From the IMG/VR virus record IMGVR_UViG_3300025011_000011, positions 1 to 44,056 of that record: 44,056 nt of DNA. One strand, written 5' to 3'. Both the position numbers and the translations under genes were made by a program. This document shows positions 1 to 44,056 of the stretch, piece by piece (position 1 is the stretch's first letter; every line of letters begins with the position of its first letter). This stretch comes from a virus. The notes under the pieces were generated by a model. It was not told where the DNA came from, searched no databases, and worked only from the letters and a program-made list of their open reading frames with translations.

Positions 1-127
1 GAAATCCACGCAAGTATGATGCCTACATGAAGAAACGGTATGGACAGCGAGTAATAAATAAACTCGATAAACTATCAGAATCAACCGTTCAACTTTCAGA
101 AGACGATTTGCGTAAAAAAATAGAAGA
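1..127. repeat. Terminal direct repeat, left copy (circular-contig overlap)
   Basis: These 127 bases are identical to 43930-44056. Joining the two copies restores one uninterrupted reading frame (NinG-like), so the overlap most likely reflects a circular assembly graph; 127 is a common assembler k-mer length. It is therefore more likely a closure artefact of a circular or terminally redundant genome than a biological terminal repeat. The unique genome is 43,929 bp. Confidence 0.9.
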
Positions 128-173
128 ATACAAGATAAAAATTGAATCATTAGGTTCATTTTGTGAACAATAA
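1..173 (+). CDS. NinG/Rap-like recombination nuclease, C-terminal part (gene wraps round the contig end)
   Basis: This is the continuation of the gene starting at 43653. Codons begin at base 3 of the window and the TAA stop is at 171-173. The segment encodes a basic helical tail and a Lys/Glu-rich C-terminus (ends SLGSFCEQ). With the 5' part the protein is 149 residues. It is followed three bases later by a strong terminator hairpin, so it is the last gene of the plus-strand transcript. See the 43653-44056 entry for domain evidence. Confidence 0.85.
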   Translation, partial: NPRKYDAYMKKRYGQRVINKLDKLSESTVQLSEDDLRKKIEEYKIKIESLGSFCEQ

Positions 174-176
174 ATT

Positions 177-199
177 ACAGCTCGAAAGGGCTGTTTTTT
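177..199 (+). terminator. Rho-independent terminator of the plus-strand block
   Basis: Stem ACAGCTC / GGGCTGT (7 bp, one T-G pair) closed by a GAAA tetraloop and followed by a run of six T. It lies directly after the NinG-like stop codon. It faces the minus-strand terminator at about 220-260, so the two transcription blocks end back to back. Confidence 0.9.
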
Positions 200-204
200 G
201 TTGT

Positions 205-405
205 CTAAATTTGAATAACAAAAAACCCAACGGTTTCGCATCGTTGAGAGGCGTGTTGGGTATAGTTTATAAGCGATAGATTGAGGTCGCCATGCTCATC
301 GAGTAATTTCGCATTGAAATCACATCCGCAGGAGAAGCTTTCTGCATTTAATCTACCTTCGCCAGCCTTTATCTTGCAAATAAAGTTTAATTCTGACTTA
401 TGCAC
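205..405 (-). CDS. Small hypothetical protein, doubtful
   Basis: 66 codons beginning with GTG. The middle has a plausible protein-like composition (Cys pair SCGCDF, then an acidic KLLDEHGDLNLSL stretch), but the last ~15 codons run through the minus-strand terminator hairpin. No Shine-Dalgarno is visible. It may be a real last gene of the late block whose 3' end overlaps the terminator, or a chance frame. No family recognised. Confidence 0.35.
   Translation of the reverse strand: MHKSELNFICKIKAGEGRLNAESFSCGCDFNAKLLDEHGDLNLSLINYTQHASQRCETVGFFVIQI
220..260 (-). terminator. Terminator of the minus-strand late block
   Basis: Read on the minus strand, CCCAAC (255-260) pairs with GTTGGG (226-231), with a smaller inner CAACG/CGTTG pairing, and is followed by TTTTTTG. 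It sits where late transcription from the lysis and tRNA region would meet early transcription coming the other way. Confidence 0.75.
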
Positions 406-471
406 GAGTTAAAACATAGTTTCTGTGCAATCCGCTATGAGTTGATAACCGTTGCAAGCTGTTATCTAGTG

Positions 472-543
472 GGTGATTACTAGGTTCTGCCCCTAGACTT
501 ACTCCTTCACAGGGAGCAGTGCTACTGTTACACTATAAACACC
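472..543 (-). tRNA. tRNA-His-like gene (anticodon GTG) with an unusual T-loop
   Basis: Read on the minus strand it folds as a cloverleaf: acceptor GTGTTTA/TAATCAC (6 of 7 pairs, one T-T mismatch), D-stem GTGT/GCAC, anticodon stem GCTCC/GGAGT with loop CTGTGAA (anticodon GTG), T-stem CTAGG/CCTAG. Position -1 is G and the discriminator is C73, the known identity pair of bacterial tRNA-His. The T-loop is GGCAGAA instead of TTCRANN and the D-loop AACAGTA lacks GG, so it is either non-canonical or decaying. CCA is not encoded. Confidence 0.65.
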
Positions 544-579
544 AAATGGGGAGTACCCTCAGTACTCATGCTATGATTG

Positions 580-651
580 TTGCAGACCTGGGAGTCGAAC
601 CCAGTACCTCGAGTTTATGAGACTCAAATGCAGCCGTTACACTTGTCTGCT
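580..651 (-). tRNA. tRNA with CAT anticodon (elongator Met or Ile2)
   Basis: Minus-strand cloverleaf: acceptor pairs GCAGAC/GTCTGC, D-stem GTGT/GCAT with loop AACGGCT, anticodon stem TGAGT/ACTCG with loop CTCATAA (anticodon CAT), variable AGGTA, T-stem CTGGG/CCCAG with canonical loop TTCGACT. Position 1-72 would be an A-A mismatch. The anticodon stem lacks the three G-C pairs of initiator tRNA, so elongator Met or lysidine-modified Ile2 is more likely. CCA is not encoded. Confidence 0.85.
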
Positions 652-655
652 ATAA

Positions 656-686
656 GGGAGGCGACTTATTTGTCGTTATTCCTCCC
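656..686. other. Nested inverted repeat between lysis genes and tRNAs
   Basis: GGGAGG (656-661) pairs with CCTCCC (681-686) around an inner CGAC/GTCG pairing. There is no T-run on either side, so it is not a standard terminator. It could be an RNA processing or stability hairpin separating the late mRNA from the tRNA region. Confidence 0.5.
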
Positions 687-712
687 TACCAAACTATAAA
701 AATATAGAGGTC

Positions 713-1066
713 TTATTTATTCCAGCAATGCTTAGATGCTGTCCAAGGAAAACCATGATTGAAATTTTCAATAGCCCATTTTGTAGACCATTCAACATTT
801 TCTCTATCTTTAGTTGATAAATTACCATGCTTTAGAATTTGGAAGACACCAGTAGCTGTACTGTGTGGATTTTTAGCAGTAGGAATCATTCTACTTTCAC
901 ATCTTGCTATCTTAACCAATGTTTCTACTTCTGAGAACTTTTCTTCTGCTGCTACTCTTCTTATTGTTTCTTCTACTGTTTCTTGTTTGACTTCAACAGG
1001 TGTAACCTCTTGAATTGTCATTTCGGAGCTAACAACTTTTACAGGAAAAGCAATTAACCCCAACAC
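713..1066 (-). CDS. Lytic transglycosylase-like muralytic enzyme
   Basis: Small SLT/lysozyme-fold protein (117 aa) that should cleave the glycan strands of peptidoglycan during lysis. The motif ARCESRM (catalytic Glu about residue 57) followed by TATGVFQI (Gln 76) is the usual E...GxxQ signature of transglycosylases. The C-terminus PWTASKHCW resembles the end of other small phage transglycosylases. The called start is GTG; upstream codons in frame continue a hydrophobic stretch (LLEIILVLGLIAF) back to a stop without an ATG, suggesting a longer membrane anchor begun at a non-AUG codon. Last protein gene of the late block. Confidence 0.75.
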   Translation of the reverse strand: MLGLIAFPVKVVSSEMTIQEVTPVEVKQETVEETIRRVAAEEKFSEVETLVKIARCESRMIPTAKNPHSTATGVFQILKHGNLSTKDRENVEWSTKWAIENFNHGFPWTASKHCWNK

Positions 1067-1110
1067 TAATATAATCTCTAGTAATGTACCTATAAGTTTA
1101 TATTAAAAAA

Positions 1111-1299
1111 TTAATCTTTTAAATAAGTTACATTTATGTACTTTGTAACCGCATTTAAAAGTGATATCACAATTGGAGCATATAAAAATGATTCATCTGC
1201 GATATATACTAACGCTAACCCTATTAATCCATTAGCTGTTTGCCAAAGGAATGTCTCGAATCTTTTACTTTTTATAAACTCAATTATTTTTTCTTTCAT
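1111..1299 (-). CDS. Small two-helix membrane protein, holin candidate
   Basis: 62 aa with a charged N-terminus (MKEKIIEFIKSKRFE) and two hydrophobic stretches, about residues 20-35 and 40-52. Size, topology and position between a peptidase-type lysin and a transglycosylase fit a phage holin or a spanin-like lysis helper. Its start overlaps the end of the preceding peptidase gene by four bases (ATGA), so the two are translationally coupled. No specific holin family recognised. Confidence 0.6.
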   Translation of the reverse strand: MKEKIIEFIKSKRFETFLWQTANGLIGLALVYIADESFLYAPIVISLLNAVTKYINVTYLKD

Positions 1300-1745
1300 T
1301 TTCTTGTAATTTCTGCAAATCCTGTTATGTTTGGATAAGCATCTTTTAGTAACTTAATTTTACCGTCTATCGGATCTGCTATAGTATATCCTTTTAGTCT
1401 TGAATAACTCATAGCTAGAACCCAGTGTTTCTTGTTATTTACTTGCAATAGACATGCGTTATCCCTTGACGCTATTATTGATTGAATTTTTTTGTCATCA
1501 CGTGTATAGTATCTATACACAAAATTCATATTCAATTCAGACTGTCCAATAGAACTCCAATATAGTAGTCCAGTTTCAGTAAATTTTAAGTTTTTAGCCA
1601 TCCATGCAGGATTTCTATATACTCCGTACCAAGATGACAACATACTTAGTGCTGTTATTGTACATCCATAATTATAGACAGTTAATTTAGTATTACCAAT
1701 AAATGTTCCAGCCCATCTTTTATCTTTTTGCGATAGTATTACCAT
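1296..1745 (-). CDS. C39-like papain-fold peptidase, probable endolysin or cell-wall peptidase
   Basis: 149 aa. The N-terminus QKDKRWAGTFIG...YGCTITALSML matches the start of the Peptidase_C39_2 group: Cys 28 is the likely nucleophile, NKKHWVLA supplies His 107, and TIADP supplies Asp 124. No signal peptide, so it would need the neighbouring holin candidate to reach the wall. Position in the lysis cluster suggests it cuts peptidoglycan stem peptides or cross-links, complementing the transglycosylase. Processing of a virion protein is a less likely alternative. C39-like lysins are less common than amidases or CHAP enzymes. Confidence 0.65.
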   Translation of the reverse strand: MVILSQKDKRWAGTFIGNTKLTVYNYGCTITALSMLSSWYGVYRNPAWMAKNLKFTETGLLYWSSIGQSELNMNFVYRYYTRDDKKIQSIIASRDNACLLQVNNKKHWVLAMSYSRLKGYTIADPIDGKIKLLKDAYPNITGFAEITRK

Positions 1746-1756
1746 ATTTTTTATTA

Positions 1757-2530
1757 TTATAAACTTACGTGTATATCCTTATGATCTTTTGTTCCGTCTA
1801 AACGAATTCTAGGAGACCCCAACTTGACAGGTCTTAGCATCGCTGCTTCAGCATATGATTCATCATATTCCAAATAACTTCCAGAACCAACTAATAGCTG
1901 TCTTCTTTCTTCTACCTTGTTTGTTCTAACATTAAACTCTCTAGAAAGAATAGGTACAGCAGAAAGCTGATGAGTATGCGCTCCAACGTAAAAATCTGCG
2001 TTAGATAACATATTAGTCATATTTTCTATCCTGTTTATCTTAGAACCAACAGAACCCCCTCCACCACTAGTATGATGAAAATATCCTACATACTGCTGTC
2101 TAAATCTTTTGTTATCTGGTCTCTTGTTTACTTTAAAGTTTATTGCACACGATATTTGACAATAAGGTATTCCTATTGCTAAACAGAAAGCATCCATCAT
2201 TGAAAAATTAGCAAAATCTTCAAGCCTATTCTCGTGATTACCACGAATAGCTGCTATTATTTGATCCTTGTGTGGTTTAAATATCTCAACAGCACGATTG
2301 AATTCTCCATCAGTTTGTTCAAATGGGGATGTTTTGCTAAATCTTGTTGCGCAATTAAAGATATCTCCAACTAGAACTATTCTAGCTTCTGGATGGTTTT
2401 TAACCCATTCTAAATTAGCCCTAAGAAGTAATTCTGACTTTTTAGTAAAAGCTTTGTCTCCTAAATGTAAATCAGAGATTGGAATTACATAGCCATTTTC
2501 TTGTTCAATTTCACAAACAAGTGATTTCAT
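1757..2530 (-). CDS. Calcineurin-like metallophosphoesterase
   Basis: 257 aa with all metal-binding motifs in order: SDLHLGD (about 19-25), VGDIFN (about 54-59), RGNHEN (about 95-100), HHTSGGGGS (about 151-159) and GAHTHQ (about 183-188). The family hydrolyses phosphodiesters or phosphomonoesters with two metal ions; phage members are often annotated as SbcD-like nucleases or phosphatases. The substrate cannot be read from sequence. It has its own promoter candidate at 2558-2586 and lies upstream of the lysis genes. A second, unrelated-looking member is encoded at 38972-39448. Confidence 0.8.
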   Translation of the reverse strand: MKSLVCEIEQENGYVIPISDLHLGDKAFTKKSELLLRANLEWVKNHPEARIVLVGDIFNCATRFSKTSPFEQTDGEFNRAVEIFKPHKDQIIAAIRGNHENRLEDFANFSMMDAFCLAIGIPYCQISCAINFKVNKRPDNKRFRQQYVGYFHHTSGGGGSVGSKINRIENMTNMLSNADFYVGAHTHQLSAVPILSREFNVRTNKVEERRQLLVGSGSYLEYDESYAEAAMLRPVKLGSPRIRLDGTKDHKDIHVSL

Positions 2531-2557
2531 ATGTTGTTTATTAATACTTATATATTA

Positions 2558-2586
2558 CTTATAACACATCAAATACCTAAAAGCAA
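2558..2586 (-). promoter_or_regulatory. Sigma70-type promoter for the metallophosphoesterase/lysis genes
   Basis: Minus strand: TTGCTT (2581-2586), exactly 17 bp, TATAAG (2558-2563). The same TTGCTT -35 with 17-bp spacing is used by two other promoters in this genome (34075 and 33667). A GAGCTT/AAGCTC inverted repeat and a TAGGC/GCCTA hairpin lie between it and the upstream gene. Confidence 0.6.
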
Positions 2587-2684
2587 ATGTAATGGTGAGC
2601 TTTTTAGAGAAGCTCGTAACTCTTTTGCGGATGTTATACACCCACTCATTGTGCATTTTTTGCCCTAACTTGTAGGCACACAGC

Positions 2685-2915
2685 CTATTGGCGGAGTAAT
2701 GCGGACTCATTTTTTAAACTGTCTTTTTGTTCTTTGAGATGATACTCACAGATACCAGACGTGTGTTGGAATAGACCACTATTTTGTTTAATAGCACATT
2801 CTTTTCTTTCACACGCTTGACAAGCCCAATTTTGATCTGCATTTCCTACAAGCTTACACCCAATAACTCTTACTGGAGGACACCAAGCACACACTACTAC
2901 GTATAAATCACTCAT
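2685..2915 (-). CDS. Cys-rich small protein, probably zinc-binding
   Basis: 76 aa with many cysteines (VVCAWCPP, then WACQACERKEC, then GICEYH), arranged as likely CxxC zinc sites. It has a perfect Shine-Dalgarno (AGGAGGT, four bases before ATG), unlike nearly all other genes of this genome. The four-base overlap with the gene upstream indicates an operon of three small proteins (2685-3366). No family recognised; such proteins are often phage takeover factors, but no function can be assigned. Confidence 0.7.
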   Translation of the reverse strand: MSDLYVVVCAWCPPVRVIGCKLVGNADQNWACQACERKECAIKQNSGLFQHTSGICEYHLKEQKDSLKNESALLRQ

Positions 2916-3181
2916 GTTGACCTCCTTTTCTTAGCTGGATAATCTCGCACGTCTTCGTATTCCTTCTTCTTAATAGGTGATTTCCACTTCTCTTTTAATG
3001 GAAGTTTAGTTGAGCAACCTAGCGAAAGTAATGCTTGGCACGTTAGCTTACCACAATCTGGCAATCTAATAACCTCTCCACAGTGTCCACATCGTAGCGT
3101 TTGAATTGGATGAAGATACTTACTATCTCCCAAATAACCAGCTACATCATAGCCATCTTGTTTCCAAAAATGTAGATTCAT
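2912..3181 (-). CDS. Small zinc-ribbon-like protein
   Basis: 89 aa. LRCGHCGEVIRLPDCGKLTC (about residues 29-48) looks like a zinc ribbon, with a further Cys at LGC. The C-terminal third is very basic (KKKEYEDVRDYPAKKRRST), suggesting nucleic-acid binding. A strong GGAGG Shine-Dalgarno lies about 6 bases before the ATG. Overlaps both neighbours by four bases in the three-gene cassette. Function unknown. Confidence 0.7.
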   Translation of the reverse strand: MNLHFWKQDGYDVAGYLGDSKYLHPIQTLRCGHCGEVIRLPDCGKLTCQALLSLGCSTKLPLKEKWKSPIKKKEYEDVRDYPAKKRRST

Positions 3182-3366
3182 TGCCTACCTCCTTTGCAAT
3201 AAACAACTATCACCTTAACAAGTTCATATTCTGGAAACCATGGACTATATTTAGCGTTTTTTGACCAATTATCTGCTACACCATTGTTAATGTAACCAGC
3301 AAAGCAAGGCGTATTGTTATTTATACATGCCCTATTATTGCAAACGCAAATCATGGGTCTTGACAT
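3178..3366 (-). CDS. Cys-rich small protein, first gene of a Shine-Dalgarno-rich cassette
   Basis: The frame is open from 3426, but the ATG at 3366 (MSRPMICVCNNRAC) is preceded by GGAGG with 6-base spacing, so the 62-aa product is preferred to the 82-aa one. N-terminal Cys cluster CVCNNRAC...PCF suggests a metal site. It is the first gene after the promoter at 3496-3524. No recognised family. Confidence 0.65.
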   Translation of the reverse strand: MSRPMICVCNNRACINNNTPCFAGYINNGVADNWSKNAKYSPWFPEYELVKVIVVYCKGGRQ

Positions 3367-3495
3367 AGCACACCTCCTTTTTTGATTATTCACGCCTGCA
3401 CTCTTCGCGCGCTTACCTGAACCCATCGAGTCTTCGGACTAGCAAGAAATGCAGGATAGAATAATCAAGTTTTTAACGTACTTAACCATATATTA

Positions 3496-3524
3496 AGTAT
3501 ATCATACTGATATCAAAAAGTCAA
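3496..3524 (-). promoter_or_regulatory. Strong sigma70-type promoter inside the late block
   Basis: Minus strand: TTGACT (3519-3524), 17-bp spacer ending TGA, TATACT (3496-3501) followed by TAA. It is nearly identical in core to the plus-strand early promoters at 30817, 31391, 33709 and 34075, implying that the three small zinc-type genes at 2685-3366 are expressed with the early set although they lie among late genes. Confidence 0.8.
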
Positions 3525-3868
3525 GGCTTTCTTATCCACTCTTTTACAGCCCAAATACCACCAGATATTATACTTACAGTTGTTATAAAAACAGCTAAAC
3601 CTATTCCAAGTTTTTTACCAACTCTCCATGCAGTCTTAAAATCGGTAACATCAGTATTTAAATCTATTAAACTAGCCATTTGTACACTTATTTTAGCTAG
3701 TTTTTCAGCCATTTCATGATCATGTATCTTTCTTGTTTCACGATAAGCTAAACGTTCTTCTTCTTGAAGTTGCTGTGCTATTCTGTGGTCATTAAATTCA
3801 GTTCTTACAATATGAACTTCTTTTTTTATATCAGCTATTTCTTTTTCATTAACCTTAACATGTTCCAT
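3521..3868 (-). CDS. Coiled-coil protein with C-terminal membrane helix (XhlA/holin-accessory-like)
   Basis: 115 aa. Residues ~5-75 are highly charged with heptad-like spacing (ADIKKEVHIVRTEFNDH...), and a single hydrophobic helix GLAVFITTVSIISGGIWAV lies near the C-terminus before WKEWIRKP-type basic residues. The layout resembles XhlA-type lysis accessory proteins; a virion or membrane-tethering protein is also possible. Last gene of the structural series before the early-type small cassette. Confidence 0.5.
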   Translation of the reverse strand: MEHVKVNEKEIADIKKEVHIVRTEFNDHRIAQQLQEEERLAYRETRKIHDHEMAEKLAKISVQMASLIDLNTDVTDFKTAWRVGKKLGIGLAVFITTVSIISGGIWAVKEWIRKP

Positions 3869-3887
3869 TAGTTTGCACTTTAATTAA

Positions 3888-4529
3888 TTAAACCTCATAA
3901 AATATAAAATCTAAGCTAAAATTTAAGCTAGCACTTGCACCAGAAAGAGAAGTAACTCTAAATAAATATTTTGCATTAGGCGCTAAAATCCATTCATTAG
4001 AAGCTCTATCAGCTCCACCAGCTTTAGATGTAGCAGAAGCTGAGCCAGACCTTTTCATACATAAAGAAGAACCATCAGCAGTAATAGTTGGAGCTTTAAA
4101 AATAGTGGTTAGCGGAGTATTAGCGCTGGTGTCATTTCTGTTCATTATTGCTAATGGAGTACCATTTGCTGAAGTTGTTGTTGATTTAAAAAAATCAATC
4201 TGCATTGCGATATCTCCTTCTGTTTCCCATACCAAATGCACTGATTTAGAACCAGTAACAATTAGGTAATTAATTACTGCGTTATTGACTATAGCTGTAT
4301 TAATTTCACAAAAACTAAATAACAGCCCGTCATGATTTTTAGAATGTACAAACTCAATATTTTTTCTAGCTCCTGAATTAACTGGGTTAACTAATAGTTG
4401 TGTTTCTTCAGTTGCAGTATTAATTTGAACTCCATCATTAAAGACTGATATTCTTTTAACACCTTTTCCATCAGCATAATTTAGATGTTCAGCTCGTTCT
4501 ATATCCGAGATTGATGTTGCGTTAGACAT
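3888..4529 (-). CDS. Beta-rich virion protein, hypothetical
   Basis: 213 aa without Cys-rich or membrane segments. Short alternating hydrophobic strands and the C-terminal KYLFRVTSLSGASASLNFSL pattern suggest a beta-sandwich or decoration/fiber protein. It is tightly spaced after the 901-aa ejection-type protein (six bases). Likely a virion component; no family recognised. Confidence 0.5.
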   Translation of the reverse strand: MSNATSISDIERAEHLNYADGKGVKRISVFNDGVQINTATEETQLLVNPVNSGARKNIEFVHSKNHDGLLFSFCEINTAIVNNAVINYLIVTGSKSVHLVWETEGDIAMQIDFFKSTTTSANGTPLAIMNRNDTSANTPLTTIFKAPTITADGSSLCMKRSGSASATSKAGGADRASNEWILAPNAKYLFRVTSLSGASASLNFSLDFIFYEV

Positions 4530-4534
4530 ATTGT

Positions 4535-7240
4535 TTATTCTTTAGGTTCATAAATTTTTCTAAACTCTCTAACTTCTCCAAGTCTTATTAACATATCCTC
4601 TAATAGTTGACGTGTTTCTTTATCCTTAAATGCTGCTTGTGCTTCTATATCAATTTGTTGAGGTTTTGTTCCAGTTGTTAATGATAACATCTTAGAAAGA
4701 CCTTTTAGATCTCCACCAAATAATTTATCAAGATAAGAAACTCCTCTGGATGTAAATAATGAACGAGCAATAAGCAATCTTTCTGGATCAGCAACATAAC
4801 TAGTTCGTTTACCAACCTCTTTTAATGTACCATCTTGTTGCTTCTTAAGAATTGGCTTATCAACTTCATTAATATTAAGAATACTCTTCAATATCTCTGG
4901 AGCATTTTTATATTCACGTGCATCGTAAACATCTTTCAAGTCACGCTTCCTAAATGAATCCTTTCCTATCCCTAACTCTATGGGAAGTTTTAATGCTGGA
5001 TTCATCATACTAATAGTATTAAATATCTTATTTTTACTAAATAAGTTTGCAAAAGCTTCGATAGGTGTACCAAAGTTTGAGATATATTGCTTAAGTCCTT
5101 CTGGAGAATCTTTTAGTTTAATAGCAAATGAATCAGAAATGTAATCTGGTAGATTTTTTCTTTCTTCTGGAGTAGCCTTGTCTCCAGTATTTTCTACGAA
5201 CTTAATAATCTGATTTATTCTTTCTGGACTCTCGCCCATTGTTTTCAATTGAAGTTCTATATTTTTACGCGTAAAAGAATAGAATGGAATTATTCTTCGC
5301 ATTATTTGACTTTCAAATGCAGTAAGAGAACGATAATCAAAACCCGCTCTTTCAGCTAGCTTAAGAGCTTCATCTATTGTTTTTCCTTTATTTAACGCTC
5401 CTAAATAAGCAGTTGCTTTTTGCTGATGCTCTATAAATTGACCAGTCGTCCTTGCAAGTTTAAATGCAGTGCTATCTTCTCCAACTAGTGGTACAATATT
5501 TCCCTTTTGAAAACCTAATGTTTTCTTTAAAGATTCCTTACTGAAAGCTTTTTCTTGTGATGCCAACATCTTACCTGCATCTGCAGCATCGCCAAAATCT
5601 GTATGATAAAAAGTATCACCAGCAAATCTCTCATCGAAAGCTTTGAACAATTCTTTTTTATTGAATGTTTTTCCAGCTAATTCTATTTTTCCACTCCATG
5701 GTGTTCCTTTTGCTATATTTAAAGCTAATCCCTGTGCGTTTGCTATTGTTTTTGGGTTCAAAGCTTCAACACCAATTGTTTCAAAGTTTTGAACAGCTCC
5801 AGATACAAAGTTTCTAACATGAAAAGGTAAAAATAAACCAGTAACTGAACGTTTAAATAAACTTGTCATAGCGTCAAAGCCAGTTGCTTTAGCTAACATG
5901 TTTATAGTCTGAAATTCTGGTCTAATAAGATCGTTAAAAAGTTTTGCGTCCCATTCTCCAACATATCCAACTGGTTTTCCAAAACCACCCTTTTCTCTTA
6001 ATATTTTTAGTCCAGCAGCCTTAGCTTCTGACTCGCTAGCAAATGAATCTAGCGGTTTCCCATATTTTTCAACAAAATCAGTTAAAAACTTTCTTGATTC
6101 AGTGTCAGAAATTATTTGTGATTCTCTAGTAAAGAACGCTTTTCTTGGATCTAATTCTATGTTTTCTACTTTTAATATATTTTTAAATTGTTTTCTCCAA
6201 CCCTCGCTACCTACTTGTATTCCAGATTTATTCATTTCTATAATAAATTTATCCGTTACATTTTTCTGTAGAAATGGCATATATACAGCATACGGATCTT
6301 CTAAACCAGCATCTTTAGCAAATTTTTGAGAACGCTCCTGTTGAAGTTTGAAATATTTCTGTTCTTCTGGAGATTTGAATTTAATATCTAATTTAGATGA
6401 TAATTCTTTATCTATCTTTTCTATTTCAGAAAAATTTCCAGATTCTTGTGCTCTTTTAGTCATAGCAGTAGCCGCATCTCTTCCTCCAACTTTTTCACCT
6501 AAAAGAAATTCTGCTTGTTTACCAAGCGCAGCCTTAAGACCAACTTCTAATCGTTGTTCTTGTGTTAGACCATCTACTCCTAAGTCTGTCAGTTGATCAC
6601 TAGCTGCTTGAGCTATTTTTCTAGCTTTAGTACTCATAAAACTTAGCACATCAGTTTTAGCTCCTTCTGATGATTTATATCCAGCGACAAAAGCTCTCCC
6701 GAAAGAATCCTGTAAAGCTTTCCCAGTCATTTCAAGTCCTTGTCCTAACTCTGGCGAAATCTTTGACACACCTTTTAGTCCAGCCCTTGTACCAATTTTT
6801 ACACCAGCCGTAATTCCCTTGGCTAAAGCTCCACCAAAATATGTACTCGGATCTAAAAGAACATCCCCAAGAAAACCAATTCCAGACTGAGCAATTTTAT
6901 TTTTTATTCCTAATTTTTTTGCAACATCCTTAAATCCTCTACGTTCTACTTCATAATCTGTTCCAGTTATAGCAGAACCTATTCCAGTCGCAATATCTTT
7001 TCCATATTCTTTTATTCCAGCTCCAACACCTTTTTTCATTCCAGTGAGTAGAGCTTCTGCAGGATTAAAAGCACCAAGACCTTTTCCTATGCGCTGAAGA
7101 AATCCGAGTTTATTGTCTTGTCCAGTTATTTTATCAACTTCTTGCTGATATCCCTTAGACGAGGCAAAAGACGCTAATCCTTCTGAGGAAGAAAGTGATG
7201 GTGTCGATGTACTAGTTGTTCCGTAAATTTTAAAAGCCAT
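4535..7240 (-). CDS. Large internal virion / DNA-ejection protein
   Basis: 901 aa, largest gene in the window. The N-terminal third has Gly/Ala-rich amphipathic helices (GIGFLGDVLL, GGALAKGITAGVKIGTRAG) typical of membrane-inserting ejection proteins. The centre contains RRIIPFYSFTRKN, a pattern shared with large internal virion proteins of other podoviruses, preceded by FDYRSLTAFESQ. No transglycosylase motif was seen. With the helical protein 7252-8367 it probably forms the ejection apparatus that carries DNA across the envelope, as gp14-16 of T7 or gp7/16/20 of P22 do. Confidence 0.65.
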   Translation of the reverse strand: MAFKIYGTTSTSTPSLSSSEGLASFASSKGYQQEVDKITGQDNKLGFLQRIGKGLGAFNPAEALLTGMKKGVGAGIKEYGKDIATGIGSAITGTDYEVERRGFKDVAKKLGIKNKIAQSGIGFLGDVLLDPSTYFGGALAKGITAGVKIGTRAGLKGVSKISPELGQGLEMTGKALQDSFGRAFVAGYKSSEGAKTDVLSFMSTKARKIAQAASDQLTDLGVDGLTQEQRLEVGLKAALGKQAEFLLGEKVGGRDAATAMTKRAQESGNFSEIEKIDKELSSKLDIKFKSPEEQKYFKLQQERSQKFAKDAGLEDPYAVYMPFLQKNVTDKFIIEMNKSGIQVGSEGWRKQFKNILKVENIELDPRKAFFTRESQIISDTESRKFLTDFVEKYGKPLDSFASESEAKAAGLKILREKGGFGKPVGYVGEWDAKLFNDLIRPEFQTINMLAKATGFDAMTSLFKRSVTGLFLPFHVRNFVSGAVQNFETIGVEALNPKTIANAQGLALNIAKGTPWSGKIELAGKTFNKKELFKAFDERFAGDTFYHTDFGDAADAGKMLASQEKAFSKESLKKTLGFQKGNIVPLVGEDSTAFKLARTTGQFIEHQQKATAYLGALNKGKTIDEALKLAERAGFDYRSLTAFESQIMRRIIPFYSFTRKNIELQLKTMGESPERINQIIKFVENTGDKATPEERKNLPDYISDSFAIKLKDSPEGLKQYISNFGTPIEAFANLFSKNKIFNTISMMNPALKLPIELGIGKDSFRKRDLKDVYDAREYKNAPEILKSILNINEVDKPILKKQQDGTLKEVGKRTSYVADPERLLIARSLFTSRGVSYLDKLFGGDLKGLSKMLSLTTGTKPQQIDIEAQAAFKDKETRQLLEDMLIRLGEVREFRKIYEPKE

Positions 7241-7251
7241 TTATTTTTTTA

Positions 7252-8367
7252 TTAGAAGAAAAGTCTTTTATTTTGGTCGTTACTTCCACTATTAGAAAAT
7301 AAGAAATCATAAATTGAACTTGCAAATCCACCTCCAGTATTTTGAGGTATTGAATTTAAAACAGTAGAGCGTATTTCTTGCGAACTAACCATAGGAAATT
7401 GTGATGATAATTTGGAAATAGCTTCGTCAGCATTTTCAGAAGTTAAATCTCCAGCATCAATATTTTTAGATATTTCATCATATACAGCATTTCTTTGACT
7501 AGTTTCATCACCTCCTTGAATTATATTATAATTTTCTTGGAAAGAAGCACCCGGGTCTAGTCTAACCTTTGGATTTATCTTTTTTAATTCGAGAAGTTCC
7601 GCTGAGGTTATTTGTTTGTCCGTACCTTTAGCTGAAGCCATCTTCATTTCCTGTGTAGTTTTTGCTATTTGTAACTTAGCAGCTTGAAGTTTCAAGTCTG
7701 ATTCTTCTATTGTTCGTTTATATGCTTCCTTATTTGCCTTCTTAAGTCTTTTCTCCATATCTTTTGTAGAACCGCTTGTTTTAAGACCAAGAGCCATTAG
7801 AGATGTTTTTAATGCATCTTTTTTAGTATCATTTGCTAATTTAGTTTCATATTCACCTAATTTTGAAGTAACAGATTCAAATGAATCTCCAAATGTTATT
7901 CCTGCTTTAGGATATTTAACCATTAATTCACGTTTCTGGTTTACTTCTTGCTCTCTTATTCCATAACGTGCAGCAAGTTCAAGATTTGCAGCTTGAATTG
8001 CTTGTTGTTTAACATTAGCAGTGTCGGCAAGAGCCTGTAGTTTATTTGACGCAATGTTTTGTGCTTGAGCTTGTTCTCCACGAATAACTCCTAACGCTTG
8101 TGGAAGATTTTCAATAGCCGTATTTTGATTCATCGCTGCTGTTTTTGCTGCAGTCAATTCATTTAGTGTTTTAGTATAATCAGTCTGAAGACCAGGTAAC
8201 CCAAGTTCATTTGATATTTGTGTGCGAATTCCTAAAAGGTCTCCTGGAGCTGCTGCTGGAGCTGTTGTAGCTTGAGCAATATTAGCCGAAGAATAAACCT
8301 GTTGAGGAGTTACAGTTAGCGGTTGAGCTGGTGCTAGTGCTGAATTAAGAGATATTTGTTCTGCCAT
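7252..8367 (-). CDS. Helical Ala/Gln-rich ejection protein
   Basis: 371 aa, almost entirely alpha-helical by composition, with Ala/Gln/Lys-rich coiled coils (IASNKLQALADTANVKQQAIQAAN; later KLQAAKLQIAKTTQEMKMASAKG). The C-terminus is Gly/Ser/Asn-rich. It lies 11 bases upstream of the 901-aa protein. Composition, length and order fit the second internal virion protein of a podovirus. Confidence 0.55.
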   Translation of the reverse strand: MAEQISLNSALAPAQPLTVTPQQVYSSANIAQATTAPAAAPGDLLGIRTQISNELGLPGLQTDYTKTLNELTAAKTAAMNQNTAIENLPQALGVIRGEQAQAQNIASNKLQALADTANVKQQAIQAANLELAARYGIREQEVNQKRELMVKYPKAGITFGDSFESVTSKLGEYETKLANDTKKDALKTSLMALGLKTSGSTKDMEKRLKKANKEAYKRTIEESDLKLQAAKLQIAKTTQEMKMASAKGTDKQITSAELLELKKINPKVRLDPGASFQENYNIIQGGDETSQRNAVYDEISKNIDAGDLTSENADEAISKLSSQFPMVSSQEIRSTVLNSIPQNTGGGFASSIYDFLFSNSGSNDQNKRLFF

Positions 8368-8380
8368 AGTTTTTGTTTAA

Positions 8381-8776
8381 TTATAATTTTGCTTTGTCAA
8401 TAAATATAAAGTACTTTAGATTAATTATTCTTGAAGCTCCAGTTGGACTTTCATAATCTATTCTTATTTTTATTTTTGTATCATCAGATCTTACTCCAAT
8501 CCTAATAAAATCATCAATAGCGTTATATTCTTGCCATGGCATAACAGCATATGTTCCATCATTATATACATCAAGTAGTACCTTAACTATTGGTGTATAC
8601 GGTAACCCATGATTTCCAGATAATGTTGTTATAAATCCAGAATTTATTGATCCGCTGTATGTTTCTGCGAAAGTACCTTTTAAGTTTTGATACTTACTTG
8701 TTATAACACAATCTATGTCGTTACAAGTTTTTACATCAAAATCATCATATGAAACTCTTATTCCATAGTTACTCAT
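8381..8776 (-). CDS. Tail/virion protein with one copy of a repeated domain
   Basis: 131 aa. The N-terminus NYGIRVSYDDFDVKTCNDID is homologous to two places in the neighbour at 8769-9527 (GIAVSQNGYNVKDSADRL and YGIRASKDGNDVKTCLDVDC). The domain continues with a GNHGLPYTPIVKVL strand pattern seen in the neighbour as HNLGYIPNF. Overlaps the upstream gene by eight bases. Probably a tail or fiber-associated protein built from domain duplication; function unknown. Confidence 0.6.
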   Translation of the reverse strand: MSNYGIRVSYDDFDVKTCNDIDCVITSKYQNLKGTFAETYSGSINSGFITTLSGNHGLPYTPIVKVLLDVYNDGTYAVMPWQEYNAIDDFIRIGVRSDDTKIKIRIDYESPTGASRIINLKYFIFIDKAKL

Positions 8777-9527
8777 TTAGTTTGTCTTTAAAAATAATAT
8801 AATATTCAGTATCTCCAGTTGATGATATCATTATTAAGTTTGTTAATGTTATATATCCACCTTTTTGATATTGAATATAATTATCTCCGCTGCTCTTGGT
8901 ATAATGCATGAAGTTTGGGATGTAACCAAGATTATGTAAAACAATTATATCTTCTCCATCCGTATTTAATACTGTATCTTTTTTATGTATTATTTGATTA
9001 AAAAATGAACTAGAAAAAGAACAGTCAACATCTAAACAAGTTTTTACATCATTTCCATCCTTGCTTGCTCTTATACCATAATTATTTGATGAGTTACCTA
9101 TTGAAGTTGTTGTGTTTATATTTCTTTCTGAGACAGTCCTAAAGTCATCTAGGAAAATATACACTGTAAAATATACGGTATCTCCAGCTGTTATATTACC
9201 TAAATCAAATACTGGTATTATATCTATTTCTAATTTATCAGAATAGTTTCTTGTTTGTAATTCATCTTCATTACCATCCTCAAATAAAAAACTCTCACTA
9301 AGTCCCCTTGTAGTATTACCATTATATTCTACTATGTATGGAGCAAAAAACCCTAAATCATGATCTATTGTTACAGTATTTGTTCCACTAGCAGGCATTA
9401 TTCCAGTAATAGAATATGTGTTAAATATTTTTAATGTTTGAAATGCACTTGAAAACACCTTTAATCTGTCAGCAGAATCTTTAACATTATATCCATTTTG
9501 ACTTACTGCTATTCCTAAATTACCCAT
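8769..9527 (-). CDS. Tail/virion protein with two tandem copies of the repeated domain
   Basis: 252 aa. Repeat 1 starts at residue 4 (GIAVSQNGYNVKDSADRLKVF), repeat 2 at about residue 150 (YGIRASKDGNDVKTCLDVDC); each has ~115 residues with a [ID]H[DN]LGY/F strand. Together with 8381-8776 there are three copies in two adjacent genes, indicating tandem duplication. Likely a beta-rich tail or receptor-contact protein. Confidence 0.6.
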   Translation of the reverse strand: MGNLGIAVSQNGYNVKDSADRLKVFSSAFQTLKIFNTYSITGIMPASGTNTVTIDHDLGFFAPYIVEYNGNTTRGLSESFLFEDGNEDELQTRNYSDKLEIDIIPVFDLGNITAGDTVYFTVYIFLDDFRTVSERNINTTTSIGNSSNNYGIRASKDGNDVKTCLDVDCSFSSSFFNQIIHKKDTVLNTDGEDIIVLHNLGYIPNFMHYTKSSGDNYIQYQKGGYITLTNLIMISSTGDTEYYIIFKDKLNE

Positions 9528-9715
9528 TAAAATAATCCCTCTCCAAAACCAATAAGAACCCTATCAGTTCCAGATTCGTCACTAATTATCATTGCTCCTC
9601 GTTCCATTCTCAAACTACCATCTCCAATAGAAAGTCTTTTAACATTGTTAAGAATTTCTCCTGTTCCAGCAGCATCTAGTGTTGGTTGTGATGGTTGATT
9701 ATCTATAAGTCCCAT
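9527..9715 (-). CDS. Small virion protein, fiber-tip-like
   Basis: 62 aa. The segment SLRMERGAMIISDESGTDRVLIGF is a beta pattern (degree of residue 'D..GtdRvlIG') found at the start or middle of phage fiber proteins. Starts in a TAATG overlap with the stop of the preceding gene, so it is coupled to it. Probably a short adaptor in the tail. Confidence 0.5.
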   Translation of the reverse strand: MGLIDNQPSQPTLDAAGTGEILNNVKRLSIGDGSLRMERGAMIISDESGTDRVLIGFGEGLF

Positions 9716-10971
9716 TAGTTTGTTTTTATTCTTTTAATAACTATGTTATTTGAACCGCTTGGAGTCAAGGTTATTCTTCCTTGAAAGAAGTTTACTTGTC
9801 CAAGTCCTCCATCAAAGTACACTTTCTTTTTTATAGTATCAGTAATTGTAGTTTGTGATGAATATCCTCCATTATCAATATTTGTTGAAATACCTACTGT
9901 TCCGCCAGATCCAATTGAATGATAATCTACAAAAATATTGTCTCCAGTGTCTGCTTCTGGAGTGTCTATTGTAGCTGTGGCATAAGAAGTTCCTATTTTA
10001 TCAATATTTGTTCCATTAGAAACTAACAGTTGTCCTCCAGTAGAACGAATTGATTTAATGGTTCCTTGAGTTGCAGTGTATTCTTGTACTACTGCATATG
10101 GATAACTATCACTTTCTCTATGAATTGAGAAAATTTTAGTACCAGTAGCAAATAGTGGTCTTCCACTATGTACAGTTGAATTCTGATCACTTTGTACAGT
10201 ATCTACGTCTTTAAGTTTAAAGAATCTTTTAGCTGAAGAACCTGCCCAATAATATAACCAACCATCATCTCCACACTGAACAAACGTAATTCCATCTGCA
10301 GGTATTACACAATTAACTCCATTTTCTGGAATATCATCTTCTACTGTCCATGATGGAGAGTATGTGTCCCAAAGAAAGACCTTACAAGATTTTACCTTAG
10401 TGCCTATGGTTGTCCAAACAAGCAGGTCATAGCCAGAAGATGATAATGCTGTTATATTGTATTGTGGAAGAATATCTAATGCATTATCTGAAAATGAATT
10501 TGTATTATCTACCGATGCTACATATTTTCCATCACCAATAAATAGTGAAAGATTAAGTTCGCACATCGGTTTATATATTGAACCATTAGTAAATGTTGCA
10601 AAAGAATCTGCCCATGTTGCTACAAGGTTAAATCTTCCTAACTTCGTAGACGTAGCGTAATAAATATATCCATTAAAATATATACAACCAGCATGAGCAC
10701 CATTTGCGTTTGTGTTGACTAGGGTATATGCTGCATCTGCTACTGCCCTCTTCCAAGTTTTTCCAGACGTTGTTGAGAAAAAATAAATATTACCAGCTGT
10801 GTCTTCTGCTTGAATACATGGTTCATTTGGTGTTGTTGATTCACTTATAAGTTCTAACTGACATTGAGCTTCTCCTATTGATGTGTGTACATCTAAATTA
10901 ACAAGATTATCGAATCCGTTTTGTTCATTTTTACTACGCTGTATTCCATTGTAGAATTTATCGTATATCAT
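9715..10971 (-). CDS. Beta-propeller-like tail (nozzle) protein candidate
   Basis: 418 aa, beta-rich, with recurrent blade-like units (DTAGNIYFFSTTSGKTWKR; GCIYFNGYIYYATSTKLGRF; GLSLFIGDGKYVASVD type; GDDGWLYYWAGSSAKRFFKL). This is typical of a propeller of about six blades. Podovirus nozzle proteins (T7 gp12, P22 gp10) contain such platforms, and the position downstream of connector genes fits. A host-surface-binding tail protein is the alternative. Confidence 0.5.
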   Translation of the reverse strand: MIYDKFYNGIQRSKNEQNGFDNLVNLDVHTSIGEAQCQLELISESTTPNEPCIQAEDTAGNIYFFSTTSGKTWKRAVADAAYTLVNTNANGAHAGCIYFNGYIYYATSTKLGRFNLVATWADSFATFTNGSIYKPMCELNLSLFIGDGKYVASVDNTNSFSDNALDILPQYNITALSSSGYDLLVWTTIGTKVKSCKVFLWDTYSPSWTVEDDIPENGVNCVIPADGITFVQCGDDGWLYYWAGSSAKRFFKLKDVDTVQSDQNSTVHSGRPLFATGTKIFSIHRESDSYPYAVVQEYTATQGTIKSIRSTGGQLLVSNGTNIDKIGTSYATATIDTPEADTGDNIFVDYHSIGSGGTVGISTNIDNGGYSSQTTITDTIKKKVYFDGGLGQVNFFQGRITLTPSGSNNIVIKRIKTN

Positions 10972-11038
10972 TTATTTTTTCTTTAATATTGCCATTTCTT
11001 TACCTATTTAGATGTTTATTTACCCTTCTATTTAGTTT

Positions 11039-12409
11039 TTATAGTTCTGCGTCTGCTGTCCAGTGAAATGCTATCGACCTAGCAGTTGTTGCTGTTCCAT
11101 CAGCGCCTGCTGCTTGAAAACCAGTAGCACCTATAAGAGATAACGATTGATTTTTCTCACCAGACGGCATTGTAACTTTGTCGATAGTTCCAGCTGTTGC
11201 ATAAGCGTGAACAGTAGGCGTTGTTCTTTTTTTAGTTGCGAAATGCACAATAATTCCTTGCGTATATGCAGCACTATTTAAACCATCAACATAAAAACTT
11301 GTTTGACCAACTGTTGTGTTAGTCCCAGGGTTTACATCTACATTATAACTTTTTTCAAAATACCTCTGACACGCTCTCAATTCTTCTTCATAACTCTTAG
11401 GTTGAAAGGGAAGAGCAACATCTCCTGCACAGAGTTGGACTTGAGCGATGTCTATGTTTCCTGCACCCACAAAGGTTTCGGCGGTTACGGAGGTTTGGAC
11501 GTAGGTATTTCCGAAAGTAGTTCCCCACATATAATAAATGTCGAGTTCAAGATAATCATCTCCAGCAGTTCCAAAAGTTTTCCCAACTAAAGTATTTGTC
11601 GTAAATGTGGCAGTATATTTTGTCCAAGTCGAAGTGAGTGTAATTGGCGTTCCAAGAATAATTTCTGCTGTTGTAGGACTCCCACCTGTTCCATAATTTT
11701 GTCTTAAATTAGGAGTGATTCTTTTATTAGCGATGTCGCTTCTGGCGTAAAAGGAAACAGTAACTTTTTTCCCATTTCCGCAAAGATTTCTTGTTCCGTT
11801 TTCTATAGGTTGTGAATAATTACCTCTAGAATTGATTCCTAAGGAAGTCCCTGCTCCGTTAGTTGTTAGGCGTAAGAAATAAAAAGAATTTGCAATATCA
11901 CCTGAAGTCTGCAGTTGCCTTGACATTGATAGGGTTGGCAATGTCCCACTGTCTTTTGAAATATAACTTTTCCATCTATCCGCTAAAAACTGAACAGTTA
12001 CATCTGCCAAAGCAACACTTGTTCCTCTCTGCCATACATCAAAGTTACCATTCATAATAGCTTGGCGAGCCATACCGTATTGAGTGATATTTGCGTCTGC
12101 ACTAGCGTCAACTTTAGAGCCTGTTGAAAGGGTCTTATTCGTCAGCGTATCAGTCGTTGCTTTTCCCACTAAAGTATCTGTCGCATCTGGCAAAGTCAAA
12201 ACCTTATCTGAAGCAATAGCTGAAGGAGCTGTGATAGTGATTTTATTTGTTCCGTTGTCTGTGTCTTCTGCCAGGTCAAGAGAAGCAGGGGCAGAGGCGG
12301 AGGCGTTTGTAATTTTATCTGTCTTTCCATAAAGCTCAGTAAAATTAGCCTCTATTTTTGTTAAACTTGTATCTCCTGCCTCTGTTGGCAGGATATCTTG
12401 TTGTGCCAT
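11039..12409 (-). CDS. Tail fiber / receptor-binding protein with carbohydrate-binding-type domain
   Basis: 456 aa. N-terminal ~100 residues contain LTLPDATDTLVGKATTDTLTNKTL (a common phage fiber repeat region); from about residue 115 NGNFDVWQRGTS...ADRWKSY opens a jelly-roll module similar to carbohydrate-binding domains of many environmental phage fibers, ending with QRYFEKSY and a terminal beta domain. It likely contacts the host surface. The gene is visibly richer in G and C than its flanks, suggesting recent acquisition. Confidence 0.7.
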   Translation of the reverse strand: MAQQDILPTEAGDTSLTKIEANFTELYGKTDKITNASASAPASLDLAEDTDNGTNKITITAPSAIASDKVLTLPDATDTLVGKATTDTLTNKTLSTGSKVDASADANITQYGMARQAIMNGNFDVWQRGTSVALADVTVQFLADRWKSYISKDSGTLPTLSMSRQLQTSGDIANSFYFLRLTTNGAGTSLGINSRGNYSQPIENGTRNLCGNGKKVTVSFYARSDIANKRITPNLRQNYGTGGSPTTAEIILGTPITLTSTWTKYTATFTTNTLVGKTFGTAGDDYLELDIYYMWGTTFGNTYVQTSVTAETFVGAGNIDIAQVQLCAGDVALPFQPKSYEEELRACQRYFEKSYNVDVNPGTNTTVGQTSFYVDGLNSAAYTQGIIVHFATKKRTTPTVHAYATAGTIDKVTMPSGEKNQSLSLIGATGFQAAGADGTATTARSIAFHWTADAEL

Positions 12410-12411
12410 AT

Positions 12412-13074
12412 TTAGTTCCAGTCAGTCGTCGGTTTTGTTCTTTCCGACCAACCACTTGTTGGTTTAATTCTATTAATAAATGTTGTTTCTGGCTTAGTTC
12501 GTTCTTGCCATGATGATGTTTGAACCCATGGATTTACTAACCATGGATAAAACGTGCTACTCCATGGATGTATATCATAACTCCATAAAACTTGTTCTCT
12601 TGTTTTCCATTTTTCAATTGGTTGAATTCTAATTTCCCAAAGCAATCCTATTTTAGAAGGTGGTATTAATTCAATTGTAAAACTTTCAGTATTTGGAAAC
12701 ACAGTAAAATCATATTCTATTGAAGGATTCTGTGCTAATAAAGTCAAACTTTCTGTTGATACTAAAATAGTATTTCCAGAACCTTCAGTAATTGTTGGAC
12801 TCTGTAATGAAATTATGACAGACTCAACTGTTGTGTCAAAAGAAACTCCTAATCCTTCCGTGATTGTTGGATCTTGAATAGCTATCGTTAAAGTATCTTC
12901 AGTGGAGTTAAATGTAACACCCTGTCCTTCAATAACAATAGGATCTTCAACTGACGTTGAGATACTCATTGAATCTGAACCATTACTTAAAACCAACCAA
13001 GGAAAATTCGTAGACAACCATGGTTGATAATTAGCTCCCCACAAATATTCCAGTTCTACTACAACGTCTGTCAT
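12412..13074 (-). CDS. Repeat-containing beta virion protein
   Basis: 220 aa. Three to four tandem ~30-residue beta repeats with the core 'P.I.EG.G..F..T.ES..I..Q' (DPIVIEGQGVTF, DPTITEGLGVSF, SPTITEGSGNTI, then degenerate NPSIEYDF). The C-terminus is Trp-rich with a repeated 'W.ERTKP' motif. No family recognised; probably a tail or head decoration protein. Overlaps the next gene by one base. Confidence 0.5.
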   Translation of the reverse strand: MTDVVVELEYLWGANYQPWLSTNFPWLVLSNGSDSMSISTSVEDPIVIEGQGVTFNSTEDTLTIAIQDPTITEGLGVSFDTTVESVIISLQSPTITEGSGNTILVSTESLTLLAQNPSIEYDFTVFPNTESFTIELIPPSKIGLLWEIRIQPIEKWKTREQVLWSYDIHPWSSTFYPWLVNPWVQTSSWQERTKPETTFINRIKPTSGWSERTKPTTDWN

Positions 13075-13490
13075 TAGTTTGTATTAATAATTCCTTCAGC
13101 AGCCCAGTTTATTACAAAGTCTCCAGCGCTTGAACTCTTATCTTCAGTAAAATCTATATATGCGATTAGTGGTGAAGTTCCAGCAACTCCAGTATCCTTG
13201 TAGATAACTGCATAACGTGCTGTGATTGTTGAACTTGCCCAAGTAACATTGTCAGCATCAAAAACTCCTTCATTATCAGTATCATCCTGTGTAACGGTAG
13301 GATTAGCTATGGTAGCTCCTCCTGCTGTATATCCAGTTCCAACTACTTCATTTGTTAAATCGTCTAAGAAAAGATGAGTATCAATATTTGGGGTATAAGT
13401 GCTTGTCAATAATGCAACCTTAATTGTATCAGAAGATAAATCAATACTTCCTTTTAATGCTTCCAGTTTAAATTTGTTATAAATTGCCAT
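13074..13490 (-). CDS. Conserved phage virion protein
   Basis: 138 aa. The sequence MAIYNKFKLEALKGSIDL...SDTIKVALLTSTYTP...TGYTAGGATIANPTV...ARYAVIYKDTGV...LIAYIDF belongs to a beta-rich structural protein family widespread in tailed phages. The exact role (tail or decoration) is not established to my knowledge. TAATG-type overlap couples it to the next gene. Confidence 0.65.
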   Translation of the reverse strand: MAIYNKFKLEALKGSIDLSSDTIKVALLTSTYTPNIDTHLFLDDLTNEVVGTGYTAGGATIANPTVTQDDTDNEGVFDADNVTWASSTITARYAVIYKDTGVAGTSPLIAYIDFTEDKSSSAGDFVINWAAEGIINTN

Positions 13491-13492
13491 AA

Positions 13493-14209
13493 TTAGTAGC
13501 CATATTCAGATTCAAATCCTGCATCATATGTTCCAACGATGTAGTCCCTGTCCTGGTCTTTAGTGTTATAAAATTCTTTCATACGATTAACAATGTCTTG
13601 TGTGTTATTTTCCATCCTATCTCTTTTTCCAACGTTTCCTTCAATCTCTAGATATTTTTCAAAATAATCCTTAGCTGCACCATAACATAATCCCTTTTGA
13701 TAAGCTTCTGCGAATACTGGCTCATCAGTTGCTGCAGAAAGTTCCGTTACCTCCTTAGCAAACCAAATTTTTAATCCTCCAGATACATTGGTTGATGGTA
13801 CTGGATATAGGAAAATTGAATTATCCATTAAATCTCCATTTGGTTTATCTGTTGTAAAGTTTTGCAAATTACTTGTAGCATCTGTTGCAGTACCTATTTC
13901 ACTATGGTCAAGTTTTGATACTTTATACCAATTAGTTCCATCATATGTTACTTCTATATCTTTTATTTTTAGGATATCTGAAGGAAGAACATATTCTTGT
14001 TGATTAGCAACTAAGTCTGTTGTTGCATAATCTCCTTGGAAATCCCAGTCGTCTTGAGCTGCTAAAATTTCTCCAACAAATAAATGATAATACATATTCA
14101 AGGATGCATCTAAATCAGCATCTGAAAATGTGTTTGTATTTGTGTTTGTTATAAATCGTGTATAGTTCCTTAAGCCGGAACTTTTTGAGGCATTATGTAA
14201 AATCACCAC
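13493..14209 (-). CDS. Head-tail adaptor (P22 gp4-like) protein
   Basis: 238 aa. Contains the adaptor hallmark QQEYVLPSDILKIKDIEV followed by a beta segment, and a C-terminal helix pair (FAEAYQKGLCYGAAKDYFEKY), as in proteins that extend the portal of podoviruses. Lies with 14203-14541 downstream of the capsid genes. Function inferred from pattern and order. Confidence 0.65.
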   Translation of the reverse strand: MVILHNASKSSGLRNYTRFITNTNTNTFSDADLDASLNMYYHLFVGEILAAQDDWDFQGDYATTDLVANQQEYVLPSDILKIKDIEVTYDGTNWYKVSKLDHSEIGTATDATSNLQNFTTDKPNGDLMDNSIFLYPVPSTNVSGGLKIWFAKEVTELSAATDEPVFAEAYQKGLCYGAAKDYFEKYLEIEGNVGKRDRMENNTQDIVNRMKEFYNTKDQDRDYIVGTYDAGFESEYGY

Positions 14210-14541
14210 TTGTTCATCTCAGCTCCAATCAAGGATTCCTTCCTCCGAAGTTCTCTTGCTTGTGCGTCGAGTTTTAAATATGTATAAATTTTGTCTATTC
14301 TTGAAAGGTTATGTGGATTTCCTAGCATTACATCTAGCTCCATCAAATCTCTTCCTGCTAGCAACTGTGCAATTTCTGTTATCTTATCCATGATTCCATA
14401 ATTGAACATTTGCTCTTTCAAACCAAGAAAATCAGCTATCTCTAGATTCTCCATGGTCAATCCTACATCCTGCATTTCTGTGGGAATTGATTGAATCTTA
14501 TCTGATCCTTGTACTTCTTGTACTGGTTGTAATACTTCCAT
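14203..14541 (-). CDS. Small helical head/tail-joining protein, hypothetical
   Basis: 112 aa, helical, acidic. The centre LKEQMFNYGIMDKITEIAQLLAGRDLMELDVMLGNPHNLSRIDKIYTYLKLD resembles small phage joining proteins of unknown fold. Overlaps the adaptor gene by seven bases and the glycosyltransferase upstream by one base. Role inferred only from position. Confidence 0.5.
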   Translation of the reverse strand: MEVLQPVQEVQGSDKIQSIPTEMQDVGLTMENLEIADFLGLKEQMFNYGIMDKITEIAQLLAGRDLMELDVMLGNPHNLSRIDKIYTYLKLDAQARELRRKESLIGAEMNKW

Positions 14542-15335
14542 TAGCTTATAATTTCCTTAGAAAACCAAATTTGTCTAGTGTGTGGATCATATCCCCACTT
14601 GTCAATAAATCTCTTTCTATTTTCAACCTCTATTGCTCTTGATTCAATATCAAAATTAGAGTCTTGTTCCGTGAATCTTGTTGAACCTTCACGATGCCAA
14701 TACCATGACTTTGCGCTCATTATTAATTTTTTATTAAAATTGTCTCTCATTCTTAAGAATAAATCAATATCTTCATGTCCTCCTCGTACAAATCTTTCAT
14801 CAAATAATCCCACTTCCTTAAGGATACTTTTTTTACTCATCCATAATCCACCATCTTGCATTTGTTCACCAATAAGTCCTCCTTCTGTTATTTTTGTTTC
14901 TGATAAATCTGAAAGATGAATTCCATCTATCATTCTTAATTTACTGTGACAAATTCCAGTAACTCCAACATTTTCGTATTTAGTAAATGGTTCTATCATT
15001 GCTTCTTGCCAACCATTATAAACTTCAATATCATTATTTGCGCATACTATATATCCATCATTTTTACCAAGTTTAGAAATGGCTTTCTTGATACCCTTGT
15101 TACATGTTTTTGCAAATCCTAAGTTTTCTTTATTTTCTATATATATATCAACTATATCCTTTAAGAATGAAGCATCCATTGGACTAGCATCATTAACAGC
15201 TATTATTTCTGTATCTTTTGAATTATTTCTAAAACTTATTATAGCTTCTATTGTTAATTCTCTTAGAAGATTATTAATGATGTATACTGGAATTACGATA
15301 TAGGTTTTCATGCTTTTTTTTAAGTTTATTTTCAA
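14541..15335 (-). CDS. GT2-family glycosyltransferase
   Basis: 264 aa if begun at 15335; the ATG at 15311 (MKTYIVIPVY) is the more typical GT-A start, and both overlap the upstream gene. Features: VIPVY nucleotide-binding strand, NDAS, GFAKTCNKGI, ANNDIEV (DxD-like position), and GGHEDIDLFLRM, the ED motif of rhamnosyl/galactofuranosyl-type GT2 enzymes. It would transfer a sugar from a nucleotide donor. Third of three glycosyltransferases in the virion operon. Confidence 0.8.
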   Translation of the reverse strand: MKINLKKSMKTYIVIPVYIINNLLRELTIEAIISFRNNSKDTEIIAVNDASPMDASFLKDIVDIYIENKENLGFAKTCNKGIKKAISKLGKNDGYIVCANNDIEVYNGWQEAMIEPFTKYENVGVTGICHSKLRMIDGIHLSDLSETKITEGGLIGEQMQDGGLWMSKKSILKEVGLFDERFVRGGHEDIDLFLRMRDNFNKKLIMSAKSWYWHREGSTRFTEQDSNFDIESRAIEVENRKRFIDKWGYDPHTRQIWFSKEIIS

Positions 15336-16491
15336 GTTCTAAATTATAAATTAAACCATCACTCATTGAACCAGAAATCTTTCTGTAGAAATATAAAACT
15401 TCTTTTATTCTCTTTATTGTTGCACCAGTTTCTGCTGCTCTTATCCAAAAATCCCAATCCTCTAATCCACTATTGAATGTTTCATCATATCCACCTATTT
15501 TCTCCCATAAGTCCTTCTTAAAAGCTGAACATGCAATGAGTTTATTTCCATTTAGTATCATCTCTAATGTTATATCCTCTGCCCAATCACTCTTGGATGA
15601 GCTTTCTCCAAATTCTGAATGATCAGTGGTTACAATATCGTAATGATCTAGCTCGTAAACAACTTTTTCTAGATATGTTTTTTCTAATATATCATCAACA
15701 TCTAATGGTAATATGTATTTTCCTTTAGCCCTTCTTATTCCATCATTTCTTGCTGCAGATAAATTAGGTATATTAGAGATAACTACCTCAAAATTTCTAT
15801 ATGTTTGTTCCTGTATGCTCTGTAAGCATTGTGGAAGAAATCGTTCATATTCTCCCCATACTGGTATAACTATACTTACTATTGGATCTTCAACTCCAAT
15901 ATTTGAAAATGTAGTACTTGAAAATTGATATGAATAAATTTTTTCTCCATTCCAATTACCTCCAAGTCTATGATTTGGCATAAAAAAGTAACTTGGTAAT
16001 ATATCTATTTTGTACTGTGTTTTTTCGTATATATCTGTAAGATATTTATTTCCACAATCTATCCATGGTTCTCCAATATAGTCCTTAGATAATAATCCAT
16101 CAATAACTTCTTTTAAAAACTTATTTCCTTTAATTGCTCCAACTATAGGAGTCAATCTTCCAGGATAATGTACCTCGTTTTCGTAGCAAGTGAATGCTTC
16201 TCTATCTATTAATTCATCAATTGGATTTACACATTTACTATCTGCTGGAAGAGCTATTCCTCCCATATCATAAACTGCTTCATATCTAACTATGTCAGCA
16301 ACACCATGATATTTTTTTTCCTCCATTAACTTATTAATGTGTTTTCTATTTTTAAATGGATAGTTTTTTACTAAAAAGTTATCCCAAAGAATATATTTCC
16401 ATTCTGGATGAGCATTTTTCCATGTATTCATCCATTCTGTTGGTGGTTCTTTATCTCCAACCCAAACTTGATGTATTATTTTTTCAATCAT
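15274..16491 (-). CDS. Two-domain glycosyltransferase: GT32 (OCH1-like) + GT2
   Basis: 405 aa. Residues 1-~195 are GT32-like (IIHQVWVGDKEPP, WKYILWD, ADIVRYEAVYDMGG); the normal DxD after GG is replaced by LPADSK (81-86), so activity is uncertain. Residues ~204-395 are GT2 (SIVIPVWGEYE, LDVDD at 263-267, GLEDWDFWIRA). A bifunctional or scaffold/catalyst pair adding two sugars is possible. Four-base overlap with the nitroreductase-like gene upstream. Confidence 0.8.
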   Translation of the reverse strand: MIEKIIHQVWVGDKEPPTEWMNTWKNAHPEWKYILWDNFLVKNYPFKNRKHINKLMEEKKYHGVADIVRYEAVYDMGGIALPADSKCVNPIDELIDREAFTCYENEVHYPGRLTPIVGAIKGNKFLKEVIDGLLSKDYIGEPWIDCGNKYLTDIYEKTQYKIDILPSYFFMPNHRLGGNWNGEKIYSYQFSSTTFSNIGVEDPIVSIVIPVWGEYERFLPQCLQSIQEQTYRNFEVVISNIPNLSAARNDGIRRAKGKYILPLDVDDILEKTYLEKVVYELDHYDIVTTDHSEFGESSSKSDWAEDITLEMILNGNKLIACSAFKKDLWEKIGGYDETFNSGLEDWDFWIRAAETGATIKRIKEVLYFYRKISGSMSDGLIYNLELENKLKKKHENLYRNSSIHH

Positions 16492-17003
16492 TTACCTATT
16501 GCCATTGCCCCACAAAACCTCATTCCTTCCTTTTCTGGATATCCATTAGGATTTACAAAGCAACACTTTATATTCATTACCTCACAAATAAGGTATATAT
16601 TTTGAGCTACAAATCCAGCATCTAAGTATGGCATAAAATTTATTTCGTTTGGAGACTTATACGCTTGCATATTAGCATAAAACAATATTACCCTATCTGC
16701 TTTTTCTATCCATCCACGTCCTCCAACTAAGTTTTCAATTCCATCTTTAGTTTCAACCATTTCAATTGCTTTACGATTGCAAGAACTTGGTGCTAACATT
16801 CCGGATCTTAAGATGGTTTTCATCTCATCGTCACTAACGTTTTTGGTATAGATTCTTCTACTCCTTCGTTGTGACATGATCTTTAATAATCTATCTAAAT
16901 CTTCGTTGTCATATTTTCCAAATTCAATATCTGCTATTTCTCCAGATAAAAGTTTTTTCTTTCTATCTTGATGTGCTAAATATCTACATTGAAAATTATC
17001 CAT
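16488..17003 (-). CDS. Nitroreductase-family flavoprotein (shortened)
   Basis: 171 aa. RRSRRIYTKNVSDDEMKTIL...APSSCNRKAIEMV is the FMN-phosphate-binding N-terminal pattern of nitroreductases, and MPYLDAGFVAQNIYLICEVMNI matches the dimer/FMN helix. The chain ends at FCGAMAIGK, shortly after the usual 'GYP' position, so the C-terminal arm is short. The substrate is unknown; in this setting it might tailor a sugar or nucleotide. Unusual inside a phage morphogenesis operon. Confidence 0.7.
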   Translation of the reverse strand: MDNFQCRYLAHQDRKKKLLSGEIADIEFGKYDNEDLDRLLKIMSQRRSRRIYTKNVSDDEMKTILRSGMLAPSSCNRKAIEMVETKDGIENLVGGRGWIEKADRVILFYANMQAYKSPNEINFMPYLDAGFVAQNIYLICEVMNIKCCFVNPNGYPEKEGMRFCGAMAIGK

Positions 17004-17268
17004 TTTGATGAGTTCTTAAATGAGAAGCTAAACCTATTCTGCTTTTACAAACTTTTCCACATATTGCACATATATCATTTCCTTCTATCTCATTTACTAC
17101 TTCCTTTTTTATCTCATCTTTTTCTTTTTCATTAGATAATGATCCTACTGGTTCTATTTCTCTATTTTCTATAGCTACTCTTGCTGCATCGAAATCGAAG
17201 TCAACAATATCACCAACTTGATAACCCTCTCCCCATCTTCCTGCTGGTGCTGATAAAATTTTATACAT
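16996..17268 (-). CDS. Small protein with a C-terminal C2H2 zinc finger
   Basis: 90 aa. N-terminal ~40 residues (GYQVGDIVDFDFDAARVAIENREIEPV) look like the small beta module often seen in phage head-region proteins. After an acidic linker comes CAICGKVCKSRIGLASHLRTH: Cys-x2-Cys-x12-His-x3-His, a classic C2H2 finger spacing more typical of eukaryotes. The finger may bind nucleic acid or a partner protein. Overlaps the nitroreductase gene by eight bases. Confidence 0.75.
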   Translation of the reverse strand: MYKILSAPAGRWGEGYQVGDIVDFDFDAARVAIENREIEPVGSLSNEKEKDEIKKEVVNEIEGNDICAICGKVCKSRIGLASHLRTHQNG

Positions 17269-17271
17269 AAT

Positions 17272-19557
17272 TTATTTTAGGACTTTGTCCCAGTTTTTAG
17301 TTATTAATTTCCAATTAAATGTTTCTTTAGCCCACTCTTCTTCAACGGTTGAGTTCTTAAATGATGAAAACTTTATAGTATTAAGATATTTTCCAACATT
17401 TTCCGTATCTCCAAAAGTATTTTCTGTTTTCCATTTTTCACCAGAAGTATGTAGAACATCTCCAAAATTTACTATTTCTTTTAAAGCTGCAAAATCAGAT
17501 GTTATACAGTGGCATCCTGCTGCTTGAGCCTTTGATGCACTTATGCAGTGAATCTCATAGAATTGCGTCGGATAAAGAAATATTCCTGCTTCAAGATATT
17601 TTTTAGCTATAGCTTTATGAGAAATCATTATTCCTCCTTCAGCTCTACCTTCTTCTACAAGTTTTTGGAATCTTGCATTTTGTTTTTCATAGAAAGACAT
17701 TAATTCTTTATTGTCTTTATGCCAAGCTAGAAAGTTTCCCCAACCATAATACCAAGCTAATTTCCATGGTTTTTCTGGTTGTTCTTCAATGAGTTTTTCA
17801 AAGATATCAAGTGTAGCGTCAATGTGTCTATCTGGACTAGAAGTATTAAGAACGAGATATGGATTTCTTTCAATTTTTTCATTAAAAAGTGATACATCTA
17901 TTCCATTTGGAATAATTGAAAACTTTTCATCTAGTACATTTGGAAACAAATCTCTATGAGCTTTTGTTTTAACCATTATGCTGTGAAATTTCTCAACTCT
18001 ATCTGGTGTTAATTCTCCTTCTGGAAGTACATCATGTAAGTCTAATAGTATCTTTTTAGCGTTTAACTTAAAGTCTACTGGCTTAGGATGTCTCCACAAA
18101 ATAATGACGTCTTGTTTATCTCTAATATTGAATTCCCAATAAGGTTTATACATAACCCCATCGTATTCTTTTGCTGAATGTCCACAGTTATTATAAACTG
18201 TAACATTCCATCCAAGTTTGGATAATCCTTTAGATAGGTTTATTACTGCTTCTTCACTTCCACCAACTCCATCTTTTTCTGCTACTTCTGGATTCCATAT
18301 TTTATCAGTATAAGAACAGTAGTAAACTAGATCTTTTCCAGATGTTTCAGTTTTTACAAATTTTAAGTTCTTAAATATACAGAATTTAGGATGTGATTGA
18401 AACTTGAAATTATCACATAATATCTTAAGTTTGTCAATATCTTTAACTAACTCAGCATCTTTTATGAATTGATTTACAGCTTCTTCTATTTCTTGTTCCT
18501 TATTTAAAAGCTCTTCATACTCCTTTATATTTTCATTATCTGGATAAATCTTCTTACATCTTTTAAGAACTTCTATGGCGTTTTTAAATTCTTTCATTTG
18601 AAAATAAATATTAGCCAATACCATCATTGGATTAAAATCATAATCTCTAGGATTATACACAATAATAGATCGTTCTGGAATTTGTTTCTTGAGTCCTTCT
18701 AGTATAAAGTCCCTAGCTCTTTCTAGGTGTTTTGTTTTAGAAAGAAGTTCTCCAAGCTTAAGATATGCGTCTGGATAATTAGGTCTAATTGATAGTGCTT
18801 TTAAATAGTCATCTTCTGATTGTGATATATCACCAATCCTAAGATAAGCTATAAAAATTTCCTCTTCTGAATTAGAAACTGTTACGAATTTCTTTAAATA
18901 TTCAATAGCTTCTTTATCCTTACCTTCTCCTAAAAGAGCATTAGCTACTAACCATTCACCTCTTGGATCTCCTGGATGTTTTTCCATGAAAATACGAGCT
19001 ATTTCAATATTTCTTTCACTAGCTTTTTCTGCACGTTTTTCATTTGTTAAGTGCATTACTTCTATTTCATCAGTAAACATACTATTCAACTCTCTAAGTG
19101 GTGAAAAATCTTCGTGTATTTCTCCAACCCACTCAACAACTCCTCTTTTTACTAAGCGAGTTTTAAGATGTTTTACTGTGCATTTTTTTTGTGAATCAAA
19201 ATCATAAAGATAATTCATCACAATAGCGTCCATTCCATCTTTTTCAGATTTCGCTACTAGTGGTTTTAGTAATTCTGCACCACGAATAACATCGTCTGCA
19301 TCACACCAAAATATGTAATCTCCAGTTGTTTGTTTAAATGAAAAGTTTCTTGCTTTAGAAAAATCATTTTCCCAGTTAAAGAACGATTCAACACCTCCAT
19401 ATTTTGATATAACTTTTGAAACCTCTTTGTTAGGTTTTTCTCCAGCCTGTGTTATGCAAATCTCATCTACATTATTAGATAAATATTTTAAACATCTGTC
19501 TAAAAGTTTAGCTTCTTCATTAGATGGTTTTACAATCATTGCTAATGATAATTTCAT
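17272..19557 (-). CDS. Large bifunctional glycosyltransferase: GT2 + TPR + GT4
   Basis: 761 aa. Residues 1-~200: GT2 domain with WCDADD (84-89). Residues ~200-370: TPR-like helices (YPDAYLKLGELLSKTKHLERARDF; DNENIKEYEELL). Residues ~408-760: GT4-like (VGGSEEAVINLSKGLSKLGW, HDVLPEG, IPNGIDVSLF, YEIHCISASKAQAAGCHCITSD), a GT-B fold. It could assemble a glycan in two steps, on a virion protein or on the host surface. The start MKLSL repeats that of the next upstream small gene. Confidence 0.8.
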   Translation of the reverse strand: MKLSLAMIVKPSNEEAKLLDRCLKYLSNNVDEICITQAGEKPNKEVSKVISKYGGVESFFNWENDFSKARNFSFKQTTGDYIFWCDADDVIRGAELLKPLVAKSEKDGMDAIVMNYLYDFDSQKKCTVKHLKTRLVKRGVVEWVGEIHEDFSPLRELNSMFTDEIEVMHLTNEKRAEKASERNIEIARIFMEKHPGDPRGEWLVANALLGEGKDKEAIEYLKKFVTVSNSEEEIFIAYLRIGDISQSEDDYLKALSIRPNYPDAYLKLGELLSKTKHLERARDFILEGLKKQIPERSIIVYNPRDYDFNPMMVLANIYFQMKEFKNAIEVLKRCKKIYPDNENIKEYEELLNKEQEIEEAVNQFIKDAELVKDIDKLKILCDNFKFQSHPKFCIFKNLKFVKTETSGKDLVYYCSYTDKIWNPEVAEKDGVGGSEEAVINLSKGLSKLGWNVTVYNNCGHSAKEYDGVMYKPYWEFNIRDKQDVIILWRHPKPVDFKLNAKKILLDLHDVLPEGELTPDRVEKFHSIMVKTKAHRDLFPNVLDEKFSIIPNGIDVSLFNEKIERNPYLVLNTSSPDRHIDATLDIFEKLIEEQPEKPWKLAWYYGWGNFLAWHKDNKELMSFYEKQNARFQKLVEEGRAEGGIMISHKAIAKKYLEAGIFLYPTQFYEIHCISASKAQAAGCHCITSDFAALKEIVNFGDVLHTSGEKWKTENTFGDTENVGKYLNTIKFSSFKNSTVEEEWAKETFNWKLITKNWDKVLK

Positions 19558-19760
19558 ATTGTAATATCAAGAAATATATTTATTAATAGTCCGTGAAATC
19601 TTAGTCCATACAATGTTTTATACTCTCCGATATATTTCAATGAGGTTGATGTATGTACATACTTTCCATTCTTAGTAGGAACACGGTATTTTACAATGTT
19701 TATTTTTGGTATAAAACAAGATTTAAAACTTCTTTTATAGCAATTTAACGATAATTTCAT
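19554..19760 (-). CDS. Small hypothetical protein
   Basis: 68 aa, basic, aromatic-rich (KYRVPTKNGKYVHTSTSLKYIGEYKTLYGL). Its first codons and leader (aatATGAAATTATC.TTA) duplicate those of the glycosyltransferase gene immediately downstream, so the 5' end may have arisen by a local duplication. Overlaps the glycosyltransferase start by four bases. No family recognised. Confidence 0.45.
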   Translation of the reverse strand: MKLSLNCYKRSFKSCFIPKINIVKYRVPTKNGKYVHTSTSLKYIGEYKTLYGLRFHGLLINIFLDITI

Positions 19761-19761
19761 A

Positions 19762-20052
19762 TTAGTATGTTTGTGGTATAAGAAATTGAGGAAATCTTCT
19801 TGCTAACCATAAGTCTTCACCTTTCAGTTCTAGGAATCTTGGTTCTCCTATAGAGCCATCTAAAGAATTCCATAGTCCTTCTGAGAAACGAAATGTTCCT
19901 CTCATCTTACCATCCTTGGTTGAAGCTAATTCAGTGTTTGTTAATTTTCCTCTTTTTTCTTTTATAGAATTTAAAAGTAGTTTGTATTCTTCTTGGTGGT
20001 TCTTGATATAATTTTCTATTACATCTGTTATGAATTCTTGTCTATGCGTCAT
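19762..20052 (-). CDS. Small hypothetical protein following the chaperonin
   Basis: 96 aa. N-terminal helix (FITDVIENYIKNHQEEYKLLLNSI), then a basic segment and C-terminal GEPRFLELKGEDLWLARRFPQFL. It overlaps the chaperonin gene by 11 bases and is therefore co-translated with it. It lacks the beta-barrel mobile-loop pattern of GroES, so it is not an obvious co-chaperonin, though a functional partner role cannot be excluded. Confidence 0.55.
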   Translation of the reverse strand: MTHRQEFITDVIENYIKNHQEEYKLLLNSIKEKRGKLTNTELASTKDGKMRGTFRFSEGLWNSLDGSIGEPRFLELKGEDLWLARRFPQFLIPQTY

Positions 20053-21427
20053 TTCTTTGTATGAGTGCTGCCTCAGCTGTCAAGATTGATGTAGCTGTGG
20101 ACACCGCATTAGTTAATGCCGCTTTAATCACTTTAACAGAATCTTTTACATTATCAAGATTTCCAAGTTCTGATACACTTTTAACTCCACTATTTATCTT
20201 GATCTGTTCCATTGGAGACTGACATGCTATTTTCATTATCCTTTCTCCTTCATTCTTTGGAGTTCTAAACAAACTTTCTGCAATTAATGACAATTTGAAT
20301 CCAGCTCCAGTAACAAATCCTCCATCATAAGCCGATTTAGCTGCGTTAATAGCGTCTTCTACCTTTAAAACTATCTCTTGTCTTTCTACATCTGTTGGTT
20401 TGCCAACATGGACTATCCCAATTCCTCCAGATAAAAACGAAATTCTCTTTTTAAGTAACTCCTTGTTAAATTTTGATTCTTCTTTATCTAGTTTAGTTGA
20501 GAGTTTTTCTATATAATCTTTTACATTTCCATTTCCACCAATCAATGTTGTGTTTTCTTTATCAATAACAACTTTACCAGCTCTATTCCCAAATGCTTCA
20601 AGATCTTCAATATTAGTATCTAAATTTTTAACAGCTGCTACTTTAAATGTACCTTTCATTTTAAACTGAGTAATCAATGTGAGTGCGGTTTTATCCCACT
20701 GTGGTGCTATAACTACTGCTTCCATATCTCCATTTCCAGCTAATACTTGCAATTTTTTAGCTAAATCCTCAGCTTCAAATTTTTCTTTAAATATAATCAA
20801 TGGAATATCAAAGTATTGTTCACTGTCATCACTATAAAGTGCAACATTTTGTGAGCTAAATTGAATACCTTCAACTAATTCACTTTCTAACACATCCTTT
20901 TCTGTTTCTTCAATAATAATATTTGCATTTTCTCCAAGTTTTTCATGAATATATGCAATAATTTTACCAATTTTTGGATCTAAACTTGAAGTTGTTGCTA
21001 TTTTTTCAATATCTTTCGATGATTTTACTTTAGTAGCATCTTTTTTAAGCTGCTCCAAAACTAAATCTAATGAATATTGAATTTGTGCTCTTAATTCTCT
21101 AGGTGCTACAAGTTGAGTATCACTAATTAGTTCATTTAGTAGAGATTGTAATATAACCAAGGTAGTGGTAGTGCCATCTCCAGCTACATTATTTGTTTTA
21201 GATGCACATTGTTTAGCCAACATAATTCCAGCTTGCTCAATTTCATCCTTAACCTCAACTGCTCTTGCTATACTTACACCATCATTTATAATATCTGTCA
21301 AGTTTCCGTTATAAATAAGAACATTACGTCCATCTTTACCCATAGATACTTTAACTACATCGCAGCATTTATCTATTCCTTCCTTAATTTTTTGTCTGGC
21401 ATCATTGCCAAAAAGTATTTCTTTCAT
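20042..21427 (-). CDS. GroEL-like (group I) chaperonin, shortened
   Basis: 461 aa versus about 548 for E. coli GroEL. ATP site residues are kept: NDGVSIA (Asp 49 = GroEL D52), GDGTTTT (Asp 84 = D87), VEDAI (Asp 358 = catalytic D398). By eye about 27 residues are lost from the apical domain after KVAAVK and about 21 from the equatorial domain, and the GGM tail is absent. The polar/GroES-binding segment differs (EGIQFSSQNVALYSDD). It sits directly downstream of the major capsid gene, so capsid or tail protein folding is the likely job. No GroES gene seen. Confidence 0.9.
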   Translation of the reverse strand: MKEILFGNDARQKIKEGIDKCCDVVKVSMGKDGRNVLIYNGNLTDIINDGVSIARAVEVKDEIEQAGIMLAKQCASKTNNVAGDGTTTTLVILQSLLNELISDTQLVAPRELRAQIQYSLDLVLEQLKKDATKVKSSKDIEKIATTSSLDPKIGKIIAYIHEKLGENANIIIEETEKDVLESELVEGIQFSSQNVALYSDDSEQYFDIPLIIFKEKFEAEDLAKKLQVLAGNGDMEAVVIAPQWDKTALTLITQFKMKGTFKVAAVKNLDTNIEDLEAFGNRAGKVVIDKENTTLIGGNGNVKDYIEKLSTKLDKEESKFNKELLKKRISFLSGGIGIVHVGKPTDVERQEIVLKVEDAINAAKSAYDGGFVTGAGFKLSLIAESLFRTPKNEGERIMKIACQSPMEQIKINSGVKSVSELGNLDNVKDSVKVIKAALTNAVSTATSILTAEAALIQRNDA

Positions 21428-21445
21428 GTTGTTGTCCCAGAAGTC

Positions 21446-21492
21446 TGCAGGCTTAACGACTAATTAGACCTGCAAACCCCTGGGGTCGTTAA
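21446..21492 (-). ncRNA. Predicted pseudoknot in the leader of the chaperonin gene
   Basis: Between capsid stop and chaperonin start, minus-strand RNA contains TTAACGAC (21492-21485) complementary to GTCGTTAA (21460-21453) and TGCAGG (21474-21469) complementary to CCTGCA (21451-21446). The order a-b-a'-b' makes an H-type pseudoknot (8 and 6 bp) with a small CCC/GGG hairpin in the first loop. There is no T-run, so it is not a terminator. It may set the ratio of capsid to chaperonin expression. Confidence 0.5.
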
Positions 21493-21512
21493 TTTAACTA
21501 ATACAGGGGGAT

Positions 21513-21530
21513 TGAAAGCTATTACGCTTT
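21513..21530 (-). other. Hairpin over the major capsid stop codon
   Basis: Minus strand GAAAGC / GCTTTC (6 bp) with loop GTAATA spans the end of the capsid gene and its TAA stop. It may stabilise the abundant capsid mRNA or slow ribosomes before the downstream chaperonin leader. Confidence 0.4.
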
Positions 21531-22442
21531 CTTAAATCCAGTTGCAAAGAAGTTAGTATCTTGATTCCTTGTTTCCAAAGTCATTTTACCAACGATTGCT
21601 CGTGGATCACTATCTCCAGTTCTTGCGAGACCTGCGTCTACGTAAGGTTTCTTGAGATAAGCTACTTTAAGTTTCTCGGGGTTAATTCCAAGAATTCTTG
21701 CAGTAGCATCAGCAGCTACTTGAACGTATCGGTGTACATGTACACGTACTTTTCCAAGCCCAGTTTCAACAACATCAACAACTCTTACGATTTCTTTGAT
21801 GTTCAAACCAGTATTAACAACATTTGTTTTGTTGGTAAAGCTGTCAATCTGATCACGTAGGTAAGAACCTACATAGATATCAGTTGCAACATCACCATTG
21901 GTGTTGTCATATTGATTCTTCATCAAACCAGTAAGGATTGATGCTGAGAATACAGTTCCAGATGTATGAGCTGTTGTATTAGCTGCCTTCGAGATAGACA
22001 TGATAATACCACCCATACGTGGAGCTGTTCCTGAAGCGCCTGATACCAAAGAACCTCTTACCAAATCGTACTCAACTGAATTCATCCAGTTTTTCATTGC
22101 TTTGGTAGTTTGTCTTGCGAGTTCATTGTCGCCATGATAATGTTCAATTTCTTGCTGTGTTCGAGAAACCTCAAACGGATAAGCGCAAATTTGAACCAAG
22201 TTGGTCAGACGGGCTGGAGTTGTCAAAGTTTTGTTTGTGTACGCACCTGCTTCATTGGATGCCAATGAGCTAACGCTGTCCAAAGTATCAGTCAACACAT
22301 TGTGAACTGTTTGGATAGCAGATGTTTTACCAAGAGTATTGTGGATAAGATCTTCCGTTGCCGTAAGAATCTCAACCATTCCCAATACATCTTCTTTGAT
22401 GGATACGTCACCATAACTACGAAGAATTAAATCTTCTGCCAT
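21522..22442 (-). CDS. Major capsid protein (SU10/HK97-like fold)
   Basis: 306 aa. Pattern AGAYTNKTLTTPARLTNLVQICAYPFEVSRTQQEIEHYHGDNELARQ..KAMKNWMNSVEYDLVRGSLVSG...APRMGGI is that of the DUF5309/SU10-type major capsid family. It follows the acidic scaffold gene by 12 bases and has higher GC and codon regularity than most neighbours, as expected for the most abundant virion protein. Confidence 0.8.
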   Translation of the reverse strand: MAEDLILRSYGDVSIKEDVLGMVEILTATEDLIHNTLGKTSAIQTVHNVLTDTLDSVSSLASNEAGAYTNKTLTTPARLTNLVQICAYPFEVSRTQQEIEHYHGDNELARQTTKAMKNWMNSVEYDLVRGSLVSGASGTAPRMGGIIMSISKAANTTAHTSGTVFSASILTGLMKNQYDNTNGDVATDIYVGSYLRDQIDSFTNKTNVVNTGLNIKEIVRVVDVVETGLGKVRVHVHRYVQVAADATARILGINPEKLKVAYLKKPYVDAGLARTGDSDPRAIVGKMTLETRNQDTNFFATGFKKA

Positions 22443-22454
22443 AATGATATTGGT

Positions 22455-23063
22455 CTATTTTCCCAAACCAAGCATTTCTGTTACCATAGCTTCTTGCGCT
22501 GCCGCATTACCACTTCTGGCTTGATCTATAAGACCCTTGATTTTTGAATTGTCGACCGGTTTAACTCTATTTCTAGAGCTTACTCCAATCTCTCTTTCTT
22601 TTTCCTGTTCTTCTCTACTTAGAACCAAGGGCTTCACTTTTTCCCATGCTTGAGCTAGGGACACACCAGAACCTTCAGCCAATGGCTTAATGTATTCTTC
22701 AAAGTGTGCTTTTGCCTCGGGTGATTCCATTAGAAACTCAATTTTGTCAAGTTTTTCTGTTGTCTCCCGTGACATGTCTTCCGACTTTCGTGGAGCTGGT
22801 TTCCTTGCGGAAACTGCTGGTTCTACTTTCTTCCCAACAAAAGAACTAAGGTTCTTATAATGTTTTTCGTAATCTTCAATTGTCTCGAACTTTCGTCCTG
22901 CAATTTCAGATACTTTGGTAAGAAATTCTTGAGTAGCATCAACATCCTTAGTCGCTCCTACCGAGGTTTCATCTTGCTGTTCTTTGTCCTCTTCGAGTTC
23001 AAAGTCGTCGTCAAGAATCTCATCGTCGGTGTCGGATTCTAAGGGTTTGTTTACTTCAGTCAT
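22455..23063 (-). CDS. Capsid scaffolding protein
   Basis: 202 aa, strongly acidic N-terminus (DTDDEILDDDFELEEDKEQQDE), helical charged middle, and a basic C-terminal region (SSRNRVKPVDNSKIKGLI). Composition and the location just before the major capsid gene are typical of scaffolds that direct procapsid assembly and then leave. Confidence 0.75.
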   Translation of the reverse strand: MTEVNKPLESDTDDEILDDDFELEEDKEQQDETSVGATKDVDATQEFLTKVSEIAGRKFETIEDYEKHYKNLSSFVGKKVEPAVSARKPAPRKSEDMSRETTEKLDKIEFLMESPEAKAHFEEYIKPLAEGSGVSLAQAWEKVKPLVLSREEQEKEREIGVSSRNRVKPVDNSKIKGLIDQARSGNAAAQEAMVTEMLGLGK

Positions 23064-23169
23064 TTTTTATTCAGAGATTTATATACTTCACTTATTCGAC
23101 ATTTAGCTTTCGCCATTAAGTTACTTCGTATATTCTAATTAATTATTTAAAGCGCATAGCGCTAGAAAT

Positions 23170-23415
23170 CTATTCTAAATTACGAATTATTTCATCGTAA
23201 TCTGATTCTTCCAATTCTTTCAAGTCTTCTTTCGTTACATCAAATAAGTCACTAATCCAATCTTCCAATATAAGAAGTGCTTCTTTTTTCGCAAGAAAAT
23301 CCTTTTCATCTCTTGCATTACGAATATCAGAAATAAGCTTCATCCTTTCTACGAGCAATTTAATTGCTGCACGATTATCTTCATTTGATAAAAATCGTTC
23401 TATTTTATACTTCAT
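23170..23415 (-). CDS. Small helical head-region protein
   Basis: 81 aa, predicted helical, with acidic C-terminus (KEDLKELEESDYDEIIRNLE). Starts four bases after the portal stop. Between portal and scaffold, it may be a portal-associated or assembly factor. No family recognised. The 106-bp gap after it shows no clear site. Confidence 0.5.
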   Translation of the reverse strand: MKYKIERFLSNEDNRAAIKLLVERMKLISDIRNARDEKDFLAKKEALLILEDWISDLFDVTKEDLKELEESDYDEIIRNLE

Positions 23416-23418
23416 ATT

Positions 23419-25245
23419 TTATACAACAGGTCTTGAACCTGGAGTAGGATTAAGAATTGCTTCATTATTCCCAGGAGCTTGAATTCCTGGTATTTCTGTA
23501 TTAGCCATTTGTTCTTGTCTAGCCTGTGCTGTTCCTAGGTCTTCTGGAGCTTGTATAAATCTATTTCCATCTAGTCCGAGAGAATCCATAATTTCTTTCA
23601 TTACTTCATCAACATCAAGTTTAGAACCTGGGAATTGAGCCATGATACCAAGAGCTTGAGTCATTGATTGAACAATTAATGCAGGGTTAAGTTCTTCATC
23701 TCCAATAGCTATGTCAATATCGTAATCAGTATTAAATGCATTATCTGTTATTGCTAGATATCTATCACCGCCCATTGTCTTAAACTCTTCTTTCATTCTA
23801 TCTATTTCTGCCTCCATTTCACCTGGCATTAGAATAAGCCCAGAATTTATTGCATCGTTAGCTTTCTGATAAACTGCATTTTTAATATATTTATCTTCTT
23901 GTAATTCAAAATCTTTTGAGTTTCCAGTTATTCGTATAATATCTCCTGGACGAATTACCTTATTTATCAGTGGAATAAGTTTCTTTTCTAACATTTCCTT
24001 AATTGAAAGTCCAACATTTTCCTGAACTAAGTTGAATCCAATCTTAGAACCACGCTCTTGAATTAGCGAGTTTGTAGCTGGAGTAGATGCTGATATATTT
24101 GAATTATCAAATGAACCAGTTACCTTAGTAGCCCAGTCCTTTGCGAATTCTTCATCCTTATAAGAAGATGGATCTACAGAACCAGAATCAATTCTATCAA
24201 ATTCATCTCTAGCTCCTTTAAGCTTAATAACCGATGTAGAGAACAACTTACTCACCTGTTGTGGTGAAACGCCACCACGAGCCTTCCAGAGACCTGTCTG
24301 AGCAATTCTAGCTGTGTTTCTTCGTATGTTTACAGTTTCGTTAATCTGAGCTTGAAGTGAGAACAACATTTCTGCTACTCCACGTCCAGCAAGTCTATTC
24401 CAAATATCCTTAAATTTAAAAATTGTATAAGGATGATCTTTAACTTCTTTTATTAAATGGCATACTGGAACTTTATCTTTAAGACCAGATGCTACTATTA
24501 AACCATAAACATATTCTCCATCATCTGATTCTTTTCCAGTTAATAGGCATTTTTCCATCCAACCATATCGTTCATAAACATCAACCATTGGAATCTCTGA
24601 AACTATACTTCCTCTTGAGGCAATATCAAATCCACTTCTATCAATAACCTCTGAACCATAAACATCCCCTACATTTGCCCATTTTCCAATCTTTCCTTCA
24701 TCTTTAAATTCTGGTAGGAATAGAACATTTCGTTCTATAATTGGTGTTTCATCTAAATTATTAGCAGATGGATCAGCAATAATATTTAAACAATCAATTA
24801 CTCTTGCTTTAATTTCTCTGCCTTCTTTCCATGTTTTAACATAACAAGTCCCATCAATGGACATCATCCTAATAACGGTATTGATAAGTTTCCCAAATTT
24901 AATTCTATCAAGATAGTATTTTAAAACATATCTAAACATAGAAGCAATTCCATGAGAATCATAATTCTTAGCTTTAACTTTGATATCGTTTGTATCTATA
25001 TCAATATTTTTAACAATGTCTTCAACTATCCACTCTGTTAGTGGAACAAATAGTTTCTTTCTTCCTGTAACTGGGTCTTTTTCAACATCAAAAACTCCAA
25101 AATAATTCTTTCTAGCTTTCTTAATAACGTTTTTCATCATGAAAGAGTATCTATCAGTAACACTGACTTCTCCTTCTTCCCAATTTGTAACTTCATTTTG
25201 GAGAAGTGCTATAGCCTTACTCTCCTGGTCGTTTGGTTCGTACAT
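23419..25245 (-). CDS. Portal protein (P22-like)
   Basis: 608 aa. N-terminal helices (QNEVTNWEEGEVSVTDRYSFMMKNVIKKARKNYFGVF), a wing region with VIRMMSIDGTCYVKTWK and ARVIDCLNIIADPSA, and a C-terminal Gln/Pro-rich tail. Length and pattern match the P22-type portal family used by podoviruses. It lies between large terminase and scaffold genes. The portal is the dodecameric DNA gate and the docking site for terminase and tail. Confidence 0.8.
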   Translation of the reverse strand: MYEPNDQESKAIALLQNEVTNWEEGEVSVTDRYSFMMKNVIKKARKNYFGVFDVEKDPVTGRKKLFVPLTEWIVEDIVKNIDIDTNDIKVKAKNYDSHGIASMFRYVLKYYLDRIKFGKLINTVIRMMSIDGTCYVKTWKEGREIKARVIDCLNIIADPSANNLDETPIIERNVLFLPEFKDEGKIGKWANVGDVYGSEVIDRSGFDIASRGSIVSEIPMVDVYERYGWMEKCLLTGKESDDGEYVYGLIVASGLKDKVPVCHLIKEVKDHPYTIFKFKDIWNRLAGRGVAEMLFSLQAQINETVNIRRNTARIAQTGLWKARGGVSPQQVSKLFSTSVIKLKGARDEFDRIDSGSVDPSSYKDEEFAKDWATKVTGSFDNSNISASTPATNSLIQERGSKIGFNLVQENVGLSIKEMLEKKLIPLINKVIRPGDIIRITGNSKDFELQEDKYIKNAVYQKANDAINSGLILMPGEMEAEIDRMKEEFKTMGGDRYLAITDNAFNTDYDIDIAIGDEELNPALIVQSMTQALGIMAQFPGSKLDVDEVMKEIMDSLGLDGNRFIQAPEDLGTAQARQEQMANTEIPGIQAPGNNEAILNPTPGSRPVV

Positions 25246-25420
25246 TTCTATATTGTTAGTTTATTCTTAAAAAAATACCATTTTCCTTTACTTGTGATAT
25301 GAATATCAAAAAATATAAGACGTATCATTATATTTTTATTATAATATGAATAAATAAATAACTTAAACAAGATGTGATATATCTTATTCTTAAATGATAG
25401 TTTTTTAAAATATTCGCTCA

Positions 25421-26713
25421 TTAGTATTCAATATTAAATTCTTCAAATTCTTCTTCTTTTGTTTGTATTTGGCTTCCTTCTGCGTAATATTTTAACATAT
25501 CTGCAGCATGATTTGTCCAATCTTTCTTTTCTTTATCTTTAAATTCTCCTCTTTTCTCATCCCATTCTTTCTGATACTGAGAAATTGCATCTATAAACTG
25601 AGAACAATTGTCTTCATCTATGTACAACTGAGGAAATATCATTCTAACAGCGTTAATTCCATCTTGAAAACTCTGTCTTTCTACTATTTCTCCTCTTAAT
25701 CCAAGAGAATCAGCTGTTTCTAAACGAGTTTTCCCATTAGATTCTCTTACTGCAAAATCATGTGGAAACAGATGAGCTTCGTAAACGTAAGGTTTATCAA
25801 ATAAAACTCTTGCATAATGATCCATTCCTTGCCCAGAATTCTCATAATAATCTATCATTCTTCTCTCATTTCCTACGTGTTGGAAGAATCCTATAGCTGT
25901 GGAGTCATTCATTCCCCAGTCCCATGCTGTAGTCACAGTCAAAACTGGCTCATGAGGCACATTCTTTATTCTTTTCTCTTTATAAGCTCTAGCTAATTCT
26001 TCTCCATAATAAGAACCCTTTAGACTAGATTCAAAACTACATTCAAATTCTTGGTTATATTCGTCTTCTGTCATATTCTGACGTGCCTGTATTAAAAATT
26101 CCTCACTTAATATTCCTGTTTCAGATGCACCAAGCTTGACACGAAGCCAACTCTGTTCTATAATGTCTCTTTCTTCTTGCGTCTTAGCCAACCACTTCTC
26201 TTCTGGAAATCCACAATACTTGAAAAGTCTATAAAAGTCATTCTTACCCTTAGGTGTTCCAATCCATATAGCAAATCCATTGTGGTCAGCTAGAGCTGGG
26301 AGGATAATTTCCGAATAAATATTCGATGGCTGTTGGGAGTATTCGTCAAAAACAACTCCCCAGAGTCCGATTCCTCGAAGAGAGTCTGGATTATCCGCTC
26401 CGTAGAGGGTAATTCTGCTTCCATTTGGGAAATCACATCTAAGTTCTGCTTCGTTAAATTTGGTATGTGGGATGTTTTGTGCATACTTCTTTAGAATATC
26501 CCAGGCTACATTCTTAGCTTGACGATAAGTTGGCGCTATATAGGCGTATCTTTGGTCTTTTTCTTGATTCCTAAAACATTCTCTAATTAGGTGGTTTAAA
26601 GAAGCTACAGTCTTTCCACACCGTCTGTGCAGAACCAAAACTATTCTTTTCTTTAAACTGGTATGAAAGGTGGTTGCCCAATCTCTTTTCTTGTAAGGTA
26701 TCTTTATATCCAT
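25421..26713 (-). CDS. terL: Terminase large subunit
   Basis: 430 aa. ATPase: Walker A-type LHRRCGKTVAS (Lys 34), Walker B VVFDEYSQ (119-126), coupling motif WIGTPKGKND. Nuclease: TAWDWGMND (Asp 264) and a downstream acidic MLKYYAEG segment. It powers DNA packaging and cuts the concatemer. It is preceded by a 380-bp gap after the small subunit and followed by a 175-bp AT-rich gap before the portal gene in which I see no certain promoter. Confidence 0.9.
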   Translation of the reverse strand: MDIKIPYKKRDWATTFHTSLKKRIVLVLHRRCGKTVASLNHLIRECFRNQEKDQRYAYIAPTYRQAKNVAWDILKKYAQNIPHTKFNEAELRCDFPNGSRITLYGADNPDSLRGIGLWGVVFDEYSQQPSNIYSEIILPALADHNGFAIWIGTPKGKNDFYRLFKYCGFPEEKWLAKTQEERDIIEQSWLRVKLGASETGILSEEFLIQARQNMTEDEYNQEFECSFESSLKGSYYGEELARAYKEKRIKNVPHEPVLTVTTAWDWGMNDSTAIGFFQHVGNERRMIDYYENSGQGMDHYARVLFDKPYVYEAHLFPHDFAVRESNGKTRLETADSLGLRGEIVERQSFQDGINAVRMIFPQLYIDEDNCSQFIDAISQYQKEWDEKRGEFKDKEKKDWTNHAADMLKYYAEGSQIQTKEEEFEEFNIEY

Positions 26714-27094
26714 TTCGTTTAACTCAATGTTATATCCATTTCAGTGTTCTGATATGCTCTCAGCGCTTCAGAATTGAGCTGTATGAGGTTTTTATGCTTA
26801 ATGTGTAGTTCTTTGCCTATTGTCTTTTCTTTATACCCAAAAACTTAACTTTTTACTCCCAGTTGGACATAGGTTAGATTATACATTTACAGCACAACGC
26901 TCGCCTCCCCCTCCCCCCTTCTTGCTTCTTGTGTGTGTTGTGTGTTGTAACACTCTTTTATGTGTGTAATGTTTTTAAGGCTTACATAAGCCACTTGGTG
27001 TGTTGTGTGTGTGTTCTATTCTAATGTCGCACATTATCTATTGTCCGACATTGTTTTGTTGTATGTGTTCTTTGTGCTTTACTTAAGCCCTTAG
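26714..27094 (-). other. Intergenic region between terminase genes, with GC island and inverted repeats
   Basis: No convincing gene. Contents: a C-rich tract at about 26905-26918 (G-rich on the minus strand), an isolated GC island in AT-rich DNA; T/G-biased tracts with TGTGTG runs; an inverted repeat AATGTCG (27023-27029) / CGACATT (27046-27052); and GGCTTACATAAGCC. A 13-bp GAAATGGATATAA repeat flanks the terL start. Candidate packaging (pac/cos) or replication site, since such sites often lie in or near terminase genes. Confidence 0.4.
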
Positions 27095-27445
27095 TTACTC
27101 TTCCCACTTAACAACCATACTGTTGTTCTCTGTTGGTCTACCATTTAACAGGTTCTGAAGCTTCTTCAGTTTGTCTACGCTTTCAACGTGATCACGATAA
27201 GTACCTTTTAGTTTCTTAGCCTTGATTTGCTCAATACTATCTGCTATAATGTCATCTAGTTGATCTGTAAAACTCTTAATCTCGCTTATGTAGGCTTTGT
27301 TTTGTGTTACACGCTTCTGTTGTGTTCTTGCTGTATGCTTACTGTAACCTACCTGCTTCATTGCTTGGGTGATGTTTGGTAGTTCATTATTATTTATTTG
27401 TTCTATAACCTTTTGGGCTACTGCTTTAGCGTTGCTGTTTCTCAT
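27095..27445 (-). CDS. terS: Terminase small subunit candidate
   Basis: 116 aa. NITQAMKQVGYSKHTARTQQKRV (about 24-46) is a helix-turn-helix of the type found in small terminases, followed by a coiled helical oligomerisation region. First gene of the minus-strand block, directly before the large subunit. It should recognise the packaging site and regulate TerL. Confidence 0.7.
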   Translation of the reverse strand: MRNSNAKAVAQKVIEQINNNELPNITQAMKQVGYSKHTARTQQKRVTQNKAYISEIKSFTDQLDDIIADSIEQIKAKKLKGTYRDHVESVDKLKKLQNLLNGRPTENNSMVVKWEE

Positions 27446-27471
27446 ATTGTTTTTTTATTCTCTATATGTCA

Positions 27472-27487
27472 ATTATACTTAAACCCC
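27472..27487 (-). repeat. 16-bp control repeat, copy 1
   Basis: ATTATACTTAAACCCC on the plus strand; read on the minus strand GGGGTTTAAGTATAAT, which ends in a perfect -10 box TATAAT 27 bp before the small terminase ATG. An identical copy lies at 27700-27715. The shared upstream GGGGTTTAAG could be an activator site of a late promoter lacking a standard -35. Confidence 0.55.
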
Positions 27488-27699
27488 AGAAATGCTGTAT
27501 TGGTTTGTATTAACTGTTATTTGGTGTTTACAGTCTTTTGTGTTATAATATAGGGGTTTAAATTGAGTTGTAAGGTGTTTTAAGTTTTAAGTTGATACTC
27601 ATACACCATTAAAGTGGTGCAATGTTGTTAGTGTTGTGTTTTGTGTGTTTGGTGTGGTTTAAATATATCTTTATATATATGTTCTTTACCTATATACTT

Positions 27700-27715
27700 A
27701 TTATACTTAAACCCC
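27700..27715 (-). repeat. 16-bp control repeat, copy 2
   Basis: Identical to 27472-27487 and in the same orientation. It contains TATACTTAA on the plus strand (the extended -10 of this phage's early promoters) and TATAAT on the minus strand, so it could serve either direction. Confidence 0.55.
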
Positions 27716-27744
27716 CGACTGTGGATAACTTTTTATTTAAACGC

Positions 27745-27773
27745 TTGACAAGTTTTTATCTATATGCTATTAT
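27745..27773 (+). promoter_or_regulatory. Sigma70-type promoter of the first early operon
   Basis: TTGACA (27745-27750), 17-bp spacer, TATTAT (27768-27773). The transcript would begin near 27780 and pass through the nested hairpin at 27796-27827 before the 44-aa gene and the amidoligase gene. Confidence 0.8.
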
Positions 27774-27795
27774 TGATGTGTAAGTTAATAATAAT

Positions 27796-27827
27796 CTAGT
27801 TAAACCGCCAACAGGCGCAAACACTAG
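27796..27827 (+). ncRNA. Nested hairpin in early leader (copy 1)
   Basis: Outer stem CTAGT/ACTAG, internal loop TAAAC/CAAAC, inner stem CGCC/GGCG with AACA tetraloop. Same layout as 27973-27998 and 30871-30897. Lies just before the ATG at 27840. Confidence 0.5.
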
Positions 27828-27839
27828 ACAAAAAACAAA

Positions 27840-27974
27840 ATGAGAATAAAAACGTGGCGCGAGCTACAACAAAAGGAACGGGCAGAGTATGTTTATTTAA
27901 CTTGGTTGCTAATTGCTCTAATGGCAATAGGTATACTGGGGAAAAGTGAAGTTTTATCTTTAATCAATAACTAG
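27840..27974 (+). CDS. Tiny single-pass membrane protein
   Basis: 44 aa. Charged N-terminus (MRIKTWRELQQKERAEY) then a hydrophobic helix LTWLLIALMAIGILG. First gene of the early transcript. Such early membrane peptides are often exclusion or membrane-modifying factors, but no family is recognised. Confidence 0.6.
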   Translation: MRIKTWRELQQKERAEYVYLTWLLIALMAIGILGKSEVLSLINN

Positions 27975-27998
27975 CGTAACGCCTTTAGGCTAACCGCT
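27973..27998 (+). ncRNA. Nested hairpin before amidoligase 1 (copy 2)
   Basis: Outer stem AGCG/CGCT, symmetric internal loop TAAC/TAAC, inner stem GCC/GGC, tetraloop TTTA. It ends 7 bases before the ATG at 28006, a place where it could affect ribosome access. Confidence 0.5.
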
Positions 27999-28005
27999 TA
28001 AACTT

Positions 28006-29364
28006 ATGGAAAACAAAACTTGTTCAAATTGTAATGGAACTTTTGAGGTTGATGATATGGTGGTTCACAATGAAGATATATATTGTGAAGATTGTTTTAA
28101 TTATTTATTTACTACCTGCAGTATCTGCAATCAAACAATCTCAAACGATGAGTCGCACTATATTGATGATGAGATGTTTTGCGATAGTTGTTTTGATAAA
28201 AACTATTATGCTTGTGATGATTGTGGGGATATTGTTAAGCTAGAAAATACTAACGAAGTAACAAACGAAAAACTTGTTTGTAATAGTTGTTTTGATAATT
28301 ACCGAGAATGTGGCTCGTGTGGAGATTGGTTTGATTATAACGATAGTGGCGGTTATTGTGAAGATTGCGACCAGTATTATTGTTGTGATTATTGCCACTC
28401 TTGTGATTGTGGCACTAGTAATGATAATGAAAGAAAGATTAATTTAACTCCCATCACTGGCAGTGATTTTGGCGAAATTGTTAAAATTGATACGCTAGTA
28501 GGTGTTGAAATAGAGTCGGAAGATGGTAATTTTGAAATTGCACAAGAAAAATTACTAGATTGTTGCGGTTATAGTCCCGATGGTTCGCTTGATAATGGTA
28601 TGGAAGTACAAACACCACCAGCCAGCTTAAACGAATTAGAAAGAATAATTAATCATACTTGTAAAGTTCTTACTGATAATGAATTTGTTGTAAATAGTTC
28701 TTGTGGGTTGCATATTCACATCAACGCCAACAACAGCAGCTGGAAACAGGTTAGGAATTTTCTTTTAACTTATCTAATGTTTGAAGATGTTATCTATTCA
28801 TTTTTGCCACCATCTAGAAAAAATGGAACTTACAGCAAACCGCTTACTAATGATTTTAGTCAATTAAAACTTTTAAAGATTTCAAGTTTTAATGATTTTG
28901 AGGCGTATTGGTATGGCTCGGTTGCTGATAATATTGCTGATTTTTCTTACCGCGAAGCGTCTAAAATATGTAACCCATATCAAAACGTGGAAGAATTTAT
29001 GTCTGCCAGGGAAAAACTAGAAAAAGAATGGAATAAAAAGCGAGGCAAAGACTACCGCAAAGATTTAAAAAAGGATAAGTGGAATAATTCCAGATACTAC
29101 GGGGTTAATTTGCATAGCTTCTTTTTTCGTGGTACTGTGGAACTTAGACACCATAGCGGTACACTAAATCCCATTAAGATACTAAATTGGATTCAATTCA
29201 ATCTAGAACTTTTTAACAGATCTAAGCAACTAAATAGATCTTTACTTTTAAAAGCTAAGCAAGGAACTGGCAGAGATGCAATTGAGGCTATGTTTAATAC
29301 TTTACATTTAAGTAATAAAGAGTATTTCTTGGCTAGATTTGACTTTCTAAACAGAATAAGATAA
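28006..29364 (+). CDS. Amidoligase (ATP-dependent COOH-NH2 ligase) with N-terminal LIM-like zinc array
   Basis: 452 aa. Residues 1-136: about five treble-clef/LIM-like units, each CxxC...CxxC (CSNC, CEDC, CSIC, CDSC, CDDC, CNSC, CGSC, CEDC). Residues ~160-450: Amidoligase_2 family signatures GVEIE (166-170), DGS (192-194) with Glu 200, CGLHIH (233-238), and VELRHHSG (378-385). The family forms amide or isopeptide bonds with ATP; the substrate here is unknown. The next gene is a class II glutamine amidotransferase, which would supply ammonia or handle a glutamine substrate. A second such pair follows at 31540-33288. Confidence 0.85.
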   Translation: MENKTCSNCNGTFEVDDMVVHNEDIYCEDCFNYLFTTCSICNQTISNDESHYIDDEMFCDSCFDKNYYACDDCGDIVKLENTNEVTNEKLVCNSCFDNYRECGSCGDWFDYNDSGGYCEDCDQYYCCDYCHSCDCGTSNDNERKINLTPITGSDFGEIVKIDTLVGVEIESEDGNFEIAQEKLLDCCGYSPDGSLDNGMEVQTPPASLNELERIINHTCKVLTDNEFVVNSSCGLHIHINANNSSWKQVRNFLLTYLMFEDVIYSFLPPSRKNGTYSKPLTNDFSQLKLLKISSFNDFEAYWYGSVADNIADFSYREASKICNPYQNVEEFMSAREKLEKEWNKKRGKDYRKDLKKDKWNNSRYYGVNLHSFFFRGTVELRHHSGTLNPIKILNWIQFNLELFNRSKQLNRSLLLKAKQGTGRDAIEAMFNTLHLSNKEYFLARFDFLNRIR

Positions 29365-29396
29365 AAATAAGAATAATTAACCTAAAAAATAATTTT

Positions 29397-30326
29397 ATGT
29401 GTGGACTATTTGGCTATATAACTAATAAAGATACTATTTTAACCGCAGAACAGCGCAAAAAAAGAACTAGAATTGCTATTGCGCTAGGTATTTCAATGGA
29501 AACAAGGGGAGAAGATAGCACTGGTATATCTTTGATTGGTAAGAAGTATGATATACTTAAAGCAATCAAGCCAGCGAGTAAATTTTTGCCAAAGATTAAA
29601 AATTCTTTTAATTTCAAACATAATTTACTAATTGGACACACTAGATTTGCGACTATTGGAGCTATTACTAATCGCAACGCCCACCCATTTTTAATCAATA
29701 ACATAATAGGAGCACACAACGGATCAGTAGATAACTATTTAACCTTTGACCATAAAGGAGAAGTCGACAGCGAGGTTATTTTTGCAGAACTAGGTAAGCA
29801 GAATAACGACTATAAAAATGTGTTAAAGCGTCTAAGTGGTTCGTTTGCCTTAACTTGGTACAATGTAGGAATTGAAAAGCTTTTTATTGCTAGAAACACT
29901 AACCCACTTGCTACCGCCTATATTAAGGAAATAGATACTATTTTCTGGTGTAGTGAAGCTGAATACTTAAAGCCAATAATATCTACACAATTTGACCTCA
30001 AAAAGGTTAAAATTGACTATCCGTTAGCTGATTATGTGTATGAAATTGATTTTAGTTTAAAGATAACAAAGAAAAAAATATCTTTTGCTGCTAGAGCTTA
30101 CGCTGGAAATTACTACAACAACGGGCACTATAACGATTATGATTTCAAAGAAGAAGAGTTAAGCGGTGTTGATGATTTTGAATATTGTGCTTACTGTGGA
30201 GAGCCTATCAACGAAGACGAAACTAATTTTTTCAGTGATGAGCTTGATTGCTATTTTTGCCCATTTTGTGCTGAAGCTGCAAGTTATGATGGTGCTAATG
30301 TAGTTCCTATAATTCTAAATAAATAA
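29397..30326 (+). CDS. Class II glutamine amidotransferase, partner 1, with zinc-binding tail
   Basis: 309 aa. N-terminal nucleophile Cys 2 (MCGLFGY), RGEDSTGI (37-44), HTRFATIG (81-88), HNG (107-109) and VDSEVI (123-128) form a complete GATase-II active site. The C-terminus has a LIM-like Cys cluster (YCAYCGEP...DCYFCPFC) like that of its amidoligase neighbour, suggesting the two bind each other or a common partner. It hydrolyses glutamine to release ammonia; used with the ligase it would permit amidation of a carboxylate. Confidence 0.85.
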   Translation: MCGLFGYITNKDTILTAEQRKKRTRIAIALGISMETRGEDSTGISLIGKKYDILKAIKPASKFLPKIKNSFNFKHNLLIGHTRFATIGAITNRNAHPFLINNIIGAHNGSVDNYLTFDHKGEVDSEVIFAELGKQNNDYKNVLKRLSGSFALTWYNVGIEKLFIARNTNPLATAYIKEIDTIFWCSEAEYLKPIISTQFDLKKVKIDYPLADYVYEIDFSLKITKKKISFAARAYAGNYYNNGHYNDYDFKEEELSGVDDFEYCAYCGEPINEDETNFFSDELDCYFCPFCAEAASYDGANVVPIILNK

Positions 30327-30330
30327 ATAT

Positions 30331-30480
30331 ATGAAGCGACAAGCTATTTTAAGCCTTAAAAGGTTTAAAGAATGGAAAAAGAAATGCAGTATTGATTTTT
30401 TAGAAGCTAATAAGCGCAGTATAAACAGCATAGAGCGCCAACTAGAGAATGAGCTAATCAATATAATAACAAAAATATGA
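30331..30480 (+). CDS. Small basic helical protein
   Basis: 49 aa (MKRQAILSLKRFKEWKKK...), Lys/Arg-rich N-terminus and helical C-terminus. It starts five bases after the amidotransferase stop, so it is in the same operon. No family recognised. Confidence 0.5.
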   Translation: MKRQAILSLKRFKEWKKKCSIDFLEANKRSINSIERQLENELINIITKI

Positions 30481-30533
30481 GTATTGAAGACTACATCTTG
30501 GAGATGTCAACTATGGGAACGATGACAGACTAA
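30477..30533 (+). CDS. Possible 18-aa micropeptide
   Basis: The ATG overlaps the stop of the preceding gene (ATGA) and encodes MSIEDYILEMSTMGTMTD. The coupled start is the only support; it could be chance. Confidence 0.25.
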   Translation: MSIEDYILEMSTMGTMTD

Positions 30534-30541
30534 CTATCTTT

Positions 30542-30569
30542 TAGCACTTGCAAGCGATTGTGAGTGCTA
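30542..30569 (+). other. Hairpin with GNRA-type loop
   Basis: TAGCACT (30542-30548) pairs with AGTGCTA (30563-30569); an inner CAA/TTG closes a GCGA tetraloop. No T-run follows, so it is not a terminator. It lies 37 bases before the start of the 67-aa gene. Confidence 0.5.
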
Positions 30570-30605
30570 TAAAGGTCGCTAGAATAATTTTAAAACTATA
30601 ACAAT

Positions 30606-30809
30606 ATGGAATTGATGATATCAGCACTAAACCTACAACTTAAGAGCGTAGAAAATCAATATCTCCCCTATAATTTTGAGTACAAGATTATGCGAAATAC
30701 CGTCTTAGAAATAGCTACTGCTCTATTGATGTGTGATATAACTTCTTCAGACGCTCGCATACTTAAAAAATTTATTACAGACAATCCAATATCAATATTT
30801 GAAGATTAA
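30606..30809 (+). CDS. Small hypothetical protein
   Basis: 67 aa, mainly helical (LMISALNLQLKSVENQ; NTVLEIATALLMCDI), acidic C-terminus. No family recognised. Last gene before the intergenic control region with its own promoter. Confidence 0.5.
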   Translation: MELMISALNLQLKSVENQYLPYNFEYKIMRNTVLEIATALLMCDITSSDARILKKFITDNPISIFED

Positions 30810-30816
30810 CTAGTAT

Positions 30817-30845
30817 TTGACAACTAGCTTTTAATCTGATATACT
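30817..30845 (+). promoter_or_regulatory. Sigma70-type promoter for a short RNA
   Basis: TTGACA (30817-30822), 17-bp spacer ending TGA, TATACT (30840-30845) followed by TAA. The only thing before the next terminator is a ~77-nt non-coding stretch. Confidence 0.85.
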
Positions 30846-30851
30846 TAATAT

Positions 30852-30928
30852 ACAACCTAATAACTTAACACGTTAAACCCCGAAAGGGCAACTAACGCCA
30901 ACAGGATCACTAACAAAGTGGTCTTTTT
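30852..30928 (+). ncRNA. Small non-coding RNA candidate (~77 nt)
   Basis: Bounded by a perfect promoter and a terminator. Contains a nested hairpin at 30871-30897 (CGTTA/TAACG outer, CCC/GGG inner, GAAA-type loop), the third copy of the structure seen at 27796 and 27973, then the terminator stem. No start codon with a credible frame. Could act in trans, or be an attenuated leader. Confidence 0.6.
30905..30928 (+). terminator. Terminator of the small RNA
   Basis: Stem GATCAC/GTGGTC (6 bp, one T-G), loop TAACAAA, then TTTTT (30924-30928). Flanking CCAA/TTGG may extend it. Confidence 0.75.
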
Positions 30929-30950
30929 GGCTTTCCTATTTATGATCTAT

Positions 30951-31017
30951 GTTAACATTGATTTGAACTAGTTAACATAAAACCAAGAACTTGACACGCA
31001 ATTAGAGTCCAGGACTC
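30951..31017. promoter_or_regulatory. Possible operator region
   Basis: Two copies of GTTAACAT exactly 20 bp apart (30951 and 30971), each with a palindromic GTTAAC core, then a perfect GAGTCC-A-GGACTC inverted repeat (31005-31017). An orphan TTGACA is at 30991 without a matching -10. A further imperfect palindrome GTCTTTAC...GTAAGAC overlaps a TATAAT near 31066. The 320 bp between 30810 and 31130 otherwise holds no gene. Confidence 0.4.
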
Positions 31018-31099
31018 CGAACATTTTTTATTCAAATTTTAAATTTACTGGACTGTCTTTACGTATAATGTAAGACAGCAAATTTTCTATTTTTATGAT

Positions 31100-31123
31100 T
31101 TTTTAAAAACCAAAAACATTGGT
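31100..31123 (-). terminator. Terminator of the mini-metallopeptidase gene
   Basis: Minus strand ACCAA/TTGGT stem with 5-base loop followed by a T-rich run, just downstream of the gene's stop codon. Confidence 0.6.
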
Positions 31124-31130
31124 CGGGTTT

Positions 31131-31385
31131 TTATTTTAGCATTTTATTATCTTTTAGTACAGCATACAGTTGTTCTGCTAAAGCATCCACCATTGTTTCG
31201 TTTAACTGACTATTGAGTTGATGTATAATTTCGTGAAAGAGTGTGGCTTCTTGTTGACTAACCTCTATTTTATTTGATATCCAAATTTCATTTTTATCTC
31301 GTCTTAATTGTCCACATTCGTCAATTTCCTTTATAATAACCTTTATTTTGTGTCCTCCGATAGTTAGGTTATTTGGTATTTTCAT
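31131..31385 (-). CDS. Small zinc metallopeptidase-like protein (HExxH)
   Basis: 84 aa from the ATG at 31385 (a TTG four codons earlier is also in frame but less likely). TLFHEIIHQLN contains the zincin HExxH motif, followed by ETMVDALAEQLYAVL supplying the likely third ligand Glu. Preceded by WISNKIE-type strand. This is a compact family common in tailed phages, related in pattern to SprT/ImmA-type peptidases. Encoded against the surrounding early genes; it could cleave a regulator. Confidence 0.75.
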   Translation of the reverse strand: MKIPNNLTIGGHKIKVIIKEIDECGQLRRDKNEIWISNKIEVSQQEATLFHEIIHQLNSQLNETMVDALAEQLYAVLKDNKMLK

Positions 31386-31390
31386 AATAC

Positions 31391-31419
31391 TTGACAAGAT
31401 TAAAATTTAGGAGTATACT
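31391..31419 (+). promoter_or_regulatory. Sigma70-type promoter of the second amidoligase operon
   Basis: TTGACA (31391-31396), 17-bp spacer, TATACT (31414-31419) followed by TAATATATGG. Same 16-base -10 region as the minus-strand promoter at 3496. It overlaps the start of the metallopeptidase gene on the other strand. A ~115-base leader precedes the ATG at 31540. Confidence 0.9.
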
Positions 31420-31539
31420 TAATATATGGGGTAGAGTAAACTCAATTATTTATTTGGAGCATATTACTCAATTCCTTAGATACGGACTGATGTACTCGCA
31501 TAGCGGTATAATGGTTCTATAACAATTAATAAAATAAAT

Positions 31540-32514
31540 ATGAACAATTTTTATGATACTTTTAAGCTAGGTATAGAGGTAGAGGGAGAATTCTTTTCTG
31601 ATTGTCCAGAAATTGGATTATCCCATTGGACAGTTGATGAAGATGGATCTATGGATGAAATTGGATTTAAAAATCTAGATACATTTTGCTGGGAACTTCA
31701 AAGTAAAGTAATAAAAAGTGAAGAGGATGAAAAAGAAACACTTAATGATTTGTTAAAATTATTAAAAGTTAAATCTGGATTTGGAAGGGAAATAATTGCT
31801 ACAAGAAACAATTCTTGTGGAACACATATTCATTTCAGCTTCAAAAAAGTAAGCGACCACCTACTTTATCTTTTCGATACTATTGAATTTGAAAAATACT
31901 TCTTTAAAAGATATTTATCATTTTTTAAGAATCAAAAATTCATTTCTAGGCTTGAAAATAAGTATTGTCGTGCTTTTGCTAGTAGAGAAAGTGGTAAATT
32001 TAACTTCTCACTATTAGATATTGAAAATAAGAAAAAAAATAGAGATAAATATTTTTGGCTCAACGTTAGATCTATTTCACAAGGTACTGGTATTGAAATT
32101 AGGGTATTCCCACACATGCAAACAATATCTGGAATAAAAGAAGTGATTGAGTTTACTAAATCTGTTGTTAATGGATTTTATAATCTAAAGACAACACCTA
32201 AAAAACTTAAACTTATAAATTTTTTCTTTAACAATATTTACAACAAAAGATTTGATGAGAAAAAACTTTCAGATCAAAAGCAAATAATATTCAAAGGTCT
32301 AGATATTAGAGATTCTTCTGATATTTCTGGAGATGTTATGATTATGCTATCTAAATGGGCTATTAAAGCCCCTAAAACAATAGCTCCTACTAGAAGACAA
32401 CGTAGACGAGAGCTATCAATTGAGACACATGATAGTGGATACAGCGTGGAATATATGGCTAATAATATTATAGGTCAATTTAACACTCCAACACGTCTTA
32501 GAGCACCATTTTAA
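31540..32514 (+). CDS. Amidoligase 2 (COOH-NH2 ligase)
   Basis: 324 aa. Shares the amidoligase signatures with 28006-29364: GIEVE (11-15), DGS (35-37) with Glu 52, CGTHIH (93-98), GIEIRVF (184-190). It has no zinc-finger region, and sequence outside motifs differs strongly, so this is an ancient paralogue or an independent acquisition, not a recent duplicate. Its own promoter lies at 31391-31419; the next gene is again a class II amidotransferase. Confidence 0.8.
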   Translation: MNNFYDTFKLGIEVEGEFFSDCPEIGLSHWTVDEDGSMDEIGFKNLDTFCWELQSKVIKSEEDEKETLNDLLKLLKVKSGFGREIIATRNNSCGTHIHFSFKKVSDHLLYLFDTIEFEKYFFKRYLSFFKNQKFISRLENKYCRAFASRESGKFNFSLLDIENKKKNRDKYFWLNVRSISQGTGIEIRVFPHMQTISGIKEVIEFTKSVVNGFYNLKTTPKKLKLINFFFNNIYNKRFDEKKLSDQKQIIFKGLDIRDSSDISGDVMIMLSKWAIKAPKTIAPTRRQRRRELSIETHDSGYSVEYMANNIIGQFNTPTRLRAPF

Positions 32515-32532
32515 TTAATAAAAAATAACTAA

Positions 32533-33288
32533 ATGTGTGAAATTCTAACATTAAAATACAACAAAAAGGGTATTAAGTTTGAACTAGAAGCAATAGAAAC
32601 TGCTTTAAAGAACAATCCAGATGGTGCAGGATATGCTATTTTAAAGAAAAATAGAGATTCTTGGGAGCTAGTGGAAGAAATAAAATTTCACTTATCTCCT
32701 TCTAGAAAATCATTTGGTCGTACTGATGATTATGGATGGAAAATGTCAGAAGAGTATCAAAATTTTCTAAACTATTATCCAGAACAAGAATACGATTCAC
32801 AGTATGTTTCTCTTGAAAAATTAGATAATCGTTATCAAAAAATTGCAGATGATTTCTATGAAAAACAAGCTGAATTGAAACCTGGACAAATAATGATAAT
32901 GCACTTTCGTCTAGCTACTAGTGGATTTTCAGCTCAATCTGCTCAACCCATCTTAAATGGAAACTATCTCGTTATTCACAATGGAATCTTTAACTTAGAT
33001 TCTATTCCTGGAGAAAGTGATACACTGTCATTTACAAGATTGATAAATTCCAAATTAAAGGCATCAAATGTAAAAACTGTTTCTCAAGAACGTAAAATGT
33101 TAGAAGAGTGTCTGTCTAGTGCTGGTGGATATTGGTCTGTGTATATTTATTCTTGGAAAACAAAACAACTGCATTACTTCAAAAGCGAATTAGCTAGATT
33201 TAATGTTTCACAAGATGGTTTAATGTACTCCACAAGTGAATATCGTTTTCCTCCAACACATCGTACAGCAGAAAGTCATCTTTTATAG
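32533..33288 (+). CDS. Class II glutamine amidotransferase, partner 2
   Basis: 251 aa. Cys 2 nucleophile (MCEILTLKY), NPDGAGYA (28-35, corresponding to RGxDSxG), HFRLATSG (124-131), HNGIF (149-153) and SDTLSF (162-167). An insertion of ~60 residues separates the second and third motifs. No zinc tail. Paired with amidoligase 2; its 3' end overlaps the convergent NrdD-like gene by six bases. Confidence 0.8.
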   Translation: MCEILTLKYNKKGIKFELEAIETALKNNPDGAGYAILKKNRDSWELVEEIKFHLSPSRKSFGRTDDYGWKMSEEYQNFLNYYPEQEYDSQYVSLEKLDNRYQKIADDFYEKQAELKPGQIMIMHFRLATSGFSAQSAQPILNGNYLVIHNGIFNLDSIPGESDTLSFTRLINSKLKASNVKTVSQERKMLEECLSSAGGYWSVYIYSWKTKQLHYFKSELARFNVSQDGLMYSTSEYRFPPTHRTAESHLL

Positions 33289-33543
33289 ATGTACTTTAAT
33301 ATTATACTCTTTTCTATCTCTGTATTCCTCGGCTTTACCGTTATTCCATTGAGAAATTGGTCTAATATATCCAACAACTCTACTAAAAACCTCACATAAC
33401 TGAAAATTACGAAGAACTGGATCTACAAGATAACAATTTCTACATTTTATGTAAGTTTTATCTTGAACTCTATAGGGAACAAATTCTTCTCCTCGCTTAA
33501 GGTTTCTTTTGCAGTCGTGGCAAATGTATTTCATGCATTTCAT
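33283..33543 (-). CDS. Stand-alone NrdD C-terminal domain (zinc site + glycyl-radical motif)
   Basis: 86 aa. Four cysteines in two CxxC pairs (CHDC, CRNC) match the zinc site of class III anaerobic ribonucleotide reductase; CEVFSRVVGYIRPISQWNNG then matches its C-terminal end, where RVxGY carries the radical-bearing glycine, followed by KAEEYRDRKEY. It lacks the catalytic barrel, so it would act on or replace the radical domain of a host NrdD, as GrcA/YfiD does for pyruvate formate-lyase. A second in-frame ATG at codon 4 is possible. Own promoter and leader on the minus strand. Confidence 0.75.
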   Translation of the reverse strand: MKCMKYICHDCKRNLKRGEEFVPYRVQDKTYIKCRNCYLVDPVLRNFQLCEVFSRVVGYIRPISQWNNGKAEEYRDRKEYNIKVHL

Positions 33544-33557
33544 AGTTGTAATACGGC

Positions 33558-33577
33558 AAAAAACCTACAAGGGTAGG
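33558..33577 (-). terminator. Terminator/attenuator
   Basis: Minus strand stem CCTAC/GTAGG, 4-base loop, followed by six T and GCC; a textbook intrinsic terminator just before a gene start. Confidence 0.8.
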
Positions 33578-33660
33578 AAAAAGCCATTTAAAGTGTGCTG
33601 AGGTATTATCATCAGTCAATGTGCCGTTACTTTTTTAATTGTTCTCCTTTCAGAGTGTAC
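33558..33660 (-). ncRNA. Leader RNA / attenuator ahead of the NrdD-like gene
   Basis: From the promoter at 33667-33695 to a perfect terminator CCTAC-cctt-GTAGG-TTTTTT (33577-33558) is ~100 nt without a gene, although it carries an AAAGGAG sequence. The terminator lies 15 bases upstream of the NrdD-like ATG, so expression would require read-through: either an attenuator or an independent small RNA. Confidence 0.6.
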
Positions 33661-33666
33661 ATCTAT

Positions 33667-33695
33667 ATTATAGCATACAAATAACCAAAAAGCAA
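33667..33695 (-). promoter_or_regulatory. Sigma70-type promoter toward the NrdD-like gene
   Basis: Minus strand TTGCTT (33690-33695), 17-bp spacer ending TATGC, TATAAT (33667-33672). Lies 13 bp from the divergent promoter at 33709. Confidence 0.75.
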
Positions 33696-33708
33696 ATCCA
33701 TCGCCAAA

Positions 33709-33737
33709 TTGACTTTTTATTATAGGTATGCTATACT
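33709..33737 (+). promoter_or_regulatory. Sigma70-type promoter of the Nmad1-like gene
   Basis: TTGACT (33709-33714), 17-bp spacer, TATACT (33732-33737) followed by TAA. The ATG of the next gene is 26 bp downstream. Confidence 0.85.
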
Positions 33738-33763
33738 TAAATTATAACCAATAAATTAAAAAT

Positions 33764-34072
33764 ATGAATCATAAACAAAGAGATGAATCAATCAGAAAAC
33801 ACTTTGACGAAATAATGCAAATTTGCTCTTCTAAGGGCATTGAATACGCAAATGATGACTTAGATGCTAATAAGAACTTTAAAGCTGTAGGAGAGGAATT
33901 AGGGCTAGATCCTAAGGCTATACTGTGGGTGTACAAACAAAAACATAACAGATCAATCGCCCAATTTATTAAATCTGGCAAAACACACTCAAACGAAACA
34001 ATACAGTCTAGAATCTATGATGAGATACTTTATGACTTCATACTACTAACTTTAATTGAAGATGAACAATAG
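33764..34072 (+). CDS. Helical protein, possibly Nmad1/DUF1599- or MazG-like
   Basis: 102 aa, all-helical. The pattern KGIEYAND..DANKNFKAVGEELGLDPKAIL...K...SIAQFIKSGKTHSNETIQSRIYDEILY resembles Nmad1 (DUF1599), a phage protein family associated with nucleotide modification, and more remotely MazG-type pyrophosphohydrolases. The assignment is by pattern only. Next to the two amidoligase modules, it raises the possibility of nucleotide or base modification. Confidence 0.5.
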   Translation: MNHKQRDESIRKHFDEIMQICSSKGIEYANDDLDANKNFKAVGEELGLDPKAILWVYKQKHNRSIAQFIKSGKTHSNETIQSRIYDEILYDFILLTLIEDEQ

Positions 34073-34074
34073 AT

Positions 34075-34103
34075 TTGCTTTCTGGTTATTATTGTGATAT
34101 ACT
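34075..34103 (+). promoter_or_regulatory. Sigma70-type promoter of the HNH/small-gene operon
   Basis: TTGCTT (34075-34080), 17-bp spacer ending TGTGA, TATACT (34098-34103) followed by TAA. Confidence 0.8.
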
Positions 34104-34109
34104 TAAAAT

Positions 34110-34316
34110 ATGGTAGTGACTAACTGAGAATACAGAGTTTTTCTGTGTTCCAATGTTCGCCCCTAACAGCTTAACTATACCGAACAATAAACTAAACACC
34201 ACACTGGAGTTGTACCCAGTACAAGACAGTACAACGGAGATGGATGGCAGGTTCGGGTTGAAAGAATGGAAGGGGTAAAGAGTGAACTAGCTAACTAGTA
34301 TACTACTTAAAATAAT
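34110..34316 (+). ncRNA. Long structured leader of the HNH gene
   Basis: About 200 nt without a gene between promoter and the ATG at 34317. Includes a 9-bp hairpin GAATACAGA/TCTGTGTTC (about 34128-34150), TGTTCG/CGAACA around 34153-34185, and GTTGTAC/GTACAAC with an extra GTACAA between. GC and structure exceed the AT-rich surroundings. It may be a regulatory leader or an independent RNA; I recognise no riboswitch class. Confidence 0.5.
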
Positions 34317-34724
34317 ATGGCTACATTAAGCATTAATTTATGGAAAACAAATGAAACAATTCTGGAAGAATACACTGTTTACAAAAACAATCAGATTAAG
34401 CCCAGAAACACACCTTTGGTTAATAAAAAAAAGAAAAAAGGGAGAAAGCATAGCAAGAACATTAGAAGAAATATTGCAAGAATATCGGAAAAAAATAAAT
34501 ACGTAAAATATTTAGAAAGTAAACATTGGGAGGATAAAAGAAAAGAATTTTATACATTTTTAAAAAAATCTGGATTACCAATGAAATGTGATCTATGTGG
34601 AAGCAGGAAAAGATTAAATATTCATCATATGACTTATGATAATATTGGATGTGAAGATATGCATGACTTACAATTATTATGTCAGATGTGTCACATGGAA
34701 GAGCATAATATAATTGTTCCCTAA
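34317..34724 (+). CDS. HNH endonuclease
   Basis: 135 aa. Basic N-terminal half (NKKKKKGRKHSKNIRRN) and a C-terminal HNH core: CDLCGSRKRLNIHHMTYDNIG...DLQLLCQMCHMEEHN, with two CxxC pairs for zinc and the HH..N..H catalytic residues. Could be a homing endonuclease or a packaging/recombination nuclease; no intron was detected next to it. Confidence 0.8.
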   Translation: MATLSINLWKTNETILEEYTVYKNNQIKPRNTPLVNKKKKKGRKHSKNIRRNIARISEKNKYVKYLESKHWEDKRKEFYTFLKKSGLPMKCDLCGSRKRLNIHHMTYDNIGCEDMHDLQLLCQMCHMEEHNIIVP

Positions 34725-34763
34725 ACAAAGGTGGGATAGCATTAAATAATTAAGAATAAAACT

Positions 34764-35021
34764 ATGATTTCAAAAATAGAAAGCGAGTTTGACGAGTTTT
34801 GGGGGAAGGAAAAGACAACAACATGTGGCGAAAGAGAAAAAATAAACATCAAACAATTCTACCGAGGAAAGATAATTGAGATGCTGGAGGAGCTGAAAAT
34901 GGAAGACCCTGGACATCACGAATTTCATTTCTGCAAATTATGCAAATATACCACTTGCACTTGCGAACATCACCAAGCAGTCCAAGAAATTAACGATAAA
35001 ATAAACAAATTAAACAAGTAA
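34764..35021 (+). CDS. Small Cys/His-rich protein
   Basis: 85 aa. HHEFHFCKLCKYTTCTCEHH (about 51-70) is a dense zinc-type cluster between helical ends. No family recognised. One of a run of mini-genes typical of phage early regions. Confidence 0.6.
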   Translation: MISKIESEFDEFWGKEKTTTCGEREKINIKQFYRGKIIEMLEELKMEDPGHHEFHFCKLCKYTTCTCEHHQAVQEINDKINKLNK

Positions 35022-35028
35022 CAATTAT

Positions 35029-35187
35029 ATGGAAATAATGGATTTAGAGTATATAACTGTTTGCCAAGAGTGCGGTTGTGTTTTCGATTTTACTCTAGCT
35101 ATTAAATTTGAAGTCAAGAGAAACGGAAATCAAATAACAGTATGTCCAGCATGTAAGCACGAATATGAACTTCCAAAAACTAAATAA
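35029..35187 (+). CDS. Zinc-ribbon mini-protein
   Basis: 52 aa. TVCQECGCVF and TVCPACKHEYE give two CxxC pairs ~24 residues apart, the layout of a zinc ribbon. Follows the previous gene by seven bases. Could contact RNA polymerase or nucleic acid; unproven. Confidence 0.65.
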   Translation: MEIMDLEYITVCQECGCVFDFTLAIKFEVKRNGNQITVCPACKHEYELPKTK

Positions 35188-35210
35188 TCAACTCCCCATA
35201 TCTTATGGGA

Positions 35211-35230
35211 TAAGTGGAAATAAATATATG
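35211..35230 (+). repeat. Intercistronic repeat TAAGTGGAAATAAAT, copy 1
   Basis: TAAGTGGAAATAAATATATG directly upstream of and including the start codon of the gene at 35228. Copies at 35386 and 35567. Confidence 0.7.
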
Positions 35231-35392
35231 ACTAAAAGAGAAAGAATTGAATACTATGAAGACAGGATAGATGAACTTTCACATATGGTTGATAGGCAAG
35301 AATTTCAGTTGATACACCAAAAAGAGGAAATATTCCACAATAAAAACATGGTCAAGCTTCTTAAAAAACAACTTAGCCAAATAAACCCTTAA
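35228..35392 (+). CDS. Small coiled-coil protein
   Basis: 54 aa from ATG 35228, chosen because it follows the same leader repeat as the next two genes (an ATG at 35165 in frame gives 75 aa but overlaps the zinc-ribbon gene). TKRERIEYYEDRIDELSHMVDRQEFQLIHQ is a heptad-type coiled coil. Function unknown. Confidence 0.6.
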   Translation: MTKRERIEYYEDRIDELSHMVDRQEFQLIHQKEEIFHNKNMVKLLKKQLSQINP

Positions 35393-35410
35393 TTCTAAGT
35401 GGAAATAAAT
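35386..35410 (+). repeat. Intercistronic repeat, copy 2
   Basis: CCCTTAATTCTAAGTGGAAATAAA here is also found at 35567-35590, each overlapping the end of one mini-gene and leading into the next. Confidence 0.75.
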
Positions 35411-35412
35411 AT

Positions 35413-35565
35413 ATGAATGAAAAAAGAAATTGCTTGGAATGTGATAAAGAAATGACATCAGAACAGATAGTTGGATATAAATATGCCTGCTCCGAAGAAT
35501 GTAAAGACGAATGGGATTATACCTGTGAAGATATTGCAAGAATTGAAAAAAAATTATGCAAATAA
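35413..35565 (+). CDS. Cys-rich mini-protein
   Basis: 50 aa. NCLECDKEM...YACSEECKDEW: two Cys pairs as in MYM/TRASH-type zinc mini-domains, followed by CEDIARIEKKLCK. Preceded by the leader repeat. Function unknown. Confidence 0.65.
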   Translation: MNEKRNCLECDKEMTSEQIVGYKYACSEECKDEWDYTCEDIARIEKKLCK

Positions 35566-35566
35566 C

Positions 35567-35590
35567 CCCTTAATTCTAAGTGGAAATAAA
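35567..35590 (+). repeat. Intercistronic repeat, copy 3
   Basis: Identical 24 bases to copy 2; leads to ATG 35593. Confidence 0.75.
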
Positions 35591-35592
35591 AT

Positions 35593-35685
35593 ATGAAATG
35601 GCATCAAATAATAATTTATGGTTTCGGATTAGCTTACATAGGGCGATTGATAGCATTCTTCATCAAAGGTTTTATGGGCTGGTAA
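35593..35685 (+). CDS. 30-aa membrane peptide
   Basis: MKWHQIIIYGFGLAYIGRLIAFFIKGFMGW: nearly all hydrophobic/aromatic with a central Arg and Lys. The preserved leader repeat supports translation. Possible membrane-active factor. Confidence 0.5.
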   Translation: MKWHQIIIYGFGLAYIGRLIAFFIKGFMGW

Positions 35686-35705
35686 TTAACTAACATATAA
35701 TAGAT

Positions 35706-35876
35706 ATGACGCAAGAACAAATAGAAAAGCTACTAGATTATGATGGCTGGATTGCATATCAAAAGGGGTCAAGAAAGTTCAAGGAAGCTGTGGAACTAGG
35801 ATTGAAACTGCAAATGATTCAGGTCAATCACTTATTAAAGAAACTGGATAGTCGCTTAAATAACATAAAGATATAA
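35706..35876 (+). CDS. Small helical protein
   Basis: 56 aa, amphipathic helices (QEQIEKLLDYDGW; FKEAVELGLKLQMIQVNHLLKKLD). No family recognised. Ends two bases before the next ATG. Confidence 0.5.
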   Translation: MTQEQIEKLLDYDGWIAYQKGSRKFKEAVELGLKLQMIQVNHLLKKLDSRLNNIKI

Positions 35877-35878
35877 AT

Positions 35879-36427
35879 ATGGAAAACACCTGCAAACACC
35901 TCTGGGATAGTGAAGAATTTAATCCAAAGTGTCATCAATGTGGACTTTTGATGAGAGATGACACCCCAAAACCTCTCAATGATACCAAAGACGAGTGGGC
36001 TGAACCAAAATACATACAACAATTTGATTTGTTATCACTAAAACTAGGTCTTGATGGATACCAAATGGATGAACTAAGACATCTTTTTCGCCAAACAATC
36101 CAAAAGGAAAGAGAGGCGTGGGAGAAGGAACAACCACAATCAGACGAAGGAATTGAGAAGATATTTAAGGAAATAGGTAATTCAGACACTAGAAGTGCAA
36201 AAATTTTACTAGGGAGATTCGGACAAGAACAATACAAAGCAGGAGGCAATGAAGCATATCAAAGCGGATGGAATGATGGAAAGCTTTATGGAGAAATAAT
36301 CGCAAAAAAAGCCAAAGCCGACCTCATCAAATCAATTACTGAATGGATTGAAAAAAAATGGGAAAATCAGGCTGGTCCTATGATAAACAAAGAATCACTT
36401 TTATTATTTTTAAAGGGACTGAAATAA
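35879..36427 (+). CDS. Hypothetical protein with N-terminal zinc knuckle
   Basis: 182 aa. HLWDSEEFNPKCHQCGLLM suggests one small zinc site; the rest is acidic and helical (YQMDELRHLFRQTIQKEREAWEKEQ). The C-terminus ADLIKSITEWIEKKWENQ...LLLFLKGL resembles the short ends of many phage early proteins. Function unknown; precedes the RNA ligase gene by 10 bases. Confidence 0.5.
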   Translation: MENTCKHLWDSEEFNPKCHQCGLLMRDDTPKPLNDTKDEWAEPKYIQQFDLLSLKLGLDGYQMDELRHLFRQTIQKEREAWEKEQPQSDEGIEKIFKEIGNSDTRSAKILLGRFGQEQYKAGGNEAYQSGWNDGKLYGEIIAKKAKADLIKSITEWIEKKWENQAGPMINKESLLLFLKGLK

Positions 36428-36437
36428 ATATAAAACT

Positions 36438-37334
36438 ATGAAATTTATAAAATATGAAAAAATTCACAGACTAGGAAAAGAGGAAACAAATGGTATTTTG
36501 ATAGGAAATTGCTTTATACAAGAAAAAATAGATGGTGCTAATACTCAAATATGGATGGAAGATGGAGAAATTAGATGTGGATCTAGAAACAACATTTTAG
36601 AATCTGGTTTTAATGGATTTGTTGATTATGTCAACGAACACGAAGGAATAAAAAGACTATTAACTGAAAATCCAGAATGGAGACTGTACGGAGAATGGTT
36701 AGTAAGACATACTGTTCAATACAACGAAACTGCCTACAAACAATTCTATCTCTTTGACATACTAGTAGGAGATAAGTTTCTAACAACTGATGAAGTTTAC
36801 GCTCATGCAATTGAGTACGATATCAAAACTCCAAAGCTCTTTGGATATATTGAAAATCCAACAATAGAACAACTACAAGAGTTTGTAGGTAAATCAGATT
36901 TAGGAGAATATGGAGAAGGAATAGTGATTAAAAACTTTGACTTTGTAAACCAATTTTATAGATGTGATTATGCTAAACTTGTTACTGAAAAATTCAAGGA
37001 AACAAACTCCTTAGTTTTTGGAGGAAATAATAAACATTCAGAATCATATTGGGAAATGTATATTGTTAACCAATTCATAACGTTAGAAAGAATTAAGAAG
37101 ATAATGCATAAAATACAGCCGCTAATAGAGAAGAAATTAGACTTTGAGCATACTCCTCGTATAGCTGGAACTGTTCTAAATGACATGATAACAGAGGAAG
37201 CATGGACTATTTTTAATAAAGTACCATCAGTTAACAATAAACTGTTAAAAAACTTAGCAAGTAGAAAAATTATCCAAATATATCATGATATACTAAATAA
37301 TAACATCAGCGTTGCTGACCAAAAAAATGAGTAG
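36438..37334 (+). CDS. RNA ligase (Rnl2/REL-type nucleotidyltransferase)
   Basis: 298 aa. Full set of covalent nucleotidyltransferase motifs: EKIDGAN with nucleophile Lys 30, LYGEWLV (83-89), FYLFDIL (103-109), EGIVIK (160-165) and YAKLVTEKFKE (179-188). The C-terminal ~100 residues are a helical domain. It seals 3'-OH/5'-phosphate RNA ends via ligase-AMP and RNA-AMP. With the kinase (38563) and phosphoesterase (38972) nearby, it fits repair of host-cleaved tRNA. Confidence 0.85.
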   Translation: MKFIKYEKIHRLGKEETNGILIGNCFIQEKIDGANTQIWMEDGEIRCGSRNNILESGFNGFVDYVNEHEGIKRLLTENPEWRLYGEWLVRHTVQYNETAYKQFYLFDILVGDKFLTTDEVYAHAIEYDIKTPKLFGYIENPTIEQLQEFVGKSDLGEYGEGIVIKNFDFVNQFYRCDYAKLVTEKFKETNSLVFGGNNKHSESYWEMYIVNQFITLERIKKIMHKIQPLIEKKLDFEHTPRIAGTVLNDMITEEAWTIFNKVPSVNNKLLKNLASRKIIQIYHDILNNNISVADQKNE

Positions 37335-37902
37335 CACAAATAGAAGCAATGCCAGAGAGGATCATGTAGCCGATTATTATGTAACACCAATAAATTGTAT
37401 TAGAGATTTTTTCACAGCATGGAAAGAGGATGTGGAAGATGAGTTGGGGGGGGTGTGGCTTGATCCATGTGCTGGAGGAGATAAGAATCACCATATGTCA
37501 TATCCAGAATTTATATCTAATGAATTAGGGATTAAAACAAAAACTATTGATATTAGAGAAGATTCATTAGCTGAAATAAAAGCAGATTTTCTAGAGATGA
37601 AATTTCAAAACAAATACGATGTGGTTATAACTAATCCTCCATTTAATAAGGCAGTTGAAATTATAGAAAAGGCACTAGATGTATGTAAAGATGGCGGATA
37701 TGTTGTTATGCTACTTAGACTTAATTTCTTTGGAGGAAAGTTAAGGCAAGAATTTTGGGATAAACAGATGCCAACCAACGCCTACATACACAGGAGAAGA
37801 ATGAGCTTTCTGGATAATGGTGGAACAGATTCAATAGAATATATGCATGCAGTTTGGAAAAAGGGTGAATATCCTAAATTTACAAAGATTAGAATAATAT
37901 AA
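37327..37902 (+). CDS. Adenine-type N6 methyltransferase
   Basis: 191 aa from ATG 37327 (MSSTNRSNAREDHVADYYVTP), preferred over the ATG at 37312 because it is closer to the ligase stop. WLDPCAGGDKN is motif I (SAM), IDIREDS follows the second acidic strand, and TNPPF is catalytic motif IV of N6-adenine methyltransferases. No target-recognition domain is evident. May protect phage DNA or modify RNA; overlaps the ligase gene. Confidence 0.75.
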   Translation: MSSTNRSNAREDHVADYYVTPINCIRDFFTAWKEDVEDELGGVWLDPCAGGDKNHHMSYPEFISNELGIKTKTIDIREDSLAEIKADFLEMKFQNKYDVVITNPPFNKAVEIIEKALDVCKDGGYVVMLLRLNFFGGKLRQEFWDKQMPTNAYIHRRRMSFLDNGGTDSIEYMHAVWKKGEYPKFTKIRII

Positions 37903-37922
37903 TAATATAAACGTACACGATT

Positions 37923-38063
37923 ATGAAAAAAGGACACTGTGATAAATGTTTTGTTAATTTAGATAAAGAAGAACATAAAGAGTGGTGTCCATATCATAAA
38001 AAGGATACCACTGTAGATTCTATTAGGGAAATGTTTGGAATGGATAATGAACCACAATTATGA
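37923..38063 (+). CDS. Zinc-finger mini-protein
   Basis: 46 aa. GHCDKCFVNL...EEHKEWCPYHKK gives CxxC plus C..H ligands, like a small treble clef. Ends in an ATGA overlap with the HNH gene. Function unknown. Confidence 0.6.
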   Translation: MKKGHCDKCFVNLDKEEHKEWCPYHKKDTTVDSIREMFGMDNEPQL

Positions 38064-38566
38064 AAAAAATTTATAAAAGAAATTGTCCATCATGTGGAAA
38101 AGAATTATTTTACGCTGATAATTCTAGTCTATGTCACTCTGAAAAGTTTAATCGTAAGTGTCATGTTAGTTGTGGAAAAGTTAGATATATTATAGATAAA
38201 AATGGTTGCTGGAATTTTCAAGGATCAATTAGCCGTACAGGATATGGGATGGCTAAAAAGAAGGGTATTAAGGCTACAACTGCACATAGAATTGCATATA
38301 TTGAGAAATATGGGGAGTTAGATGATAATATTCAATTGGATCATCTTTGTAGAAATAGGAAATGCTGTAATCCTGATCATCTTGAGCCAGTTACTAGAGA
38401 AGTAAATGTTCAGAGAGGGAATAGCACTAAACTAAAAACAGAAGAAGTTCTAGAAATAAGAAAAATAGGATCATCAATTAATCAGAGAAAAGTAGCAAAG
38501 ATATACAATGTTAGTCAAACATTAATTTGGAGGATATTACATAAATTAGTATGGAAAAACATATGA
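38060..38566 (+). CDS. HNH endonuclease with C-terminal HTH (homing type)
   Basis: 168 aa. N-terminal zinc ribbon (NCPSCGKEL), then the HNH_3-type core GYGMAKK...AHRIAYIEKYGEL...IQLDHLCRNRKCCNPDHLEPVT, and a C-terminal DNA-reading HTH (NQRKVAKIYNVSQTLIWRIL). This architecture is typical of free-standing phage homing endonucleases. It is wedged between methyltransferase/zinc mini-gene and the kinase, with ATGA overlaps on both sides. Confidence 0.85.
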   Translation: MKKIYKRNCPSCGKELFYADNSSLCHSEKFNRKCHVSCGKVRYIIDKNGCWNFQGSISRTGYGMAKKKGIKATTAHRIAYIEKYGELDDNIQLDHLCRNRKCCNPDHLEPVTREVNVQRGNSTKLKTEEVLEIRKIGSSINQRKVAKIYNVSQTLIWRILHKLVWKNI

Positions 38567-38994
38567 GAAAAATAGTTATGTTAACTGGATTACCAGCGGC
38601 AGGTAAAACTACTTTCGCAAAAAAACTTGTCTTAAAGGGATATAAAAATATATGTAAAGATGATTTAAGGAATATGCTTGATTTTGGTTATTATTCTAAT
38701 GATAATGAAAGAATTTTACTAGAGTGTAGAAATCAATTGATAGAATATTTGATGGATGAGAGAAAAAATATTGTATTGTCTGATTGTAATTTTAACCCAT
38801 ACCACGAAAAAACAATTAGAAAAATTATAGAACAACATAATTATTTTGAAGGATTTGGTAAAAATAGATATAAACTTGAAGTAAAACTTATTAATACACC
38901 ATTGAAAGAGTGCATACTAAGAGATAGTCTAAGACTTAATCCTGTTGGTAAAGAAGTAATAACAAAAATGTATGAGCAATATTTATCTAATTAG
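38563..38994 (+). CDS. Polynucleotide 5'-kinase-like P-loop kinase
   Basis: 143 aa from the ATG at 38563 that overlaps the HNH stop (ATGA). P-loop GLPAAGKTT (9-17), NICKDDLRNML (base-binding Asp/Arg, as in T4 Pnkp NINRDDYR), and VLSDCNFNP (as T4 IISDTNLNP), then a lid-like IKE segment. It should phosphorylate 5'-OH ends. It has no phosphatase domain of its own; the following phosphoesterase overlaps it by 23 bases. Confidence 0.75.
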   Translation: MRKIVMLTGLPAAGKTTFAKKLVLKGYKNICKDDLRNMLDFGYYSNDNERILLECRNQLIEYLMDERKNIVLSDCNFNPYHEKTIRKIIEQHNYFEGFGKNRYKLEVKLINTPLKECILRDSLRLNPVGKEVITKMYEQYLSN

Positions 38995-39448
38995 TGATAC
39001 CCACTTTTTCCATTCTAGGATGAAAGAATACGAAAATGATGAAGAAAGAGAAGATAAACTTCTAAAAAATTGGAAGGAAATTATCAAAAATGATGATATG
39101 GTTATACATTTAGGAGATTTTTGTTTTGGAGGAAGCACAAAAATGAAGGAATTAGTTTCTACTCTTCCAGGCAGAAAGATACTAGTTTTGGGTAATCATG
39201 ATAATAAACCTCCATTGTGGTATATGGAAAGAGGATTTGATTTTGCTTGTTACGAGTTTACTTGGAGAAATTTTATTTTTACACACAAACCAATAGAAAA
39301 TACTAACGGAAAAATAAACGTACACGGACATCTACATCAATTAAATAGTCACCATATTGAAGAATATCCTTGGTACAATAGTGAAAACTATTTTTTAGTA
39401 TCAATGAAAGATAACAACTATAAACCTATTAACGTAAGCACATTATGA
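38972..39448 (+). CDS. Calcineurin-like metallophosphoesterase, possible RNA 3'-end phosphatase
   Basis: 158 aa. Motifs ISDTHFFHS (7-15), HLGDFCFGG, GNHDN, FTHKP and HGHLHQ. In bacterial Pnkp the same fold, fused to a kinase and a ligase, removes 2',3'-cyclic or 3'-phosphates from RNA. Here it overlaps the kinase gene and lies near the ligase gene, so it may be a split version. A role as general phosphodiesterase is the alternative. Confidence 0.75.
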   Translation: MSNIYLISDTHFFHSRMKEYENDEEREDKLLKNWKEIIKNDDMVIHLGDFCFGGSTKMKELVSTLPGRKILVLGNHDNKPPLWYMERGFDFACYEFTWRNFIFTHKPIENTNGKINVHGHLHQLNSHHIEEYPWYNSENYFLVSMKDNNYKPINVSTL

Positions 39449-39660
39449 ATGGAAAATGTTATGAATGTCAACTAAAAGAAAGAAAACATGAAATTGGAAA
39501 AAATAAAAAAGCATTTGATGATGCTATGATGGGAAATACGGTATGTCAAGGGATATGTGATTCATGTAATAAACTGGTGTTTATTTTACCAGAAAGAGAC
39601 ATGGATATAGCCATAAGAGCTTCGAATAATAAATTTATACATCCACTAGAATGGGATTAA
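39445..39660 (+). CDS. Cys-containing small protein
   Basis: 71 aa. KCYECQLKERKHEIG...NTVCQGICDSCNKLVF: two Cys clusters suggest zinc. Overlaps the phosphoesterase stop by four bases and the next gene by ten. Function unknown; could be part of the RNA-repair set. Confidence 0.55.
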   Translation: MNGKCYECQLKERKHEIGKNKKAFDDAMMGNTVCQGICDSCNKLVFILPERDMDIAIRASNNKFIHPLEWD

Positions 39661-39923
39661 ATAATGTAGCACAACTAAATAAAATAATAAAGCATTTTGA
39701 AGATCCACGTGAAATGGTTGTATATATTTTAGCTGAAAAAGATGTATCAAAACAACAAATGCTTTTTGGTTATTATAGAAGAAAGCTTTCAAATGAGCAA
39801 ATAAGATATATTCGTGATCACCTTTCTCCTATTTTAAGAATTGCTAAAAAAGAGTTTGGTGGTAAAGTTTCAACATGGATGGATGATATAGAGGATAAGC
39901 CAACACAAGCGGAATTGCTATAG
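39651..39923 (+). CDS. Small hypothetical protein
   Basis: 90 aa, helical, with DPREMVVYILAEKDVSKQQMLFGYYRRKLSNEQI and an acidic C-terminus. Overlaps the preceding gene, so co-translated. No family recognised. Confidence 0.5.
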   Translation: MGLNNVAQLNKIIKHFEDPREMVVYILAEKDVSKQQMLFGYYRRKLSNEQIRYIRDHLSPILRIAKKEFGGKVSTWMDDIEDKPTQAELL

Positions 39924-39925
39924 AT

Positions 39926-39954
39926 TTGACTTTCTACAATCAGTATGATATAAT
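39926..39954 (+). promoter_or_regulatory. Sigma70-type promoter of the recombination/membrane operon
   Basis: TTGACT (39926-39931), 17-bp spacer ending TATGA, TATAAT (39949-39954). It begins three bases after the previous stop codon and drives the genes from 39984 to the terminator at 177. Confidence 0.85.
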
Positions 39955-39983
39955 TAATATATAAGTAAGTAATATAAAAGTAT

Positions 39984-40166
39984 ATGAAATGTAGTCCAGA
40001 AACAAATGGGGATAAGGAGGATATTGCAAACTATTGTAATTCATCATGTAAGCACTTTGAAAAGTGTTCAGAACCAAAGGAATTAAACGAAAAAGCATGT
40101 ATTAATTTTTTAAACCACGTTTATGGTATAAAATATAATAGATATGGAAAACTTATTCAGTGTTAG
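39984..40166 (+). CDS. Cys-rich mini-protein
   Basis: 60 aa. CSPETNGDKEDIANYCNSSC, CSEP and AC: five or more Cys. First gene after the promoter; its end overlaps the nuclease start. Function unknown. Confidence 0.55.
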   Translation: MKCSPETNGDKEDIANYCNSSCKHFEKCSEPKELNEKACINFLNHVYGIKYNRYGKLIQC

Positions 40167-40824
40167 TGATTTAATAGATCAAAAAATATTAGAACAAGAA
40201 CATGAAACAAAAGAAATTACATCATGGCATATTTCAAAAGTTGGAAGCTGTCTCACAGGTTTGTATCTCGAACGACTTGGTGCAACGCCAGAGAAGCCGT
40301 TTGATTCAAGAACACTCAGAGTTTTTGAAGTCGGAAAAATGTTTGAATCTTGGGTTATTGAGACGATTAAGGATACTAAAGGATATGTCTTTGAAGAACA
40401 AGTAAGAGTAGAAGATAAAGACCTAAATGTTAGTGGCTACGCAGATTTAGTTGTTACTCTTCCAAATGGAGAAAAAGAAGTCATAGAGCTTAAATCTCAA
40501 CACTCTAGAGCTTTCTGGTATATGGAGAAGAGTGGGAAACCAAGTAGGCAACATCAAATGCAGTTGTGGATATATCTATATCTTTTAAATATAAAAACTG
40601 GAAAACTGGTATATTTATCGAAAGATGATCTTGCCACTGCTGAATTTATTGTAGAGTTAGGAGATGAAGAGCTAAAAGCTGAAACGCTTGGTCGATTAGC
40701 AATTCTAAATGAGTCTTGGGAGAAAAAAATTCCTCCAAGACCAAATGAAGACAAGGATGCTTGGGAAAATAAATACTGTCGTTTCCATAAGCAATGTAAA
40801 AATCAAGATAATTATTTAAGTTAA
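40144..40824 (+). CDS. Cas4/RecB-like PD-(D/E)XK exonuclease
   Basis: 226 aa. Catalytic pattern: GYADLVV (Asp 101), VIELKSQ (Glu 115, Lys 117), and QMQLWIYLY (Gln 140, Tyr 144). Cys 36 plus Cys 212 and Cys 218 suggest an iron-sulphur site like that of Cas4 proteins, though only three of the usual four Cys were found. As no CRISPR array is present, it is best read as the exonuclease of a phage recombination system. Confidence 0.75.
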   Translation: MENLFSVSDLIDQKILEQEHETKEITSWHISKVGSCLTGLYLERLGATPEKPFDSRTLRVFEVGKMFESWVIETIKDTKGYVFEEQVRVEDKDLNVSGYADLVVTLPNGEKEVIELKSQHSRAFWYMEKSGKPSRQHQMQLWIYLYLLNIKTGKLVYLSKDDLATAEFIVELGDEELKAETLGRLAILNESWEKKIPPRPNEDKDAWENKYCRFHKQCKNQDNYLS

Positions 40825-40828
40825 ATAA

Positions 40829-41035
40829 ATGGTAATATTGTTAACTATTCTTTGCTTAATTTCAATTGGAATAGCATTTGGATATAGACGGCTTTTAGAA
40901 CAAGAAGAAGACGAATTGAGATATTGGAAAAATGAATACTATTTAGCCAGTAAGCGTGTTATGGAAATAATCCAACATGCTGAAAACGATGTAAAAATTA
41001 AGAAACAAATTAATGAAAATTGTCAAAAAGGTTAA
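40829..41035 (+). CDS. Small membrane-anchored coiled-coil protein
   Basis: 68 aa. N-terminal helix VILLTILCLISIGIAFGY followed by a charged helix (LLEQEEDELRYWKNEYYLASKRVMEI). Position between the exonuclease and SSB-like genes and this layout recall phage i-spanin or anchor proteins, but no match is claimed. Confidence 0.5.
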   Translation: MVILLTILCLISIGIAFGYRRLLEQEEDELRYWKNEYYLASKRVMEIIQHAENDVKIKKQINENCQKG

Positions 41036-41432
41036 TGTTGGAGGAGAATGGGCAAAGGTTAAAGAAGACATTACTAATGAGGGTTCTATCACAATTCTAG
41101 ACGCTGGACAAATGATTCCAGGAGAGTTTGGTGATAGACACGTATTTAAAATTCGCACAAAAAATGGGGAAAAGATTTTTTCAGTCAACCAAACATCATT
41201 GAACAATTTAGTTGATGCATATGGAGATGATTCTGATGGTTGGGTATTAAGAAATGCAAAGACATATGTAATAAAGCAGAAAGTTGGAGACAAATTAAGA
41301 GATGTCGCATACTTGTGTGGAACTGATTATTATATGGATGATGAAGGAGCTTTTGTTAAGGGTGTTCAAAAAGAACCACTACCAACAATTCAGATTAATG
41401 ATGAAGTAGAATTATCAGACGTTCCATTCTAA
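41013..41432 (+). CDS. Single-stranded DNA-binding-like protein
   Basis: 139 aa, beta-rich with aromatic and basic patches. The C-terminus is acidic and ends DEVELSDVPF, imitating the DDIPF tip by which bacterial SSB recruits partner proteins. The neighbours are exonuclease and NinB-like genes. A DNA-binding OB-type fold is likely; exact family not identified. Confidence 0.65.
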   Translation: MKIVKKVNVGGEWAKVKEDITNEGSITILDAGQMIPGEFGDRHVFKIRTKNGEKIFSVNQTSLNNLVDAYGDDSDGWVLRNAKTYVIKQKVGDKLRDVAYLCGTDYYMDDEGAFVKGVQKEPLPTIQINDEVELSDVPF

Positions 41433-41827
41433 TGCACAAATTTATAGGAAAAATTAATAGTGGAACTTTTATACCAGAAAGTCAAGAAAAATATCACTTA
41501 TGGTTGAGTTCCCTTGAGGGTAAGGATGTAGAATTAACAGTAAATAGATTAACTCGTGAACGCACTAACCAACAGAATAGACTTCTTTGGTTCTATATAA
41601 GACTTATAAGTGCGGAAACTGGTTATACTGAAGATGAGGTTTTAGACTTAATGAAGTCAATATTTCTTAAAGAGTTCAAAGATGTGGGACATAAAAGATA
41701 TACAGTCGTAAAGTCGACTTCTAGCCTAACAACTGTTGAATTCTCTAGATTTATTGAACAAGTTAAGGAGTGGGCAGCTAAAGAAATTTCTCTTTACTTA
41801 CCAGAACCAGAACAATTAAAATTATAG
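41432..41827 (+). CDS. NinB-like recombination mediator
   Basis: 131 aa. LTRERTNQQNRLLWFYIRLIS and VVKSTSSLTTVEFSRFIEQVKEWAAKE align by eye with lambda NinB (Orf), including its QNR.LW and STS.....EF features. Lambda Orf loads recombinase on SSB-covered DNA. It overlaps the SSB-like gene by one base, and a NinG-like gene ends the operon. Confidence 0.75.
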   Translation: MHKFIGKINSGTFIPESQEKYHLWLSSLEGKDVELTVNRLTRERTNQQNRLLWFYIRLISAETGYTEDEVLDLMKSIFLKEFKDVGHKRYTVVKSTSSLTTVEFSRFIEQVKEWAAKEISLYLPEPEQLKL

Positions 41828-41830
41828 CTT

Positions 41831-42319
41831 ATGCAAAAATTTAAAAGTGGAGATAGGGTGCGAATACTAAGCGATGGAGGTATACTATGTGCAAAAGTTG
41901 GTGATATAGTTCATGTTGATTCCGTTAATGAAGATGGAGAAATTAACGAAATACTAGAATTTGGATGTGGGTATATCTATCTAAATGAATGGTATGAAAA
42001 AGTTGATACTATGAATGTTGTATCTGGAAAGGAATGCTTAGCAACATCAATAACTTCCAATTTAGTAAAGAATGGTTACAATTATAACAGTCACTCTAAA
42101 AAAGAATTAACAAGTAAACCTAAAAACATTATGTCAATTATCACAAATGCATTTAAAAGCAAGGAAAATAAAGCACTAGAGTCACTTGGATTAGGATCAA
42201 CAGAGGAACTAAATTCAGATGGTAGAGCAGAATTTATTAACTTTTTGTTTTCTACAATGACAAAAGAAAGAACTGATTTTCTTAAGAAAATTGTAGAGAT
42301 TAAAAAAGAAAAAGAATAA
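41831..42319 (+). CDS. Hypothetical protein with SH3-like N-terminus
   Basis: 162 aa. FKSGDRVRILSDGG...VGDIVHVDSVNEDGEI (residues 4-40) looks like a KOW/SH3-like barrel; the rest is helical (AEFINFLFSTMTKERTDFLKKIVEIKKEKE). Links the recombination genes to the membrane genes. No family recognised. Confidence 0.5.
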   Translation: MQKFKSGDRVRILSDGGILCAKVGDIVHVDSVNEDGEINEILEFGCGYIYLNEWYEKVDTMNVVSGKECLATSITSNLVKNGYNYNSHSKKELTSKPKNIMSIITNAFKSKENKALESLGLGSTEELNSDGRAEFINFLFSTMTKERTDFLKKIVEIKKEKE

Positions 42320-42320
42320 T

Positions 42321-42476
42321 ATGGTATTTGGAGAAATTATAGTCCTGTTATTGATTTGTTTGGCAGTATTTTTCATTGGAAACACATTTGGAGAAATTAT
42401 TGTGGCAAAATTAATAAGAGACTATCAAGATAAAAAAGAGTTAAATAATAAAAAAATTAATAAAATACTTAAATGA
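42321..42476 (+). CDS. Tiny membrane protein before the SPFH gene
   Basis: 51 aa. EIIVLLLICLAVFFIGNTFGEIIVA forms one long hydrophobic helix, then a basic tail (DYQDKKELNNKKINKILK). Ends in an ATGA overlap with the SPFH gene, so made together with it and possibly its partner. Confidence 0.6.
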   Translation: MVFGEIIVLLLICLAVFFIGNTFGEIIVAKLIRDYQDKKELNNKKINKILK

Positions 42477-43372
42477 AGAATAAAAAAGGAAATGGACTCA
42501 TTGGAGGAATTATACTTTTTGCAATCCTAATTGTTGGAATTGTAGCTGCTACAAAAGTATACTCAATTAGTCCAGGAAATGTAGGTGTTCTTATTTATAA
42601 GGGTGGACAAAGTACTAAGGGAGTTTCAGATACGCCACTAACACCTGGATGGGGATTTAGAAAATTATTCGTAGAAGATGTTAAAGAATATCCAACGTTC
42701 TTACAGACTGCTATCTGGACTAAGAGTTCACAAGAAGGTTCTAAAGATGATGAAAGTATCACTGCTAACTCAAAAGAAGGTGTTCCAGTAAATATGGACG
42801 TTTCACTTTCATACACACTAGATGGATCAAAAGTTCCAGATTTGTATGTTAAATATCGTTCAAGCATTAAAGATATCCAAAAAAACTTCCTAAGACAGTC
42901 TGTGAGACAAGCAACACAGGACGCGTTTGGAACTTATTCAGTTGAAGAGATTTATGGAGAAAAGAAACAGGAAATTGCATCAAAAATAAAATCATCACTT
43001 ATTGATGGTGTAGGAAAGGATGGATTTGATTTTTCTCAATTCACAATTAACGAAATTAGACTTCCAGAAAACATCATGGTTTCTATAAACCAAAAGATTC
43101 AAGCTGGTCAAGACGCACTAAAAGCTGAACAGAAGTTGAAGCAAATTGAGGTAGAAGCCAACCAACGTATCGCTGAAGCTCGTGGAAATGCAGAAGCAAG
43201 AATTGCAAATGCCAAGGCAGAAGCTGAAGCAATTCGCATACAGGCAGAAGCAGTTCAAAGTCAAGGTGGAGCAGATTACGTTCAACTAAAGGCTATTGAG
43301 CGTTGGGATGGAAAATTACCTACGCAGCAAATACCAGGATCAACAGTTCCTTTTGTTAATCTTACAAAATAA
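42473..43372 (+). CDS. SPFH/band-7 (prohibitin-like) membrane protein
   Basis: 299 aa. N-terminal anchor GLIGGIILFAILIVGIVAA (8-26), SPFH core YSISPGNVGVLIYKGG...PGWGF...TANSKEGVPVNMDVSLSYTLD, and a coiled coil rich in Ala/Glu (LKAEQKLKQIEVEANQRIAEARGNAEARIANAKAEAEAIRIQAEAV). Such proteins oligomerise on membranes and often control proteases. In a phage it may protect or remodel the host membrane. Overlaps the signal peptidase gene by one base. Confidence 0.85.
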   Translation: MKNKKGNGLIGGIILFAILIVGIVAATKVYSISPGNVGVLIYKGGQSTKGVSDTPLTPGWGFRKLFVEDVKEYPTFLQTAIWTKSSQEGSKDDESITANSKEGVPVNMDVSLSYTLDGSKVPDLYVKYRSSIKDIQKNFLRQSVRQATQDAFGTYSVEEIYGEKKQEIASKIKSSLIDGVGKDGFDFSQFTINEIRLPENIMVSINQKIQAGQDALKAEQKLKQIEVEANQRIAEARGNAEARIANAKAEAEAIRIQAEAVQSQGGADYVQLKAIERWDGKLPTQQIPGSTVPFVNLTK

Positions 43373-43722
43373 TGAACATAATACTTTCACTTCTACTATT
43401 TTTTATGCCAATGACTGAATACATAGTATCTGGAAGTGGAAGTATGAACCCTACTTTTAAAGGAGGAGAGGTGGTTGAAACATACCACTCCTCTCCCAAA
43501 GTAGATGATATTATAGTGTTTGAGTGTGGTAACTTTAAAAAATGTCATTCAAAAGTTCTCATAAAAAGAATAAAAAAAATAGATAATTATTGCTATTTTG
43601 TTGAGGGTGATAATCAACCATCATCATGGGATAGTAACGACTACGGATGGTTATGTGGAAACGAAATAAGGATACTGGGGGTAGTAAAAAACGTAAGACA
43701 CGCACAGAGCGTCAAAAGTTGA
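43372..43722 (+). CDS. Minimal type I signal peptidase (S26)
   Basis: 116 aa. One N-terminal membrane helix, SGSGSMNPTF with catalytic Ser 24, VLIKRIKK with general-base Lys 65, and EGDNQPSSWDSND corresponding to box E (GDN...S.DS). All boxes are present in a protein shorter than bacterial LepB. It should cut pre-proteins at the outer face of the membrane. Its 3' end overlaps the NinG-like gene by 70 bases in another frame. Confidence 0.8.
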   Translation: MNIILSLLLFFMPMTEYIVSGSGSMNPTFKGGEVVETYHSSPKVDDIIVFECGNFKKCHSKVLIKRIKKIDNYCYFVEGDNQPSSWDSNDYGWLCGNEIRILGVVKNVRHAQSVKS

Positions 43723-44056
43723 AAGATAAATGTTGGGAACTATGCTCACTTTATAATAGAATGAAAGACGCTGACTGGAGAGGTTATGTTGCCTGTGTTA
43801 CTTGTGGAGTTGTAAAACACTACAAACAACAACAGGGAGGTCATTTTATTCCAGGTCGTACAAATGGTATTCTGTTTGAAGATCAAGGTATACATGCTCA
43901 ATGTTATTCTTGCAATATGATGAAGGGTGGAAATCCACGCAAGTATGATGCCTACATGAAGAAACGGTATGGACAGCGAGTAATAAATAAACTCGATAAA
44001 CTATCAGAATCAACCGTTCAACTTTCAGAAGACGATTTGCGTAAAAAAATAGAAGA
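43653..44056 (+). CDS. NinG/Rap-like recombination nuclease, N-terminal part
   Basis: Begins at ATG 43653 inside the signal peptidase gene and continues at window base 1 to the stop at 171-173 (149 aa). N-terminus is basic (WKRNKDTGGSKKRKTRTERQ); core KCWELCSLYNRMKD...YVACVTCG...QQQGGHFIPGRTN...HAQCYSCNMMKGGNP is the zinc-bound HNH-like region of lambda NinG (Rap), a Holliday-junction nuclease. It completes a lambda-like set with NinB-like and SSB-like proteins. Confidence 0.85.
   Translation, partial: MWKRNKDTGGSKKRKTRTERQKLKDKCWELCSLYNRMKDADWRGYVACVTCGVVKHYKQQQGGHFIPGRTNGILFEDQGIHAQCYSCNMMKGGNPRKYDAYMKKRYGQRVINKLDKLSESTVQLSEDDLRKKIE
43930..44056. repeat. Terminal direct repeat, right copy
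   Basis: Exact copy of bases 1-127; see that entry. Confidence 0.9.

Follow-up and report, generated by a model that had tools for sequence, protein, structure and literature searches.

Phage-encoded chaperonins

GroEL-like chaperonins are encoded in the genomes of the giant phages EL (gp146), OBP (gp246) and AR9 (gp228), in which they work without a co-chaperonin (PMC9598537; PMC7185714). It was reported that the EL chaperonin does not bind the GroES of E. coli and that its putative substrate is an endolysin (PMC7185714), and the capsid proteins of lambda and T4 are described as clients of GroEL (PMC9598537). Short chaperonins are also found in Crassvirales with genomes of ~100 kb, as is the case of phi14:2 (490 aa), cr108_1 (494 aa) and cr111_1 (510 aa).

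The chaperonin analysed in the present study belongs to a phage of ~44 kb. It shares with the EL, OBP and AR9 proteins the phage origin and the GroEL-like character and, with EL, which was aligned here, the catalytic aspartates. However, the EL protein is full length (558 aa), its apical domain comprises 204 residues against 186 in GroEL, and both K51 and the hairpin region discussed below are kept. EL, the one of the three included in the tree obtained here, stood apart on a very long branch at its drawn root. The Crassvirales chaperonins resemble the present one in being short and, for cr108_1 and cr111_1, in lacking the hairpin at positions 479-481 of GroEL, but they differ in a nearly full apical domain (179-180 residues), in the presence of Y199/F204, K51 and P33 and, in cr111_1, in a 10-kDa chaperonin annotated nearby. 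We consider it reasonably probable that the protein is a reduced, ATP-driven, lid-independent group I-like chaperonin acting on one or few late phage proteins; as the best explanation, it would resemble the EL/OBP/AR9 chaperonins in function, yet represent a separate and more reduced lineage.

The stretch of DNA analysed, here called the window, comprises 44,056 nt, and its first and last 127 bases form an exact terminal repeat. Identical terminal bases are the usual mark of a circular or circularly permuted genome, and the window is probably a complete circular genome of 43,929 bp. With this repeat the record is taken as probably whole, and the lack of a Cpn10 gene therefore carries weight.

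Identity and predicted fold

As proposed by the first-pass annotation, a chaperonin gene is found at positions 20042-21427 of the minus strand, coding for 461 aa. This product matched Cpn60_TCP1 from Pfam (E=4.6e-17; 62.3 bits against a curated cut-off of 34.3), PHROG 5725, 'chaperonin groEL' (3e-72), and experimentally solved GroELs of the PDB (7e-61). Structure prediction, which had been suggested as a check, returned an AlphaFold monomer with a mean pLDDT of 91.7 and a pTM of 0.83 (input of 39 related sequences), corresponding to a confident three-domain chaperonin subunit with equatorial, intermediate and reduced apical domains. In this model, the helices matching GroEL H (219-231) and I (246-258) were kept, and only a seven-residue helix (273-279) occupied the site of the helix J unit. 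The 50 best Foldseek matches in the PDB were GroEL/Hsp60 structures throughout (E from 1e-36 to 1e-33), and the highest TM score (0.91, by query length) was obtained for the ATP-bound mitochondrial Hsp60. The apical lid protrusion of group II chaperonins (thermosome/CCT) was absent from the alignment, in which the apical domain presented deletions and no insertion, and the best matches were to group I proteins.

Judged by these matches, the 461-aa protein is a genuine, group I-like member of the Cpn60/TCP-1 superfamily. It resembles cellular GroEL (group I, Cpn60) in the order of its three domains, the nucleotide motif and the catalytic aspartates, and it is unlike it in being 87 residues shorter and in the loss of the Gly-Met tail. 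It also fails two features of GroEL proper, namely the apical contacts, treated below, and the score in the NCBIfam equivalog TIGR02348, for which 247.7 bits were obtained against a cut-off of 582.1.

Related phages and selection

Scans of viral contigs revealed seven further phages carrying the same short chaperonin, designated L007, L028, L109, L108, L137, L149 and L147, the last of which is partial. The contigs L003 and L004 correspond to the window's own phage and are outside this count, and L006, near-identical to L007, was grouped with it. The chaperonins of this clade range from 448 to 470 aa; L007 shared 70% identity with the window protein and the remaining relatives about 43-46%, against only 26-34% for chaperonins outside the clade. 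The phylogeny with other viral chaperonins that had been called for placed six members in one separate clade with 100/100 support, and two more members were added through their major capsid protein (MCP) neighbours. The nearest row outside the clade was the chaperonin of L030, with weak support (92/50). The clade may have been sighted in viromes before.

Two sets of apparent relatives were set aside. The 449-aa chaperonin of L117 presented a full apical domain and lacked only the C-terminal end, being probably truncated, and the high-scoring matches labelled as Enterococcus, Listeria or Acinetobacter phages look like host DNA, as in L021, in which the gene lies beside pckG and groS.

The short length relative to cellular GroEL and the low identity to chaperonins outside the clade are also what a functionless, decaying gene acquired from a host could present. 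However, the deletions and the synteny are common to eight diverged phages, the frames are open and the AlphaFold model is confident. Between L028 and L109, dN was 0.13 and dS about 2.1, the latter near saturation, and with dN far below dS the short chaperonin is under strong purifying selection. The conservation largely refutes gene decay, which we regard as hardly credible.

Regions lost relative to GroEL

Residues were assigned to domains from an alignment of 50 chaperonins, with the E. coli GroEL (548 aa) as reference. The shortfall of ~87 residues estimated in the first-pass annotation was exactly 87, distributed among the apical domain (35), the C-terminal equatorial part (26), the C-terminal tail (21) and the N-terminal parts (5). 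A full-length apical domain was not found, since the region corresponding to GroEL 191-376 comprised 151 residues instead of 186, with 27 lost in 269-319, six in 191-230 and small changes elsewhere. The C-terminal equatorial part (GroEL 409-526) was reduced from 118 to 92 residues, of which 18 were lost in 467-494 and eight in 426-466, and a single residue was left of the 22-residue tail, as had been noticed. The gaps counted by eye, 27 in the apical and 21 in the equatorial domain, were approximately right, although the total losses are larger in both domains.

The apical deletion junction corresponds to residues about 268-281 (positions 20585-20626, minus strand), in which 24 residues stand for the 51 of GroEL 269-319 and GroEL ~280-312, which we take to be helix J plus the following strand, is absent. 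The equatorial junction is found at residues about 414-428 (20144-20188, minus strand), lacking GroEL ~464-490 together with the N479-A481 hairpin. Both events extend to the relatives: all eight clade chaperonins presented 150-154 apical residues, with 23-24 in place of the 51, a missing ~280-312 segment and a shortened 199-209 loop, and the 479-481 hairpin of the nucleotide pocket was missing in the seven members complete in that region, as well as in cr108_1, cr111_1 and L030.

The L030 chaperonin (516 aa; 7813-9363) is like the clade in N51, in the loss of P33 and in a trimmed equatorial part, with 83 residues left in 409-526, and unlike it in the full-length apical domain (185 residues) and in a gene located away from the MCP. 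On alignment it has the appearance of an intermediate, which would place the loss of the equatorial loop ahead of that of the apical unit.

Concerning the nucleotide site, the catalytic aspartates predicted from the first reading were confirmed by the alignment, in which D49, D84, D358 and D429 correspond to GroEL D52, D87, D398 and D495, and D84 lies in the nucleotide-binding GDGTTT motif (21161-21184, minus strand). These aspartates and the motif were kept in all complete members, D495 being outside the partial L147. The glycine preceding the catalytic aspartate of the motif (G86), a rarely varied position, was replaced by Asn in L028 and by Asp in L147 only. Moreover, K51 was changed to Asn and P33 was lost in every clade member, and these changes, together with the missing hairpin, indicate that ATP handling may differ. 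They would also suit a chaperonin-derived protein with a non-folding role, such as an ATP-independent holdase or an assembly scaffold. This we hold to be improbable, given the catalytic residues kept in complete members, with G86 varying in two phages, and the occurrence of N51 in the full-length GroELs of Moranbacteria/BMS3Abin15, which keep seven of the eight lid/substrate contacts. Since N51 is found in these proteins with ordinary contacts, it is by itself no argument for the loss of ATPase activity, and an ATP-driven chaperonin is still the preferred reading.

Search for a co-chaperonin

It had been noticed that no GroES was visible in this genome, and the detection of one would have counted against that reading. 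The Cpn10 profile (PF00166) gave no match in the window at E<=10 and none in six related contigs. As a sensitivity control, the same profile scored above the cut-off in 5 of 13 phage records (phi38:1, elemoA, immuto, DAC16 and Va1), stayed below it in cr108_1 and missed the annotated 10-kDa chaperonin of cr111_1. Custom phage GroES profiles including this cr111_1 protein, applied to all ORFs, retrieved nothing credible (best E in the window 2.2). A recognisable GroES is therefore absent from the window, although a highly divergent lid could escape the search.

The apical surface was evaluated at Y199, Y203, F204, L234, L237, L259, V263 and V264, which are mutagenesis sites of GroEL for substrate and GroES binding. 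By strict scoring, the window chaperonin kept three of these eight contacts and the clade members three to five, with losses of Y199, L234 and mostly V264, besides the shortening of loop 203-209. In phages with a detected Cpn10, the counts were eight in immuto, seven in Va1, and five to six in phi38:1 and elemoA. The independence from GroES is considered likely because several of the contact positions are also gone, and the loss of the helix J unit, of most of the 199-209 loop and of several lid/substrate contacts renders capping by the host GroES unlikely. The precedent of EL, OBP and AR9, invoked in the first-pass annotation, agrees with this reading.

A lid could still be provided by an unrecognised phage protein, and the gene next to the chaperonin was the candidate. 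P96 (19762-20052, minus strand) codes for a 96-aa orphan protein, predicted to be helical and similar in size to GroES. The P96 start and the chaperonin stop overlap by 11 bases in three phages (the window, L007 and L028), by 17 in L108 and by eight in L109; the two genes of L137 are separated by another short ORF. It is kept in all members whose contigs cover the region, and PF00166 is known from the control to miss divergent phage lids. However, the AlphaFold model of P96 is helical (pLDDT 83.6), whereas GroES is a beta-barrel, and its profile comparison with the E. coli GroES gave a probability of 0.1%. No family match and no PDB match by Foldseek were obtained for P96, the only matches being weak ones to uncharacterised viral proteins. 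In addition, relatives of P96 follow the MCP in the contigs L151-L155, partial sequences in which no chaperonin was found. P96 was thus rejected as the default co-chaperonin, and the preferred view is that it belongs to the capsid block and flanks the chaperonin by chance. With the GroES contacts largely lost as well, a ring that still requires a cap, from the host GroES or from a phage lid such as P96, is judged rather improbable, and the lid-independent ring is retained.

Capsid neighbourhood and the probable client

The gene directly upstream of the chaperonin (21522-22442, minus strand) codes for an SU10-type MCP (PF17236, SU10_MCP; E=1.4e-47). In all eight chaperonin-bearing phages the chaperonin is found downstream of such an MCP, and this order holds even when the large terminase is distantly similar or unmatched. 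Wherever the contig covers the region, the chaperonin is followed by P96 and then by a TPR-containing glycosyltransferase (17272-19557, minus strand), a conserved neighbour recognised by Pfam and synteny. Related TPR-glycosyltransferases occur in the Manatee Spring phages ctKR88 and ctf1B273, and three glycosyltransferases and a short nitroreductase-like gene are inserted in the structural operon (14541-19557, minus strand).

From the position of the gene, a dedicated role in capsid or fiber folding had been proposed. The invariant adjacency would favour a late, perhaps capsid, client, and because of it the MCP is the leading single candidate; even so, we hold the MCP as client only tentatively, and the remaining late proteins, taken jointly, are the more probable source of the client. 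The stricter possibility, in which the MCP encoded on the same transcript would be the sole client, finds support in the gene order of the eight phages and in the lambda and T4 capsid proteins, known clients of GroEL (PMC9598537). Against it, at least five relatives (L151-L155, partial contigs), with MCPs 54-56% identical, carry the MCP, P96 and glycosyltransferase genes as a block whose chaperonin slot is empty, and the proposed substrate of the EL chaperonin is an endolysin, not an MCP (PMC7185714). In the MCP tree, these relatives may nest among the chaperonin-bearing phages with weak support (85/70), in which case the chaperonin would have been lost while the MCP was kept. A chaperonin may be located elsewhere in these genomes, which are covered by partial contigs. 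Its function appears dispensable in some lineages, and the empty slot implies that an SU10-type capsid fold does not universally need a chaperonin. The adjacency to the capsid gene stood in every chaperonin-bearing phage, the dedicated role was weakened, and an exclusive service to the MCP is doubtful.

An RNA pseudoknot at the capsid junction

Between the MCP and the chaperonin start codon, an H-type RNA pseudoknot with stems of 8 and 15 bp was predicted (21438-21492, minus strand). Six phages presented such a structure after the MCP stop, with stems of 8-10 and 7-9 bp outside the window, and none of 300 shuffled sequences per phage was as good in any of the six. The stems differ on both sides between phages, and a search in Rfam gave no family match. 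The pseudoknots start at positions 10560 in L007, 9957 in L028, 9951 in L109, 616 in L108 and 8299 in L137, and L147 and L149 also carry one (from about 5807 and about 5577, respectively); in chaperonin-bearing phages, 3-13 bases separate the pseudoknot end from the next start codon. A role as chaperonin regulator was considered and rejected, because the same kind of structure follows the MCP in L151, L153, L154 and L155, with no chaperonin adjoining, and the pseudoknot is accordingly viewed as a feature of the capsid junction.

Other elements were observed in these regions. ORFs similar to HNH or zinc-finger endonucleases surround the chaperonin block in L007 (10561-11022), L147 (from about 5856) and L028 (12005-12316); that of L007 is an HNH ORF placed between the pseudoknot and the chaperonin, whose start it overlaps by ATGA. 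In L147, an apparent second copy of the hairpin precedes the chaperonin, and L030 presents strong pseudoknot-like structures, including one that follows its putative capsid gene.

Other features of the genome

An abiF RNA (RF03085) with the conserved GCCUCUCAACGAUGC core was detected at 225-260 on the minus strand (43.8 bits against a 37-bit cut-off), adjoining two tRNA-like genes. No Abi_2 protein (PF07751) was retrieved from this apparently complete genome by a search whose control was weak, and the RNA would be an orphan copy, which may act as a decoy against host Abi systems. The early region harbours, on the plus strand, an unusual set for a phage, comprising two Amidoligase_2 proteins and class II glutamine amidotransferase-like genes (28006-29364, 31540-32514 and 29397-30326), and at 42473-43722 (plus strand) the gene of an SPFH/band-7 protein precedes that of a signal-peptidase S26-like protein.

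Proposed function and implications

In the proposed mechanism, the chaperonin subunits very likely assemble into a ring, which would bind and hydrolyse ATP by means of the conserved catalytic aspartates. One or few phage proteins of the same late operon would be protected or folded by this ring, which would use no GroES and act as an open structure without a lid, with helices H and I kept and the helix J unit lost. The most specific version is a distinct chaperonin lineage, carried by podovirus-like phages with small genomes (~44 kb), whose apical domain was itself pruned, with an open, lid-free ring specialised for a single late protein, plausibly the neighbouring capsid protein, as the outcome; it is regarded as unlikely in its full form.

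Folding by chaperonins without encapsulation is still a matter of question, and the EL protein, for which it was proposed, is full length. The clade described here represents a naturally reduced chaperonin of about 48-50 kDa, selected despite the missing lid contacts and apical unit. With close relatives that do without the chaperonin also at hand, it becomes directly testable which minimal parts a chaperonin needs and how a phage chaperonin is linked to its client.
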